This document shows positions 1 through 64,000 of a stretch of DNA of 64,000 nucleotides, piece by piece. The position numbers and the translations under genes were made by a program. The stretch spans positions 1 through 64,000 of the forward strand of contig NZ_JADQBY010000018.1 in NCBI RefSeq assembly GCF_016278385.1, given 5' to 3'. Origin of the DNA: Methanolobus sp. GTDB lineage: Archaea; Halobacteriota; Methanosarcinia; Methanosarcinales; Methanosarcinaceae. Under the pieces are notes generated by a model. That model searched no databases and was not told the origin of the DNA. It saw nothing but the letters and a program-made list of their open reading frames with translations. The number at the start of each line of letters is the position of its first letter. Position 1 is the first letter of the stretch.

Positions 1-19
1 TTAAATTCAAAATATTAGT

Positions 20-51
20 GCATAACCTTGACAGGTATGTCAAGGTTATGC
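20..51. terminator. Perfect 14-bp inverted repeat, probable terminator
   Basis: Positions 20-33 and 38-51 are exact reverse complements around a 4-base loop. The hairpin lies 22 bases past the stop of the leftward response regulator gene, where a transcription end is expected. It could also serve a gene entering from the left edge. Confidence 0.6.
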
Positions 52-72
52 TTGTCGTCAAAATGAGGTTTT

Positions 73-435
73 CTACAGAGCCGAAAATGGAAGTCTTTTT
101 ATGCGGTCCTTGAGAACATAATCAGTAGCTCCTGCTTTCATACACGTTACTGCAGTTTCCTCATTCAGAGAACCGGTTAAAATTATAAAAGGTATGCTAT
201 CATCGAAATCAAGCAGTATCTTTAGTGCCTGCATACCATCGAATACGGGAAGACTATAGTCCGATATCACAATATCAGGAGAAAACTCTTCGAGCTGTTT
301 TGAAAACTCCTCTATTGTTTCTACCCTCATGGATTCAAATTCTATATCCTGCTTGAAAAGTGCCCTTTCTGCCAACTCTGTATCAGATGGAATATCCTCA
401 ACAAACAAAATGCGCAGACCAGAATCTTTTACCAT
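73..435 (-). CDS. Response regulator receiver protein (single domain)
   Basis: A stand-alone CheY-like receiver that should be phosphorylated by a histidine kinase, most simply the one encoded at 879-2918. The acidic pair follows the first strand (FVEDIPSD), the phospho-acceptor Asp is in ISDYSLP, the Thr is in IILTGS and the Lys in YVLKDR; there is no output domain. I start at ATG 435 because GAGG lies just upstream and this removes the overlap with the preceding gene; a longer reading from 468 would overlap it by 20 bases. The stop is TAG. The C-terminus is short, ending soon after the RLPF motif usually found before the last helix; readthrough of TAG would add only four codons. Confidence 0.85.
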
Positions 436-448
436 TGTATTTTGTCCT

Positions 449-895
449 CTAGCAACTTTTGAATTCATTCATAAGCAACCAGTAGAAACCAATCTTGTTA
501 ATAGCTTCCACAAAATTATCAAAATCAACTGGTTTTACTATGTAACTGTTCACACCCAGACGATAGCTTTCCACAATATCACATTCCTGCTTTGAAGAAG
601 TCAGCATAACAACCGGAATGGATTTTGTATTCATATCACTTTTTATTACTTTCAGGACTTCCAGACCATCTACCTTCGGAAGCTTCAGATCAAGAAGGAT
701 CAAACGAGGATGAGAGTTTATATCTCTGCCCTCATATTCCCCACGACAGTATATGAAATCAAGGGCCTTTTCACCATCCTCAAGGACAACTATACTGTTT
801 GCAATGTTGTTCTTTTTCAAAGCCCTGAGAGCCAGTTCCACGTCATTTAGATTGTCTTCCACAAGTAATATTTCAACTTCATTCTCCGCACACAT
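449..895 (-). CDS. Response regulator, Rcp1-like single receiver
   Basis: A second single-domain receiver, of the type usually paired with phytochrome-like or PAS histidine kinases. Acidic residues are in LLVEDNLND, the phospho-acceptor Asp in [12 protein letters not shown], the Thr/Ser in VMLTSS and the Lys in YIVKPVDF. Its ATG overlaps the 3' end of the kinase gene by 17 bases and is preceded by GGAGGA inside the kinase coding sequence, so the two are translationally coupled. It ends in TAG, and the next receiver gene starts 13 bases further on. Kinase and both receivers therefore form one leftward operon; the output is unknown. Confidence 0.9.
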
Positions 896-2918
896 GCTCT
901 TCCTCCTTTAATGGTAATGAAAAATAAAATGTAGCACCTTCGCCAAGCTTCCCTTCCGCCCATATCTTGCCACCATGCCTGTGAACAATACGCTGGACAA
1001 TGGCAAGTCCCACGCCTGTTCCCTCAAATTCTTTTTCATTATGCAGGCGCTGGAAGATTCCAAAGAGTTTTTTGCTATACTTTGGATCAAAGCCCACACC
1101 ATTATCCTTTATATAGTAGACATTCATACCGTTTTCAGCATATGCATCCACCTCGATTTTGCTATCTTCCCCTTTCATACTAAATTTTATAGCATTTGAA
1201 AGAAGATTTATCCATAACTGCCTGATTAAAGTAGAATCTGCACAAATATGCGGCAGATCAGCAACTGTAAATACGAAATTATTTTCCTCTTTGTACATCA
1301 CAAGATCAATGAATATTGACCTAACCATAGAAGTCATATCAATCTCAACACAATTCATCTCATTCTTTCCAATCCTCGAAAGAGAGAGCAGATCTGTAAT
1401 GAGTTTATCCATCTTTTTTGTGTTTGTCCTGATAATTTCAAAAAGGCGTTTGGCCTCATCATCAAAAACACTTTCATAGTCTTCTGTAAGGATCCGTGAA
1501 AAACCATCAATTGCACGTAGAGGAGCACGCAGGTCATGGGATACAGAATATGTAAAAGCTTCTAGTTCCTTGTTAGCTGCTTCTAGCTGAGAGGTACGCT
1601 CAATGACACGTTGCTCAAGTTCAGCATTAAGTTTGCGAATCTTTTCTTCAGCCTTTTTGAGTTCAGTTATATCCTGTATTGAACCGGTCAACTTCACAAC
1701 CTTACCATTCTCAATTACAGGTTGACCAAGTGACCGTACCCATTTACGAACACCCTTTGCTGAAACAATTTCTAGTTCAAGGTCGTAAGGCATTCCATTA
1801 TCGATGGCATTTCGGAAGGCTTTCTCGATAGTATGGCGGGAAGCAGGAAGATAGAAGTTCATACAGAATTCTACATTCGGATCAATATCCGGATCAACGT
1901 CATGAATCCGAGCCATCTCAGGTGTCCATGTACTCTTGCCGGAAGAGATATCAATATCCCAACCACCAATATGAGCAATACTGCTTACTTCATTGAGAGA
2001 AACTGTACGTTGTCGTACTTTGGATTTGAGAGAGCCGTAATGATTAAGGAGAATATAGACAAGTAGCGATAGTAGAAGTACAATTACAAATCCACCTTTT
2101 TGAAAGATACTTAATGGTTCCTTAATGGAAGCCGACCAACCAGCAGCAGGAACAGCAGCAAGTTCCAGGCTGCCTTCTGGCAGACCTATGTTGTAGGTCC
2201 TTGGTCCAATCTCAAAAGTATCACGAGAACCAACAAACATCTGACCGGAACTTGCACGTAAAGCAATATTCATATTTTCAGGAGTATCATACAATCCGGC
2301 ATTCCTCAGCAAAGGCTGCATGTCAATGGCTATGACAGCAATACCCCATAGTGAATCCTCAATGTAAATAGCCTGCATGGCTACCAGAACAGTACCGCCT
2401 TCTTGAAGATCATATGGCCCGCTTATTGTTATTTGGCGCGTCTGAATGGCTCTCTGCACATCAGCACGAACCTTGAATCCTTCATTATTGATAAGATAAT
2501 CATAACTATTTCCCATAAAAGACATATTATCGGAACCAGGATAGACATACACCTCATTAGATGTTGGAAACAGTTGTATGGAATAGATACTATGTGCACC
2601 GGAATACAAACCAAAAGCAAATAAATCAAAATCATTATATAAATGGTATTTCGAAGGGTTTTCCTGGACAAAAGTATCCACCCCTTCAAGATAAGTAATA
2701 TCCTGACTTATGTGGTTTGTCAATGTATTTCCATAAGAGAACAATTGCATTTCAACCTGTGACTGCTGTTCTGCCATCAGATTATCCTGATATATAATAC
2801 TGAATTGCCATAAAATCAACGTCAATATTGCAAAAGTTATCACTGCACCTAAAAATGCCATATAATTCTGCTTACCATAAGGCAAAATGTCCAGTGTCTG
2901 CCGAGGTCCAACATCCAT
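879..2918 (-). CDS. Membrane sensor histidine kinase with extracellular sensor and PAS domain
   Basis: A 679-residue transmembrane kinase. One membrane helix is at about 20-42, followed by an extracellular sensor of about 230 residues (CHASE/Cache-like in size and position), a second helix at about 274-293, a PAS/PAC domain at about 305-425, a coiled coil, a HisKA domain with the phospho-acceptor His near 460 ([12 protein letters not shown]), and a HATPase_c domain with N box [17 protein letters not shown] and GTGVGLAIV. It probably reads an external signal and passes phosphate to the two receivers encoded immediately downstream. Such kinases are common in Methanosarcinaceae; the ligand cannot be told from sequence. 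Confidence 0.92.
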
Positions 2919-3326
2919 CCCTAAATAACACTCCTGGAAAGCTTTTTGCGTTATACCCTTAACTTGAGACCATTAACCATGAGAAAAATGCCAATTAATA
3001 TAATTCTGGAATTTATCTATGCTTTAGAATAACTCAAGTACTGAATATACAAACATCTGCCGTCCTTTCATCCGATATTAGAAATATTAAATCTCAATGA
3101 AAATTGATTTAGGAGATAGTATAAATAGATATCGGATTTATTGAAATGACCTTAAGAGGATATCTAATTAGCTCCAAAGCCATCATTTTCTAATTAGACA
3201 GTTCTACAGCCAATTGAGTGCAACACCCGAAAATAGCATCAATATTTGCCGCAAACACAGGTTTTTAAAGAGAACAGATAAATAAAGTAAGTAGAAGTAC
3301 AAGTTACATCATTTTGCTTTCCTCAT
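2919..3326. other. Intergenic region between divergent kinase operon and tRNA-Cys/cysS
   Basis: About 400 AT-rich bases without a convincing gene. A TATA-like octamer on the plus strand is at 3120-3127. The leftward kinase promoter and the rightward tRNA promoter must both lie here. I see no strong inverted repeat. Confidence 0.5.
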
Positions 3327-3399
3327 GCCGAGGTGACAGAGTGGCTAATGTGACCGCCTGCAGAGCGGTTTTTCGGGAGTTCGAATCTTCCCCTCGGCA
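3327..3399 (+). tRNA. tRNA-Cys (GCA anticodon)
   Basis: A full cloverleaf can be folded by eye: acceptor GCCGAGG (3327-3333) with CCTCGGC (3392-3398), U8 at 3334, a 3-bp D stem, a 5-bp anticodon stem around loop CTGCAGA with anticodon GCA at 3360-3362, a 5-base variable region and a T arm with TTCGAAT. CCA is not encoded. In this fold the discriminator base at 3399 is A, whereas U73 is the usual identity base of tRNA-Cys. The gene lies 24 bases before cysS, on the same strand, so tRNA and cognate synthetase are probably made from one transcript. Confidence 0.93.
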
Positions 3400-3423
3400 T
3401 CCTACCCATAAAGGAGTTTTACT

Positions 3424-4860
3424 GTGGCATTAAAAGTATACAATACATTGACAAGGGACATGGAGGATTTTGTCCCCTTCCAAGGGAAAAAAGTGAATAT
3501 GTACGTTTGCGGTCCCACCGTATATGACCACTGCCACCTGGGACATGCCAGAAGCTACGTTTCTTTTGATGTGATAAGACGATATCTTATCTATAGAGGA
3601 TATGATGTTAACTACACCTCCAATATAACTGATGTGGATGACAAGGTAATAAACCGGGCAAAAGAAATAGGAGAAGACCCTTTTATCCTGTCCCGTAAGT
3701 TCACGGAGTCATTCATAGAGGATATGGAAACTCTCGCGGTGTTGCCCCCGGATACCCGTCCAAAAGTCACGGAACACATTACCGAGATTATCCAAACCGT
3801 GGAAACACTGATAGAAAACAGTGCTGCTTACGTAACTCCTAAAGGCAATGTCTACTATGACCTCACAAGGTCCGAAGGTAGGATAGGCATACTGAGCCAC
3901 CAGACCGTAGAAGGACTTCTTGAAGGCTCAGGAAACAGAGTCGAAGTAGAATACGATAAAAGATATCAGCTTGATTTCGTCCTCTGGAAATCTGCTCCAG
4001 AAGGCGAACCCGGATGGAATAGTCCATGGGGGTGGGGCCGCCCGGGCTGGCATATAGAGTGCTCCGTAATGTCAATGAAGTATAGTTCAGGACAACTTGA
4101 CATTCACGGTGGCGGTATGGATCTGATCTTCCCACACCATGAAGCTGAAATACACCAGTCAGAAAGCTGCAGTGGAAAGCATCCGTTCAGTAAGTACTGG
4201 ATGCACAACGGCTTCCTTACAATTGACAGAGAGAAAATGTCAAAGTCCCTTGGCAATTTCTTCACCATTAAAGAGGTTCTCGACAAATTTTCCCCCGGAA
4301 CTATCAGATTCTTCATAGTCTATACACACTACAGGAGTACTATCGATTTCAGCGAGGAGACTCTGGAAGAAGCTGGCAAGGCAAGGAAGAGATTGTTGAA
4401 TACGATCTCGAACGTAAAGCATGACATGAAGGAAGCCCATGAAGAGAGAAATGATTGCGGACTTACGGAATTGGTAACTGAGACCAGAGAGGCATTTATC
4501 AATTCAATGGATGATGATTTCAACACAAGAGAAGCGATTGGAAGTCTTTTTGTGTTCTCCCGTAAAGTAAATTCCATTATTTCCAGCGAAAAGCCCGGTC
4601 GTGGAGCACTTGAAAACGTACTGAGGTTCTTTTCAGAGATTAACGACGTACTTGGCATATTTGCTGAAGATGAAAGCAATGCTTCAGAAAATATGAACAA
4701 TGGCCTGTCGGAGGAAAATATTATGGAAATAATAAGACTTCGGGAAAAGGCCCGTAAAGAGAAGGACTGGGCAAAAGCCGATTCCATTCGGGATGAGCTT
4801 AAAGAGAAAGGGATTGTGATCGAAGATGGGAAAGATGGAGTCAGATGGAAACGGATGTAA
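3424..4860 (+). CDS. cysS: Cysteinyl-tRNA synthetase
   Basis: A class I aminoacyl-tRNA synthetase charging tRNA-Cys with cysteine. The zinc-site Cys29 lies in YVCGPTVYD, the HIGH-type motif HLGH is at 38-41 and KMSKS near 271-275, followed by the helical anticodon-binding region. At 478 residues it has normal length. The start is GTG, 6 bases after AAGGAG. The tRNA-Cys gene is directly upstream. Methanogens may instead make Cys-tRNA by the SepRS/SepCysS route; a full-length CysRS here shows that direct charging is available. Confidence 0.97.
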   Translation: MALKVYNTLTRDMEDFVPFQGKKVNMYVCGPTVYDHCHLGHARSYVSFDVIRRYLIYRGYDVNYTSNITDVDDKVINRAKEIGEDPFILSRKFTESFIEDMETLAVLPPDTRPKVTEHITEIIQTVETLIENSAAYVTPKGNVYYDLTRSEGRIGILSHQTVEGLLEGSGNRVEVEYDKRYQLDFVLWKSAPEGEPGWNSPWGWGRPGWHIECSVMSMKYSSGQLDIHGGGMDLIFPHHEAEIHQSESCSGKHPFSKYWMHNGFLTIDREKMSKSLGNFFTIKEVLDKFSPGTIRFFIVYTHYRSTIDFSEETLEEAGKARKRLLNTISNVKHDMKEAHEERNDCGLTELVTETREAFINSMDDDFNTREAIGSLFVFSRKVNSIISSEKPGRGALENVLRFFSEINDVLGIFAEDESNASENMNNGLSEENIMEIIRLREKARKEKDWAKADSIRDELKEKGIVIEDGKDGVRWKRM

Positions 4861-4904
4861 GACTTAAAAGAAAACCATAAGTTACAGAATCATATCACAA
4901 ACAG

Positions 4905-5108
4905 TTAATCAGCCATATATTTTGACTTTTTACATGAACTGTAGTGATTTAACCGCCCTTTTTTCAGGAGAATCTCATTTTCCATAAATTTGATGTGGCG
5001 GATAATATCCGCGTACGCTTGAGATGTTTCATGCATCTTGAATTCCCGGGATATTTTTAATAACAGTGACAGGTTTTCAAGTAGTTCGGTCGATTCTATC
5101 AGAACCAT
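4905..5108 (-). CDS. Hypothetical small protein (67 aa)
   Basis: An open frame between the 3' ends of cysS and mttC. The predicted product is helical and charged, with a Lys-rich C-terminus and one Cys, without membrane segment or motif I recognise. No clear ribosome binding site precedes the ATG; a leaderless message is possible because the upstream sequence is AT-rich. It fills otherwise empty space and has a plausible amino acid composition, but it may be a chance ORF. Confidence 0.45.
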   Translation of the reverse strand: MVLIESTELLENLSLLLKISREFKMHETSQAYADIIRHIKFMENEILLKKGRLNHYSSCKKSKYMAD

Positions 5109-5210
5109 TTTTTCAATACTATGTGAGATAATTTCATTTTAATTTGTATCAATCTTAAATTAACAGATAGAGAGGTGCTTTAGTACATCTCCAAAAACTC
5201 CCCTCTGTAC

Positions 5211-5873
5211 TTAGAACGGCCTTCGTGTAAATAATGCAGTAATCTTATTCACAGCATCTCCTGAATTCTCTGCATAAATGTCGGCGCCGATTCTGTCAGC
5301 CCACTCCTGAGTTACAGGTGCACCACCAACCATCGTTATGACGTTGTGCCTGAAACCTGCTTCATTGAGTTGCTCCTCTATACGCATCTGATTAATCATC
5401 GTAATGGTCATGAGTGCTGACGAGGCTACTATATCTGCATTAACTTCCCTTGCCTTTTCTACATAGCTCTCGATGGGCACATCGCTTCCAAGATCAACTA
5501 CATTATATCCTGCGATCCTGAGCGCTGTTGCAACAATATCCTTTCCTATGGAATGGATATCACCTTCAATTGTACCTATAACAACTGTGCCTCTTGATTT
5601 GGTTTGAGCACCCATCTGTTCCATTTCAGGTAAAAGTATTTTAATTGCTGCCTGCATTGCATCGACTGCTGCAATAACATGTGGAAGGAACAATGTACCT
5701 GCTGCAAACTGTTCACCCACAATTGCCATTGCCACTGTGAAGCCTTCCTCAATGAGCTCTGCAGGATCAATGCCTGCAGCAAGAGCATCGCTAGCAACCT
5801 TTTTTGCTGCATCATCATCAAATTCCATGACAGCTGCTTTTGCCTTGGCAATAATTTCTTGCTTTTTGAGCAT
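5211..5873 (-). CDS. mttC: Methylamine corrinoid protein, MttC type
   Basis: The corrinoid carrier that takes the methyl group from a methylamine methyltransferase and hands it to MtbA for coenzyme M methylation. The N-terminal helical cap spans about 1-90 and the B12-binding Rossmann domain about 95-220. The cobalt-ligating His107 is in DIHSIG (105-110), with SALM and VGGAP motifs further on. Among MttC, MtbC and MtmC, the sequence from EIIAKAKAA through GTLFLPHV and TIEGDIHSIGKDIVA fits MttC best. No mttB or other methyltransferase lies in the window, so it is an orphan copy; its partner may be encoded elsewhere. Confidence 0.85.
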   Translation of the reverse strand: MLKKQEIIAKAKAAVMEFDDDAAKKVASDALAAGIDPAELIEEGFTVAMAIVGEQFAAGTLFLPHVIAAVDAMQAAIKILLPEMEQMGAQTKSRGTVVIGTIEGDIHSIGKDIVATALRIAGYNVVDLGSDVPIESYVEKAREVNADIVASSALMTITMINQMRIEEQLNEAGFRHNVITMVGGAPVTQEWADRIGADIYAENSGDAVNKITALFTRRPF

Positions 5874-6077
5874 TGGAATTTCCTTTTTACTTTAGTCCTG
5901 CAACCTTCTAATGAAGATGAATGTAAAAGTAATCAATAAAATTACTACAAAGATAAGCCATATAACATAAACCGAATACAATGTGTTTATTGCATTTGAA
6001 TGCAGAAAAGATTAAGTAATATACAATTTTCTTTGCAATATTACAGTGCGCTTGTAATAATGCAGTTGGATTCTGTG

Positions 6078-6162
6078 CAGTGCCGATGAAAATGCTATTG
6101 TATGAGCAAATGATATGTTTGAATATTACAAAGGTATCTCAAAGCCATTGTTTGAAAAATAA
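6078..6162 (+). pseudogene. Remnant of a DUF1724-type regulator, 3' end (copy 1)
   Basis: These 85 bases match 8097-8181 with about 7 mismatches. In frame they encode the last residues of a methanogen winged-helix regulator with DUF1724 (ending FEYYKGISKPLFEK and a stop), but a TGA replaces the expected Trp codon. Nothing upstream continues the reading frame, so it is a dead fragment. Together with copy 2 it brackets the arsM/CopZ cassette. Confidence 0.65.
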
Positions 6163-6255
6163 CACAGTTATACCCAAACTGCAAAGATAGTAACCGTTCT
6201 TGAGGGAAATCTACTGTCAGGATGAAGTTGTCAAACACAAATATGTCTTGCAATA

Positions 6256-6297
6256 GTATATATGCATAAATGCACATATATGCAAATATATGCAAGG
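6256..6297 (+). promoter_or_regulatory. ATGCA repeat array at the arsM start, likely ArsR-type operator
   Basis: Four ATGCA units lie within 35 bases directly before and across the start codon of the ArsR-ArsM fusion gene, including the dyad TGCATAAATGCA. ArsR-family repressors bind AT-rich dyads near their own promoters, so autoregulation by the fused N-terminal domain is the simplest reading. This is inference from position and symmetry. Confidence 0.45.
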
Positions 6298-7324
6298 GAA
6301 TAAAGCAAAGTTCTTCAAAGCCCTGGGTGACAAAACACGACTTACTATCGTAGGATGCCTATTAAAGCAGGACCACTGTGCATGTGACTTCTCTACTACA
6401 ACAGGAAAGGACCAGACTACCGTATCCCGACATCTGAAGATACTCTGTGAAGCAGGCATCCTGAGATATAAAAAGGATGGAAGATACGTAATTTACAGCA
6501 TAAAGGATGATAAGATGAAAGAAACACTTGAGAAATGCGGAGTTGAAAAAGTTGATTCATGCTGTCCAGGAAGCGTAATGGATGCGAATACTAAGAAGAG
6601 TATCGTGAAAAATGGCTATACTAAGATTGCATTGGGTGTTGCACAATGTGGGTGTTGTGGAGACTTTACGAACGAAGAGCATGCAACGTCAATAGGATAT
6701 TCACCTGAAGAAACGCAGTCATTCTCTGAAGCAAACCTGGGACTTGGATGCGGAAATCCTACGGCACTTGGCGAGATAAAAGAAGGCGATACTGTTGTTG
6801 ACCTGGGTTCCGGGGCAGGATTTGACAGTTTCCTGGCTGTTAGGAAAGTAGGCAATCGCGGAAAAGTCATCGGCGTGGATATGACAGACGAAATGCTTGC
6901 AAAGGCCAGGAATAATGCTGAAAAGTATGGATATGAAAATGTAGAGTTCAGGAAAGGAGATATAGAAGACCTACCCGTGGAAAGCGATTCTATTGATGTT
7001 ATCATAAGCAATTGCGTTATAAATCTGACACCTGACAAACCCCGGGTATTCAGGGAAGCATACAGAGTACTCAGAAAGGGTGGCAGGATGTTCATATCTG
7101 ATATGGTCCTGTTGAAAGATCTCACGGAAGAGGAGAGGAATAATGAGGAACTCATCTGTGCCTGTGTTGGAGGAGCTTTACTAAAAGATGACTACCTGAA
7201 CAAAATAAAGGAAGCAGGATTCTCAATCAAAATAATAGAAGAAGATACTGACATCAGTGAAAGACAATATTCAGGATACCCGATTGAAAGCCTTAAACTG
7301 GAACTGATAAAAACGGATGTATGA
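6290..7324 (+). CDS. arsM: Fusion of ArsR-family repressor with arsenite methyltransferase
   Basis: Residues 1-85 form an ArsR winged helix with DHCACDF (Cys30, Cys32), the type of Cys pair that binds As(III) in classical ArsR, and recognition helix QTTVSRHLK. Residues about 110-344 are an ArsM methyltransferase that methylates As(III) with S-adenosylmethionine: SAM motif DLGSGAGFD at 171-179, and Cys in GCGNP (154), ISNCVINL and CACVGGA matching the conserved arsenic-binding cysteines, plus an extra QCGCCGDF cluster at 120-125. ATG 6290 sits within a repeat array that may be its own operator. The CopZ-like gene follows after 3 bases. Confidence 0.9.
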
Positions 7325-7327
7325 ACA

Positions 7328-7795
7328 GTGAAGAATAAACAGATCACCGTTCTAGAAATCACAGCCGGTTTAATCGCATGTCCAGCCTGCAAAAAAATCG
7401 GAACTCCTGTAAAGAATATCACGGTAAGGCACATAGTCAAAAAAGAGCAGATGGAAAGAGTTGGAAAAGGAGACTATCATCTGTGCATGGACTCGGAGTG
7501 TGATGTTGCTTACTATGATGAGAAAGGTACGCTTTTTGATAAAATTGACATCAAAGTTCCATTATGGTTCAAAATAGATGCAAGTCCTAAATATGCATGT
7601 TACTGCAGTCACATAACAGAAAATGATGTTACCAAGGCGGTCCTTGAACACGGAATGCATGATATGGGAACCATAAGGAAATTCTATGACAAGGATGGAA
7701 AATGTCAGTGCAAAGTGAAAAACCCAACCGGTAACTGCTGCACAAAAGCATTCAACGAAGCCATCAGCAAAGGTCTCGAGTCAAAGAACAGTTAA
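7328..7795 (+). CDS. CopZ-like iron-sulfur/zinc metallochaperone-type protein
   Basis: A 155-residue Cys-rich protein. The N-terminal part (ACPACKK near 18-21, then CMDSECDVAYYDE) resembles the zinc-binding domain of Archaeoglobus CopZ; the C-terminal part (CYCSHIT, then KCQCK and NCC) resembles a BFD-like [2Fe-2S] domain. In CopZ these two modules precede a Cu-binding HMA domain, which is absent here. Starting at GTG 3 bases after arsM, it is almost certainly in the same operon, so a role in handling arsenic or another thiophilic metal, perhaps as electron donor, is likely but unproven. Confidence 0.75.
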   Translation: MKNKQITVLEITAGLIACPACKKIGTPVKNITVRHIVKKEQMERVGKGDYHLCMDSECDVAYYDEKGTLFDKIDIKVPLWFKIDASPKYACYCSHITENDVTKAVLEHGMHDMGTIRKFYDKDGKCQCKVKNPTGNCCTKAFNEAISKGLESKNS

Positions 7796-7797
7796 AG

Positions 7798-7815
7798 GGC
7801 ATGGATTTCCATGCC
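7798..7815. terminator. Hairpin between convergent genes
   Basis: A 7-bp stem (GGCATGG/CCATGCC) with a 4-base loop lies 2 bases after the stop of the CopZ-like gene and shortly before the stop of the converging small gene. It probably ends the arsM operon transcript. Confidence 0.55.
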
Positions 7816-7831
7816 TCAAACTTCCTTTTCA

Positions 7832-8023
7832 TTAAAGATTATTCTGGTCAGGTGTTACCCCATAGTAGTCTGTTCTTGCCTTGCCCCAGATACACCCATT
7901 CTTGCCCATTATTTTCAATTCAAGATTCTGTAATGCTTTGCATATGCCATTTCCAGCTCTTGCCCCATTACATATAACACAGTATTTTTCACAAAAGACC
8001 GGCGGTTTGTCTTTTTTAACCAT
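7832..8023 (-). CDS. Small Cys-rich conserved-type protein (63 aa)
   Basis: Soluble protein with cysteines in CEKYCVIC, GICKAL and NGCIWGKA, suggesting a bound zinc ion or Fe-S cluster. The ordered spacing and the KARTDYYGVTPDQ tail look selected rather than random. I cannot name the family. It runs against the arsM operon and stops 36 bases from it. Confidence 0.6.
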   Translation of the reverse strand: MVKKDKPPVFCEKYCVICNGARAGNGICKALQNLELKIMGKNGCIWGKARTDYYGVTPDQNNL

Positions 8024-8043
8024 AAATCATCTGTGATAATAAG

Positions 8044-8181
8044 ATGGCTCTTATATTCTTCAATCAGAACGGCAAATATGACTATGAAGAACTTTTCAGT
8101 GCCGATGAAAATGCTATTGGCTGGGCAAGTGATCTTTTTGAATATTACAAAGGTATCTCAAAGCCTTTGTTTGAAAAATAA
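8044..8181 (+). pseudogene. Remnant of a DUF1724-type regulator, 3' end (copy 2)
   Basis: The frame from ATG 8044 encodes 45 residues that look like the very C-terminus of the methanogen DUF1724 winged-helix regulators (FFNQNGKYDYEELF, then a Trp-containing helix ending FEYYKGISKP). An in-frame TAA at 8023 and lack of the HTH and middle domain show that it is a fragment. The last 85 bases repeat 6078-6162 at about 92% identity. Confidence 0.65.
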
Positions 8182-8229
8182 TGCTATTGATAGATCACCA
8201 ACAAAACCTAAAACAGGAATATGAAAATA

Positions 8230-8748
8230 TCAATCAATATCCGTTTTTGATACGCTTTTAAGACGGTTTACACCATCTATATCATCAATTACATCAGCAA
8301 CAGCTTCAGGAACAAGAGATCTCCAGTCCTCATCATTCAACATACGCCTTCTGGCCTCACTACCTGAGTAACCTTCCCTCTGATACATTGGGGGTTGTTC
8401 CACAGGAATGCCGGCTTCTTTGAAAAGACGCACAACAAGCGGATTATTAGAATAAACAACATCAAATGGTGGTGTCATAGAAATAATATGAGAGACCCAC
8501 ACAGCATTTCTTTGCAGGTCTTCCAGAGGTATGGCGTAATGTTTCACATTAGCATCTTCGAGAGAATGCCTGATCATCATTACGCGTTCACCTGCGGTAA
8601 ATGGATTCTTAGGTTCGTGGCTTTTCTGCGCACTGCCTATACCAATTACTACCTCATCAACATCCCGGGCAATATTTTGTATGATGGAATAATGTCCGAG
8701 ATGAAATGGTTGAAAGCGTCCGATGTAGAACGCTCTTTGCATGTGCAT
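8230..8748 (-). CDS. Nicotinamide-nucleotide adenylyltransferase (archaeal NMNAT)
   Basis: Makes NAD+ from NMN and ATP. The nucleotidyltransferase fold is marked by GRFQPFHLGH near the N-terminus (HxGH class) and by a C-terminal SGSEARR motif corresponding to ISSTxxR. At 172 residues it has the normal archaeal length. ATG 8748 and ATG 8742 are both possible starts. The gene follows fpoF by 12 bases on the same strand, so it is probably cotranscribed with mer and fpoF. Confidence 0.93.
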   Translation of the reverse strand: MHMQRAFYIGRFQPFHLGHYSIIQNIARDVDEVVIGIGSAQKSHEPKNPFTAGERVMMIRHSLEDANVKHYAIPLEDLQRNAVWVSHIISMTPPFDVVYSNNPLVVRLFKEAGIPVEQPPMYQREGYSGSEARRRMLNDEDWRSLVPEAVADVIDDIDGVNRLKSVSKTDID

Positions 8749-8760
8749 ATTTGATAACCA

Positions 8761-9789
8761 TCAGTGAATGCCACATTCATCGAATGTGAACTTCTCACAC
8801 ACTTCCAAGTAGTGTCCTGAGTTGTTATCGTGTTTCATTTTAGCAAGTTTCTGGATCAGGTCCATTCCTGGCTTTGGATCTACCATGAGTTCGACCTTGT
8901 CTTTGACGAGTTCAAACATCTGTTTGCCTACGTCTGTGCGTATGAGCACACAGTTCCAGCCATCCGGAGTACCGACTGAACCGAGTGAGATATCAGCGGA
9001 TACTGAAGTATAGTCACAGCAGTGATGACATGGATTTCTTGCGTAATGAGCAACTTCAGGAATTTTCACACTGTGGGCTTCCCCATCTTTAGTGTAGTTC
9101 CAGAATTTACCCTTACCGAAGTCCATCTTTACGACATCGTCAAGGTTAAGTCCCATTACTTCAGGAACGATCTTCTCAGTCATAATATCATGATGGAAAC
9201 TTTCCATGCATAAAAGACCAAGGATCACAACGATCTTATCACTTGCATTCTCAACAATAAGACGTGCACCATGTGCCTGACAAGGTACACCAATAACACC
9301 TATTTTGTCATATTTCTCGAAAGGTTCCTTGAGAGCTGAAAGAACTGAATCATAGGTATACTTTGTACCTGTCGTCCTGTCAACATCTTCCGGTTTGGTC
9401 ATAACTATAAGCTCAGTACCCCATTTATCATCCTTAGCGATACCAACAATACAGTCTACCGTGCCGGTTTCCAGCAAAGCTTTTGCCAATATAGATGTGA
9501 CACCACCATCCTGACCTTGGATAGTGCTCTTTGCTCCAAAGAACTCTTTTACATTTGCAAATTCATCTTCTACATATCCATCGATCACAGGACATAATCT
9601 TCCGCATGTAAGACATCCTTCACATACATCAGGTGCTGCTCCTTGGACATAGAATTCTAAATTATCAGGGTCACGGACTTCTGCACGCTTGTTCATAACA
9701 ATAGCGCCAGCAGGGCATGTTGATACACATGCCCCACAAGCAGTACAGACGTCGTGCTCAATGACCTCTAATATTTTTGGATGGGCCAT
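8761..9789 (-). CDS. fpoF: F420H2 dehydrogenase subunit FpoF
   Basis: The F420H2-oxidising input module of the membrane Fpo complex, passing electrons via Fe-S clusters to FpoA-O and methanophenazine. Two [4Fe-4S] motifs occupy the N-terminus (CTACGACVSTCP and CEGCLTCGRLCP), followed by a FrhB/FpoF-type F420- and FAD-binding domain to residue 342. GGAGG precedes ATG 9789. FpoF can also act as soluble F420H2:ferredoxin oxidoreductase. The upstream gene, mer, reduces or oxidises the same cofactor, which makes the pairing functional. Confidence 0.93.
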   Translation of the reverse strand: MAHPKILEVIEHDVCTACGACVSTCPAGAIVMNKRAEVRDPDNLEFYVQGAAPDVCEGCLTCGRLCPVIDGYVEDEFANVKEFFGAKSTIQGQDGGVTSILAKALLETGTVDCIVGIAKDDKWGTELIVMTKPEDVDRTTGTKYTYDSVLSALKEPFEKYDKIGVIGVPCQAHGARLIVENASDKIVVILGLLCMESFHHDIMTEKIVPEVMGLNLDDVVKMDFGKGKFWNYTKDGEAHSVKIPEVAHYARNPCHHCCDYTSVSADISLGSVGTPDGWNCVLIRTDVGKQMFELVKDKVELMVDPKPGMDLIQKLAKMKHDNNSGHYLEVCEKFTFDECGIH

Positions 9790-9812
9790 TAATTGCCTCC
9801 GACGTTCTTTTA

Positions 9813-10808
<996 letters not shown>

Positions 10809-10840
10809 CTAAAGAGTGTTGTTACTCAGGTATCTATACA

Positions 10841-10849
10841 TATTTAAAA
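10841..10849 (-). promoter_or_regulatory. TATA-like box of the mer operon
   Basis: On the minus strand this reads TTTTAAATA, 45 bases before the mer ATG, leaving a short leader of about 20 bases carrying AGAGGAGG. Position and sequence fit an archaeal promoter. Confidence 0.5.
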
Positions 10850-11061
10850 CTTTGTTGGTTTGATTCTGGCAAAACATGTGAAAATGATGAGCAAATAACA
10901 AGCCAAAAGTAGATAGAGAAGTACGAATAATTAAACTAGAGTCATCATTATATAGAACTGCAGGATATTAACACTCTTCAAAAAACAGATATGTATTTAC
11001 CGTTACAGATATATCCAGTAAATGTCAGAAGAAATATTGTTCATATTTGTAGGAGGTGACA

Positions 11062-11160
11062 ATGTCAAGGGAGTTATTGAGTCATTGCCTTAAACGAGCA
11101 TTTGCCTATCTGCAAGAATATGAATATATGGGAATAGCTTGTGAACAAACTAAATTTTGA
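11062..11160 (+). CDS. Small ORF (32 aa) with strong ribosome binding site
   Basis: ATG 11062 follows AGGAGGTGAC, one of the best ribosome binding sites in the window, and runs for 32 codons to TGA, ending 14 bases before the first DUF2180 gene. The peptide is partly basic and aromatic (KRAFAYLQEYEYMG) with two Cys. I recognise no family. It may be a real small protein or a translated leader that couples to the following operon; the preceding 265 bases hold no other gene. Confidence 0.45.
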   Translation: MSRELLSHCLKRAFAYLQEYEYMGIACEQTKF

Positions 11161-11174
11161 ATAGAGTGACCATC

Positions 11175-11414
11175 ATGAAATGCTATGAATGTTCAAAAAA
11201 TGATAAAGATAGCGATACTTTGGCTATCTGTATAATTTGTGGGAGAGGTGTTTGCAAGGAACACCTTGTCAGAGAAGAAACACCCGTATGGGAAGGGGAA
11301 TACAGCATCAAACTGAAGTGCGGCATGGGAGTTGCCTGCGATTACAAAGATGTCCAGCACTGGAAGAAAATCCTCTGCATGCCTTGCCATAAGGCATTGG
11401 TGGAGAATTATTAG
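11175..11414 (+). CDS. DUF2180 family Cys-rich protein (1)
   Basis: A 79-residue B-box-like zinc-binding protein: CYECSKND, then CIICGRGVCKEHL, and CMPCHKAL near the end. I start at ATG 11175 (MKCYEC), preceded by GAGTGA, rather than the upstream TTG at 11157 that overlaps the small ORF. DUF2180 proteins occur in methanogens; function is unknown. A paralogue follows after 11 bases. Confidence 0.8.
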   Translation: MKCYECSKNDKDSDTLAICIICGRGVCKEHLVREETPVWEGEYSIKLKCGMGVACDYKDVQHWKKILCMPCHKALVENY

Positions 11415-11425
11415 GTGATATCATG

Positions 11426-11641
11426 ATGAAATGCTATGACTGTATGGAAGAAGGAAAAGACGCAGAAGCAACATGCGTCTGTATCGCTTGCGGAAAAGGG
11501 CTTTGCACTGACCACACGAAGGAACTCGAACTTCCGGTATCAGTCGGACAGCCACCACATGTCGAAAGGCTTTCAAATGGATTGCCAAGGATTCTGTGCC
11601 ACTACTGTTTTGGCCAGACCATTGAAGACGGATTTGACTGA
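11426..11641 (+). CDS. DUF2180 family Cys-rich protein (2)
   Basis: Paralogue of the preceding gene with the same pattern: CYDCMEEG, CIACGKGLCTDH and LCHYCFG. AGGTGAT precedes a double ATG (11423 and 11426); either may start it. The tandem pair opens a redox gene cluster reaching to 15692. Zinc or Fe-S binding by these cysteines and histidine is inference from their spacing. Confidence 0.8.
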   Translation: MKCYDCMEEGKDAEATCVCIACGKGLCTDHTKELELPVSVGQPPHVERLSNGLPRILCHYCFGQTIEDGFD

Positions 11642-11676
11642 TTATAATTGATTACGTAAAAATAGGAGGATAAATT

Positions 11677-12051
11677 ATGTGCGGAGAAAATAAAGGAAAA
11701 GGATGTGGCGGACATAGAGAGATTATTGATGATATGTCCAATAAATTAGGATTCACGCCACAAATACTGGAAACGCTTGGAGAACTTGAACCTGAGTTCC
11801 TACATAAATACAACATGTGCAACAACAAGATACTCAGTGACGGAGCACTACCTGCTAAAACAAAGATACTGATGGCTCTTGCAGTAGTTGCATCAAAGCA
11901 ATGTGAGCGTTGTGTTGCGTCACAAATGAAGAGTGCACTGAAGAACGGGGCAACAAAAGAAGAGATAATGGAGACAATGGATGTCATTTTCATCACATCC
12001 GGCGCTCCTGCGGTTGCTGCATGCAGAGATGCACTGAAGCTTCTCAAATAA
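11677..12051 (+). CDS. AhpD-like / carboxymuconolactone decarboxylase family protein
   Basis: The 124-residue helical protein carries CERCVASQ, the AhpD-type CxxC redox motif followed by a helix that usually ends in His (here Gln/Met side chains instead), plus a Cys-rich N-terminus ([12 protein letters not shown]). AhpD uses its CxxC as a thiol-disulfide peroxidase partner. ATAGGAGGATA precedes the ATG. Position before the cytochrome and flavoproteins suggests thiol redox exchange within this cluster, but the substrate is unknown. Confidence 0.85.
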
Positions 12052-12138
12052 AAATATTCGTTGGAGGAGCCACCTGGCTCCTTTGAACAAATCTAATCGG
12101 TTCATATTGTTCATATTATACTACTGAGAGGGGAGGAG

Positions 12139-13542
12139 ATGAAGGAGAGAGTTGTAAAGGGGAGCCTGTTTTTCATAGTAGCTGTCGTTTTAGTATCTTT
12201 GTTCAGTGGCTTTGCAGTTGCAACAGAGGCTACACAATTCGGAGAATATTCTGCTGATGGTTTTACATATGAAAGCAGATGCCGACAATGCCATGCCATC
12301 ATTTACGGGGAATGGGAAGGTACAATGCACTTCAATGCATATCTGGACCCTTTCTATCTGGAAGAAGTAAAAGTTGCAAGTGCTGACACTGAAGGGCTGG
12401 TAGACGAATTCTGCTCCCGATGCCACACCCCCATAGGCGTTGTGTCAGGCGAAATACCACCCATAGATGGCTCAGAAATGAGTGACATATCAAAGCTTGG
12501 AGTGCAATGTGATTTCTGCCATGTAGTATCTGGAAGTAACGGAACAGGCAATGCGCCATTCACAGTAACTCCGGGAGATACAAAATGGGGACCTTTCGAT
12601 GACTCAAAGTCTGCCTATCATGACTCAGAGTACCTTGAACTCTATACCCAGTCCGAATATTGTGGCATGTGCCATGAAGTTATACATCCTGTTAACGGAC
12701 TTGTCATAGACGATACTTACCCAACATGGAAAAACAGTCAGTACGCTGAGGACAACGTGATATGTCAGGATTGCCATATGACAGAAGGCATCACAGAATT
12801 CAAGGCAAACCCCGGACGTGCAGGATCAGGTGCACCCAAAAGAGAACACATTTCATCCCATGATATTGTAGGTGCAAACGCATTCATCCCTGTAATGTTC
12901 GGTGCTGAAAACGTTGCAGATATGGCCATTGAAAGACTTCAAAATGCTGCTACACTGGAGATAACTGTACCTGAGATTGCAGCCAGTGGTGAAGAGGTCA
13001 CCATCGAGGCAGCGATCACAAATTCAGGAGCAGGGCACAATATACCAACCGGTGTTTCCGAGATCAGGCAAATATGGCTTGAAGTAATGGTCACTGACAG
13101 CGAAGGTGAAGAGCTCTACAGTGCCGGAACCCTTGATACTAATGGGAACATAGAATCTGCAAAGATAATATACAATAATGTTCTGGGTGACAATAGCGGG
13201 AATGCCACAGATAGTTTCTGGCTTGCCGACAGGGTACTGGAAGACAACCGTATAGGACCAAAAGAGACAGTAATAGAAGAACACACATTCATCCTTCCCG
13301 ACGATATTGTTTATCCACTTAAAGTGGAAACAAACCTCAATTACAGATCAGCTCCTCAGTATACGATCGACCACCTGTTTGGTGAGGGAATGTATGAGGT
13401 ACCTGTGATAAGTATGAATGAAGCGTCCAATACAATATATGACCCCGCCATGCCTCCGGAAGATAGAAAGGAATCAACGCCAGGTTTTAGCATATTTGCA
13501 GCTTGTATGGCTTTTATACTAATGATGTACATATTCAAATGA
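12139..13542 (+). CDS. Exported pentahaem c-type cytochrome with PGF-CTERM-like anchor
   Basis: A 467-residue secreted protein. Signal peptide at about 1-29; five CxxCH haem sites at 48-52, 92-96, 124-128, 175-179 and 209-213; a beta-rich domain at about 285-430 with the GHNIPTG motif seen in other multihaem cytochromes; and at the end a PGF tripeptide (448-450) followed by a hydrophobic helix and a Lys, the pattern of PGF-CTERM archaeosortase substrates. It would therefore be moved across the membrane, haem-loaded and lipid-anchored outside. GGGGAGGAG precedes the ATG. Ferredoxin and flavoprotein genes follow, suggesting electron delivery to the cell surface. It is distinct from heptahaem MmcA. 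Confidence 0.92.
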   Translation: MKERVVKGSLFFIVAVVLVSLFSGFAVATEATQFGEYSADGFTYESRCRQCHAIIYGEWEGTMHFNAYLDPFYLEEVKVASADTEGLVDEFCSRCHTPIGVVSGEIPPIDGSEMSDISKLGVQCDFCHVVSGSNGTGNAPFTVTPGDTKWGPFDDSKSAYHDSEYLELYTQSEYCGMCHEVIHPVNGLVIDDTYPTWKNSQYAEDNVICQDCHMTEGITEFKANPGRAGSGAPKREHISSHDIVGANAFIPVMFGAENVADMAIERLQNAATLEITVPEIAASGEEVTIEAAITNSGAGHNIPTGVSEIRQIWLEVMVTDSEGEELYSAGTLDTNGNIESAKIIYNNVLGDNSGNATDSFWLADRVLEDNRIGPKETVIEEHTFILPDDIVYPLKVETNLNYRSAPQYTIDHLFGEGMYEVPVISMNEASNTIYDPAMPPEDRKESTPGFSIFAACMAFILMMYIFK

Positions 13543-13563
13543 AAATAATCGGAGGAACTAATA

Positions 13564-13755
13564 ATGCCACCAAAAGTAGACAAGAATAAATGTGAAGGAA
13601 TTGGCGCATGTGCAGAATCATGCCCTACTGATGTTATAGATATTGAAGCAGACGAGAACGGAAACCTCAAATCCGTAATTGCAAGGCCAGATGACTGTGT
13701 AGAATGTGGCAACTGCATTGATGCCTGTCCCACAGAATCAATAACCTTAGATTAA
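13564..13755 (+). CDS. Small ferredoxin, probably [3Fe-4S][4Fe-4S]
   Basis: A 63-residue two-cluster ferredoxin. The second motif is complete (Cys45, 48, 51, 55: CVECGNCIDACP). In the first motif Cys10, Cys16 and Cys20 are present, but the second cysteine position (13) is Ile, so this site should hold [3Fe-4S] rather than [4Fe-4S]. It lies between the cytochrome and the iron-sulfur flavoprotein and is presumably their electron carrier. Confidence 0.92.
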   Translation: MPPKVDKNKCEGIGACAESCPTDVIDIEADENGNLKSVIARPDDCVECGNCIDACPTESITLD

Positions 13756-13775
13756 AAACAAAAAGGAGTGCCATA

Positions 13776-14396
13776 ATGTCCGATGACACATGCATTAGAT
13801 TACTGGGAATCTCAGGCAGCCCCCGGAAGAAATCCACAGACTATGTTATCAATGAAGCCCTGAGATACGCACAGGAGAAATACGGTGCAGAAATAGAGTA
13901 CTTTTCCGCCAGTGGCAAGAATATGAAGTTCTGCATCCACTGCGATTACTGTGTCCGAAAAAAGGAAGGATGCATTCACAAGGATGACCTTGTGGACCTC
14001 TATGATAAAATGCTCTGGGCTGATGCATGGATAATTGGCACTCCGGTATATCAAGGTACATTGAGTGCCCAGACAAAAACAATAATGGACAGGTGTCGCG
14101 CAGTCGTTGCTCGTGACCCAAAAGCCTTTATGAACAAAGTCGGTGCCGCAGCTGCAGTTGGCGGGGACAGGATAGGCGGACAGGAGCCAGCCATACAGAA
14201 TATTTTGAACTTCTATATCATCAGTGAGATGATACCCGTTGCAGGCGGTTCTTTTGGATCGAACCTTGGTGGAACATTCTGGTCAAAGGACAAGGGTGCT
14301 GAAGGTGTTGCTGAAGATTCGGAAGGAATCAGAAGTCTTCACAGGACCGTCAACAAACTGATGAAGACTGCCACCGCAATGAAGACTCTCAAATAG
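13776..14396 (+). CDS. Iron-sulfur flavoprotein (Isf family)
   Basis: An FMN protein of the NADPH-dependent FMN reductase fold with N-terminal GISGSPRKKS phosphate-binding loop and the compact cluster motif Cys53-x2-Cys56-x2-Cys59-x6-Cys66 that defines Isf from Methanosarcina. Known Isf accepts electrons from ferredoxin and can reduce O2 or H2O2. GTPVYQGTLS provides the usual flavin-binding segment. The ferredoxin gene is 20 bases upstream. The stop is TAG. Confidence 0.9.
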   Translation: MSDDTCIRLLGISGSPRKKSTDYVINEALRYAQEKYGAEIEYFSASGKNMKFCIHCDYCVRKKEGCIHKDDLVDLYDKMLWADAWIIGTPVYQGTLSAQTKTIMDRCRAVVARDPKAFMNKVGAAAAVGGDRIGGQEPAIQNILNFYIISEMIPVAGGSFGSNLGGTFWSKDKGAEGVAEDSEGIRSLHRTVNKLMKTATAMKTLK

Positions 14397-14406
14397 AGGT
14401 GCAAAG

Positions 14407-15105
14407 TTGAAATTCGAAGAACCTGTGATCGAGATTATCAAAAGAGCATACAATGTGAAAAGTTTCAGGTTCAAAAAACCAGAGGCTTTTGATTACAAAG
14501 CCGGTCAGTACATCACAGTGACGCTTAATTCAAATGGGAAGAAGCTTAGCAAGGCGTTCACCCTTTCAAGCAGCCCTACGGAAAAAGACCATATTGAATT
14601 TACAAAGAAACTTACAGGACATGAGTATTCCAATATATTGGATGTCATTAAAGTCGGAGATAATGCACTTATAAGTGGTCCCTTCGGAAAAATGACATTT
14701 GAAGGTGAATACGAAAAAATAGCACTCCTAGGCGGTGGAATCGGGATTACTCCTATGATTAGTATCTGTAAGTATTCCACTGACATGAAGCTGAGTACAG
14801 ATATCATGTTGATATGCAGCGACAAGACAGAACAGGACATGATATTTGCGGAAGAGCTTGAAGAGATGAAAAGGCAAAACCCGAATCTTGCCGTATTCAA
14901 TACGCTCACAAGAGCTTCAGAAAACTGGACAGGATGCAGAGAACGCATATGTGACAGCCTAATCCTGAGAGAACTGCCCGATTATGCCGAGAGGGTATTC
15001 TATGTCTGCGGACCACCACCTATGGTGGATTCTATGATGGAAATGCTCCATAATATGAAAATACCTGACAGCATGATACACAAGGAATCATTGATAGGAT
15101 ATTGA
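14407..15105 (+). CDS. FNR-like FAD/NAD(P)-binding oxidoreductase
   Basis: Ferredoxin-NADP reductase superfamily, 232 residues. N-terminal FAD barrel with FTLSSSP (RxYS-type motif, Lys before it), then an NAD(P) domain with GGGIGITPM and the C-terminal CGPPPM. No ferredoxin domain is fused. The start is TTG, 7 bases after GAGGTG, and 10 bases from the Isf gene. It probably links NAD(P)H or another hydride donor to the ferredoxin/flavoprotein pair of this cluster; the acceptor is inferred from context only. Confidence 0.88.
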   Translation: MKFEEPVIEIIKRAYNVKSFRFKKPEAFDYKAGQYITVTLNSNGKKLSKAFTLSSSPTEKDHIEFTKKLTGHEYSNILDVIKVGDNALISGPFGKMTFEGEYEKIALLGGGIGITPMISICKYSTDMKLSTDIMLICSDKTEQDMIFAEELEEMKRQNPNLAVFNTLTRASENWTGCRERICDSLILRELPDYAERVFYVCGPPPMVDSMMEMLHNMKIPDSMIHKESLIGY

Positions 15106-15146
15106 AGCAAGTTTAAGGAATTAGCGGAGAGGAGGCATTAATAATC

Positions 15147-15692
15147 ATGAAGAGGATAGCATGGGGAATTACAGGGTCAGGAGACTTGATCAAAGAAACG
15201 TATGATGTAATGGTCGATATCAAGAATAAGAGCAATATTGAGATAATGGTCTTTCTGTCAAAGGAAGGTGAAACCGTTATGAAATGGTATCACATGTGGA
15301 ATGATATACAGAAGGATTTCCCTAATTTCAAGACAGAAGGTGGACCAAATTCACCATTTCTTGCAGGGCCGCTGCAGGTTGGATATTACGATGCCCTTAT
15401 TATCGCCCCTACAACATCAAACACTGTAGCCAAGATAGTATACGGGATATCTGATTCCCTTGTCGCAAATGTTGTTGCACAGACCGCAAAAGGAAGCACA
15501 CCCATCTATATCCTTCCAGTGGACAGAGAAAGAGGCACTGTGGAAACAACGTCTCCGGAAGGCCGTGTAATGGTACTGAAAATGCGTGAGGTGGATGTAA
15601 CCAATACGGAAAAACTTGCGCAGATGGAGAATATAACAGTAATCAACAGTCCTGATGCCATCTACGATATTCTTGGAATCAGTAAGGATTAG
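15147..15692 (+). CDS. afpA: Archaeoflavoprotein AfpA
   Basis: A flavodoxin-like homo-oligomeric FMN protein of the AfpA family (first studied in Archaeoglobus), related to the HFCD/DmrB flavoproteins. Recognised from the start RIAWGITGSGD, APTTSNTVAKI and the Pro-rich KGSTPIYILPVD segment; length 181 is normal. AfpA is known to accept electrons from ferredoxin. It closes the redox cluster and its TAG stop overlaps the stop of the converging DUF429 gene. Confidence 0.9.
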   Translation: MKRIAWGITGSGDLIKETYDVMVDIKNKSNIEIMVFLSKEGETVMKWYHMWNDIQKDFPNFKTEGGPNSPFLAGPLQVGYYDALIIAPTTSNTVAKIVYGISDSLVANVVAQTAKGSTPIYILPVDRERGTVETTSPEGRVMVLKMREVDVTNTEKLAQMENITVINSPDAIYDILGISKD

Positions 15693-16516
15693 AAGAATGT
15701 ATAGCCTTCCCGGAGATAGATGTCAGGCAACTTGCCAATAACATCATCCAGTATTCTGACAGACCTAAATGTGGCATAGGCTGCAATAAAACTGTCCAGG
15801 CCATCTCCATCCTTATTGTCTATTATTTTTTTCCGGATCTCGTCAGTAACGGTTATTCCTTTATGTAGCATTTCATCAAGGATATATTCCCTTGTATTCT
15901 TCTCTTTTTCCGACTTGCCCTTATAGGTGATGTATAAGTCTTCACTCTTCAGTGTTGATGCCGGACATATTTCCATAAGCCATGGTTTATCTTCCTGTGG
16001 TTCCTGAATTGGAAGTGCACATACCTTTTTAGATGTCACAAGGGGATGCACAACATCACGAATTCCGTAGTATGTCTGCTTGTATACCCAGAGATTATAG
16101 ATGCTAAATGGGGCTTTAACCTCGACATCAGTAAGACGCTTAAGTTCAGTATTCCCCCCGGCAATCTGCATTGCCCTTCGAAATTCGTCCGCAGAGTGAT
16201 ATTCATGAGGAAAATCAGATACAAAAGAATACCAGTCCTTCCCGGACATCAGTTGCTGGGGAAGACTGAAAGGGAAATCCATCCCGAAAACAGAGTTCTT
16301 GTTTGAAATTATCAGTTCTCGCAAAGCAGAAAGACAAACATCACGTCCCTTTAACTTACCCGGAACAAGGTCGTATGCCGGATAGCATTTGAGAAGGATA
16401 AGTTTTCCCCTTTCTGCAACGCCCTCACTTATCCAGATCTTGCGACCTGCATCTTTTGCACCACTGAAATCAACACCATATATCTTGCGTTTCCTTCCAG
16501 TGGCGGCAAATGTCAT
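15689..16516 (-). CDS. DUF429 family protein
   Basis: A 275-residue protein with the DUF429 start YGVDFSGAKDAG and GMDFPFSLP, consistent with an RNase H-like fold in which Asp residues sit at the ends of strands. Function unknown. It stops 4 bases inside the converging afpA and starts 13 bases downstream of the inositol-phosphate synthase gene, so it is probably cotranscribed with that. Confidence 0.82.
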   Translation of the reverse strand: MTFAATGRKRKIYGVDFSGAKDAGRKIWISEGVAERGKLILLKCYPAYDLVPGKLKGRDVCLSALRELIISNKNSVFGMDFPFSLPQQLMSGKDWYSFVSDFPHEYHSADEFRRAMQIAGGNTELKRLTDVEVKAPFSIYNLWVYKQTYYGIRDVVHPLVTSKKVCALPIQEPQEDKPWLMEICPASTLKSEDLYITYKGKSEKEKNTREYILDEMLHKGITVTDEIRKKIIDNKDGDGLDSFIAAYATFRSVRILDDVIGKLPDIYLREGYTFF

Positions 16517-16529
16517 GTATAATTCCGAT

Positions 16530-17633
16530 TCAGTTATCCCGCAGACCCCTGATGAACTCGTCTGTCATCATGTAGGCCTCATCATCTGTGAACTGCTTTG
16601 GCGGATGCTTCATGAAATAGGATGATGGAGAGTGCAGGATACCGCCTACACCTCTTTCAAGGGCAAGCTTGCAGCATCTTATGGCGTCAATGACCACTCC
16701 TGCGGAGTTAGGGGAATCCTCCACCGAGAGGCGAAGCTCTATATTCATTGGAACATCACCAAAGAGCTTTCCTTCCATTCTCAGGAAGCAGACCTTGTTA
16801 TCATTCTGCCATGGAACATAGTCGCTTGGACCAACGTGGATGTTATCATCATCCATCCTCTGACCAACTACGGATTGAACAGCTTCTGTTTTAGATTCTT
16901 TCTTTGAAGCAAGCCTGTTCCTGTTAAGCATGTTAAGGAAATCAGTGTTACCTCCGGTATTGAGCTGATAGGTCCTCTCCAGTTTCACACCGCGTTTGCG
17001 GAAGAGATCTACAAGGGTCCTGTGGGTGATTGTAGCCCCAAGCTGGGCTTTTACATCATCACCAATGATCGGAATACCTTTCTCCTCGAACTTCGCTGCC
17101 CATTCAGGGTTGCTCACGATAAAAACAGGCATGTTGTTAATGTATGCAACTCCTGCCTCAAGGGCACACTCAGCATAGAAACGGACGGCTTCTTCAGAAC
17201 CCACCGGGAGATAGTTAAGTAATATCTCTGCTCCTGAGTCCTTTAATTCTTTCACTACCTGTTCTTTATCAGCTTCTTTTTCAGTGGAAGGAATAAATCT
17301 CCTGTTATCACTGTAATTTACCATATGTTCGGAAACACCGTCAAGAATATGCCCCATTTTGACAATTACACCGGTTTTTGGAAGCTCAGGGCAGAATACT
17401 GCCGTGCAGTTGGGTGGCGCAAAAATAGCCTCAGATACATCCCTACCAACTTTCCTTTCATCAATGTCAAATGCAGCAACTACTTCAATATCAAATGGCC
17501 TGTAGCCACCAATATCCCAGTGCATAAGGCCGATAGCATCGTTTTCTTCTTTGTTTTTGTAATACTCAATGCCTTGAATAAGAGAGCTTGCACAATTGCC
17601 AATACCTGCAATTGCGATCTTGATTTTGTCCAT
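16530..17633 (-). CDS. ino1: myo-inositol-1-phosphate synthase
   Basis: Converts glucose-6-phosphate to inositol phosphate with bound NAD+, for archaeal phosphatidylinositol lipids or inositol solutes. NAD-binding AGIGNCASSLIQG lies at the N-terminus; NTGGNTDFLNM and the Lys-containing SKTEAVQS region are typical of the family. Length 367 is normal for the archaeal short form. Confidence 0.94.
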   Translation of the reverse strand: MDKIKIAIAGIGNCASSLIQGIEYYKNKEENDAIGLMHWDIGGYRPFDIEVVAAFDIDERKVGRDVSEAIFAPPNCTAVFCPELPKTGVIVKMGHILDGVSEHMVNYSDNRRFIPSTEKEADKEQVVKELKDSGAEILLNYLPVGSEEAVRFYAECALEAGVAYINNMPVFIVSNPEWAAKFEEKGIPIIGDDVKAQLGATITHRTLVDLFRKRGVKLERTYQLNTGGNTDFLNMLNRNRLASKKESKTEAVQSVVGQRMDDDNIHVGPSDYVPWQNDNKVCFLRMEGKLFGDVPMNIELRLSVEDSPNSAGVVIDAIRCCKLALERGVGGILHSPSSYFMKHPPKQFTDDEAYMMTDEFIRGLRDN

Positions 17634-17906
17634 TCAACTACCTCTATAAAAGTGATTTTTGAAAGTAAATGACATATAAAATATAACCAGATTAATGTAT
17701 TGTTACAAATAAAAAGTTTTCTAAATAGAGAGGTGTTGCCAACTTTTTTCAGAGATACTATGGCCGACAGATGAAACTAAGCTCGAAAGGTATATTAAGC
17801 CAGAATTAGATAGGATTTGATACAGTGGGTTTTGCCTTCGTTCGAGTATCGAGCATTGGCGCTTTAAGTTTAATAGTTAACATATTGCTCTAAGGGAGAT
17901 TTTGAA

Positions 17907-18395
17907 ATGAAAGATATACTACATGAGATTGCAGAAGAACTGGATCAACTAAAATCAATGGACCAGGCAATTGGTCTGGCAATAGAACTTGAAGAAGAGG
18001 GAATGGAGTATTACAGCGAAAAGGCATCTGTAATGAAGAACGAGACTGCCAGCAAACTATACGTTTTCCTTGCAGGTGAGGAAAAAAAGCATGCTGAATA
18101 CCTGAAGCAATTCAGGGAAAGCAAGCATATTCCTGAAGTAGAATTTAGTTTTCCGAAATTCAAGGCATCTTTCACAGAAGAGTTCTCCGATGAAAAACTC
18201 GAAGAGATAGGCATCCTTCTTGCAGCCCTGAGGTTCGAACACAAAAGCGAGTATTTCTATATCGAGCTTGCAGATAGAGCAGATAACGATGAGCAGCGCG
18301 TGTTCTTTGAAAAGATAGCTGCCGCGGAGAGGGGACACTACCAGATAATTGATGAATTGCTTGGTGCAGCAACTGAGTTCAGGATGCAGACATAA
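17907..18395 (+). CDS. Rubrerythrin-like diiron protein without rubredoxin domain
   Basis: Four-helix ferritin-like protein of 162 residues with two ExxH-type iron sites: LEEEGMEYY and GEEKKHAEY in the first half, RFEHKSEYFY and AAERGHYQI in the second. Rubrerythrins reduce hydrogen peroxide; here the C-terminal rubredoxin is missing. GGGAG precedes the ATG. The F420H2 oxidase gene follows after 20 bases, supporting a role in oxygen defence. Confidence 0.9.
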   Translation: MKDILHEIAEELDQLKSMDQAIGLAIELEEEGMEYYSEKASVMKNETASKLYVFLAGEEKKHAEYLKQFRESKHIPEVEFSFPKFKASFTEEFSDEKLEEIGILLAALRFEHKSEYFYIELADRADNDEQRVFFEKIAAAERGHYQIIDELLGAATEFRMQT

Positions 18396-18415
18396 GGACA
18401 GGAGAGAGATTTTAA

Positions 18416-19627
18416 ATGGATGATTACAAACCACTCGAACTGACCAAAGGAATATACTGGGTAGGCGTGGTTGACTGGAACCTGCGCGACTTCCATGGAT
18501 ACGAAACCCCAAAAGGTGGAAGTTATAACGCATACCTTGTGGTCGATGAGAAAATTGCACTTATAGACACTGTAAAAGCGCCATTTGCAGGAGAAATGCT
18601 TAAGCGTATAAGCCAGATAGTCGATCCAGCAAAAATTGACTATGTTATTTCCAACCATGTCGAAATGGACCATTCCAGTTCCATATCAACTATCATGGAC
18701 ATCGCACCCAACGCAAAGTTGTTTGCATCATCCAAAGGACAAACTGGGCTTTCCGAGTACTACAAAGAGGAAGGCTTTGACAAATGGGACCTTGAGGTTG
18801 TTAAGACAGGAGATGAACTGAGCCTTGGAAAAAAGACTTTGATGTTCATAGAGGCCACAATGCTACACTGGCCTGACAGCATGCAGACCTATGTGAAAGA
18901 AGACAGGATACTATTTTCAAATGATGCTTTCGGACAACATTTAGCAACTTCAAAGCGCTTTGATGACGAGGTTGATGATGTAATGGAAGACGCGGGCATA
19001 TATTATGCCAATATCCTGCTGCCATTCGGGTCGCAGGTACTCAAATATGTTGAAAAACTGAAAGAGCTGGAAGTCAATCCTGAGATAATAGCTCCGGCAC
19101 ATGGGATCATCTGGAGAAAGAACGTATCAAGAATAATCGAGGAATATGGAAAGTGGGCAACAGGACATTCTCTGCCCAAGCTGGTTGTCATCTATGACAC
19201 CATGTGGGGAAGCACCGAGAAAATGGCAATGGAACTCGTTGAAGGAGCAAGGGCATCGGGCGTGGAAGTGCGCCTGAGACACCTGCGCAAGAACGATTGG
19301 AGTCTGACCATGAAAGAACTGATGGATGCATCGGTTGTTGCAATTGGCTCACCCACAATGAACAATGGAATGTTCTTTACAATATCCGGTTTCCTCACTT
19401 ACATGAAAGGACTGCACCCAAAAGGTAAGAAGTACTTCCTGTTCGGTTCTTATGGATGGGGTGGCGGAGCAGTCAAAGGAATGGAAAAAGAACTGGAAAG
19501 CGGAAAATTCGAACTTGCCATGAAAAGTATGCAGGTAAAATTCAGACCTTATGAAGAAGATAAGAAAGCTTGCAGAGAGATAGGGTACAAGCTTGGTGAA
19601 ATGGCAAAAGAGAATGCAAACTCTTAA
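18416..19627 (+). CDS. fprA: F420H2 oxidase (A-type flavoprotein FprA)
   Basis: Reduces O2 to water with F420H2. Residues 1-250 are a metallo-beta-lactamase-like diiron domain with HVEMDHSSS (HxExDH) and further His ligands (TMLHWPDS, APAHG); residues about 255-403 are a flavodoxin domain with YDTMWGSTEKMA binding FMN. Length 403 is standard. It lies between rubrerythrin and an Fe-S disulfide reductase gene, making an O2/peroxide detoxification set. Confidence 0.95.
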   Translation: MDDYKPLELTKGIYWVGVVDWNLRDFHGYETPKGGSYNAYLVVDEKIALIDTVKAPFAGEMLKRISQIVDPAKIDYVISNHVEMDHSSSISTIMDIAPNAKLFASSKGQTGLSEYYKEEGFDKWDLEVVKTGDELSLGKKTLMFIEATMLHWPDSMQTYVKEDRILFSNDAFGQHLATSKRFDDEVDDVMEDAGIYYANILLPFGSQVLKYVEKLKELEVNPEIIAPAHGIIWRKNVSRIIEEYGKWATGHSLPKLVVIYDTMWGSTEKMAMELVEGARASGVEVRLRHLRKNDWSLTMKELMDASVVAIGSPTMNNGMFFTISGFLTYMKGLHPKGKKYFLFGSYGWGGGAVKGMEKELESGKFELAMKSMQVKFRPYEEDKKACREIGYKLGEMAKENANS

Positions 19628-19671
19628 ATTAATGAAAATGAATGTTCAAATGAAATAACGAGAGTGTTACA

Positions 19672-19947
19672 ATGAGATTCGAAAATGACCTGGAAGCTGA
19701 ATTCTACGAAATGTCCAAAAAAAATGCAGAAACAACCGGTTACAAGCTCAACACTGACTGGGATGTTATCACAACTGCTGTAAAAGGTATTTGCAACAAC
19801 AAGAAAGAATATGGAGAATGGTACTGCTTCTGCCAGAAGAGGACCGAAGATAAAGAGCAGGACAAAAAGATAATCTGCCCTTGTGCTGCAAGAGTAAGAG
19901 ATATTGAAATGCGCGGCGCATGCAAGTGCGGACTTTACATAAAGTAA
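19672..19947 (+). CDS. Ferredoxin:thioredoxin reductase catalytic subunit-like protein
   Basis: A 91-residue protein with CFC, CPC and CKC motifs (in WYCFCQKR, IICPCAAR and GACKCGLY) plus an upstream Cys in GICNNKKE. This is the pattern of the FTR beta subunit, whose [4Fe-4S] cluster next to a redox disulfide reduces thioredoxin-like partners with ferredoxin electrons. Archaeal members work without the plant alpha subunit. Genome context suggests thiol repair after oxygen exposure. Confidence 0.9.
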   Translation: MRFENDLEAEFYEMSKKNAETTGYKLNTDWDVITTAVKGICNNKKEYGEWYCFCQKRTEDKEQDKKIICPCAARVRDIEMRGACKCGLYIK

Positions 19948-20034
19948 ACATAAATATCCTTAATTTTAACCTTTGAAACTGGAGTTGCAAATACTCCATA
20001 ACATTCTTTTTTCCATATACAATATCCTATCCAT

Positions 20035-20553
20035 ATGATCGAAAAGGAAGAGGAAAACCTGGATAAAGCAGAAGATGGAAAGAACATAGAAGATACCCCA
20101 AGAGACAGGGTCAGGTTGTCTGACATTTGTGCTGATGTTAAGATCAGCCAGATAATGTCAAAAGAAACTACTGTTGTAAAGGACACTGAGCCTATCGAAG
20201 CCATCGTAGAACTCATGACAACGACACCGTACCACAGTTTTCCTGTTCTTAATTCCGATGATGAACTGGTGGGTGTTATTGGTCAGGACAATATACTTGA
20301 ATTACTTTTTTTTGAAAGAAGTCATCGAAATCATTACACTCATTTGATGGCGATAAAAGCATTGAGTGAAGAGGCAGCCACCCTTATGGTCCACCATCCC
20401 GTCACCATATCCCACGATGCCACCCTCTGTGAAGCTGCAGATCTCATGATAAAACACCATATTGATCGCATGTGTGTCGTTGATGACAAGAAACTGGTGG
20501 GTGTCATTTCAAAATCGGACCTGATCAAAAAGATATACGAGTTGCGGGGCTAA
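20035..20553 (+). CDS. CBS-domain protein
   Basis: After an acidic N-terminus of about 35 residues, two CBS motifs follow (ISQIMSKETTVVKD to VIGQDNILE, and LMVHHPVTISHDA to VISKSDLIK), together a Bateman module that usually binds adenine nucleotides. No enzyme domain is attached. The antiporter gene starts 6 bases later, so the protein may sense nucleotide state and regulate that transporter. Confidence 0.9.
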   Translation: MIEKEEENLDKAEDGKNIEDTPRDRVRLSDICADVKISQIMSKETTVVKDTEPIEAIVELMTTTPYHSFPVLNSDDELVGVIGQDNILELLFFERSHRNHYTHLMAIKALSEEAATLMVHHPVTISHDATLCEAADLMIKHHIDRMCVVDDKKLVGVISKSDLIKKIYELRG

Positions 20554-20559
20554 TGATCA

Positions 20560-21732
20560 ATGGATGCTCTTCTCCAGATAATGGTCATACTGTTTCTGGC
20601 AAGAGTACTCAGTGAACTCAGTGAAAGATCCGGACTGCCCGGTATAATCGGAGAGATAGGAGCCGGATTTATCTTTGCCCTTGCCTTCAGACCGGATGAC
20701 ATTGAAACTTTCGCATTCTTTGCAGAACTTGGAGCCATATTCCTGCTGTTTACCGCAGGCTACAAAGAAGTCCACATAAAAGAACTGAAAGCCGCATCAG
20801 CAAGCGCACTTATTCCTACAATATCACAGATATGTGTAGCATTTGGTTTTGGATTCATTCTTGGGGAGATGTTTGGTTTTGGTTTTACAGAGAGTCTTTT
20901 CATGGCGGTTGCCTTCAGCCCCACAAGCATAAGTGTTGTTGTAAAAACATTGATTGATACTGATTACCTTTCAAGCAAACCTGGTTCAATGATGCTCACA
21001 TCTGCAATATTCGATGATATCATAGGTATATTCCTGCTGTCCCTTGTGGTCTCTATTGCAACACTCAACCAATTCCCTTCAGGCATTCACATACTTGGAA
21101 TCTTAGGAGAAATACTGACATTTATATTCATCATGGGCTTTTTGGGATGGAAAATTCTTCCACGCCTCTTTGAGTATATACAAAAAATGCACACAAAAGA
21201 ATCACTGTTCTCCTTTGTGATACTCATTGCACTGTTCTCTGCATACCTGTCAGAAAGATTCGGACTCCATGCTGTGATTGGTGCTTTTTTCGGTGGTGTG
21301 ATTCTTTCAGATCTTCCAATTGCAAAGATAGAGGCCGTACAGAAAAAGGTAAGTGGCATTGCATATGGATTTTTCACTCCTCTTTTCTTTGCTTTCATCG
21401 GACTTTCGGTAGAGACCGAAGTATTGTTCACTGCAGGCACCTTTGCCACCCTTGTTATCATACTTGCCCTTTCGGGAAAACTTATCGGAGGATTTATTGG
21501 TACAAAACTGGTGGGTTTCAGTTCCATGGATAGCCTGATATTCGGAATAGGCATGATGCCGCGCGCAGGAGTGGAGCTTGTGGTCATTGCCATCGGTAAG
21601 GAACTTGGGATAATTAGCAATGAAGTCTTTTCCGCCATTGTACTGATGGTTGTTGTGTCTATCATTGTATCTCCCATATTACTGGAAATGTCTATCAGGT
21701 ACAAAGAGAGAGGAGTTACAGTATCCAAATAG
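20560..21732 (+). CDS. Cation:proton antiporter (CPA2 family)
   Basis: A 390-residue membrane protein with about 11-12 hydrophobic helices. SGLPGIIGEIGAGF, the FLLFTAGYKE helix and GVELVVIAIGKE near the C-terminus are typical of CPA2/KefB-like Na+(K+)/H+ exchangers. No C-terminal TrkA domain is fused; the upstream CBS protein may take that regulatory place. The stop is TAG. Confidence 0.92.
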   Translation: MDALLQIMVILFLARVLSELSERSGLPGIIGEIGAGFIFALAFRPDDIETFAFFAELGAIFLLFTAGYKEVHIKELKAASASALIPTISQICVAFGFGFILGEMFGFGFTESLFMAVAFSPTSISVVVKTLIDTDYLSSKPGSMMLTSAIFDDIIGIFLLSLVVSIATLNQFPSGIHILGILGEILTFIFIMGFLGWKILPRLFEYIQKMHTKESLFSFVILIALFSAYLSERFGLHAVIGAFFGGVILSDLPIAKIEAVQKKVSGIAYGFFTPLFFAFIGLSVETEVLFTAGTFATLVIILALSGKLIGGFIGTKLVGFSSMDSLIFGIGMMPRAGVELVVIAIGKELGIISNEVFSAIVLMVVVSIIVSPILLEMSIRYKERGVTVSK

Positions 21733-21797
21733 AAAATATCCAGGACAACAATTACTTAAATTAATGAATGAGATTATTTATTGGACCAGATAATTAA

Positions 21798-22328
21798 TTG
21801 ATATTATCATCCGAAACCGGAGGGGTTACTATCAGTCAGAATACAGAATTTAGCAGGTTTGGCAATAATGACAGAAAGGAAGACAGCCTGAAAGAAGACA
21901 GCAATCATGATAATGTGTGCGATACCGAATTAATTGACGTACAGAAAAAGATGGAACTTCGCATTAAAGCACTTGAAGGACTTGTGAACAATACCAGAGT
22001 AATAGCATTTCTTCGCAGCCCGAAGGAAAATGCACCGGTGGAATTCATTTCCGAGGGAATAGGATCTTTCGGTTACAAAGTAGATGATTTCACTTCAGGC
22101 AAAGTAATATTCAAAGACCTTATCCACCCGGATGATTTTGACCGTGTACACCTTGAACTCACAGAAAATGCGCTGGAAGGTGCAAGTGAGTTCAGACAGA
22201 CATACAGGATCATAACCAAAAAAGGCCATGTAAGGATTGTAGAGGAAAGAACTGCCATCATGAGAAATGAAAATGGAAAGGTCATCTATTATCAGGGAGT
22301 TCTGGAAGATATAACCGATAAGCAATAG
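21798..22328 (+). CDS. PAS-domain protein without output domain
   Basis: A single PAS/PAC unit (about residues 70-175: VEFISEGIGSFGYK, LIHPDDFDRV, YYQGVLEDITDKQ) after a charged, coiled-coil-prone N-terminus. No kinase follows; it stops at TAG. The only standard start codon is TTG 21798, without a ribosome binding site, yet GGAGGGG at 819-825 lies 7 bases before an in-frame ATC at 21831, so the true start may be that codon. Function: small-molecule or redox sensing, partner unknown. Confidence 0.75.
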   Translation: MILSSETGGVTISQNTEFSRFGNNDRKEDSLKEDSNHDNVCDTELIDVQKKMELRIKALEGLVNNTRVIAFLRSPKENAPVEFISEGIGSFGYKVDDFTSGKVIFKDLIHPDDFDRVHLELTENALEGASEFRQTYRIITKKGHVRIVEERTAIMRNENGKVIYYQGVLEDITDKQ

Positions 22329-22351
22329 CGTGAAAACTGGCAGGTGTCATC

Positions 22352-23269
22352 ATATCCCGCATCTTTGCAATTAGTGAAACATTCTACGACATTCTTTTCA
22401 ATAAGGGTAAGCCGGTTTCTGCCTTGCCGGGAGGAGCTATGCTCAATAGTTCCATCTCACTTGGGCGCACAGGTGTTCCGGTTTCATTCATCAGTGAGTT
22501 TGCCCGTGATAATGTTGGAAATATAATAAAAGAATTCCTCAAAGAGAACAACGTATCAACAGAGTATCTTCACCTGTATGAAGGAAACTCACCGCTTTCA
22601 CTTGCTTTTTTAAACGACAGGAACGATGCAACGTATGAGTTCTACGCAGACTTTCCTCAAGAGCGTCTCATGATAAGCATTCCATGCTTTGATCCGGACG
22701 ATGTTGTAATGTTCGGATCCATACTGGCTGTGACAAAGGAAGCCAGAACCATACTTGAAGACCTACTCAATTCTGCAAAGAATGACGGTTCCACCATTCT
22801 TTACGACCCGAATTTCCGATTATCACAGCTTCCATTCCTTGAAAATATAAAACCCCTCATATCCGAAAACATAGCATATTCAGACATTGTAAGAGCCTCT
22901 GATGAAGATATGAGGATGATACATGGGTGCAGGAACTCAGATGAAGCATATGATTTTATCAGGATGAATGGCTGCAAATTCCTGATATATACTTCCAGTT
23001 CCGATGGTGTATACCTGAAGACACCTTCTTTTTCAAAATACTACAAAGTCCCTGTTATAGAAACAGTTAGCACCGTTGGAGCAGGTGACAGTTTCAATGC
23101 GGGCATTGCTTACATGTTTTATTCAAGGAAGATCAGAGATATAGACAGTGTTCCGGAACAGTTGTGGGATGAAATAATCTGGAAGGCCATTGAATTTGCA
23201 TCAAAGGTCTGCATGAGCACTGAGAATTATATATCCAATGATTTTGCCAGCGGATTAAAAAAGATATAA
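22352..23269 (+). CDS. PfkB-family carbohydrate kinase
   Basis: Ribokinase-type sugar kinase: GGAMLNSSISLGR substrate-binding motif near the N-terminus, ILYDPNFR in the middle, and the catalytic signature VGAGDSFNAG near 245. The family's N-terminal strand is encoded upstream of the first ATG (22424): reading back gives SRIFAISETFYDILF, which belongs to the fold. No ATG, GTG or TTG opens that stretch; GGTG at 22343-22346 followed by 5 bases points to ATA 22352 as start. Length is then 305. Substrate unknown. Confidence 0.85.
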   Translation: MSRIFAISETFYDILFNKGKPVSALPGGAMLNSSISLGRTGVPVSFISEFARDNVGNIIKEFLKENNVSTEYLHLYEGNSPLSLAFLNDRNDATYEFYADFPQERLMISIPCFDPDDVVMFGSILAVTKEARTILEDLLNSAKNDGSTILYDPNFRLSQLPFLENIKPLISENIAYSDIVRASDEDMRMIHGCRNSDEAYDFIRMNGCKFLIYTSSSDGVYLKTPSFSKYYKVPVIETVSTVGAGDSFNAGIAYMFYSRKIRDIDSVPEQLWDEIIWKAIEFASKVCMSTENYISNDFASGLKKI

Positions 23270-23302
23270 GACCAATACTGATAATTCAATTATATTGACA
23301 AA

Positions 23303-25990
23303 GTGGACTGGGAGAACGTACTCGTGGGAATCGAAGAAATATTCATAGACCTTGAAAGCTCCAAAACAGGACTTTCCAACCAAGAAGCCATTGAAAGGTT
23401 ACAGAAATACGGAAAGAACGAGCTTGAGGAGAAGGAAAGAACAACGGCATTGAAGGTATTTGCCGGACAATTTGTGAACCTAATCGTCTGGGTGCTCGTG
23501 GCTGCGGCTGTTATTTCCCTGATAGTCGATGAGATCATTGATTTCTGGGTGATAATGTTCACAATTGCTGTTGTTATAGTACTTGGTTTCATTCAGGAAT
23601 ACAGAGCCGAAAAGGCAATGGAAGCCCTCAAAAGTATAGTACAGCCCGAAACAACCGTCATCCGGGACAGGAAACTTCGAAAAATACTCACAACTGAGGT
23701 AGTCCCCGGAGACGTGCTGGTTTTGGAAACCGGAGACAAGGTCCCTGCAGATGCTGTCCTTTTTGATACTATTGCCCTGAGACTGGATGAATCTGCCCTG
23801 ACCGGGGAAAGTGTTCCAGTCGGAAAAACAGAGAAAGAGAGTATCTTTGCCGGTACCCAGTTAGTACATGGAAAATGTAAGGCACTGGTCACAGCTACCG
23901 GAATGCAGACAAAGATCGGGCAGATTGCCAGTCTCATACAGACAAAAAGCGAGGATACACCCCTGCAGGTGAAGATAACAAAATTGTCCCTGACACTTGC
24001 AATACTCGCAATACTTGCCTCTGCAATCACTTTTGTAATGGGTCTTGCCATCGGAGCACCATTTGGCGATATGCTTTTAATCTCCCTTGCACTTGCCGTG
24101 GCAGCAGTGCCTGAAGGATTGCCGCTAACACTTACGATAACCCTTGCCTATGGTATGAAAAAAATGGCAGGACACAACGCCATTATCAGAAAGATGCTTG
24201 CGGTTGAGACACTTGGCTCCACAACAGTCATATGTACTGATAAAACAGGCACCCTTACCAAGAATGAGATGACCGTGGAAAAGATATTTGTCAGCGGAAA
24301 CGCGCTTGAGCTGACAGGGGCAGGGTACGTGCCAAAAGGAGATTTTCAGAAAAGAGGTGACAGGGTTGATGTGACAGAAGAAGAGACATCCATAAAACTT
24401 CTGAAAGCTATTGCGCTGTGCAATAATTCTGCCATCGAGAAAAGACAGGATAAATGGGAAGTTATCGGAGACCCTACAGAAATAGCACTTACTGTTGCCG
24501 CTGCAAAAGCAGACCTGTGGAAGGATGAACTGGAAAAAGACTATGATATGGCCGAGGAGATAGTTTTCACTTCAGAGAGGAAACTCATGACAACCATCCA
24601 CAGCAACGGAAGCGGAACGATCTCATTCACAAAAGGAGCACCGGAGTTTGTTCTCCCAAAATGTAGCAGCATTGAAAAGAACGGGCAATTGTACACAATT
24701 ACCCAAATGGACAGGGAAACGATACTTGAAAAGAACCTTGAATTTGCAAGTTCAGCTTATCGTGTTCTTGCAGTTGCATGCAAAGAAGTTCAAGGGCATA
24801 AACTTGATGGAGAATTTGAAAATGATATGACTTTCCTCGGGCTTGTTGCCATGATAGACCCCCCACGTGAAGAAGTAAAAGATGCAGTGGAAATGTGTAG
24901 AAAAGCCGGCATTCAGGTCATCATGATAACCGGAGATAACCAGGAGACTGCAAAAGCCATCGGCAGAAGTATCGGACTCTTTACAGACAAACATGGATGT
25001 GGAGTATATAACGATGAGAAACTTCAGCGCATAGCAGCTGACTGTGCAGTGACCGGAGATGAACTCAACGAACTGAGTGATGAAGAATTCTCAATTATAG
25101 TTGAGGACATCAATGTGTATGCCAGAACAATGCCGGAACAGAAACTCAGGATTGTTGATGCACTACAGAAAAAAGGACATATCGTTGCCATGACAGGTGA
25201 CGGGGTCAATGACGCACCAGCACTTAAAAAAGCGGATATCGGCATTGCCATGGGAATAAAGGGCACTGATGTTGCAAAAGAATCCAGTGTCATGATACTT
25301 CAGGATGATAATTTTGCCACCATTGTGGAGGCTATCAAGGGCGGACGAACAATCTATAACAACATAGAAAAATTCATAACATACCTCATATCAAGGAACT
25401 TAACCCTGGTAATTCTCATCATGGCAGGTATTGGTATACTTGGTTTTGACCTCATACCCCTGCTGGCATTGCAGATACTTTTCATCAATATGTTCAATGA
25501 GATTATGCCTGCTATCTCACTGGGACTGGACCCTGCAGCAGACGGGATCATGAAAAAACCGCCCCGTGACCCTAATGATAATTTTCTGAAAAAAAGAAAT
25601 CTGCTTCTGGTCATCACTCTGGCATTCATTATGGGGATAGCATCTTTCCTCGTCTTTGCACTGAGTAACCCCGCAAGCGACACGGTCATGGCAAGGACAC
25701 TCACGTTTGCAACCGTAGTCAGCATGATACTTTTCATACCACTGGCGTTCAGGTCACTTGAGCGTTCTGTGTTGAGTATAGGGATTTTCACTAACAAGTT
25801 AATGATAGCAGGTGTCACTGCTACTTTCTTTGCCACCATGTCAGTCATGTATATTCCCCGCCTGAACGAAGCATTCGGGTTACTGCCACTATCTCCCGGA
25901 GAATGGATTATGCCTATAGGAGTTGCTTTCATTACTTTCCTCTGTGCAGAGGGACTAAAATACATCACAAGGAGTGTAAAAATCACATGA
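23303..25990 (+). CDS. P-type cation-transporting ATPase (type II)
   Basis: An 895-residue ion pump. N-terminal cation-ATPase domain, TGES actuator motif (LTGESVPVG), M4 motif PEGLPL as in Ca2+ and Na+/K+ pumps, phosphorylation site DKTGTLTKNE, nucleotide-binding KGAPE, and the hinge TGDGVNDAPAL; about ten membrane helices. Most likely exports Ca2+, though Na+ or H+ cannot be excluded. Start GTG 23303. Its stop overlaps the next gene's ATG (ATGA). Confidence 0.93.
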   Translation: MDWENVLVGIEEIFIDLESSKTGLSNQEAIERLQKYGKNELEEKERTTALKVFAGQFVNLIVWVLVAAAVISLIVDEIIDFWVIMFTIAVVIVLGFIQEYRAEKAMEALKSIVQPETTVIRDRKLRKILTTEVVPGDVLVLETGDKVPADAVLFDTIALRLDESALTGESVPVGKTEKESIFAGTQLVHGKCKALVTATGMQTKIGQIASLIQTKSEDTPLQVKITKLSLTLAILAILASAITFVMGLAIGAPFGDMLLISLALAVAAVPEGLPLTLTITLAYGMKKMAGHNAIIRKMLAVETLGSTTVICTDKTGTLTKNEMTVEKIFVSGNALELTGAGYVPKGDFQKRGDRVDVTEEETSIKLLKAIALCNNSAIEKRQDKWEVIGDPTEIALTVAAAKADLWKDELEKDYDMAEEIVFTSERKLMTTIHSNGSGTISFTKGAPEFVLPKCSSIEKNGQLYTITQMDRETILEKNLEFASSAYRVLAVACKEVQGHKLDGEFENDMTFLGLVAMIDPPREEVKDAVEMCRKAGIQVIMITGDNQETAKAIGRSIGLFTDKHGCGVYNDEKLQRIAADCAVTGDELNELSDEEFSIIVEDINVYARTMPEQKLRIVDALQKKGHIVAMTGDGVNDAPALKKADIGIAMGIKGTDVAKESSVMILQDDNFATIVEAIKGGRTIYNNIEKFITYLISRNLTLVILIMAGIGILGFDLIPLLALQILFINMFNEIMPAISLGLDPAADGIMKKPPRDPNDNFLKKRNLLLVITLAFIMGIASFLVFALSNPASDTVMARTLTFATVVSMILFIPLAFRSLERSVLSIGIFTNKLMIAGVTATFFATMSVMYIPRLNEAFGLLPLSPGEWIMPIGVAFITFLCAEGLKYITRSVKIT

Positions 25991-27333
25991 TAGCTGAAAA
26001 CAGGAACATAATGTTCATACTTCTTGGAATGCTTGCGGTCATAGCTCTCATTGCCATAGCAATGAATGGTACCCAGGATACTCAAGAAGAGGTCATAATA
26101 CCTGAAGAGATACTTGACTGTGATTACTGCACCTTCAATTACAGAACACTTTTTACACTTGCATATACGTACCTGCAGCCGGATGGGAACAGAGTGGTGG
26201 AGGGTAAACTTGACATTCAAAATGCAGAGCACATCGAAGTCGAGCTTGAAGGTGAACCTGAATGGGTGCTTGCCGCACCTTCTGATAAAGGGAGCATATG
26301 GGCTGTCGTGATGGATGATGGAGCAGTACAGGCATTTGATTTTTCTGATGGAAAACTGGAAGCGACAAACATAAGTCCTTCAAGAATTCATGCAGACAGC
26401 CCTCCAGTACTTATGATCAAAGATAATGAGCCATTCATACTTGCGCCGGGAATCTGGAATGAGTCACTATTAAGTCATCCGATAATCCTTGCAAGTTCAG
26501 GAAGAACGGTGTTCATTGACAATACAGGCGACCTTGTGTTCCGGGTAAATGAAAAGGAATTTGCACGCTTTGAAGTCAATGCCCTTCCTGATGCCCGGCT
26601 GCTGATCGATGAGAACGAAAGAATACTTTTACTCACAGGTCCCACTGAAGAATACGGACACGGTGCTCTGGGAGATAGTATAGAGGCTTCAAGCATCACA
26701 ATTGTAGATACTGCAGGTGTGCCTAACATCAGCAAAGTAATCGATATCCCAGGGGGAGATGTCGTCGAGGGAATTGCACCGATATGGACTGACCTGAACA
26801 ATGACGGAGATAGGGAGATCATCGTAACTTTGAGCAATTCAAAAGAAGGAGCGAGACTTGTTGTGTTCGATGAGGAAGGGAATATCGTTGCAGATGGACC
26901 GGACACAGGAACCGGATACAAATGGAGGCATCAGGTAGCTATTGCACCACTTGGACCTGATGGGGAAAACGAGATCGTTGATGTGCTTACACCACATATT
27001 GGAGGAATTGTTGAATTCTACCGATGGGAAGGTGATGAACTTAAAGTGGTAACAAGTCTTGCGGGATATAGTTCGCATCTTGCCGGTTCACGGAATCTGG
27101 ATATGGCACTCGCTGGTGACTTTGATGAGGATGAAGATCTGGAGGTGCTTGTACCTTTGCAGAACCATCTGGAATTGGCTGTTCTGGAACACACAAATGA
27201 TAGAGTAAAAGTAGTAGCCGACATAGAGCTTACAGGTAGCCTCAGCACCAATATTGCAGCGATGAACTATGAGAACGAAAAATTTGCCATAGGGATTGGA
27301 ACTAGCAATGATGTCCTTCATATATGGTATTGA
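25987..27333 (+). CDS. Membrane-anchored FG-GAP/VCBS-like repeat protein
   Basis: A 448-residue protein with one N-terminal membrane helix (about residues 9-29) and a large outside domain rich in short beta strands. Two acidic loops, DLNNDGDREI and DFDEDEDLEV, are FG-GAP-type calcium-binding motifs of beta-propellers; CDYC is just past the membrane. The ATG overlaps the stop of the ATPase gene by 4 bases, so the two are translationally coupled, which hints at a joint role, perhaps Ca2+ binding at the surface. That link is inference. Confidence 0.8.
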   Translation: MIAENRNIMFILLGMLAVIALIAIAMNGTQDTQEEVIIPEEILDCDYCTFNYRTLFTLAYTYLQPDGNRVVEGKLDIQNAEHIEVELEGEPEWVLAAPSDKGSIWAVVMDDGAVQAFDFSDGKLEATNISPSRIHADSPPVLMIKDNEPFILAPGIWNESLLSHPIILASSGRTVFIDNTGDLVFRVNEKEFARFEVNALPDARLLIDENERILLLTGPTEEYGHGALGDSIEASSITIVDTAGVPNISKVIDIPGGDVVEGIAPIWTDLNNDGDREIIVTLSNSKEGARLVVFDEEGNIVADGPDTGTGYKWRHQVAIAPLGPDGENEIVDVLTPHIGGIVEFYRWEGDELKVVTSLAGYSSHLAGSRNLDMALAGDFDEDEDLEVLVPLQNHLELAVLEHTNDRVKVVADIELTGSLSTNIAAMNYENEKFAIGIGTSNDVLHIWY

Positions 27334-27455
27334 ACGAATAATGGTAAGAAGGGTCTAAATCAACATCATGTCCCTGCAAAGTTCTCTCAAAATACATTAT
27401 TTTACGCGGATGATATAAAAATATAATATATGAGTATAATTTGCAGGTGATGATA

Positions 27456-27863
27456 ATGGCATTAGTCACATGGTCCGATAAATTCAGCATGCAAATAAAA
27501 GAGATAGATGACCAGCATAAAGTACTGGTCAGAATGATCAATGAACTTCACGACGCAATGAAACAGGCAAAGGGCAAGGAAGCTTCTATAAAAATAATCG
27601 ACAAAATGGCAGAATACATGCAATTCCACTTTTCAACTGAAGAAAAGTACATGCAGCGTTTTGCATATCCGGATTACATGGCACACAAGCAAGAACACGT
27701 GAAGTTCGTGGAACAGGGGGTCCAGTTCAGACAGGACTTCGATGCCGGGAAAGCAGGTCTCAGCTATGATGTTATGAACTTCCTTATGGACTGGCTTGTC
27801 AATCACATACAGGAATCAGACAAGAAATATGCACCACCTTTCATTGAAAATGGCGTAAATTAA
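27456..27863 (+). CDS. Bacteriohemerythrin
   Basis: An O2-binding diiron four-helix protein of 135 residues. Ligands are visible as DDQHKVLV, HFSTEEKYM, HKQEHVKF and VNHIQESDKKY. I start at ATG 27456, 4 bases after AGGTGAT, rather than upstream codons that lie within that ribosome binding site. It stands alone; oxygen sensing, storage or delivery to detoxifying enzymes are all possible. Confidence 0.93.
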   Translation: MALVTWSDKFSMQIKEIDDQHKVLVRMINELHDAMKQAKGKEASIKIIDKMAEYMQFHFSTEEKYMQRFAYPDYMAHKQEHVKFVEQGVQFRQDFDAGKAGLSYDVMNFLMDWLVNHIQESDKKYAPPFIENGVN

Positions 27864-27922
27864 GCTTTTTTCTATTCATATTCCAAAACCTATTAATCAT
27901 TTTAGCTGGTAACTATCAGCAG

Positions 27923-28291
27923 ATGAAAATACAGGAAACTGAAAAAAAGCAGGAACCTTATATCATTCCGAATGCTACAACCCTTAAAGTTCATTCTGCA
28001 ATGAATGAAAATGTTGACCATCTGGTATCTCTTTTTAAAGTGCTTTCTGATCCTGTAAGGATACATATTCTTAAAGCTCTTCAGATCAATGAGCTGTGTG
28101 TCTGCGTGTTGGTGGAAATTACCGATTACAAGCATTCCGCACTTTCATACCACCTGAAGTTACTCAAAGATGCAGACCTCATAGATTCCAGACGGGACAA
28201 GAATTTCCAGATATATTATCTCACAGAACCCGGGGGAAAAATGTTGAGGAACATCGAATCCTCATTCAAAAAAGATATCGGAATTAAATAA
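27923..28291 (+). CDS. ArsR-family winged-helix regulator
   Basis: A 122-residue repressor type protein: LFKVLSDPVRIHILKALQ opens the HTH, CVCVLVEI replaces the typical ELCVCDL metal site (Cys residues retained), and YHLKLLKDADLI is the recognition region. An N-terminal extension of about 30 residues precedes the domain. It could sense a thiophilic metal or redox change; the target is not evident. nikR converges from the other side. Confidence 0.88.
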   Translation: MKIQETEKKQEPYIIPNATTLKVHSAMNENVDHLVSLFKVLSDPVRIHILKALQINELCVCVLVEITDYKHSALSYHLKLLKDADLIDSRRDKNFQIYYLTEPGGKMLRNIESSFKKDIGIK

Positions 28292-28294
28292 GAG

Positions 28295-28717
28295 TTATAT
28301 TTTTTCTGTTGGAAGAGCTGTATTGAGTTTGACGTAATTGACACCTTTGAGTGCCATTGTCCTTTCAGCAACCGCTTTTACTTCTTCCCCTTCGCCATCC
28401 AGTATGATGACTTCCAGACAGTTGTCATGGTCGAGATGGATGTGGACGGAAGACTTAATAATATGAGAGTAATCATGCTGTATTTCAGTGAGAGCACTTG
28501 AAAGGCCACGTTTTGTATGGTCATATATCAACGTAATAGTACCTACACGCCTGCCTTTTACATCACTCATCCATTCATAATGGGTTATATAATTCCTGAT
28601 GGAATCCCTAATACCCTCTGAACGGGAAGAATATCCCCTCTGTTCAATGATCGAGTCAAATTTGGTAAGAAGATTTTCGGGAAGTGAAACCCCAATACGC
28701 ATAAGTTCCTGTTCCAT
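28295..28717 (-). CDS. nikR: Nickel-responsive regulator NikR
   Basis: Ribbon-helix-helix DNA-binding domain at about 1-50 ([21 protein letters not shown]) and an ACT-like nickel domain with the site His in [14 protein letters not shown] and the Cys that follows, the square-planar Ni ligands of NikR. Length 140. I start at ATG 28717; AGGTGA lies 5 bases before it, and the GTG at 28726 is part of that ribosome binding site. The TGTTATAATAACA palindrome upstream could be its operator. Nickel serves methyl-CoM reductase F430, so such control is expected. Confidence 0.94.
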
Positions 28718-28744
28718 ATGATTCACCTATAATAATCAATTTTG

Positions 28745-28757
28745 TGTTATAATAACA
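28745..28757. promoter_or_regulatory. 13-bp palindrome upstream of nikR
   Basis: TGTTATAATAACA is a perfect dyad 28 bases before the nikR start; a second, looser dyad (ATGTA, 7 bases, TACAT) is at 28764-28780. NikR binds dyads, and autoregulation is plausible, but the archaeal consensus is not known to me. Confidence 0.4.
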
Positions 28758-28868
28758 TTAAGTATGTAGTAATAATACATTAATGATACATAAATTAAGA
28801 CATAAATAATTATAGAACATCCGGTATAAAGATAATCAAACAATATCAAAGACTAAAGGACGATGTAA

Positions 28869-29582
28869 ATGAAAAAAGAAGAATTATACTCAGGAAAAGC
28901 AAAAACCATCTACAAGACAAATGACCCAAAAAAACTCATCTCAGAGTTCAGGGACAGTCTTACAGCATTTGATGGAAAAAAGAAGAGTGAAGCAAAGAAC
29001 AAAGGATATTACAATGCCCAGATATCTAAAAAGATCTTTGAAATGCTTGAAGAGGAAGGGATTCCTACACACTATATAGAAATGGTGTCTGACACAGAGA
29101 TGCTTGTGAAGGCTGTTGAAATAATACTGATAGAAGTAATTCCACGTAACATTGCTGCTGGTTCCATCACACGCAAATACCCAATAAAAGAGGGTACAGT
29201 ATTCAAAACCCCTGTACTTGTAATGGACTACAAGAGCGATGAACACGGAGACCCGATGATGAACGAAGATATAGCTGTTGCAATGGGAATTGCCACCTAT
29301 GAAGAGATTGCACAAATCCGTTCAATGGCACTTAAGATCAATGATATACTTGTAAAATATCTTGATAAAAAGGGATTCTTGCTTCCTGATTTCAAACTTG
29401 AGTTTGGAAGGGTTGATGGCAAGATCGTTGTGGCTGATGAAATTTCATGCGACACATGCAGATTCTGGGACAAGAGCACAGGCCAGTCAATGGACAAAGA
29501 TATTTTCCGTTTTGACAAGGGAGATCTTTCAAAGACATATGAAGAAGTTGCAAAGCGTATTGTACCTGAAATATTTGAATAA
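28869..29582 (+). CDS. purC: SAICAR synthetase
   Basis: Ligates aspartate to CAIR in purine biosynthesis. N-terminal [11 protein letters not shown] nucleotide loop, [27 protein letters not shown] and [12 protein letters not shown] are the family signatures; length 237 is normal. An extra purine gene, purL, lies at 37064. Confidence 0.96.
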
Positions 29583-29610
29583 CTACGTGTTTTTATCGTA
29601 ATGAGGGCAT

Positions 29611-31062
29611 ATGATGGAAGATTACGATGTAATAGTTGTGGGTGCAGGTATAAGCGGACTTTTGTCCGCACTCACCCTTTCCAAACATGGAAATAAAGTA
29701 CTGGTACTTGAAAAAAGCAAATTTGTAGGCGGCAACTGTAACAGCTACATGGTTGATGGTTTCCAGGTGGACACAGGTGCCCACGCGATCACGCATCTTG
29801 AAGTCGGGCCTCTGCGCAGGCTAATGGATACCTATTTTGATTACATTCCGGTCTTTGAGGATTACGGAAGCTACTATGTAAGAACTGAAGAGAATTTTAT
29901 GAAAGTTCCTTCCAATATCAAGGAATTTGTCACTTTCGATGTCCTCCCCCGTAAGGATAGGATTATTATAACACAGGCTATCACAAAAGCACTCACACTT
30001 TCCACATTCGGAACAGACCTGTCCAAACAGTCAGTCTATGAATTCATGCCAAGCAACCTGTCGGCAGACACCTATGATTTTATAGATACAATCTGCCACT
30101 TTCTTTCTGGCAAGGATATGAAACAGACATCTGCCCAGAGAATACTTGCAGGCAGTAGTTTTGTTCGTGACAGTGTACCGGAAGAACAGCTTGAAACCAT
30201 TATGAAATCTAATGAAAAGATGGCTGTAGAACCGGTTCCACGGACGATACTTCCTCCAAACCTCCATGCTTCATTATATATGAGACTCAACAGAGTATCC
30301 AATCCTTTTACATCCCTTGGAAGACTGGCATCTAACAAAGTCAGCTACTCCCAAGGTTACCCGAGGAAAGGCTTAAAAGCCCTTCTTAATGCCCTTTTGT
30401 CTTCACTTCCAAAAAGTGTGGAAATTAAGACGGGATGCGAAGTAAAGAAAATACTGACAGAAAAAGGCAAGATAACCGGAGTAGAAGCCGATGAGGTATA
30501 CAATGCCAGCAAGGTTATTTATACAGGATTTGTAACTGAGCTGCCATCCATGATAGAAAGTCTCCCAAACTCTTACAACCAGGATCTAAAAGGTGTCGTG
30601 CATAGCAAGAGCCTGACTGTGTGGACAGGACTGGATCATGTTATGGAAGAATTCAATTATATTGGTTCTGAAATATGGTTTAAGGATTCACCTTACTGGG
30701 CCATGCCCATCAGCAATTATGATGCCTCGCTGGCGCCAAAAGGAAAACAGCTTGTTGGTTTCTCATTCATAATTGATGATGAGAAGAATGAGGATGAGCA
30801 GATAAAGAAAGCATACGAAACAATCTATCATGCAATCCCAGGAACAGAAGACCACATTGAAATGAAACACAACCAGATAACTATACCTGAAAAAGCCGCA
30901 GTTACAATAGACGGATTTTTCGCTGATGTGAGAACACCAATCAGTGGACTTTATGTAGCAGGGACAGATACTGACAAAAGAAGTATGGGAATAACCCGTG
31001 CAGCTTATTCAGTTATTGAATTGCTTAAAAAGATGAACGAAGACGGATGCCTTCACAGATAA
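29611..31062 (+). CDS. FAD-dependent oxidoreductase of the phytoene desaturase-like family
   Basis: A 483-residue flavoprotein with VVGAGISGLLSALTLSKHG dinucleotide-binding start, an AHAIT segment, and the C-terminal GLYVAGTDTDKRSMG FAD-contacting motif. It belongs to the phytoene dehydrogenase/carotenoid isomerase-like group (COG1233). In Methanosarcinales such proteins may act on isoprenoids such as methanophenazine or lipid precursors, but no carotenoid genes are near, so the substrate is unknown. A double ATG (29611/29614) starts it. Confidence 0.85.
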   Translation: MMEDYDVIVVGAGISGLLSALTLSKHGNKVLVLEKSKFVGGNCNSYMVDGFQVDTGAHAITHLEVGPLRRLMDTYFDYIPVFEDYGSYYVRTEENFMKVPSNIKEFVTFDVLPRKDRIIITQAITKALTLSTFGTDLSKQSVYEFMPSNLSADTYDFIDTICHFLSGKDMKQTSAQRILAGSSFVRDSVPEEQLETIMKSNEKMAVEPVPRTILPPNLHASLYMRLNRVSNPFTSLGRLASNKVSYSQGYPRKGLKALLNALLSSLPKSVEIKTGCEVKKILTEKGKITGVEADEVYNASKVIYTGFVTELPSMIESLPNSYNQDLKGVVHSKSLTVWTGLDHVMEEFNYIGSEIWFKDSPYWAMPISNYDASLAPKGKQLVGFSFIIDDEKNEDEQIKKAYETIYHAIPGTEDHIEMKHNQITIPEKAAVTIDGFFADVRTPISGLYVAGTDTDKRSMGITRAAYSVIELLKKMNEDGCLHR

Positions 31063-31074
31063 TATGAGAAGGAA

Positions 31075-31767
31075 TTACCTTCTCAGGACCATTGTCCTTA
31101 ACCTGTCTGCTGCATGCTCAGACTTGTCTGCGATATCACCAATGCCCCTTACAAGACGGGCAAGATGATACACACCAACTGCACCAATCTTATCTTCGTT
31201 CCTGAAGATCTGCTTCACCAGGTCTTTTTCAATAACATCGACCTGATGTTCCATTTCTTCTACTTTTGTAACGAATTGAAGAGTATCTTCAACATCCCTT
31301 TTGCTAAAAGAAGTTTCCAGCAGTTCACCAAGAGTGGAAACAAGTTCTTCATACATTTCAACCGTTGCAAGGGTTTTTGCCATGAGTTCCCTGAACCCAT
31401 TACGAATCTCATCAGGACCTTCGAACTTTCTTAGAGTGAGCCAGAATGCCACATCCTGGGCATCATCTGATATGGAATCCTGAGGTTTGAGGAAATTTAG
31501 CAGGTCGTCGGTATGCACAGGAAGCATAATAGATGATGACAGCTCTGAACGGATGGTCTGCTTTATTACATCAGCTTCGTGTTCAATAACATCGATCTGA
31601 CTGCTCAGTTCCTCTACTATCTCCATATTACCGTCACAGTATGCCATTATGGACTCATTGAGTTTCCTGACACAATCCCCTCCTTTGTTGGCATGCATCA
31701 CCAGTGGTTTGAAAGGAGAACTTGCAAATATGTTCAACACAGAACGGATATACTCTTTCTTTATCAA
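31075..31767 (-). CDS. PhoU-like DUF47 protein (Pit accessory)
   Basis: A 230-residue all-helical protein of the TIGR00153/DUF47 family, with acidic metal-binding helices ([24 protein letters not shown]). These proteins are encoded with PiT phosphate transporters and modulate them. Its ATG overlaps the transporter's stop by 4 bases. Confidence 0.92.
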
Positions 31768-32801
31768 AATCCAACCCCCATTAGTCCTGCAAATATAAGG
31801 GCAGATGTAAGTGCCGCTGCAGGCACAGTAACTACCCAGGAAACAACTATCTTTCCAATAACACTTAAATCAACCGCCGCAAGACCTCCAGCAAGGCCAA
31901 CTCCTATAACTGAGCCCACAAGCGTGTGTGTGGTCGATATTGGCAGGGAACTGTAACTATGCAGGACCACCACAGAAGCTGTGGCAAATTCTGCTGAAAA
32001 ACCTCTCGTTGGAGTAAGTTCGGTTATGCGGGTACCGATTGTCTCAATTACACGGTACCCCCAGGTAGCAAGTCCTATGACCATCCCAATACCTCCAAGA
32101 GCCATTACCCATAGAGGAATTGCAAGGCCTGCCATCTCAAGTGAATGCAATCCAGCATAAAGAGGACCTATAGCATTGGCAACATCGTTGGAACCATGTG
32201 CAAAGGCAATGTAACATGCAGTCATTGTCTGGAGAATGACAAATTTCTTCTCGACATTGTAAGGATCATCTGCCTTTTGAAGTATGAAATACCGGATAAG
32301 TGAAAATATAAGATAGGCAAACAGTGCACCAAGCAGTGGAGAGACCAACCAGCTACCCACTATTTTGCCAAGTACTGCCCATTTAATCTCCTCAAAACCT
32401 ATAATCCCATAATATGCTGCCATCAACCCAAAACCAAGAACTGCACCGACTATTGAATGTGTTGTGGATACTGGGAGATTATAAAATGTGGCAAGCGTGA
32501 TCCAGAAACCTGCCGCAAGGATAGCTGCAAGCATTCCGATGGCCACAAGATGCGGATCGACGAGACTGATAGAATCAACAGGAATAATTCCCTTTGCAAT
32601 TGTGGATGTAACTCTTTTTCCAAAAAGTACGGCGCCTGCAAACTCAAAAAAACCTGCAATGATAATTACTTGTTTGATAGACAGTGCCCCACTGCCTACT
32701 GACGTTCCCATGGCATTTGCAAGATCATTGGCACCAATGTTCCATGCCATATACAGACCTGCTGCAATTAACAACAATACGAGAGGATCAAAAAGACTCA
32801 T
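31764..32801 (-). CDS. Inorganic phosphate transporter, PiT family
   Basis: About ten membrane helices with both PiT signatures: [14 protein letters not shown] near the N-terminus and [13 protein letters not shown] in the middle, plus two [16 protein letters not shown] repeats. Phosphate enters with H+ or Na+. ATG 32801 is used here; TTG 32807, closer to a GGAG, would add two residues. Confidence 0.94.
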
Positions 32802-32906
32802 CGACAATATTCTCCACTATATAGATATAGTATGGCAAGGGGAAAACATAGTCATAAATGTGAGTACCATATACTATATAGTAATAAATAAACTATATAT
32901 AAATAA

Positions 32907-34130
32907 TTAGAAGAAAGAGTCCAATGTCTGCTGGAAGCGTACATCTGGCAATAAAGCTGCTTTTGGCATCCATTGAGAAGAAGAAGTATTCAGACGAGTT
33001 GAAATATCTACAAGTGCAAGGTCTACAGACTCAAACTTTTCAGGTTCACCTTCAAAGGCTTTCCTGACACCTTCCCTGACTACCCATACACCAAGAGGAG
33101 CCCAGTATTTAGGCCGGATCTCTCTTACCATGAATACAGTTGCCTGCCTACGAATGGAATGGAGATATTCAAGAGCACCAAGGCGAGCTGCATAGTAGCC
33201 GCCTGCAAGATTAGAATATTTATTTTTACCACCAAAGTCCTCATGGTCTGACTCTATCCAGGTGCTTCCGCCGGACCAAACAGTACGCGGCATCCATACT
33301 TCAATCAACTCGAATGAGAACATACGGGGAATAAGGACTATCTCAAAGTGATTCCCAAATACCCCTCCACTGAGGACTGTAACTTCACTTAGTTGCTGGT
33401 AGTCCCGTATTCCTTGCAGAAGATCCTTTCCAACCATGTCGTCAACTGCGGTTATGGACCAGCGGGTCGGGACAAGTTTTCTTTCTTGACCTAGAAGACC
33501 GATGGAAAGAAGACGGGATATATGTTCCGCAGGTATATTGCCACACCATAATTCGGATATTGCATCCTTCGCCAGCGCATCGTCATCATAAACCAGCGAA
33601 TCCACTTTTTTTGGAACTTTGGGATTTTCAGTTATATCGAACTTTTTCAGGTCTCCGGATGGACCCATGGGAGTCAGAACATTGTCAAATTTGAGCTTGT
33701 TACTAATGGGCTTATTAAACCATGCCTCTGTATCAACAGGTGTTTTTGAAAGTGCCAGCTCCTGAGAACGTTCTATCAAAGGATTATCAGGAGAACGGGC
33801 TTTCTTTACATTGATACCAGTATTCGCCCTTACAAGCTGGGAACGGGAGGATATTATATCCTGTATACTCATCTTCAGCAGGGCTTTGGGATCTTCAAGC
33901 AACATTGCCTCATCGCCCTCAAGCTGAGGTGGTATCATAGGACCTGCCTTCACATCAGGATAATTGTATCTGCCTACAAATACCGATGGTGGAGATGCCC
34001 CGAAAATCGAAGTTTCACCTGAAGAATTAGGAATAACAGATTCAATAGACCTGAACTTTTCCAGTATAGGGCATCTTGGTCGCCCACAAAGACCTTTGCC
34101 CTTACATTTTATACAGAGATTGGAGGTCAA
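32907..34130 (-). CDS. nreA: DNA repair protein NreA
   Basis: Archaeal repair protein with N-terminal zinc motif CIKCKGKGLCGRPRC and, at the very C-terminus, QQTLDSFF, a PIP box that binds PCNA. NreA works with UvrABC or PCNA in repair of mitomycin-type damage in haloarchaea. I start at TTG 34130, which overlaps the TGA of the upstream HTH gene (TTGA) and gives MTSNLCIKCKG; a TTG at 34160 would prepend ten residues not seen in the family. Confidence 0.9.
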   Translation of the reverse strand: MTSNLCIKCKGKGLCGRPRCPILEKFRSIESVIPNSSGETSIFGASPPSVFVGRYNYPDVKAGPMIPPQLEGDEAMLLEDPKALLKMSIQDIISSRSQLVRANTGINVKKARSPDNPLIERSQELALSKTPVDTEAWFNKPISNKLKFDNVLTPMGPSGDLKKFDITENPKVPKKVDSLVYDDDALAKDAISELWCGNIPAEHISRLLSIGLLGQERKLVPTRWSITAVDDMVGKDLLQGIRDYQQLSEVTVLSGGVFGNHFEIVLIPRMFSFELIEVWMPRTVWSGGSTWIESDHEDFGGKNKYSNLAGGYYAARLGALEYLHSIRRQATVFMVREIRPKYWAPLGVWVVREGVRKAFEGEPEKFESVDLALVDISTRLNTSSSQWMPKAALLPDVRFQQTLDSFF

Positions 34131-34489
34131 TGATCTTCGTTGTCTCCACAAAGAATACAATAGCCGACTTCAGGTTCATTTTTATTAAGCCAGCCGGAAC
34201 GCTGTACAAATTTACAGACATTACACATCCCAGCAACCTGTTCCCTGGTGGCCATTCCTTGAATCAGTTTGGCTGCAAAATCCTGTATCTCCTGCTGGGC
34301 ATCTCCTGAGAAATCAACTTCTGCACCACGTTTATCATTAAGATATTGAGAAACAGCTGCCCTTGAAAGAGCCAGTATCTCGGCAACTTCCTGCTGGTTT
34401 TTTCCATGCTCAATAATCATACATCTCGCAAGCTCTGCACGTATAGCAGGCAGTACCCGCTGAACCATTATTTCACACGTTGTTTTCAC
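34127..34489 (-). CDS. HTH regulator with C-terminal Cys cluster
   Basis: A 120-residue protein: HTH with NQQEVAEILALSRAAVSQYL at about 33-52, and a C-terminal tail with CNVCKF and CILCGDNEDH that could bind zinc or an Fe-S cluster; Cys5 and Cys23 are near the N-terminus. The COG2522 type. GTG start, 5 bases after AGGTGAT. It stands between iscU and nreA on one strand, so an Fe-S-sensing regulator of the isc genes is an attractive idea, not yet supported by binding sites. Confidence 0.82.
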   Translation of the reverse strand: MKTTCEIMVQRVLPAIRAELARCMIIEHGKNQQEVAEILALSRAAVSQYLNDKRGAEVDFSGDAQQEIQDFAAKLIQGMATREQVAGMCNVCKFVQRSGWLNKNEPEVGYCILCGDNEDH

Positions 34490-34510
34490 AGGAAATCACC
34501 TTTTTAATTA

Positions 34511-34879
34511 TCATTTGTTCTTTTTCTGGTAATCTTCGATTGCCAGTTTAAGGGCATCAAGGGCAAACCCTGAACACCTGTCCTTCCCTTCAGGAAGCCC
34601 ATCTAATGCCGTAAGAATATCATCATTGCTCAATGAAAGAGCCTCTTCAACTGTTTTTCCCTTTGCAAGTCTTGTAACAGCACTTGAAGTGGAAATGGCA
34701 ACAACACACCCGAATGTTTTGAATTTTACATCCTCAAGTATATTGTTTGTTACCTTGATAGAGATGTTAATTATATCCCCATCTACTGTACTTCCAATCT
34801 CACCCACACCATCAGCATTTTCTATAACACCCACGTTATGAGGATTGCTGAATTCCTCAATCACTTTCTTTGAATACAG
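34511..34879 (-). CDS. iscU: IscU-type Fe-S scaffold with Cys-to-Asp ligand change
   Basis: Scaffold on which IscS sulfur and iron build clusters. The family N-terminus (YSxKVxxxFxNPxNVG) is encoded upstream of the first standard start (GTG 34864); CTG 34879, 7 bases after GGAGG, gives MYSKKVIEEFSNPHNVG and is my start (122 residues). Cluster ligands: Cys58 (KTFGCVVA) and Cys102 (DRCSGF) are present, Asp35 is retained, but the first Cys of the usual PVCGD motif is Asp33 (TVDGD). It may bind its cluster with Asp or an outside ligand. iscS is 16 bases upstream. Confidence 0.88.
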   Translation of the reverse strand: MYSKKVIEEFSNPHNVGVIENADGVGEIGSTVDGDIINISIKVTNNILEDVKFKTFGCVVAISTSSAVTRLAKGKTVEEALSLSNDDILTALDGLPEGKDRCSGFALDALKLAIEDYQKKNK

Positions 34880-34895
34880 ACCTACTCCTCCTGTT

Positions 34896-36053
34896 TTATT
34901 GACTGGATAGCGGGGACATTTCCCTCAGCTTCAAGACTGTTTCCTTCAGACTCTCAACCACATAATCTATGTCTTCCATGGTGTTTTCCCTTCCAAGACT
35001 TATCCGCAGGGAACCATGTATGTAATCATCCTCTAAATTGAGAGAACTTAGCACATGGGATGCCTTCAAGGATTTAGACGAACATGCAGAACCAGTGGAT
35101 ACTGCAATGCCTTTCATATCCAGTAACATGAGCATGGATTCTCCTTCAACATACTTGAAACTTAAGTTTATGTTATTCGGTAGGCGCTGTACAGGATGCC
35201 CGTTCAGGCGAACATCGGGAATAATATCAAATATTCTACTTATAAGGGAGTCGCGCATTTCTTGCATGTGCTTAGAGTCAGCATTTAACCGTTGCTGAGC
35301 AAGGGACATGGCCTTAGCAAGGCCCACTATACCCGGGATATTCTCTGTTCCCGAACGCATACCATTTTCATGGTTTCCACCAAAAATAATTGGTTCAATA
35401 GCTGTACCCTTACGAATATACAACGCTCCAACACCTTTTGGACCATGGATCTTATGCGAAGATATTGAAAGCATATCGACGTCGAGCTCATCTACGTTAA
35501 CAGGAATCTTTCCCACTGTCTGTACTGCATCGGTATGGAAATAAATATCATGCTTCTTTGCTATTTGTGCAATCTCCTTTATAGGCTGGATGGTACCTAC
35601 TTCATTGTTTGCATGCATTATACTTATAAGAACCGTGTCCTTACGGACTGATTCTTCCAACTTCCGGATATCTACAATACCCTCTGTATCAACGGGGACA
35701 TATGTCACTTCATGACCCATGCTTTCAAGGAAAGAGCATGTATTAAGTACTGCAGGATGCTCAATGACTGAAGTAATTATGTGCTTTTTGCTGGTATTAT
35801 AAGGAATAACTCCCCTTATTGCAAGGTTATCGGATTCTGTTCCTCCTGAAGTGAAAATAATCTCTTCCGGCAGAGCGCCTATTGCCTCTGCAACCTGTTT
35901 GCGTGCCATTGAAAGAGCTTCAGCAGCCTCCCCGCCAAATGAATGCAGGCTGGAGGAATTGCCAAATATCTCAGTAAAATAAGGTATCATGGCATCCACC
36001 ACAAGTTGATCCACTGGGGTGGTTGCACTATGGTCCATATAAATCTGCTTCAT
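34896..36053 (-). CDS. iscS: Cysteine desulfurase IscS/NifS
   Basis: PLP enzyme releasing sulfur from cysteine for Fe-S clusters. PLP-Lys in ISSHKIHGPKG, PLP-phosphate site TSGGTESDN, and catalytic Cys in STGSACSSKSLK are all present; length 385. The Lys and Cys are intact, unlike some methanogen IscS with replaced PLP-lysine. It heads an iscS-iscU-HTH-nreA gene string. Confidence 0.95.
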   Translation of the reverse strand: MKQIYMDHSATTPVDQLVVDAMIPYFTEIFGNSSSLHSFGGEAAEALSMARKQVAEAIGALPEEIIFTSGGTESDNLAIRGVIPYNTSKKHIITSVIEHPAVLNTCSFLESMGHEVTYVPVDTEGIVDIRKLEESVRKDTVLISIMHANNEVGTIQPIKEIAQIAKKHDIYFHTDAVQTVGKIPVNVDELDVDMLSISSHKIHGPKGVGALYIRKGTAIEPIIFGGNHENGMRSGTENIPGIVGLAKAMSLAQQRLNADSKHMQEMRDSLISRIFDIIPDVRLNGHPVQRLPNNINLSFKYVEGESMLMLLDMKGIAVSTGSACSSKSLKASHVLSSLNLEDDYIHGSLRISLGRENTMEDIDYVVESLKETVLKLREMSPLSSQ

Positions 36054-36143
36054 AGTAGTAGATATTAGAGAATACTTTCAATAAATAAATATCCTTCAAC
36101 ATGGAGATTATGAATAAAGCAGCATAAAATATTCTGCAAGAAA

Positions 36144-36164
36144 ATGTGTGGACCACCCACACAT
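36144..36164. terminator. Hairpin downstream of the aIF1 gene
   Basis: An 8-bp stem (ATGTGTGG/CCACACAT) with a 5-base loop, 13 bases past the stop of the leftward aIF1 gene and upstream of iscS. Probably the terminator of aIF1; it separates that gene from the isc string. Confidence 0.5.
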
Positions 36165-36176
36165 ACAAAAATCGAA

Positions 36177-36485
36177 TTAATTTTTGATCTGATCTGGAGA
36201 AAATCCTTTTTCAATAAGAACGTCCTTCATACGGCTCAGGTGGTTGCCTTGCAATTCTACTGAATTACCCTTTACTGTACCACCGCATGCAAATTTAGAC
36301 TTTAGGTAAGTTGAAAGTTCATGAAGATCAATTTCATGGGCATCAAGGCCATCTACAACCGTTACTTCCTTACCGTATCTTCGTCTGTTTACTTTTACAG
36401 TGATTCTTTGCTGCTCTTTTGCCACTTCTTCGCATATACAAAGCTCTCTTGGCAATCCGCATACCGAACACATTTCAGAACTCAT
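36177..36485 (-). CDS. Translation initiation factor aIF1 (SUI1)
   Basis: Small SUI1-fold factor monitoring start-codon selection on the 30S subunit. An N-terminal zinc-knuckle-like [15 protein letters not shown] precedes the SUI1 domain ([35 protein letters not shown]). Length 102 is normal for archaea. Confidence 0.94.
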
Positions 36486-36570
36486 CTTGTGGTATTTCCT
36501 CCGACATTATTATCTATTTTAAATACTCCATATGCATTTAACTAAAATAGATGAATAGAGTAGAACTTCG

Positions 36571-36930
36571 ATGATATTAAAATCTAATGGTAAAGAGATA
36601 GCAACGGACGTTGATTTTGCCTGCAGCCTACTAATGCAAATCAAGGGGCTCATGTTCAGCAAGAGGATACATGATAACTATGCACTTGTATTCGTCATGA
36701 GAAAAAAGCAAAATGTGTCATTGCACATGCTCTTTGTCAATTTTCCCATTGATGCAATATACCTTGACGAAAACAAGAGAGTCATGAAGACATGCAGTCT
36801 TCGGTCATGGATAGGCAAATGTTCCTGCAAGGAAAAAGCAAAGTATATTATAGAAACATCCTACGGTAAAGCAGAGAAAATGGGAATCAAAACCGGAGAC
36901 AAAATTGATTTTGAAAACCAATGCCAATAG
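36571..36930 (+). CDS. DUF192 family protein
   Basis: A 119-residue member of DUF192, with GLMFSKR, HMLFVNFPIDAIYLDE and the C-terminal ETSYGKAEKMGIKTGDKI. Bacterial members are exported; this one has no signal peptide. Function unknown. The stop is TAG. Confidence 0.88.
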   Translation: MILKSNGKEIATDVDFACSLLMQIKGLMFSKRIHDNYALVFVMRKKQNVSLHMLFVNFPIDAIYLDENKRVMKTCSLRSWIGKCSCKEKAKYIIETSYGKAEKMGIKTGDKIDFENQCQ

Positions 36931-37063
36931 CCTTAACTGTTTCAATGAACATGATATGGATATACCATAAACCGGTTCAAAGAAATGTTTATTACATTCC
37001 GGGTTCTTTAAAGCCCTGATAGAATCATCATATTATAATAATCTACTAACATGAGGCACATAA

Positions 37064-39211
37064 ATGTTACCTGAAGAGGATTTAAAGATCATAACAGAGA
37101 AGATGGGAAGGGAGCCAAACCTTGTAGAGCAGGGTTGTTTCCTTAACCTGTGGAGTGAGCACTGCTCATACCGCTCAAGTGCACCACTGCTTAAGACATT
37201 CACAACTACCGGAGATAAGGTTATAATCGGTCCCGGAGATGACGCAGCAATCATCAGTTTTGGAAACGGATGGGTACTGGCAATTGGAATGGAGAGTCAC
37301 AATCACCCATCATATGTAGACCCATATAATGGCTCAGCCACTGGTGTGGGAGGTATCGTGCGTGATATTATATCTATGGGAGCAAGGCCTATAGCACTCA
37401 TGGATCCACTCTACTTTGGACCACTTAATAATCCCAAGAACCTCTATCTTTTCGAACACATCATCGAGGGAATTGCAGGATATGGAAACTGTATAGGAGT
37501 ACCTGTAGTACGTGGTGAAGCATTCTTTGACAAATCATACAGTGGAAACCCTCTTGTAAATGTTGTGGCAGTAGGACTTGCACGTGAAAAAGACATTGTG
37601 ACAGCCTGCGCACAAACTGCTGGCAACAAGCTAGTACTTATGGGTTCCACAACCGGAAGGGACGGACTTGGTGGTGCATCTTTCGCATCAAGGGACCTTT
37701 CAGAGGATTCCGAAGCAGAAGACAGACCAAGTATCCAGATAGGCGATCCTTTCACTGAAAAGCTAGTGATAGAAGCAACACTGGAAGCTATTGGAAAAGG
37801 ATATGTGAAGTCATGCAGAGACCTTGGTGCAGCAGGACTTGCAGGTGCAAGTTCAGAAATGGCATCCAAAGGTGATCTTGGAATGAGGATCATTGCTGAC
37901 AATGTTATCCTGCGTGAAACTGGCATGACACCTTATGAGATTCTTATTGCAGAATCACAGGAACGCATGCTCCTTGAAGTTGAACCGGAAAACGTAGATG
38001 CAGTACTGGATATTGCAAAGAAGTACGACCTCAACGGCAGCATGATAGGTGAACTTACAGACGTAATGAATTACACTGTTGAGTTCAAGGGAGAAGTTGT
38101 TGCTGACATACCGATCAAGGAATTAACAGAAGGTGCACCAACTTTCGAGCGTCCTTCAAAGGCTCCTGAATCACGCGATATAGGAGAGAAACCAGACATA
38201 CCAGCTGACCTCAAACGGACAGTCATTAACTTGCTGTCATCCCACAATGTAGCCTCAAAGAGATGGATATACAGGCAATATGACCATGAAGTCCAGGTGC
38301 GTACAGTTACAAAGCCAGGAGATGACGCAGGAATACTGCGTATTGATGGAAATGAAGGAATAGCACTTTCCTGCGGATGTAACCCCAGACATACACTGCT
38401 TGACCCATACATTGGTGGAAAAGGAACTGTCATTGAGAACGCCATGAACCTTGCAGTAAAAGGTGCACGTGGAATCGCTATTGTAGATTGCCTGAACTTT
38501 GGGAACCCCGAAAGACCAGACATATACTGGCAGTTCAAGCATGCAATACTGGGACTTGGAGATGCAGCAAGAGACCTTACAATACCAGTAGTTGGCGGAA
38601 ACGTATCTCTTTACAATGAGAGTGGCGAATTTAAGACAGCAATTGCCCCAACTCCATCCATTGGCCTTGTAGGGCACATTGAAGATGTCAGTATGGCACC
38701 TGCCGGAATATTCACAAATGAAGGCGATACCATAATCCTTGTAGGAACAACAGGTGACGAGTTAGGTGGTTCTGAATACTACAACATAATCGGAAAGGAA
38801 ATGGATGGGAACGTTCCACAACCACCAGAGAATTACACGGTAATTATCGATACGCTCATAGACCTTGCGAAAAGTGGAAAGCTCACAGCATCACATGATG
38901 TATCACTTGGAGGAATTGCAGCTTCAATTTGTGAAATGTGTGAGAAATATGGCGCAGATATTGACCTGAGCAATATAGGAAATGACCTCCGTGCAGATGA
39001 CATCCTGTTCTCTGAGTCCTATGCAAGGGCACTTTTAGTTACATCAGAGCCTGATGTTGTTGCAGAGATGCTTAAGGACATACCACACGCAGTAATAGGA
39101 AAAGTTGGCGGAAACGCATTGAACATACAAATTGGAAATTCAAAAATACAACTGTCCCTTGACGAAATAAAAGAAGCAAGAGACAGCCTTATGACATTGA
39201 TGATGGAATAA
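37064..39211 (+). CDS. purL: Phosphoribosylformylglycinamidine synthase II
   Basis: Small-type PurL, 715 residues, converting FGAR to FGAM with ATP and ammonia supplied by PurQ/PurS, neither of which is in the window. Signatures: [12 protein letters not shown] near the N-terminus, [22 protein letters not shown], and [10 protein letters not shown] in the second half (two AIRS-like halves). Confidence 0.96.
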
Positions 39212-39258
39212 CATCATCAATTCATTACTTTTTTTGTTCACAATTGTTATAAAAGCAA

Positions 39259-39909
39259 CTATTCGCTTTCCTTCAGCGCATCCTCGTAAAGTTTGTTGAT
39301 ATTTGTTGGAATAGGATTGTCCTTCAATAATTTAGCAAAATATGTGAGATTATTAACCATGTATCTCACTGTTTTGTTCGTGTAAAGATGCTTTTCCCCT
39401 CCTGCAGCAATATAACTTGGACCCGGACCGGCAGGACCTACCCAATAACTATCCACATTTGGCGGAACAGTACAGCCAAGATGAGTCAGATTAAATAAGG
39501 AATTTGCTGCAACATCATGCGCTCCATCCTCGTTACCTGTGATAATCACACCACCTACTTTGCCGTAAAGAGGGAACTGACCTGTTTTGGGGTCGCTTTC
39601 CTCATAAGTACCGTCAAGTCTCTCAAAAACCATCTGCGCTACAGAAGAACGGACACCAAACCATATAGGAGACCCTATTACAAGAATGTCACATGCTTTG
39701 ACCTTTTCCAGGATCATTGGCCACTCGTCACCTTCGCCCTCATCTGATGAAACACCAAACATGACATTGTAATCTGTAACCCTCACAACTTCACTTTCAA
39801 CACCAAGTTCCCCAAAAAGTCTTACAGCCTTATCAATAAGAACTCTGGTATTTGAAATATCAGGAGAACGTTTCAAAGTGCAGTTCAAAAATAATGCTTT
39901 TAGCCCCAT
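39259..39909 (-). CDS. Flavodoxin-fold NAD(P)H-dependent oxidoreductase
   Basis: FMN reductase-like protein of 216 residues: N-terminal FLNCTLKRSPDISNT phosphate loop, GSPIWFGVRSS flavin contact, and GVIITGNEDGAHDV. Unlike the Isf at 13776 it has no Cys cluster. Likely a soluble quinone, nitro or flavin reductase. It converges with purL and ends in TAG. Confidence 0.85.
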   Translation of the reverse strand: MGLKALFLNCTLKRSPDISNTRVLIDKAVRLFGELGVESEVVRVTDYNVMFGVSSDEGEGDEWPMILEKVKACDILVIGSPIWFGVRSSVAQMVFERLDGTYEESDPKTGQFPLYGKVGGVIITGNEDGAHDVAANSLFNLTHLGCTVPPNVDSYWVGPAGPGPSYIAAGGEKHLYTNKTVRYMVNNLTYFAKLLKDNPIPTNINKLYEDALKESE

Positions 39910-40035
39910 AAAAAAACATGTGATGTAGTCACATAAATAGGTTTCCCAAAATATAAGTTAAAGAAAATTAAAGATCCACTAAAAGAACACAAAAGAGTTA
40001 GTAAGAATGGTCAATGACCATTCTCAGAAGAATTA

Positions 40036-40245
40036 TTATTCTTTCTCTCCAAAAGCAAATTTACGCAATACTCTTGTGATTTTGATGTTTACAGTATCGC
40101 CGACCTGGGTCTGTGGTACAAAGATTACAAATCCTTCTACTCTAGCGATTCCATCTCCTTCTCTTGCGATATCTTCAATCGTTACTTCGTAGGTCTCTCC
40201 AACATCTACAGGAGCTGTTGATTCTCTGTCATTGTTATTAAACAA
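40036..40245 (-). CDS. TRAM-domain RNA-binding protein
   Basis: A 69-residue stand-alone TRAM domain (YEVTIEDIAREGDGIARVEG, then VPQTQVGDTVNIKI). In methanogens such proteins act as RNA chaperones with a cold-shock role. A short Asn/Asp-rich N-terminus precedes the domain. Confidence 0.93.
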   Translation of the reverse strand: MFNNNDRESTAPVDVGETYEVTIEDIAREGDGIARVEGFVIFVPQTQVGDTVNIKITRVLRKFAFGEKE

Positions 40246-40429
40246 AATAATGCACGTCCTTTAATCGAAATTAAGACTAAATCCATACTGAAAAACGCCG
40301 TAGATAAAAAAATCCAATCAAACTGAGTCTCAGAATAGCATTAAATCTTACACCATAAGTATACACAACAGATATTTAAATCTTCTTGACAGGAATCATA
40401 TAGGAAAGAATACCGGAGACCATATCTTA

Positions 40430-40463
40430 TTTATTCTTTAGAATAAAATAGGTAGATATAAAT
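40430..40463 (+). promoter_or_regulatory. cdc48 promoter: inverted repeat next to TATA box
   Basis: A 7-bp inverted repeat (TTTATTC, TTTA, GAATAAA) at 40430-40447 sits 8 bases before a TATA-like GATATAAAT at 40455-40463, which is 36 bases from the cdc48 ATG. An operator directly beside the TATA/BRE would control transcription initiation; heat-shock control is known for archaeal cdc48, so a repressor site is plausible. Confidence 0.45.
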
Positions 40464-40498
40464 TACACTTATACTATTGATTCAATGTAATTTTTGGG

Positions 40499-42745
40499 AT
40501 GAAAATAATGGATGAAGTACAGATCAAAGTAGAAAAGGCACACCCTAATGACTTTGGGAGAGGGATCATACGCCTGGACCCAACCACACTATTGAGCCTG
40601 CAACTCTCACCTGGCGACATTGTCGAAATAGAAGGGAAGAGAAAAACTGCCGCTAAGGTATGGAGAGCTGAAAGACAGGACTGGGGACAGGGAATTGCCA
40701 GGATTGACGGTTTTATCAGGCAAAATGCGGGCGTTGGTATTGGCGAAAGAATAACCATCCGGAAAGCCGATGTTGTGACTGCAACCAAAGTTGTGCTGGC
40801 ACCACCCGAAGGTGTCACTATGGAGTACGGAGACCATATAAGCGAGATAATCAAGCGCAATATTATGAAGCGTCCCCTTGTCGAAGGAGACATAATTCCT
40901 ATTATAAGTTCAATGACACAACCCATGACATCACAGATGGGTGGAGGGCAGGCAATCCCCCTGGTAGCTGTTGAGACCGAGCCTGATGACGAAATTCTGA
41001 TAATAGGAGAATTTACCGAAATCGAACTTCGCCAGAAGCCTGTCCGTGGCTATGATGGTGCAACCAGAGGTGTTACGTATGAAGATATCGGAGGCCTTGG
41101 AACTGAAATACAGCGAGTAAGGGAGATGATAGAACTTCCGTTAAAGCATCCTGAACTGTTCCAGAGACTTAACATCGAACCTCCAAAAGGAATCATACTT
41201 TACGGTCCACCAGGTACTGGAAAAACATTGATTGCAAAAGCTGTTGCAAATGAGTCCAGGGCAAACTTCCTCTACATTGCAGGTCCTGAAATAATGGGCA
41301 AGTATTACGGAGAAAGTGAAGAACGCATACGTAAAATCTTTGAAGATGCAGAAGAAGATGCCCCATCCATTGTGTTTATAGATGAGATCGATTCCATTGC
41401 ACCAAAGAGAGAGAACGTTACAGGTGAGGTTGAGCGCAGGGTTGTCGCCCAGTTGCTCACAATGATGGACGGTCTTGAGGAAAGAGGACAGGTAGTAGTA
41501 ATAGGTGCCACAAACCGTCTGGATGCAATTGACCCGGCACTTCGCAGGCCTGGAAGATTTGACAGGGAAATAGAGATAGGTGTCCCTGATACAGATGACC
41601 GTCTGGAGATAATGCAGATTCACACCAGAGGCGTTCCGCTTGCTGAAGACGTGGATGAGGAGTTTCTGGATTACATTGCAAAACATACACAGGCATTCGT
41701 AGGTGCAGATCTGCTTGCCCTTGTACAAGAAGCTGCAATGCGCTCCTTGAGGCGTGCTTTACCTGATATCAATCTTGAAGATGAGGACATACCACAGGAG
41801 ATACTTGAGACTATTACAGTGTGCAAAGATGACTTTGAAAATGCACTCCGGGAAATAGAGCCTTCAGCAATGAGGGAAGTACTCGTAGAAGTCCCTAACG
41901 TGAGATGGGAGGATGTGGGAGGACTTGACAAGGTCAAACAGGAAATAAGGGAAGCTGTGGAATGGCCACTCACAAGACCGGAAAAATTCGTAGAAATGGG
42001 TATTAAACCACCGAAGGGTGTTTTGCTCTTTGGACCGCCAGGGACAGGTAAAACACTGATCGCACAGGCTGTTGCGAATGAGTCTAATGCAAATTTCATC
42101 AGTGTAAAAGGACCACAGATGCTTTCAAAATGGGTCGGAGAATCGGAGAAAGCTATCCGAGAGACATTCAAGAAGGCAAAACAGGTGGCTCCATGTATAG
42201 TTTTCTTTGATGAAATCGATTCCATTGCACCAATGAGAAGTGCTGCTTCGGAAGATTCTAAAGTATCCGAAAGAATTGTCAATCAGCTTTTGACTGAACT
42301 TGATGGCCTTGAACCGTTAAAAGAAATTATAGTTGTTGCCGCAACCAACCGTCCGGACATTATAGACCCAGCTCTTTTGAGATCCGGAAGGTTTGACAGG
42401 ATGGTACTTGTTGGACAATCCACTTATTCAGGCAGAAAGGACATTTTCAGAATACATACTAAAAATATACCCCTTGATGATGATGTCACAATAGATGACC
42501 TTGCAGGCATAACTGAAGGTTTTGTAGGAGCTGACATCGAAGCAGTATGTAGAGAAGCTGTAATGCTTGCGTTGAGAGATGATTTCGATGTGCAAAAAGT
42601 TACTATGAAGTATTTCAAAGAAGCTCTGAACAAAGTAAGACCAACACTATCTGAGAACATGATGGAGTATTATGAAAGAATACAGGCACAGTTTAAGGGT
42701 GGCATCAAGAAAGAAGAAGCAAGTTCTTATATAGGATACAGATAA
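40499..42745 (+). CDS. cdc48: Cdc48/VAT-type AAA+ ATPase
   Basis: The archaeal p97 homologue: unfolds proteins for the proteasome. Double-psi barrel N domain at about 1-185, D1 ATPase with [14 protein letters not shown] and [13 protein letters not shown]2 with [14 protein letters not shown] and [12 protein letters not shown], and both second-region-of-homology Arg fingers ([13 protein letters not shown]). Length 748. ATG 40499 and ATG 40508 are both possible. Ends with a GYR tail (YIGYR), similar to the Hb-Tyr tails that contact the proteasome (HbYX). Confidence 0.96.
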
Positions 42746-42787
42746 ATATATGAAAAATTCAGATGTTATTATTATACAAAGGGGCGA

Positions 42788-43069
42788 ATGAAAATGGCAA
42801 ACGTCTTTGCAAAGAACCTTTCGAGCAAGCAGGTAATGGCAACAGATGGTACAGAGATAGGCATCCTGTTCAATATTGTAATGGATATCAAAACAGGAGA
42901 CCTTATTGACCTGATAGTTAAACCAGACATGAGTCTTGACACTTCAAGATACAAGGTAGATGAACAGTACATATTATTACCCTTTGAATCTGTCAGGGCA
43001 ATAAAAGACTATATAGTCGTTGACAAGAACATGGCACGAGGAATCGTTAGCGAGCCATTTAACCTGTAA
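42788..43069 (+). CDS. PRC-barrel domain protein
   Basis: A 93-residue single PRC-barrel of the archaeal type (KQVMATDGTEIGILFNIVMD, then YILLPFESVRAIKDYIVV). AGGGGCGA precedes the double start ATG 42788/42794. Related proteins associate with RNA processing or cell division (CdpB) in archaea; which one this is I cannot say. Confidence 0.88.
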   Translation: MKMANVFAKNLSSKQVMATDGTEIGILFNIVMDIKTGDLIDLIVKPDMSLDTSRYKVDEQYILLPFESVRAIKDYIVVDKNMARGIVSEPFNL

Positions 43070-43076
43070 ATGACCA

Positions 43077-43107
43077 GACTGCAAGGGTACAGTCCATCTT
43101 TGCAGTC
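43077..43107. terminator. Hairpin between convergent PRC-barrel and phosphatase genes
   Basis: GACTGCAA and TTGCAGTC form an 8-bp stem with a 15-base loop, followed by a pyrimidine-rich run. It lies just past the PRC-barrel stop and before the stop of the opposing gene, so it can end both transcripts. Confidence 0.55.
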
Positions 43108-43129
43108 CTACTTTCTCTTTATATTATAT

Positions 43130-43810
43130 TTAGATCATACCTCTTGATAGCAGGAAATCTATAGCCTCAACTGTACCATCACCATACGTCGCTTCGCTTA
43201 CGTAGTCAGCAACATCTTTTAAAAAACCATCCGCGTTTCCCACTGCAATTGCAAAGCCTGCTTCTTCAAGCATTTCAAGATCATTGACTGAATCGCCAAT
43301 GGCAACAAAATCGGATGTTTCAAGCCCCATCAATTCCGCCATTCTTAAAAGTCCTGTACCTTTGCTGATTTTCCTGCTTTTTATATGGATAGCAAAATGA
43401 GTATCAATAATCTCAACACCGGGAAAATGTGAATTTAGTAACCCACGGGCCTCATCAACATCAAAAGTATTCCTCAGGACAATTTCCGTAGTCCTGTGTA
43501 CAGAATCAAGTTTTTCCATGTCATATTTGGTGGAAAGAAACTCATATGCTTCTTCACACTCATGAATAACATCTGAAACAATTGGCTCATTATCAAACCC
43601 ATCAATTATGACGCCACCATTCTCAGCTATGATGTTACAACATACACCCACAAGTTTTGCTACAGCCTTGGCATAACAGAGGACGTTTCCTGTTGCTATC
43701 ACCACAGGAATATCAAGCGAACGCAATTTTGCGGCTGCCCTGAGGCTAAGCTTGCGATCCATATGAGTGATAGTGCCATCGATGTCAATTACAAGAGCCT
43801 TGTATTTCAT
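43130..43810 (-). CDS. HAD phosphatase, archaeal phosphoglycolate phosphatase type
   Basis: DIDGTITHMDRK gives the catalytic Asp pair; Thr in VIATGN, Lys in KSRKISKGTG and DxxND in GDSVNDLEM complete the HAD motifs, with a C2B-type cap. Best match by pattern is the TA0175-like phosphoglycolate/sucrose-phosphate phosphatase group. I start at ATG 43810 (MKYKALVID); an upstream start would add 13 residues not part of the fold. Confidence 0.9.
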   Translation of the reverse strand: MKYKALVIDIDGTITHMDRKLSLRAAAKLRSLDIPVVIATGNVLCYAKAVAKLVGVCCNIIAENGGVIIDGFDNEPIVSDVIHECEEAYEFLSTKYDMEKLDSVHRTTEIVLRNTFDVDEARGLLNSHFPGVEIIDTHFAIHIKSRKISKGTGLLRMAELMGLETSDFVAIGDSVNDLEMLEEAGFAIAVGNADGFLKDVADYVSEATYGDGTVEAIDFLLSRGMI

Positions 43811-43845
43811 AAGCAATAGATGATAAGAGAGGGATAAAAGTGTTT

Positions 43846-44853
43846 TCAATGCTTTTCAATGCTTTTCAATGCCCTTATATTTTTAATTCCTTTGAGAAAA
43901 ACTGCCAGGAACAGAACAATACCTGCAAATACCATTGAAAAATAAGTCATTCCCAACACTGTAGTACTTACTGAAGGGACAAGACAGGCAAAATTCACTG
44001 CCAGAACCAATAATAAAGAATATCTGGCGAGATCTTTTACAGAATATGAATTATCTGGTAATTCTACCAGACATATATCAGATATTTCAGATTTGGAGAT
44101 CACTATCAAGGGAATAGCATAGAAGAGAAGTACTGAAATATACGGAGTGAGTGTAACCGGAATCCTCTCCGGCAGGAAAAGCACGAATGTTACGATATAC
44201 AGGACAATCAAATAGATAACTATCAACCGGAGATACACTTTTTTGAAATGTAACGACATTATATCCCGGTCTTTTGAGACCCTGTATACTAAAAAGACAA
44301 GAAGCAAAGTACCTAAAACTGAAATATTTGCAGATATGAAATTAAAAGAATTTCCATTCGCAATGAAGGTACTAAACAGTAGAATGCATACAAAGAGAAT
44401 AGATGAACTCTTGCGTGTTTTTCGCAAATAGTCTGCATGCCCGGGAAATATTTTCCCGGTAAGTACCTGGAAGACAAGGATTGGAACTATGAAAGACATA
44501 ATCGGATGCCATAATAAAGAGAGAACTGAAAACTCAGCCAGCCCCACACCAAATATAGTACCAAGTCCGGGACCTGCAGAATCCATGTAACCTGCCCAGA
44601 GGACTTTAGTCACCCATGCCTCATACAGGGCAAAGATGATACCGAACAGATATAACTGATGAATGTTGGTCTTTTTGTATTCAATTGCAATCCATAAGAA
44701 AAATAGTACATGGAACAGGTAAAGCGGGAATATGATAAGGATACCCCATAAATCAAGAAACCACATGTTGGAAGCTCCTGAAAATATTTCTGCAAAGAGC
44801 ATTGAGAGCAAACCTATCAGGAATAAGGGATAAAGTGGGTAAAATCTTTTCAT
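43846..44853 (-). CDS. Polytopic membrane protein of unknown function
   Basis: A 335-residue protein with roughly ten hydrophobic helices and conserved-looking loops (LYEAWVTKVLWAGYMDSAGPG). I recognise no family. The 3' end carries a short tandem repeat (TTTTCAATGC, three copies at 43844-43873) that encodes the C-terminal KSIEKH and runs past the stop. It lies upstream of the HAD phosphatase on the same strand. Confidence 0.75.
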   Translation of the reverse strand: MKRFYPLYPLFLIGLLSMLFAEIFSGASNMWFLDLWGILIIFPLYLFHVLFFLWIAIEYKKTNIHQLYLFGIIFALYEAWVTKVLWAGYMDSAGPGLGTIFGVGLAEFSVLSLLWHPIMSFIVPILVFQVLTGKIFPGHADYLRKTRKSSSILFVCILLFSTFIANGNSFNFISANISVLGTLLLVFLVYRVSKDRDIMSLHFKKVYLRLIVIYLIVLYIVTFVLFLPERIPVTLTPYISVLLFYAIPLIVISKSEISDICLVELPDNSYSVKDLARYSLLLVLAVNFACLVPSVSTTVLGMTYFSMVFAGIVLFLAVFLKGIKNIRALKSIEKH

Positions 44854-44992
44854 GCTTTCTTAATATACACTATACACATATAAAACAATTAACAAAAAAC
44901 AGGCAACCAAATTTTAAACTACCACAAATAAATAGAAAGAAGAGGAGAGAGAAAAATCTCCTTTCAGAAAGGCACTGATTGATTATCTATTA

Positions 44993-45970
44993 TTATGGAT
45001 CGCGAAGACCTGGTGTGGTTACAGAGATTATTGCTTCCCCATCAGGCAAATTAGGAGAATCTACAAGTTTAACAATCCTTTTGTCACCTTTGGATTTACG
45101 CAAATAGAGCCTGAAAGTTGATGTGTGTCCTACTATGTGACCTCCAATTGGTCTTGTAGGATCACCGAAGAAAGCATCTGGCTTGGACATGACCTGGTTT
45201 GTGACTACGACACATGCATTATAGAGATCACCACATTTTTGCAAGCCATGAAGATGTTTATTGAGTTTTTGTTGCCTGTCAGCAAGTGTGCCCCTGCCTA
45301 TATACTCGGCCCTGAAATGAGCAGTAAGGGAATCAACAATAAAAAGCTTCACTGGCATATCAGTGTCTTTTAATTCATTAGCAAGCTCCATTGCCGAATC
45401 TACAAGGAGTATCTGGTGGTTGGAATTGTAAGCACGTGCTACATGTATATGCTTGAGAAACTCTTCAGAGTCGTATTCCTGACCATATATTTCGGACAGG
45501 CCATCTACCATCTGTTTTATCCTCTCAGGCCTGAAGGTGTTCTCAGTGTCAATAATAATGACAGAGCCACTAAGTCCGCCCTGTTCCCTTGGCAACTGCA
45601 CATTTACAGCAAGCTGATGTGCAACCTGTGTTTTGCCAGAACCAAATTCACCATAGAGTTCAGTAATTGCCTGAGTGTCTATGCCACCGCCCATCATTTC
45701 ATTGAATTCGATACAACCTGTGCTTAGCTTACCCACAAGTTTCCTGCGCTCTAACACGATATCACCCGTCTCAAAACCTCCTATATCAGCAGACTGGCGG
45801 GCTGCAAGGATTATCTTTGAAGCAGTAGATTCGCCTATTTCAGCTGCAGTTGCAAGTTCTGCCGGAGAGGAAACGGCAATTGCCTCAATCGTCGTAAATC
45901 CTGCGTCTTTCAATTTCTGCGCGGTTGCCGGACCAACATGATCCAGATCTTCCAATAACACTTCTGACAT
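44993..45970 (-). CDS. radA: DNA repair and recombination protein RadA
   Basis: The archaeal RecA/Rad51 recombinase, 325 residues. N-terminal helix-hairpin-helix ([18 protein letters not shown]), Walker [10 protein letters not shown] at about 106-114, Walker [13 protein letters not shown], and [20 protein letters not shown]-cap region. Confidence 0.97.
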
Positions 45971-46117
45971 TTATCTTAACTCCTGGGTGCACATGTTTTC
46001 TTCTGGTGCACAGTTCGATTATCTAATTGATTTGTGAGTATATATACCTAAAGAGAGCAGGGTGAAAGTATTATTTATAACACAAGACTTATCATCGAAA
46101 GCACATATTAAGGAGCA

Positions 46118-46588
46118 ATGGCCAGAGTAGTAGTAGGCGGAACATTCGAATGCCTCCATGACGGACACAAGAAACTTTTAAAAAAAGCATTTGAGCTTGC
46201 TGAAAATGGAGAAGTGGACATCGGCCTGACATCCGATGAGATGGCAAACAAACGTCCGCGTAATGTCCCAGACTATGAAACCCGAAAAGAGAGACTACTT
46301 GAATACATTGATAAGATAACAAAAGGTCAGGAATATACAATTATAGAACTCAATGACCCCTATGGAAAAACACTTGTCCAGAATTATGACTACATAGTGG
46401 TTTCTCCTGAGACATATCCTGTTGCATTAAAGATCAACAAACTCAGGAATGAGAAGAGTATGAAGGAGATAAAAGTTATCAAAGTAGAATATGTACTTGC
46501 AGATGATAAAAAGCCAATCTCATCAACCAGAATTGCCCGTGGGGAAATAGATATTCACGGACATTTAAAATTCCATCCCGAAACATAA
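46118..46588 (+). CDS. Archaeal phosphopantetheine adenylyltransferase
   Basis: Makes dephospho-CoA from phosphopantetheine and ATP. GGTFECLHDGHKKLL has the HxGH nucleotidyltransferase signature and PISSTRIARGE the ISSTR motif. Length 156. AAGGAG precedes the ATG. It starts a rightward run of three genes. Confidence 0.95.
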   Translation: MARVVVGGTFECLHDGHKKLLKKAFELAENGEVDIGLTSDEMANKRPRNVPDYETRKERLLEYIDKITKGQEYTIIELNDPYGKTLVQNYDYIVVSPETYPVALKINKLRNEKSMKEIKVIKVEYVLADDKKPISSTRIARGEIDIHGHLKFHPET

Positions 46589-46619
46589 TTTTATAAACTA
46601 TTTTTTACAACTAAGGTCC

Positions 46620-46952
46620 ATGGGCAGAATATTCAACGATATGGACAATCAGATATTCAGTAAGCTTGCACCGGAACTTAGCGGAAATACTATGTCAAAG
46701 GCAGGACACAACTATCCTTTTATCCTTCGACCCCTGTCACACAAAATAGCTGAGGACGGAGAAGATTTCAGAAACAGAATGAACAAACTTGACATTGAAG
46801 AGATGGAATACCTTTTCCAGCTTGCCATGGAAGGGAAAGAAGACATCAGGTCACTTGAAGAGGATGATGTCGACACCTTCCTCGAGCTTGTTGAAGAGAA
46901 GCTTTCAACTGAAAAACTGAAGGAACTCAAGGCAAAACTCGGCATGGCATAA
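46620..46952 (+). CDS. Conserved-type hypothetical protein (110 aa)
   Basis: A helical, acidic soluble protein (PFILRPLSHKIAEDGEDF, then a Glu/Asp-rich repeat of short helices ending KLKELKAKLGMA). I do not recognise the family. Its stop overlaps the start of the endonuclease IV gene by one base and it follows the CoA gene by 31 bases, so it is real and coupled, possibly a partner of the nuclease. Confidence 0.75.
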   Translation: MGRIFNDMDNQIFSKLAPELSGNTMSKAGHNYPFILRPLSHKIAEDGEDFRNRMNKLDIEEMEYLFQLAMEGKEDIRSLEEDDVDTFLELVEEKLSTEKLKELKAKLGMA

Positions 46953-47788
46953 TGAAACCTGAAAAACTGCTTTTTGGAACTGCAGGGACACCAAAAAACT
47001 CAAAAAAAAGAAACAGCATTTCAGGCATTGAAAGAGTTCATGAGCTTGAACTTGGCTGCATGGAACTGGAATTTGTCCGTGGGGTCAAAATGGGTGAAGC
47101 CACTGCAGGAGATGTTCACGAGAAGGCCAAAAAAGAAGTGATTTCCCTGAGTGTACACGCCCCATATTACATCAATCTCAACTCATCCGAGCCGGAAAAA
47201 GTAGATGCCAGCATCGAAAGGATATACACCTCTGCAAGAATAGGAAGCATTTGTGGTGCAAGGAACATCGTGTTCCATCCTGCATATTACCAGAAAGATG
47301 CTCCGGAAAAGGTTTATGGCAGAGTGTTCGAACTGCTGAAAATGCTTACTTCCCAACTGGAAGACGAGGGTATCGAAGTGATCCTTCGCCCGGAAACCAC
47401 TGGCAAGGGAACACAATTCGGAAGCCTTAATGAGAATGTAAGGCTTGGCTGCGAAATAGATGATGTGCTCCCCTGTATTGATTTTGCTCACCTTCATGCG
47501 AGAAGCAACGGAGCAGAAAATAGCTATGAAGAGTTCGCTTCCACACTTGAACTGGTTGAGAATGAGCTTGGAAGGGAAGGACTTGATGATATGCATATGC
47601 ATGTATCAGGAATTGAATATGGTGAAAAAGGAGAGAAAAATCATCTGAATCTTAATGATTCCGACCTTGAATACATCGAACTCATGAGAGCTTTGAAGGA
47701 TTTTAAAGTAAAAGGCCTTTTGATATGTGAAAGTCCGGATAATGAAGGGGATGCTCTTCTTTTAAAAAGAACTTTTGAGAGCTTATAA
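46952..47788 (+). CDS. Endonuclease IV-like TIM-barrel AP endonuclease
   Basis: 278 residues with an AP endonuclease 2 fold: LSVHAPYYINL, NIVFHPAYY, VILRPETTGKGTQFG, CIDFAHLHAR and MHMHVSGIEYGEKGEKNH supply the metal-binding His, Glu and Asp of the trinuclear zinc site. Cleaves DNA 5' of abasic sites. A role in sugar isomerisation, shared by the fold, is less likely given the full metal set. Confidence 0.88.
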   Translation: MKPEKLLFGTAGTPKNSKKRNSISGIERVHELELGCMELEFVRGVKMGEATAGDVHEKAKKEVISLSVHAPYYINLNSSEPEKVDASIERIYTSARIGSICGARNIVFHPAYYQKDAPEKVYGRVFELLKMLTSQLEDEGIEVILRPETTGKGTQFGSLNENVRLGCEIDDVLPCIDFAHLHARSNGAENSYEEFASTLELVENELGREGLDDMHMHVSGIEYGEKGEKNHLNLNDSDLEYIELMRALKDFKVKGLLICESPDNEGDALLLKRTFESL

Positions 47789-47808
47789 ATGATAAGCTCC
47801 CACCATTC

Positions 47809-48495
47809 TTAAATGTGCAGAGCAGGCACCACACGCTCCAGCAGAGGATGAAGCAATGTGAATAGACCTATAACGACAATAACCGACCCGCTTACAAGCG
47901 GAAGTTTGTTTATCTTTGTGCTGCTCACATAACTCTCAATAAAGCCTTTTCCTTTTACAAACACCACTGACAGTGACGTGATAGCTAGCGCCAGGCCAGC
48001 ACTGAATATCAGTACATAGATAAGACCATTGTATACCTGATTATTTGCAATGCTGTAAAGCAATACTGCAAGTGCTGCAGGACATGGAATAAGTCCTGTG
48101 GAAAGCCCTATTGCAATTACACTTTTCTTCGTATCGATGGCATGTTCATGAGGACGATAGAATTTCCTTAATATCCATACCCCCACTACTATCAGAATTA
48201 TTCCCCCAACCACACTCATTATATCATGAGTCATATCAACATTCAATATATCTACCAGATAGATGGATGCTACACCCAATGCTAGTACAACCACGACGTG
48301 AGACACAACTATTGTGAGCCCCAGAAGAAGTGCATCTTTCATATCCGCATCCGTACCCATAACAAAAACAGCCATTATAGATTTCCCATGTCCTGGCTCG
48401 AGCGCATGCAACGCACCAAACAGAAAAGCCGATATGGCAATCAAAAAACTAAGATCTGAAGACAATACATCTGCACCAAATGATAGTAATTCCAT
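47809..48495 (-). CDS. NicO-family nickel/cobalt transporter
   Basis: Six-helix membrane protein with the NicO/RcnA motif ALHALEPGHGKS in the first third and SHVVVVLALG later; a His-containing cytoplasmic loop (YRPHEHAID) fits metal binding. RcnA-like members export Ni2+ or Co2+, others import. I start at ATG 48495 (MELLSFGAD), because upstream residues would be an untypical extension. The cobalt importer genes follow beyond a 458-base gap, so import and export of the same metals are neighbours. Confidence 0.85.
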   Translation of the reverse strand: MELLSFGADVLSSDLSFLIAISAFLFGALHALEPGHGKSIMAVFVMGTDADMKDALLLGLTIVVSHVVVVLALGVASIYLVDILNVDMTHDIMSVVGGIILIVVGVWILRKFYRPHEHAIDTKKSVIAIGLSTGLIPCPAALAVLLYSIANNQVYNGLIYVLIFSAGLALAITSLSVVFVKGKGFIESYVSSTKINKLPLVSGSVIVVIGLFTLLHPLLERVVPALHI

Positions 48496-48953
48496 GATAT
48501 TTGACCCCTTATATAATTGAACTCCTATATGCAAATAGATATTAGTCGTTATTAGTAATACTAAATTAGGTTGACTATATAAATAGATTATGAAATAATA
48601 TGTCACATTATACTACATTCGTGTTACTTTATTTATAAATAGTTCCAGATAACTTGATATACAGCACATAGGACATCAATCAAAAAGATACACAGGTACA
48701 ATTTAATCAGAAAACATACGTCTTCAGAGATTATAAAATATTTATCAAATAATCATATCATGCATGAAAATGAAAAATCATGTAATAAATACAGAGGCAT
48801 TAAATATGTAAAACGTGTGATTAATTACAACATTTATGTTACAAAACAATAATTAGTTAAATGTAAAGGTATTTTGGATAGGGAGACGTCACCTTGCTGA
48901 CTGGATGCATTCCGGACTAAAAAAGCTAAATGATCATTTAAGCTCCCACACAA
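48496..48953. other. Long AT-rich gap between cbiO and the NicO gene
   Basis: About 460 bases with no supportable gene. It should hold the NicO promoter on the minus strand; a 13-bp dyad TTAGTAATACTAA is at about 48560-48572. The part near 48860-48920 is less AT-rich (GGATAGGGAGACGTCACC) but I could not fold it into a known RNA; no cobalamin-box is visible. Confidence 0.4.
48924..48944. terminator. Dyad past the end of cbiO
   Basis: AAATGATCATTT is a perfect 12-bp palindrome flanked by AGCT on both sides, 10 bases after the cbiO stop on the minus strand. Likely the end of the cbiMNQO transcript. Confidence 0.4.
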
Positions 48954-50294
48954 TCAACATGATCCTTCGCTTTCACCCTTTCCAGAGTCACCGTTCACAA
49001 CCCCTACATGAAGGTTTATGCCACTCTTTTCGATATACCCATTTATCCTATCAAGAGCATGGTCCACCATGCCACCGTGTGTAAGTATAAGACAACGTTG
49101 ACCTGAAAGCGCATTTAAGATTGATCTGTCAATAACACCTGAAGTCACATCAAGATAGATCTCATCTCTTTCAGCAACTATCTTGCTTTTCTTGCCCATG
49201 GCACCAACACACTCAACACCATCCCTTTTCATGATATTCAAAAGTTCTTCATTGTCATACCTGGAAGTATCATAAATCCCTATAGAACCTGCCCTCAAGG
49301 CCTTCCTGCCCATTTCGACTATTGCAAGGCCATCATTATGAATATGGAGGACTTTGCAATTTGCTGCTTCGTACATGGAATCCTGAGCAAACTCACCGTA
49401 AAGGATTCCCATGTTTATGGTTTCGCCTTCCTTTACCTCAGGCGGGACATCAACCCACATCAGATTTTGTGGCCTTAAGGTGTGCACAAGATCTGGAATA
49501 TCACGAGGGGGCCTTGAAGCGCGAGCAATCCCCCTTTTTCGAATCTCATCGTATATCTCAAGAGTAATCGGTCTTTTAAGGTATGCCTCCTTGAGCTTCT
49601 CAGTCTGCCTGAATATTTCTTCGGGCGTTCCTTCACTGATAACCTTGCGGTCATTCATAAGGAAAACATAATCCGCCCACCCGTATGCGAGATCAACATC
49701 GTGGGTTGAAATGATAATAGTTTTACCGAAGTAGTTCAATTCGTTAAGGAGATCCATTACCTCATCAGCACCAACTGGATCCAGATTAGAAAGTGGTTCA
49801 TCAAGAACTATAACCTCAGGATCCATGGCTACTACGCCTGCTATGGCAACCCTCTTTTTCTGTCCGCCACTTAAATGATGAGGAGGCTTATCTTTTATGT
49901 GAGTCAAACCCACATATTCCAGAGTATCGTGGACTATCTTTGCAACCTTATCTTTTGGATAATCAAGATTGGTAGGACCAAATGCAACATCCTGATAAAT
50001 AGTTGGTGCAAATATCTGATCATCCGAATTCTGGAAAACAATACCTACGCTTTTCCTTATTTCCCGGAGAGACTTTGAATCGTATTTCAGAGGTTTACCA
50101 TGGAAGAACACCTCTCCTTTCTGTGGACGATGAGTACCATTAAGTGCCATGAAGAGAGTAGATTTCCCCGAACCATTACGACCAACGAAGGCTATTTTCT
50201 TTCCCTTCCCAATATTTATATTGATGCCCTCAAGAGCCAGAGTACCATCAGGATAAGAGTAGCTGAGATCTTTTGTTTCTAAAATATCCACCAT
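48954..50294 (-). CDS. cbiO: Cobalt ECF transporter ATPase CbiO with C-terminal extension
   Basis: Energises cobalt uptake with CbiM, CbiN and CbiQ. Residues 1-275 are a normal ABC ATPase (Walker [11 protein letters not shown] loop FQNSDDQIF, signature LSGGQKKR, Walker [13 protein letters not shown]). Residues about 276-446 are extra: a domain with [22 protein letters not shown] and [17 protein letters not shown], ending in Ser/Gly/Glu and Cys. I do not recognise this domain; regulatory metal or corrinoid sensing is a guess. Confidence 0.92.
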
Positions 50295-50300
50295 TTCACC

Positions 50301-51083
50301 TCAAATAAATGACATTCCCCTTGTAAAATAGAAGACTGTAAGCACAATCGCAAAATATACCCCGGTCAACAATAATTCAGGCATCTTCACAGGCCTTTTT
50401 TCATCATACATTATTAATTTACCGTCATAACACCTTGAATTCATGGACAGGTAGAGTTTTTCACCTTGCTCCCAGGATCTTATGAAAAGATTGGCACCGA
50501 GCATCACCATAGACCTGAATGATGTTTTGAAATCATGATACCCAAGGCGGACTGTCTGTGCATATTTAATTCCCATTGCAACATCAAGGAAGACAAAAAT
50601 ATAGCGATACATCATCATTGAGATTTCTACAAAAGAATCGGGCAGTTTTGCCGTCTTTAGAACCGAGAACAATTCTATCATTGGTGTTGTCAGTGACAGG
50701 AAGAACAGGCAAGACATACCACCAATTGTTCTTGCAAGAATTAGCAGAGCCATGTTCAGACCCTGTGAACTCACACCAAGCGTATATCCGAAAACATCAA
50801 ACTCGAAAAGATTGCCACCTTCTCCAAAAAAGAAGGCAATAATGACAATACTCACAAGTACAAAACCTGCAGGGACTGCCAATATCTTAAAATAGAATTT
50901 TGCAGGGATCTTTCCGAAATTAATGGTTGCAAAACTCATACACAATGCTATAGTAAATGGAACAAGAGGTGATGAAGATGAGACACCTGCCAGGATTCCA
51001 AAACCTACAATAGCTAATTTGAGCCAGTTATTCTTGGATCTCAATGGACTTAATATTGCATAATCATCCAGAATGTATGTCAT
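50301..51083 (-). CDS. cbiQ: Cobalt ECF transporter transmembrane protein CbiQ
   Basis: The T component linking ATPase and CbiM, 260 residues with about six membrane helices and the coupling-helix motif MMLGANLFIRSWEQGEKLYLSMNSR region (ARG-type short motifs). It stops 6 bases before cbiO. A gap of 281 bases separates it from cbiN, so it may have its own promoter. Confidence 0.93.
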   Translation of the reverse strand: MTYILDDYAILSPLRSKNNWLKLAIVGFGILAGVSSSSPLVPFTIALCMSFATINFGKIPAKFYFKILAVPAGFVLVSIVIIAFFFGEGGNLFEFDVFGYTLGVSSQGLNMALLILARTIGGMSCLFFLSLTTPMIELFSVLKTAKLPDSFVEISMMMYRYIFVFLDVAMGIKYAQTVRLGYHDFKTSFRSMVMLGANLFIRSWEQGEKLYLSMNSRCYDGKLIMYDEKRPVKMPELLLTGVYFAIVLTVFYFTRGMSFI

Positions 51084-51364
51084 TTTTCAACCACGTTATT
51101 AAATGTAATATTAAATAAATTTAACTTTATTTAATGTTGATTACAATTGTTAGGAAATAAGAGACGATACTTTATACATAAACATGTCGTTATAAACCGT
51201 AATCAATAAGAACTATATTTATCCAATCAAATGAAATATCGGACTTGTTTATTAATTCCTGAAATCTATTCTTTTGGAAAGAATAAGAAAAATTAATTGA
51301 TTTACAACAAACAATACAAAAAAGAAGAGAAAAATGGAGACGATCATGTCCATCGGGACACACG

Positions 51365-51661
51365 TTATTTATTGCTCTCACCCTTTCCCCTATAATATCC
51401 AATTGTGTACCCTATTACAATTGCACCAAATGCAGCCTGAAGTGCGAAGAGCAGACTTTCGGTTTCTCCGCCAGGAGGCTCAAAGAGATACTTTTGAAAC
51501 CATGGTTCTGCAGGCTCATAACCAGGAGAAATCTCTGAAACCAAATCACCAGCTGCACCGTCTGCACCACCAAATTCAGAGTCAGGGTTTGCTAACACCC
51601 CATAGAAGAACTGACCAGCGAAAAGTAACACAATAACAGCTACAATGTACTCAAGTTTCAC
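51365..51661 (-). CDS. cbiN: Cobalt transport protein CbiN
   Basis: Small 98-residue subunit with two membrane helices (about 6-24 and 67-87) and an outside loop with EFGGADGAAGDLV and ISPGYEPAEPWF, typical of CbiN, which helps load Co2+ into CbiM. Its ATG overlaps the cbiM stop by 4 bases. Confidence 0.94.
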   Translation of the reverse strand: MKLEYIVAVIVLLFAGQFFYGVLANPDSEFGGADGAAGDLVSEISPGYEPAEPWFQKYLFEPPGGETESLLFALQAAFGAIVIGYTIGYYRGKGESNK

Positions 51662-52353
51662 TGCATTGCCTCCTTGAGTTTTGTAACTGCTGTAGTAGTA
51701 AGGACATTAAGGTCGACCAGTACATCACTTTTGATCTGAACTACATATTTCATGATAAGTGCTGTAAGGGCACCTTCCAGTATTGCAAGTGGCACCTGTG
51801 TTGTTGCAAATATTCCAGCGAATGCAGCGAATGACGCCAATACACCACCACTCGCCGAAGGGAAGGCCAGCGCCAGTTGCAGAGAAGTTACAACATAAGT
51901 CACCCAATCTGCAATTGCAGTTGCAAGAAAAACATTCAAGTAAAAGTTCATTCCTGCTTTGGATGCTGCTTTATAGAACAGATAAGCAACCAAAGGACCA
52001 ATTACTGCCATAGATGCAGCATTTGCACCAAGGGTTGTTATACCACCATGTGCGAGGAAAATTGCCTGATAGATAAGAACGATTACACCTAGAACAGCCG
52101 TGATTGCCGGTCCAAATAGAATGGCTGCCATTCCGGTCCCGGTAGGATGAGAAGAACTTCCGGTAACGGAAGGAAGTTTCAAGGATGAAAGAACGAATAT
52201 AAATGCTCCGGCTACTGCCAGCAGAGGTACAACCTCTCGCCTTTCACTTACAAGTTTATTCATCTTATACATACCATACAATATCACAGGAATAGATATT
52301 GCAAACCATGCCTGCCACCAGGGAGATGGTAGAAAGCCCTCAAATATATGCAT
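51658..52353 (-). CDS. cbiM: Cobalt ECF transporter substrate-binding protein CbiM
   Basis: 231-residue integral membrane protein. The N-terminus MHIFEGFLP carries the metal-binding His2 required right after the start Met, plus SHPTGTG and LAHGGITTLGANAASM; these are diagnostic for the CbiM/NikM group. CbiN next door points to cobalt rather than nickel. GGTGAC precedes the ATG. Confidence 0.95.
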   Translation of the reverse strand: MHIFEGFLPSPWWQAWFAISIPVILYGMYKMNKLVSERREVVPLLAVAGAFIFVLSSLKLPSVTGSSSHPTGTGMAAILFGPAITAVLGVIVLIYQAIFLAHGGITTLGANAASMAVIGPLVAYLFYKAASKAGMNFYLNVFLATAIADWVTYVVTSLQLALAFPSASGGVLASFAAFAGIFATTQVPLAILEGALTALIMKYVVQIKSDVLVDLNVLTTTAVTKLKEAMQ

Positions 52354-52424
52354 TAATTGTCACCTTCCATTTTTGTTCACCATACACAATCAATTAGAGT
52401 ACCAGTTGAAATCAACCAAATTTG

Positions 52425-52433
52425 TTTTATATA
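52425..52433 (-). promoter_or_regulatory. TATA-like box of the cbiMNQO operon
   Basis: Minus-strand TATATAAAA, 72 bases upstream of the cbiM ATG. It implies a leader of about 45 bases ending in GGTGAC. Confidence 0.5.
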
Positions 52434-52485
52434 CTGGATGTAATATGTTATGGTACATAAATATAACGATTCATGATTTGGATTA

Positions 52486-52503
52486 CTATCATTTACATGA
52501 TAG
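52486..52503. promoter_or_regulatory. Inverted repeat upstream of cbiM
   Basis: CTATCAT and ATGATAG flank TTAC: a perfect 7-bp inverted repeat 53 bases upstream of the cbiM TATA-like box, in the otherwise empty 303-base gap after cbiE. A second spaced pair, GTTAT (52447-52451) and ATAAC (52463-52467), resembles the half-sites of the dyad before nikR. Confidence 0.4.
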
Positions 52504-52656
52504 ATAACAAACGTACAATTAATGCGAAAGACACATATGAATATAGACAAAGTGATATCACTCAAGACGAATTGAATAAACTGAATGAATGGCAAACAGA
52601 CATAAACAGAATAAGTTGTTCTATTACATAAAAATAAAATTCAATTGAAAAAATGT

Positions 52657-53238
52657 CTACCGCACAATAACAATACAATACATATTTGAATGATTTTCAG
52701 GTGGTTCCAACACGGTACCGCATATTACACGCTCATGAGGATAACCGATGTCTTCGTAGATACAGATACGGGCGTCAACATTCATGTCCTGGAGAAACGC
52801 TGCAACTTCTACCGGGCCAAAACTGTCAGCAGGCAACAGAAAAATGTTTTTGCCCAGACCAATTTCCCTGATAAGAGCTTCTTTTGCAGGAGCAGGATCC
52901 CTTCCATGTGCCGTTATAAGAGCCAGATTTGACATCTCCACATGGAAACGCGCACATGCGGCCTGTATTGAAGATACGCCAGTAACAACCCGATCATTTT
53001 CAGTGGCAAACTTACCAAGACCGGAGAACATTGGATCCCCTGTAGATAAAATAACAGCATCCTCAGGTAAAAGATGAAGGCTCTTGTAATCCTTGATCAG
53101 ATGAGTCTCGCATTTGATGAACTCTTCAGCAAGTTCAATGGAGCGTTTGGAACCATAAACAACAGGAGCATTACTGATAACTTCTATTGCTTCCTGGGTG
53201 AGCATTTTAGGCCCAACACCGACACCCACTATAATCAT
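52657..53238 (-). CDS. cbiE: Cobalt-precorrin-7 C5-methyltransferase
   Basis: SAM-dependent tetrapyrrole methylase of the anaerobic cobalamin route. Starts MIIVGVGVGPKMLTQEA, has VYGSKRSIELAE, STGDPMFSGLG and GVSSIQAACARF, as in CbiE/CobL-N. 193 residues, no fused CbiT. Two bases after cbiD. Stop is TAG. Confidence 0.93.
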   Translation of the reverse strand: MIIVGVGVGPKMLTQEAIEVISNAPVVYGSKRSIELAEEFIKCETHLIKDYKSLHLLPEDAVILSTGDPMFSGLGKFATENDRVVTGVSSIQAACARFHVEMSNLALITAHGRDPAPAKEALIREIGLGKNIFLLPADSFGPVEVAAFLQDMNVDARICIYEDIGYPHERVICGTVLEPPENHSNMYCIVIVR

Positions 53239-53240
53239 AT

Positions 53241-54251
53241 TTATTCCCCGCTGTCCATCAACACGGTACCATCCCTGTCAACAACAACGATACGGGCACC
53301 ATTACCTTTTTCCACAGACATGTCAAATGCCTGTTTAAGGAGCTCATTCTGAGGATCAAGATCAAGCATCTCAACAACTGTGGCAAAACCGCTATCCTTT
53401 AACATGTCAGGGTTACCCCATTTAAGCACAAGGCCGGGAAGTCCGCAAATAACCACATCTCCATGAGCTGCAGAGAGAGCTTCGGAGATACGGCTTCCGG
53501 CAAGTACAACAGTGTGATTAGGGAAAAGCATGGTAGAATATCTGATACCGATCCTTCCGGTTGTAAGCACTACCTTGTCAGAACATCTGATGAGATCTCC
53601 TTTCATTTCACCCAGGTGATCATTCCAAGGCTCCACAAATCCGGTTGTTCCAAGAATAGATATTCCATCTATGACACCAATACGACTGTTCAGCGTCTGC
53701 TTTGCAATTTCCTTGCCACGTGGCAGATAAATAGTAACTTCAGCCCCCTTCAAACCAAGTTCTTCAACAGCTTCGGCAATAGATGCCTTTATTTGTTCCA
53801 TTGGCCGTGGGTTTATAGCAGGATGTCCTTTTTTAGATTCAAGGCCGCTACGGGTGACAATTCCTATACCTTCGCCTGCGTAAACAGTAATGCCTTCTGC
53901 CTCTCTGGCATCGGCGACAAACTCAAGACCCCTGGTAATATCAGATTCGTGATCGTTATTCATTTTCACTGCAACAGCGTGTCCTTTACTGCCCTTGACA
54001 TCCAGTTCTGCACGAAGGCCTACCGGTGTTGGTACAGAAACATGTGTCACCTCTCCTGCAAGAGATAGAACTGATGCTTTTGCAGCCAGAGCTGCAGTGG
54101 TCCCGGTAGTATACCCTCTTTTTAGCACAGAACCATCACTTAAAACTACAAGAGTTCCATTTTTTATACTTTCTTCCAGCTCTTCACGTTGCATTTTAGA
54201 GCGATCCAGCCATTCTTCTGGGATCTTGGATTTATTTACCGGGTCGATCAT
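53241..54251 (-). CDS. cbiD: Cobalt-precorrin-5B C1-methyltransferase
   Basis: 336 residues; [17 protein letters not shown] and [21 protein letters not shown]-like and [12 protein letters not shown] signatures identify CbiD. It methylates C1 during corrin ring contraction. The cbiD-cbiE pair supplies corrin steps while cbiMNQO imports the cobalt. The N-terminus ([17 protein letters not shown]) is the usual extension of the long form. Confidence 0.94.
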
Positions 54252-54292
54252 CTCAGGTCAATTGTAATTAATACTTTTAAAATCTACCGACT

Positions 54293-56305
54293 CTACCCAG
54301 TCCTTTTGAAGAGCTTTGCCAGTTCATCCTTCGTAAAAGAAATCATTGCCGGACGACCATGCGGGCATGTATAGGGATTACTGCAGCGCATTAACTGGCG
54401 TATGAGGTCTTCCATCTGTTTAGTGTTGCACACAGCACCTGCCTTGATGGCTGCCCTGCATGCCATTGTACTGCAAAGAAGATCATATCTCTCAGTATCC
54501 TCCTTCACCCTGCCCACGGACAGAAGATCTGAGATGATATCATGAATGACATCCGTATCCTCAAGCTTCCCGAAGATACTTGGAACCGTAGTCACCACAT
54601 AACTCTTAGGACCAAATTCCGATACAGAAAAACCCATCTCTTCCAGTTGAGGAATGAATTCCTCAATAATTGCTTTCTCCTTCTGGCTTAAGTCAAGTGT
54701 TACAGGCGTGATAAGCTCCTGCCAGCCCATATCCCGAACCTTCAGCACCTGCTCATACATTACCCGCTCATGTGCAGCATGCTGGTCAATAAGTATAAGC
54801 TTGCCATCCATTTCACATATTATGTAAAGATCGGCATATTGCCCGTAAACCTTCACATTCAACGGACTGAAAGATGCATTTAATTCTGCTACTTCATCTG
54901 ACGTAACAATCATCTGCAGCCTCTCACTTCTTTTCAGACGGCGCTGGGTGTCTTTTGCAGGGTAGTGATAAGGTTCTTTCTCTTCTTTTATAACATTTGG
55001 TCTTGATCTTTCAATCTGTGCTGAATCTGGAATTATGATTGGAGCAGCAGTTTCCGAATTAAGACCCGGTTGATCGTCATTGGAATAAGGAATAATTAGA
55101 ACTGATTCATGTGAATCAGCCAATCCAACCGATTCAAGAGCTTCTGTAGGCTCAGCCAGTTTTACTGACTCAGTTGCTTTGTAAGCATTTGATTTTTCCG
55201 AAGAGGAGGTGTCTTTTTCGGACTTCGGAGTATACAACTGTGACTGGACAGGAACATCTTTCTTCTTCAACTGCACTTCAGGAACAAGTGACCCCCTAGC
55301 AAGGGCTTTCTCTACAGCCGATACGATTATGACACTAATCTCTTTCTCGTGACTCAGCCTAACTTCCCTTTTTGCAGGATGCACGTTTACATCCACATTT
55401 AGAGGGTCAATATTGAAATTAAGAAAAGCTGCAGGATAGCGACCCTTAGGAAGCAGGGTGTAGTATCCAAGCCTGACAGCATTGCTGATCTGATTGGAAA
55501 AAATAGACCTTCCATTTATGAAAAAAACCTGAAGGTCCTTTCCACTCCTTGTGAGTTCAGGCTTTGAGATATAACCGGATATAGTAAGCAGGTCAGACTC
55601 GTATTCCAGGGGAACAAGGGAACGTGCAACATCAGCACCATAAAGGTGAACGATGCTGTCCAGCATTTTAGCCGATGAAGGTGACCTTAGAGTAACCTTG
55701 CCATCTATAAGAAGAGTGAATGAAACATCTGGGTGGGAAAGACAGTTTCGTGAAACAACATCAACAATGTGTGCAAGCTCCGTCCGTGTACTCTTTAGAT
55801 ATTTCTTGCGGGCAGGTGTGCTGTAGAACAGATCGTTGACAAGTATGCTTGTACCCACAGCCGTACCTGCGGAAGTTATACTCCTGATACCACTGCTGTC
55901 AACAACAACTTTGGTTCCCTCGATGCTGTCCTCCTGACGAGTGATAAGCTCCACCCTCGCAACTGAAGCAATGGACGCCAGAGCCTCCCCCCTAAACCCC
56001 ATCGTGAGGATACGGTCGAGGTCCTCGATAGTGTTTATTTTGCTGGTGGCATGTTTCTTAAAGGCAAAGGAAGCATCCGTATGGCTCATTCCGATACCAT
56101 TGTCCACGACCAGAATACTTTTCGTGCCATACCCCCCTATTTCCACTCGAACTTCGGATGCATACCCATCAAGGGAGTTCTCAATAAGCTCCTTTACCAC
56201 GGAAGCCGGACGCTCAATCACTTCACCCGCTGCTATTTTATTGATGGTGGACTCATCCAGCAATTTTATTCTGGAACCTTTGATATCACATGCTTTATCC
56301 GTCAT
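54293..56305 (-). CDS. mutL: DNA mismatch repair protein MutL
   Basis: GHL ATPase at the N-terminus (NKIAAGEVIERPASVVKEL, VDNGIGMSH, TMGFRGEAL), an unstructured Ser/Glu linker (about 340-455), and a C-terminal domain with the nicking-endonuclease metal motif DQHAAHERVMYE, ACRAAIKAG and CPHGRPAMI. So it can nick DNA itself, as in MutH-less organisms. 670 residues. Bacterial-type mutS/mutL in Methanosarcinales is regarded as horizontally acquired. The upstream region holds a 36-bp element shared with mutS. Confidence 0.96.
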   Translation of the reverse strand: MTDKACDIKGSRIKLLDESTINKIAAGEVIERPASVVKELIENSLDGYASEVRVEIGGYGTKSILVVDNGIGMSHTDASFAFKKHATSKINTIEDLDRILTMGFRGEALASIASVARVELITRQEDSIEGTKVVVDSSGIRSITSAGTAVGTSILVNDLFYSTPARKKYLKSTRTELAHIVDVVSRNCLSHPDVSFTLLIDGKVTLRSPSSAKMLDSIVHLYGADVARSLVPLEYESDLLTISGYISKPELTRSGKDLQVFFINGRSIFSNQISNAVRLGYYTLLPKGRYPAAFLNFNIDPLNVDVNVHPAKREVRLSHEKEISVIIVSAVEKALARGSLVPEVQLKKKDVPVQSQLYTPKSEKDTSSSEKSNAYKATESVKLAEPTEALESVGLADSHESVLIIPYSNDDQPGLNSETAAPIIIPDSAQIERSRPNVIKEEKEPYHYPAKDTQRRLKRSERLQMIVTSDEVAELNASFSPLNVKVYGQYADLYIICEMDGKLILIDQHAAHERVMYEQVLKVRDMGWQELITPVTLDLSQKEKAIIEEFIPQLEEMGFSVSEFGPKSYVVTTVPSIFGKLEDTDVIHDIISDLLSVGRVKEDTERYDLLCSTMACRAAIKAGAVCNTKQMEDLIRQLMRCSNPYTCPHGRPAMISFTKDELAKLFKRTG

Positions 56306-56363
56306 TTTTCACTTCCTGTCCACAATAAGTATATTTATGCGCTCTGACCTTTCAAAGCGAAAA

Positions 56364-56399
56364 TATCTGGTTGTTAGTATTTTTGTGTTTGCATTAGAA
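56364..56399 (-). repeat. 36-bp element upstream of mutL (copy 1)
   Basis: Matches 60449-60484 upstream of mutS at 34 of 36 positions and lies 58 bases before the mutL ATG, same orientation. On the minus strand it includes AAACACAAAAATACTAACA, an AT-rich stretch that could contain a TATA box. Probable shared promoter/operator of the mismatch repair genes. Confidence 0.65.
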
Positions 56400-56516
56400 A
56401 CATTTCTTTTAATGCATCCTCAAGCCAAGTCCCACTAAAGATTAAGAAGAATCTATGCCCAACACAATTATAAATATTCATGCTATTAGAGGCAACATAA
56501 AATTAGAAGGTTCACG

Positions 56517-57698
56517 ATGGATAATCCTGAAAAACTAAAAAACATTGTACCTTTGTTAGCTCTTTTGACAGCCTTTCCAGCTTTTTCCACAGATATGATA
56601 CTGCCTGCGATTCCATCCCTTGCCCGAATGTGGAATGAGCCACTGGCAGTGGTCAATTTGATCCTCATTTGTTTTTTCATTACTTACGGGTTCTTCCTGC
56701 TTTTCTACGGGCCGATTTCAGACAGGTACGGACGCAAGAAACCATTGATAGTCGGTATTTCACTGTACATATTTGCCAGTTTACTCTGCGCCATGGCTGA
56801 CAGTGCAGCCACATTGATAGCATTTCGTATACTACAAGCTGCAGGTGCTGCCGCCAGTGCATCCCTTTCAATGGCCATGACAAAAGACATATTTTCAGGA
56901 ATGGAAAGACAGAGGATACTTGCCTATATAGCCATAATTATGGCGCTTGCCCCCATGTTTGCTCCAATCATAGGAGGATGGCTATTAACATACCTTACAT
57001 GGCACTGGATATTCGTTGCCCAGGGAATAATGGGTGCCATAGGCCTTCTGGGTGTCCTCAAAAAACCGGAAACATTGAAACAAAATTCAGAAACACCCCT
57101 GTCAAAGGTTATGCATTCTTATGGCAATCTATTACTTAACAAGAATTATGTAATAATGGTCCTTGTGATGTCTGTGAGCCTTTTACCGTTATACAGTTTC
57201 ATTGCCGGCTCTTCAGCCATTTACATCAATGTATTTGGCCTGAACGAACAGAATTTCAGCTACTTCTTCGCCTTCAATGCCCTGGCCCTGATGGCAGGAT
57301 CAATGTCATGCCTGAAACTTACAGACAGAATGAACTCCAAACACCTGATGACTGCCGGTTTTACAGGAATAACACTTGGAGCGGTACTTATTCTCATAAT
57401 TGGTCAGCGCGGACCCTGGAGCTTTGCAATTCCCATGGCATTGATAACGTATTCCATAGGAATCAGCAGACCTCCGAGTAACCACCTGGTACTTGAACAG
57501 GTACACAAAGATGCAGGCTCTGCTTCGTCTTTATTGATATTCACCTACTTCACACTTGGAGCTGTTGGAATGTGGATCGTGTCTCAGGAATGGATGGAGC
57601 GCATGCAGATTTTAGGAAGTATCACTTTGCTTTGCGGTGCTCTGACCCTGGTTGCCTGGATGATATTACAAAAGAAGGTCATTGGCACAGGTCAATAG
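56517..57698 (+). CDS. MFS transporter, Bcr/CflA-like
   Basis: A 393-residue exporter with about 12 helices. YGPISDRYGRKKPL is the loop 2-3 MFS signature and PAIPSLAR, ITYSIGISRPPSN fit the Bcr/CflA drug-efflux group. It is transcribed divergently from mutL and converges with mutS, so it appears inserted between two genes of one system. Substrate unknown. Stop is TAG. Confidence 0.9.
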   Translation: MDNPEKLKNIVPLLALLTAFPAFSTDMILPAIPSLARMWNEPLAVVNLILICFFITYGFFLLFYGPISDRYGRKKPLIVGISLYIFASLLCAMADSAATLIAFRILQAAGAAASASLSMAMTKDIFSGMERQRILAYIAIIMALAPMFAPIIGGWLLTYLTWHWIFVAQGIMGAIGLLGVLKKPETLKQNSETPLSKVMHSYGNLLLNKNYVIMVLVMSVSLLPLYSFIAGSSAIYINVFGLNEQNFSYFFAFNALALMAGSMSCLKLTDRMNSKHLMTAGFTGITLGAVLILIIGQRGPWSFAIPMALITYSIGISRPPSNHLVLEQVHKDAGSASSLLIFTYFTLGAVGMWIVSQEWMERMQILGSITLLCGALTLVAWMILQKKVIGTGQ

Positions 57699-57731
57699 AG
57701 TGTAAGTGAAAAATGAAATAAAAAAATGAAT

Positions 57732-57746
57732 GAGCACGGGATGCTC
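57732..57746. terminator. Short hairpin between MFS and mutS
   Basis: GAGCA and TGCTC pair around a 5-base loop in the 56-base gap between two convergent stops. A weak candidate terminator. Confidence 0.35.
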
Positions 57747-57754
57747 TCTCGCGC

Positions 57755-60418
57755 TTATCGTTCTTCTTCCAGAAGCCTGTTTTTTAACTGGCTGAGTCTG
57801 TTGAGTGCTTCAAGCGGTGTCATTGAATTCAAATCCATCTCCTTTAATTCCCCTATTACAGGATGAGGAGCTGTTTCACCATATGACGCGTCCTGATCGA
57901 ACAGTATCACCTGAGTATACTTGGCATTGCTGCGTGGCTTTTTCCTGCCACCCTTGCGATCATCCTCACTGATCATACACTCGTTTTCAATATCCTCAAG
58001 GATCTCCTTTGCCCGTGTGGTGACAGCATGCGGAACACCAGCTATCCTCGCAACATGGATACCGTAACTCCGGTCCGTCGCACCCGGCACGATCTTGCGC
58101 AGGAAGACAAGGTCATCACCTTCTTCCTTTACAGCAATGTGGTAATTTCTTACTCTCTTAAGATTGCCTGCAACTTCAGTGAGTTGATGGTAGTGCGTGG
58201 CGAAAAGTGATCTTACACCTACACGGCCTTTGTTGTGGATATATTCCACCACAGCCTTGGCGATACTGTAACCGTCATAGGTACTCGTACCCCTGCCAAT
58301 CTCATCCAGCAGCACCAGACTTTTCGGGGTTGCGTTATTCAGGATGTTTGCAAGTTCCACCATCTCAACCATGAAAGTACTCTGTCCGCTAGCGAGATCA
58401 TCGAAAGCACCAACCCTTGTGAACACCCTGTCCACAATACCGATAGAAGCATGGGAAGCAGGCACGAAGGAACCTGCCTGTGCCATTATGACTATCATGG
58501 CTATCTGTCTCATGTAAGTGGATTTACCGGCCATGTTTGGTCCGGTTATAAGCTGGAACTGGTTCTCGCTGCAATCCATTTCTGTATCATTGGGAACAAA
58601 ACCTCCGGGAACAGTATTCTCCACAACAGGGTGCCTGCCATCCCTGATAAGGAGCCTGCAATCAGGAGTGATAGCTGGCCTTACGTAATTGTTATTAGCA
58701 GCCACTTCGGCAAGGTTTGTCATTACATCCAGCATCCCAATGAATCCTGCTGTCTCCTGCAATTGTTTTGAGTATAATGCAACAGTTGAATTGATATCGC
58801 AGAGCAACTCATATTCAAGAGCTGTCATTTTCTCATCAGCGGAAAGGATGGCACTTTCACGCTCCTTGAGTTCAGGAGTGTAGAACCGCTCGGCATTGGT
58901 CATTGTCTGCTTCCTGATATAATCATCAGGAACCTGGGAAATGTTAGCCTTTGTTACCTCAAGATAATATCCGAAAACCTTGTTGTAACCGACCTTCATG
59001 GACTTGATCCCAGTCCTTTCCCTTTCCTTCTGCTGGAATCTGGCAATCCATTGCTTTCCGTTCTTTGAAAGGTCGAACAGCTCATCTAACTGCTCATTGT
59101 AGCCGGGTTTAATCATTCCCCCATCCCTCACACTGAGAGGCGGTTCTTCCACAATGGCACTGTCAATCAGTTTGGCAAGATCGTTAAGTTCCCCGAAAGA
59201 AGAGAGCTGTGATACGATGCTCTCTAGCAAATCCACATCTTTGCATTCCCGGAGAGATTCAAGTAAAAGTGGAACAGCTTCAAGTGACTTTTTCAAAGCC
59301 ACAAGATCCCTTGCATTGGAATTACCATACATTACCCTTCCAACAAGCCGTTCCATGTCCTTTACATAAGATAGATGAGCACGGATATCAAAGCGAACGA
59401 GGGTGTTGTCCTGAAGCCATGCGACAGAGTCCAGGCGACCATTGATAGCATCTGCCGAGACCAGCGGCTTCAGGAGCCATTTCTGAAGTTGCCTCCTCCC
59501 CATTGGAGTCTTTGTCTCATCAAGCACTCCAATCAGAGAAGAATCATTTCCTTCACCCCTTACATTCCTGACAATCTCAAGATTCCTCAAAGTGATGGCG
59601 TCTAGCACCATGAACTCAGAATCAAAATATGTGTGAAGAGATTGCACTTGCGATAGTTCCCTCATCTGGGTATCCATTGCATAACGCAATGCTGCTCCTG
59701 CAGAAGACACTGCACACGGGAGTTCACTGCATCCCATGCCTTCCAGAGTTGATACTTTGAAGTGTTCACTGAGCACTTTTTCAGCCCTTTCGGAATCAAA
59801 AGCATCCCCTTCAAACTCATGAATGATGATCCTCAGTTCCTTCAGGCGCTCTGTGAGAGTGGAATCAGCAAGCAAGGAACGTGGCATGATGCATTCTGAT
59901 GGCCTCATACGTGCTGCCTCACTGGCAATTCTATTATACGGAGCGATGTCTGTGAACTGTGTGGTCAGGAATTCACCGGTGGAAATATCCAAAAATGAGA
60001 TACCGTATTCATCTTTTTCCCCATACAATGCCATAAGATAGTTGTTAGAGGAATCAGAGAACATGGAAGAATCCATCGCGGTACCCGGTGTGACTACACG
60101 TACAACCCCTCTTTTCACTACACCCTTGGCCTTTTTTGGGTCCTCGAGCTGCTCACATATAGCGACCTTATAGCCCTTTTTGATAAGCCGGGGAAGATAA
60201 GTATCAATTGCATGATATGGGATACCGGCAAGTGGCATTTTTTCCCCGTCCTTACTCTTTCCACGAGTGGTCAGGGTGATCTCAAGCTCCTTTGCGATGG
60301 TCTTTGCATCATCTCCAAAGGACTCATAAAAATCCCCCATCCTGAAAAATATGAGGGCGTCCTTATGCTCTTCCTTGGCTGCATAGAACTGCTGCATGGC
60401 AGGTGTTATCTTTTCCAT
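57755..60418 (-). CDS. mutS: DNA mismatch repair protein MutS
   Basis: Recognises mismatches and recruits MutL. Mismatch-contacting FYE motif in GDFYESFGDD at the N-terminus, connector, core/lever helices and clamp, then the ABC ATPase with GPNMAGKST, STFMVEM, DEIGRGTSTYDG and FATHYHQL. Length 887 fits MutS1. The C-terminal PLEALNRLSQLKN helix for tetramer/beta-type contacts is present. Confidence 0.97.
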   Translation of the reverse strand: MEKITPAMQQFYAAKEEHKDALIFFRMGDFYESFGDDAKTIAKELEITLTTRGKSKDGEKMPLAGIPYHAIDTYLPRLIKKGYKVAICEQLEDPKKAKGVVKRGVVRVVTPGTAMDSSMFSDSSNNYLMALYGEKDEYGISFLDISTGEFLTTQFTDIAPYNRIASEAARMRPSECIMPRSLLADSTLTERLKELRIIIHEFEGDAFDSERAEKVLSEHFKVSTLEGMGCSELPCAVSSAGAALRYAMDTQMRELSQVQSLHTYFDSEFMVLDAITLRNLEIVRNVRGEGNDSSLIGVLDETKTPMGRRQLQKWLLKPLVSADAINGRLDSVAWLQDNTLVRFDIRAHLSYVKDMERLVGRVMYGNSNARDLVALKKSLEAVPLLLESLRECKDVDLLESIVSQLSSFGELNDLAKLIDSAIVEEPPLSVRDGGMIKPGYNEQLDELFDLSKNGKQWIARFQQKERERTGIKSMKVGYNKVFGYYLEVTKANISQVPDDYIRKQTMTNAERFYTPELKERESAILSADEKMTALEYELLCDINSTVALYSKQLQETAGFIGMLDVMTNLAEVAANNNYVRPAITPDCRLLIRDGRHPVVENTVPGGFVPNDTEMDCSENQFQLITGPNMAGKSTYMRQIAMIVIMAQAGSFVPASHASIGIVDRVFTRVGAFDDLASGQSTFMVEMVELANILNNATPKSLVLLDEIGRGTSTYDGYSIAKAVVEYIHNKGRVGVRSLFATHYHQLTEVAGNLKRVRNYHIAVKEEGDDLVFLRKIVPGATDRSYGIHVARIAGVPHAVTTRAKEILEDIENECMISEDDRKGGRKKPRSNAKYTQVILFDQDASYGETAPHPVIGELKEMDLNSMTPLEALNRLSQLKNRLLEEER

Positions 60419-60448
60419 AGTGACTCACACAAAATTAGTATTCCAAAT

Positions 60449-60484
60449 TATCTGGCTGTTAGTATTTTTGTGTTTGCATTGGAA
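60449..60484 (-). repeat. 36-bp element upstream of mutS (copy 2)
   Basis: Second copy of the element at 56364-56399 (two mismatches), 30 bases before the mutS ATG. It overlaps the last seven codons of the methyltransferase gene if that gene is read through its amber codon. A further TTAGTATT, also found inside the element, is at 60436-60443. Confidence 0.65.
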
Positions 60485-61181
60485 GAAATCGTAAAATATA
60501 TTCCATAATAATTTTAAGCATAGTGTTCCCACCTTTCTGGAACTCATAGTTCACCTTTTCTTCACGGACAGTGAATCCACAGGACTACAGATGACCAATC
60601 ACTTCATCAAGATGTATGGATTCCCTTGAATTCAGGTCGATCAGAGGGAATATTCTCACTTCACCTGCAACCCTCAAAAGCTCATCAATAACTTGAATAT
60701 TAAAATCAAAGGAAAGCTGTTCTGAGTTCAAAAACAGCAGGTGTGATACCAGCGCCATCTCAAAGGATTTGTCTGCAAGCGGTAGCTCAGGAAGTCCAGC
60801 TGCAACATAACGGCCCTGCTTTTTGCCTTCCTCAAAGTCGTCAAGAAACATATTCATTGAATTCATACGAATTTTTCCTAATTCCTCAACAGAAGTAATG
60901 TTTTTCCAGACAAATTCATCCTTGTTAGCCTTTGTCTGTCCCAGTACTTCAACATAAGTTTCATTAATTCTTTTCCGTATAGTTTCCCTGTCCAGATCAT
61001 AAATAGAATCAACTGAAACAACCGACTTTTCCTGGATGTTCATCTCACAGTTAAAGCTTGCAGGACCATCACCACAGCCAAGGATTGATCTGCCCATATC
61101 TTCAGCTTTGAGCTTGAACATATCAACATACTCATGGAAAGAGCGACCCCAGGGAACAACATTCTGGTACTAGACCGACAT
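60459..61181 (-). CDS. SAM-dependent methyltransferase gene with two in-frame amber codons
   Basis: From ATG 61181 the frame is open to TAA 60459 except for TAG at 61170-61172 (codon 4) and TAG at 60585-60587. Coding homology does not stop at either: before the first usable Met (61121) lies VVPWGRSFHEYVDMF, and after the second TAG lies VNYEFQKGGNTMLKI, both standard ends of a bacterial/archaeal methyltransferase family with ILGCGDGPASFNCEM as SAM motif. Read through, the protein is 240 residues, the family's usual size; between the TAGs only 194 remain. In a methylotrophic methanogen, TAG can encode pyrrolysine. Alternatives are a nonsense-mutated pseudogene or a shortened 178-residue product (60585-61121). 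Substrate unknown. Confidence 0.75.
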
Positions 61182-61275
61182 ATATTATTGCATTAATTTT
61201 GAAAACGATAAAGATGTTTCAATTGTGTTTTTAAATTGTTGCATACCAATCGTTGCATATAGATCCGGATGGAAC

Positions 61276-61644
61276 TCATTTTGCTTTTTGCACCAACGCA
61301 TATCCCATACCTATAGTGTAAATTGGCATGGCAAGATACCTCATTCCGATATCCTTAAAGTACTCGACAACAGTCATCTGGAAAAATCCACCGAATACCA
61401 TTGACAGGTCCAATGCAAAATTGATTACCAGCCATATAACTCCAAGAAGGATAGCATCGTTGACATAATCTATTTCAACATCCCTGAAATATCTCACAGC
61501 AAGAACTACGCCAACAAGTGCACCTGTTACTACCATAATTGATTTAAAAAAGGTCTCATCTATGGTGAAATTGCCCTGCCTGTCCACAAAGGCAAAGGAG
61601 ACTATGAAAGGCACCAGCCACAGTATCAGTCCGAAAAGTATCAT
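61276..61644 (-). CDS. Hypothetical membrane protein (122 aa)
   Basis: Four hydrophobic helices (about residues 2-18, 32-52, 62-84 and 100-118) with a conserved-looking YFRDVEIDYVNDA loop between the second and third. I start at ATG 61644, two codons inside an upstream TTG. No clear ribosome binding site. No family recognised. Confidence 0.7.
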   Translation of the reverse strand: MILFGLILWLVPFIVSFAFVDRQGNFTIDETFFKSIMVVTGALVGVVLAVRYFRDVEIDYVNDAILLGVIWLVINFALDLSMVFGGFFQMTVVEYFKDIGMRYLAMPIYTIGMGYALVQKAK

Positions 61645-61717
61645 CTTCAAATATTTGTTCGTTTGAAATCCCCCTGAGAATTAAACATCAATATTTGGAT
61701 TTGAATTAAATATATAC

Positions 61718-62314
61718 TTACTGTTCTGAACTTATACCCTGCAATATTTCATAAGCAGCTTTTATTTCCTTATTGATATTAACAACACGGTTCCCGGAAG
61801 GAACAAACAACACATGGGTTCCATTAGATTCAATGGCATAATTTTTGCCTATACACTGTGCAAGAGTATCGTTCATAAATAAGCGATCACCTCCCAGAGA
61901 AAATAGCTCATTGTAACCATTTGTGGACAGAGGAGAAAGTGGCTGTAACCTAAAGATCGGAGCATTTTTCTTAAAAATCATGCCAGATAACTTGAATATA
62001 TTTCCATGGGAAGTACCTGTCCCATACCCCAGGTTGCCAATCGTGATGTTCAGGTCGAATGAAATTATCGATAACCCGCTGAAAGTGCCAGTAAACACAT
62101 TGTAAAGCTTCTGCTTGTTACCAAGTTTGATCTGTTCAAAATTCAGGGATGTGACAATGTCCTTTGAAGCCGGTCGAAACCCAAGTAGTCTGGCCTGTTC
62201 ATTCAGGTTTTTTGATCGCTTCTTCTCATTGAGGAGAGTAAAGATAATTGCCAACAGGATGACGGTCACGACAAATCCTGCAAATCCGATTATAAAGATC
62301 AATCTGAAATCCAT
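61718..62314 (-). CDS. Single-span membrane protein of unknown function
   Basis: One N-terminal helix (about 5-27), a basic stretch (NEKKRSKN), then a soluble domain of about 165 residues rich in beta structure, with FSGLSIISFDLNIT and RLFMNDTLAQ. The layout (helix, basic hinge, globular domain that may read a ligand at the membrane) is clear, the function is not. Confidence 0.7.
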   Translation of the reverse strand: MDFRLIFIIGFAGFVVTVILLAIIFTLLNEKKRSKNLNEQARLLGFRPASKDIVTSLNFEQIKLGNKQKLYNVFTGTFSGLSIISFDLNITIGNLGYGTGTSHGNIFKLSGMIFKKNAPIFRLQPLSPLSTNGYNELFSLGGDRLFMNDTLAQCIGKNYAIESNGTHVLFVPSGNRVVNINKEIKAAYEILQGISSEQ

Positions 62315-62346
62315 TTCACCACATACCTAAAACTGCCATTAAAAAA

Positions 62347-63204
62347 TTATGATCTTAATAAGATCCTGAATTCAGAATTTGCGTCTTCCCATTCTTTGAT
62401 ACTTGTGTATAGCTTTGTATGGATAAAATGTGATAAATTGTAAGCCAGTCTTAGATTCTTTGAAACTATATCTGAGTCCAGATTGTCTTTTGCATGATTT
62501 CCAAATATCTCTTTAAGCCCAATGGTTAAGATCTCGACCAAATCGTGGCCCTGGCAGATATTCCACACATCTGCATTTAATGTTATCAGACCATTGATAT
62601 GTGTTTTCACCACGGCATCATTCATATCCCTGTTACTTGATTTGGCCTTCAGTTCTTTGTACAACCTGTTGATATTTACAGTCAAATCTTTTGTATCAAC
62701 AAATTTGTAGAAATTCAGGAATTTAAAATCAATGTTCAGATTATATTTTCTGGAGGCCCATCTAATATATCCAATAACAGTACCGCTTTCAAGCAATATT
62801 TCCCGTATCGTCCTCCCAAGTGATTGCAATTTGAAATCTGTTGCATACTCGCTAAGCATTTTTTCCAGGGCATGTGATGCCATTATCATTGTGTCTATAT
62901 CATGTGAATCGGTGGTTAGCAAATTATTGCTGTATCTTTCCGGACTAATTTGGTTCACATGCCAGTAATCTGCATCCACTATCCCAAGAACACCTTTTTC
63001 CCCACTATTTTCCAGTATTGATAGAGCAGATAACAATTTATCTTTATAGACAGCATAGACAATATCACAATAGTCCCCGTCAATGATATCTGTAAATACC
63101 CTTTTGTCCGTACGTCCCTCAACGAGCAAAATAGAATTATGAGAATCCTGACGCCTCATCCTCACCTGGTTTGCAATGCGATGTGATGTAATTTGCTCTC
63201 TCAC
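62347..63204 (-). CDS. DUF4435 protein, AriB-like (candidate PARIS effector)
   Basis: A 285-residue protein whose N-terminal half has TOPRIM-like motifs: ILLVEGRTDKRVF with the catalytic-type Glu, and GVLGIVDADYWH with the Asp pair, followed by a Ser/Asp motif (TTDSHDIDTMI). These are the hallmarks of DUF4435, the domain of AriB, the toxic nuclease of PARIS. GTG start after AGGTG, 8 bases from the upstream AAA ATPase gene, which matches AriA in type and position. Assignment as a PARIS effector is inference. Confidence 0.8.
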   Translation of the reverse strand: MREQITSHRIANQVRMRRQDSHNSILLVEGRTDKRVFTDIIDGDYCDIVYAVYKDKLLSALSILENSGEKGVLGIVDADYWHVNQISPERYSNNLLTTDSHDIDTMIMASHALEKMLSEYATDFKLQSLGRTIREILLESGTVIGYIRWASRKYNLNIDFKFLNFYKFVDTKDLTVNINRLYKELKAKSSNRDMNDAVVKTHINGLITLNADVWNICQGHDLVEILTIGLKEIFGNHAKDNLDSDIVSKNLRLAYNLSHFIHTKLYTSIKEWEDANSEFRILLRS

Positions 63205-63212
63205 AAAAACAC

Positions 63213-64000
63213 CTAATTCTCAACTTTTGCCTCTAATGGTACTGTCAAATCCCACCGATCCCCGATAATATCAGGAGAATGTGTTGCTATCAGCACGTCA
63301 AAACCCGCAAGATCTATCACTTTCATCAGGTCATTTAAAAACTCATTTTGCCATCCGATATGCAATGATATCTCAGGTTCATCAATTAGAATCAGAGAAC
63401 CAGGTTCGATCTTGAATAAAAGCTCGTAATAGAGAACTAATTCATGTTGCTCACCGGAAGAAAGATCCCGAGGTTGGATTTCACGTTCATTTGAAGTTTT
63501 AATTACAAACCCTTTGTCCTTACTAACTGACAAGCGCTTATTCACAAACCTATTATTAATTATGCTGACAAACAGATTTAATTTAATTGTCAGGTCATTA
63601 AAAACATCCAGTTTTTTCCCTACATCCTCAATATATACTGAAAGAACGTGGGCATTTTCCTGATTTACTTCCGGAATATCAGTCAAATAATCGAATTCAT
63701 AATCAGCATCCAAAACACCAATCTGAATCAGATTTTTTCTTCTTTCCTCTAATTTTGACAGATCTTGCTCAAGATCAGTGTAATCTACATCCGTTTTCTT
63801 TTTTGCCAGACGAATTGGAAAAGACCGATCTAATGATTGAGAAAGAGTTGCATATTTAGCAAGCTGTCTTTGAACCTCTTTAGACAGTTCCGATGAATAA
63901 TTGCTAACTGTCTTTTTTATTGACGTTTTTGGAGTTGGATATTTTTTCCTTGAGTTACTCAGTATTATAAGCCTTTGAGTTTCTATGAAATCAACATTTA
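63213..64000 (-). CDS. AAA/ABC-type ATPase, AriA-like, truncated by window edge
   Basis: The 5' part lies beyond position 64000; 261 codons are visible and open to the edge. Seen are a coiled-coil segment (about 63720-63900), the ABC signature LSSGEQHELVLYYELLF, Walker B LILIDEPEISLH, and the switch His in LIATHSPDIIGDR. This is the SMC/OLD-type ATPase architecture with inserted coiled coil used by AriA and other defence ATPases. Walker A is outside. Stop TAG overlaps the ribosome binding site of the DUF4435 gene. Confidence 0.82.
   Translation of the reverse strand, partial: NVDFIETQRLIILSNSRKKYPTPKTSIKKTVSNYSSELSKEVQRQLAKYATLSQSLDRSFPIRLAKKKTDVDYTDLEQDLSKLEERRKNLIQIGVLDADYEFDYLTDIPEVNQENAHVLSVYIEDVGKKLDVFNDLTIKLNLFVSIINNRFVNKRLSVSKDKGFVIKTSNEREIQPRDLSSGEQHELVLYYELLFKIEPGSLILIDEPEISLHIGWQNEFLNDLMKVIDLAGFDVLIATHSPDIIGDRWDLTVPLEAKVEN

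Follow-up and report, generated by a model that had tools for sequence, protein, structure and literature searches.

The question raised by this locus is whether its redox genes, which include one for an exported pentahaem cytochrome c, send electrons to the outside of the cell or remove oxidants. The window, by which we mean the whole 64,000-nucleotide stretch of Methanolobus sp. DNA analysed here, carries the features listed below, and we consider it likely that they represent the Methanolobus form of an O2/ROS-defence island of the Methanosarcinaceae with an optional surface cytochrome. The genes, domains, synteny, and gene losses are our own observations, the oxidative-stress assignment and deletion phenotypes come from the M. 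acetivorans literature, and we infer every route taken by electrons as well as what the cytochrome acts on.

10996–11023, plus strand: putative promoter/operator TTTACCGTTACAGATATATCCAGTAAAT, an imperfect inverted repeat across a TATA-like core, with predicted function
11175–11414, plus strand: D1, DUF2180, Cys-rich putative zinc protein (PF09947, 78 bits)
11423–11641, plus strand: D2, second DUF2180 protein (PF09947, 76 bits)
11677–12051, plus strand: CMD, AhpD-like thiol protein (PF02627, 69 bits; TIGR00778, 31.1 vs. cut-off 27.8)
12060–12084, plus strand: hairpin and then a short U-tract, terminator/attenuator-like, between CMD and CYT (z = -4.3 in the window)
12139–13542, plus strand: CYT, exported pentahaem cytochrome c, MA3739 orthologue (five CXXCH, signal peptide)
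13564–13755, plus strand: FD, 63-aa two-cluster ferredoxin (Fer4 matches)
13776–14396, plus strand: ISF, iron-sulfur flavoprotein Isf (PF03358, 111 bits; CX2CX2CX6C)
14407–15105, plus strand: FNR-like FAD/NAD(P)H oxidoreductase (PF00970 and PF00175; TTG start)
15147–15692, plus strand: AFP, archaeoflavoprotein AfpA (TIGR02699, 265 bits vs. cut-off 192)
17907–18395, plus strand: RBR, ferritin-like/rubrerythrin-like protein (synteny; ferritin-like family matches weak)
18416–19627, plus strand: FPR, flavodiiron protein, predicted F420H2 oxidase (synteny; NF008887, 412 bits, under the equivalog cut-off)

Extent and conservation of the cluster

The eight genes from 11175 to 15692, from the two DUF2180 genes to that of AfpA, were all named in the preliminary description and are indeed found on one strand, with intergenic spacings of 8–41 bp and the sole exception of the 87 bp between CMD and the cytochrome. 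The block had been delimited there as 11062–15692, and its limits needed correction at both ends. A 32-codon leader frame at 11062–11160 is probably not a gene, being truncated in the next nearest relative and not preserved in relatives generally, and given this lack of conservation, the gene block begins at 11175. At the other end, 11175–15692 would be an incomplete, shortened set, because RBR and FPR (17907–19627) belong to it by synteny.

The gene-order comparison across the Methanosarcinaceae that had been proposed earlier gave the same order in the family loci with flanks long enough, with the flavodiiron and rubrerythrin-like genes attached, a recurrence far beyond chance. The place of the cytochrome is constant across the family, between CMD/superoxide reductase and Isf (or the ferredoxin). 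In Methanosarcina, the RBR and FprA genes lie directly 3' of AfpA, the superoxide reductase sits between CMD and the cytochrome, and CMD and superoxide reductase accompany the cytochrome (14/14 with it, 0/6 without it). The loci of relatives carry extra genes for superoxide reductase, for rubrerythrin, or for Fe-S repair, and in some, NifS/NifU are inserted. The cytochrome is decayed in two genomes (G044/G050) and absent in others, with Isf and AfpA retained.

A similar cluster in M. acetivorans, mentioned in the preliminary description, does exist as MA4664/MA3734–3743, described as a putative oxidative-stress operon (PMC3729527), and no report of its acetate induction was found in the literature searched. 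It shares with the window the order D1, D2, CMD, cytochrome, Isf, AfpA, rubrerythrin-like protein, and FprA behind a divergent mer, and FPR is 57% identical to its flavodiiron protein. The window copy follows the order D1-D2-CMD-(SOR)-CYT-ISF-AFP behind mer with the superoxide reductase (SOR) absent, homologues of the latter being encoded elsewhere. It differs from the M. acetivorans operon also in having the ferredoxin and FNR-like genes, and in that RBR and FprA, although in the same order and strand, are split from AfpA by two opposite-strand genes (DUF429-like and MIPS). With FprA as MA3743, counting backwards makes the cytochrome MA3739, which was independently described as five-haem (PMC6703419).

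The promoter-like element is kept 5' of D1 in most of the Methanolobus aligned; as a regulon motif it was discarded, with a single genome copy even allowing up to 3 mismatches. The position between CMD and the cytochrome is occupied by a hairpin with a short U-tract in most Methanolobus checked, with differing stem sequences and z values of -0.8 to -4.1, some of them weak. When covariation was sought, the stems were not registered by simple DNA alignment of the relatives, and this hairpin is therefore taken from single-sequence folds only. An Rfam scan of 10700–20000 gave no family at gathering score.

Cytoplasmic proteins of the cluster

FPR has the flavodiiron architecture expected of an FprA F420H2 oxidase, and its top NCBIfam match is the anaerobic NO reductase flavorubredoxin (NF008887), full length over both domains and under the cut-off. 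CMD and its relatives all carry the motif CxxCxxxQ, in which the CxxC is retained and Gln stands in place of the AhpD His; the assignment of CMD as an AhpD peroxidase fails, the catalytic His three residues after CxxC being replaced throughout. In the ferredoxin, the first motif misses its second Cys (CxxIxxCxxxCP), a pattern present in the 21 relatives listed, and its clusters are thus probably [3Fe-4S]/[4Fe-4S]. Isf has the FMN fold and a Cys motif within CX2CX2CX4-7C, in the compact form CX2CX2CX6C in nearly all relatives, and the FNR-like protein lacks a 2Fe-2S domain. Their counterparts in M. thermophila, M. acetivorans, and Archaeoglobus share the compact Cys motif of Isf and the above-cut-off TIGR02699 match of AfpA, the window pair being known from sequence. 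AfpA was rejected as the dihydromethanopterin reductase DmrX (TIGR02700, 141 bits vs. 251 required); a second, longer AfpA-like frame is found elsewhere in the genome (C51).

In the DUF2180 protein D1, C3, C19xxC22, C27xxH30, and C68xxC71 are invariant and C6 nearly so, and beyond D1 and D2, there is no DUF2180 elsewhere in the genome. The structure model reached a pLDDT of 74 and its PDB comparison gave no match with E below 0.2, so we restrict our claim to a zinc-like Cys/His pattern.

The pentahaem cytochrome and its relatives

The C-terminal parts of CYT are an Ig-like domain and then a PGF-type tail. Its AlphaFold2 model (pLDDT 91) best matches the fold of the penta-haem c552 of Thermochromatium tepidum (5ZE8; Z 31.3, 336 residues, 2.7 Å), which, like the ExtKL/PHC family, also has five CXXCH and a C-terminal Ig-like domain; CYT differs from these in its 20% identity, archaeal C-terminal tail, and gene neighbours, and it scored 59.5 bits against the ExtKL equivalog NF040886, whose cut-off of 250 was not reached. 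The MccSep structures 9WT8–9WTC also match in the profile comparison. The tail, STPGF followed by a hydrophobic helix, gave no TIGR04126 match, its relatives falling below the cut-off and an ANME-1 member above it, and ArtA is encoded in the genome (270 bits). CYT is exported and probably held at the cell surface via this tail.

Four non-motif histidines (H64, H161, H241, and H300) are invariant or nearly invariant for five haems, and judging from the alignment with c554, whose match spans the first three haems, haem 2 is most likely to be left unpaired. It is a possibility, although a doubtful one, that CYT, with one of its haem sites open, is a surface-anchored reductase acting on O2, superoxide, peroxide, or NO and forms an outer defence layer common to methanogens, ANME-1, and some bacteria.

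Outside the family, two ANME-1 loci carry rubrerythrin-like, Isf, AfpA, encapsulin-type ferritin, cytochrome, superoxide reductase, ferritin, and flavodiiron genes, and in a deep archaeon, the cytochrome gene is followed by a flavodiiron gene. Among 27 cytochrome-bearing Spirochaete genomes, the cytochrome adjoins cytochrome bd in one clade of 8, most members of which also have Fur, flavodiiron, superoxide reductase, rubrerythrin, and Ogg genes nearby, and the other 19 have almost none of these defence genes; the survey is thus true of one clade only and was discarded as proof of a general link between cytochrome and defence. Rubrerythrin adjoins the cytochrome in three loci (L075, L081, and L087). 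With 7 occurrences, it is the most frequent Pfam among the 144 ORFs that neighbour the cytochrome in bacteria, and it is missing from the top 25 of a remote-homologue control. Counted by locus, the bacterial association was not significant (8/22 loci vs. 2/17 controls, p = 0.14).

Proposed oxidant defence and the alternatives

In the defence reading, the flavodiiron protein would turn O2 into water in the cytoplasm, where RBR, the CxxC AhpD-like protein, and Isf would clear peroxides and residual O2 with electrons delivered via the ferredoxin, the FNR-like reductase, and AfpA. CYT would be an optional outer layer, fed from the membrane pool; outside the membrane, it would most likely reduce an oxidant such as O2, superoxide, or peroxide. 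Oxidant removal, one of the two functions originally suggested, is supported by what is published on MA4664/MA3734–3743 and by the genes in synteny, which encode flavodiiron protein, superoxide reductase, and rubrerythrin; it counts against it that the redox regulator MsvR showed no binding to those M. acetivorans promoters that were tested (PMC3729527). The absence of superoxide reductase from the window cluster and the non-universal bacterial association are likewise points against it.

The other suggested function was extracellular electron transfer, with electrons of ferredoxin or NAD(P)H going through Isf, the FNR-like protein, and AfpA to the surface cytochrome and from there to minerals or humics, and we regard it as unlikely. 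The cytochrome is exported, has five haems, and is fold kin of ExtKL, proposed for this role in Geobacter (PMC11976967), and the MA3739 transcript rises 4.1-fold with AQDS, is higher in DIET cells, and increases by 80% when mmcA is deleted. Nevertheless, deletion of MA3739 left growth on Fe(0) unchanged (PMC10989991), as well as AQDS reduction, according to PMC8546582, which cites the work of PMC6703419. The path itself lacks support too, since no membrane-crossing partner protein is encoded in the cluster and the hairpin stands between CMD and the cytochrome, and the cytochrome is lost in genomes where Isf and AfpA persist. Moreover, a separate gene for an MmcA-like multihaem cytochrome adjoins an RnfC-like gene elsewhere in this genome; MmcA (MA0658) is, like CYT, an exported methanogen multihaem cytochrome, but it is heptahaem, Rnf-linked, and related to octahaem tetrathionate reductase, and extracellular electron transfer requires MmcA and not MA3739. 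Being compatible with an electron-transfer role too, the 4.1-fold rise counts against the defence reading. The papers found treat MA3739 as an electron-transfer cytochrome, and the same gene range is called an oxidative-stress operon elsewhere; uniting both accounts would explain the missing deletion phenotype in the AQDS and Fe(0) tests. If true, the defence reading would show how strict anaerobes may handle oxidants outside the membrane.

It is quite improbable that the stress is nitrosative instead of oxidative, with the flavodiiron protein and a c554-like cytochrome working on NO or hydroxylamine. The NO reductase match of FPR, below its cut-off, and the resemblance of CYT to c554, which acts on NO, speak for this, and the genes for superoxide reductase, rubrerythrin, ferritin, and Ogg found in synteny indicate O2/ROS instead, as does the description of methanogen FprA as an O2-reducing F420H2 oxidase (reference 26 in PMC4338226). 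Finally, a mixed neighbourhood, in which an operon for redox and Fe-S maintenance in the cytoplasm (Isf, AfpA, ferredoxin, and FNR-like protein) lies next to an unrelated, separately transcribed cytochrome gene, would agree with the hairpin and U-tract, the variable gene content, the dispensable cytochrome, and the NifS/NifU insertions of some relatives; we consider it very unlikely, given that the cytochrome keeps its position over the family and retains its defence-gene neighbours in ANME-1 and in one Spirochaete clade.

Gene block and its order across the family

All eight genes of the preliminary description were found on the + strand at 11175-15692, while the start that it had proposed, 11062, belongs to a 32-codon frame that is not conserved in relatives. 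The window genome is a 2.88 Mb Methanolobus, and the closest relatives compared are Methanolobus species. The features discussed are as follows:

10996-11023, 28-bp element upstream of the block
11175-15692, + strand, genes of two DUF2180 proteins, CxxC AhpD-like protein, cytochrome, ferredoxin, Isf, FNR-like reductase and AfpA
12060-12084, hairpin 3' of the stop codon of the AhpD-like gene
12139-13542, + strand, exported pentahaem cytochrome c
17907-18395, rubrerythrin-like protein
18416-19627, flavodiiron protein FprA

The upstream element is conserved, spans a TATA-like core and occurs once in the genome; it is inverted-repeat-like and a candidate operator for the cluster. Intergenic spacing in the block is 8-41 bp, except for the 87 bp that separate the cytochrome from the AhpD-like gene; there, the window and other Methanolobus have a hairpin with a short U-tract behind it, strong to weak depending on the species, as a possible terminator or attenuator ahead of the cytochrome gene. 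The hairpin sequence varies at the equivalent position among Methanolobus species.

The block is real: clusters of this type are already known, and here one is found in a further species. In loci of the named genomes and further Methanosarcinaceae genomes the order recurs, and it extends to the rubrerythrin-like and flavodiiron genes: divergent mer, DUF2180, DUF2180, AhpD-like protein, cytochrome, (ferredoxin), Isf, (FNR), AfpA, rubrerythrin-like, flavodiiron. The last two lie directly 3' of AfpA in Methanosarcina and are separated from it by two opposite-strand genes in Methanolobus. Some lineages carry extra genes. Methanosarcina, among others, has superoxide reductase (SOR), confirmed by TIGR00332, inserted 3' of the AhpD-like gene and 5' of the cytochrome, and Methanococcoides, among others, has a classical rubrerythrin separating FNR from AfpA. 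Further lineage-specific additions are a ferredoxin:thioredoxin-reductase-like gene 3' of FprA and, in some MAGs, TusA-DsrE-NifS-NifU/TrxB genes. In the latter, TusA-, DsrE-, NifS- and NifU/thioredoxin-reductase-like fusion genes occupy the cytochrome/ferredoxin interval (L045:11425-14659), which suggests Fe-S repair.

AfpA is present in 110/111 family genomes, flavodiiron homologues in 102/111 and the cytochrome in 75/111, two of the latter having just C-terminal remnants. The flavodiiron gene of one Methanosarcina (L125:6919-7515) is in fragments with several stops, and no flavodiiron match was found in locus L124.

The pentahaem cytochrome and its dispensability

Every intact family member has five CXXCH motifs, and the AlphaFold2 model (pLDDT 91) has a near-full-length fold match to one solved protein, the T. 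tepidum penta-haem c552 (Z 31.3, 336 residues, 2.7 A, 20% identity), which has been grouped with ExtKL and cable-bacterium pentahaem cytochromes, the latter being listed as possible catalysts that have an open haem (PMC11976967). Because only four non-motif histidines, H64, H161, H241 and H300, are invariant or nearly so in a 60-sequence alignment, with H64 aligning with the His after haem 1 in c554 and H300 lying within an AGHxxPxG loop that carries selenocysteine in MccSep, the alignment suggests that one haem may lack a distal His. Archaeal members carry a PGF-like motif and a hydrophobic helix at the C terminus, whereas bacterial ones do not, and the window genome encodes an ArtA archaeosortase; we only infer surface anchoring, since the window tail scores under the PGF-CTERM model cut-off.

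In two Methanolobus genomes (G044 and G050), the cytochrome is reduced to about 100 C-terminal residues with no haem motifs, while both DUF2180 genes, the AhpD-like gene, ferredoxin, Isf, FNR, AfpA, rubrerythrin-like and flavodiiron genes are kept; in other genomes it is missing altogether. The flavoproteins do not need the cytochrome, and a strict relay from Isf/AfpA to it is disfavoured because the cluster survives its decay or loss. The haem-less remnants lie at L120:11184-11396 and L121:10973-11272.

Oxidant defence or extracellular respiration

The preliminary description had offered extracellular electron transfer or oxidant removal as the function of the cluster. In M. acetivorans, MA4664/MA3734-3743 has been described as a putative oxidative-stress protein operon, with MA3743 an FpaA homologue (PMC3729527), and numbering backward from FprA (MA3743) at locus L111, taken as that of this species, gives MA3742 for the rubrerythrin-like protein, MA3741 for AfpA, MA3740 for Isf and MA3739 for the cytochrome, the last being independently described as a five-haem cytochrome and 4.1-fold up with AQDS (PMC6703419). 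Its deletion affected neither AQDS reduction, as reported in PMC8546582, nor growth on Fe(0) (PMC10989991), which leaves extracellular respiration unsupported; oxidant removal is supported by that operon description and by synteny with SOR, flavodiiron and rubrerythrin genes.

In Methanosarcina, the cytochrome, AhpD-like and SOR genes occur together in 14/14 loci and are jointly missing in 6/6 (p = 2.6e-5, uncorrected for relatedness), and in ANME-1 and the archaeon of L056, the cytochrome adjoins flavodiiron, SOR or ferritin genes. Rubrerythrin is the commonest family among its bacterial neighbours (7/144 ORFs), and cytochrome bd, AhpC, flavodiiron, Fur and Ogg also recur; all six were missing from the top neighbour list of a remote-homologue control. 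The excess of defence genes per bacterial locus was not significant (p = 0.14), and a wider Spirochaete survey found the full defence neighbourhood in 8/27 genomes, apparently one clade, and almost none of it in the remaining 19. For archaea the link with oxidant defence is strong; for bacteria it is clade-specific.

Spirochaete loci L077, L083, L154, L159 and L161 carry rubrerythrin, ferritin-like, SOR, cytochrome bd, Fur and flavodiiron genes beside the cytochrome, with Ogg in most and flavodiiron not detected in L154.

Accompanying small proteins

The AhpD-like protein retains CxxC and has Gln at the position of the AhpD catalytic His. The first ferredoxin motif is without its second Cys in all relatives listed, and a [3Fe-4S] cluster would be expected. 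The DUF2180 proteins have an invariant Cys/His pattern of the zinc-site type. Outside the family, in several genomes read, DUF2180 is flanked by a conserved protein of some 500 aa, which we take to resemble DUF2193, and an aquaporin-like gene, possibly as a three-gene unit. This setting, in which the aquaporin-like product is a membrane protein, is seen in other methanogens at L131, L134 (5825-8289), L141 and L143.
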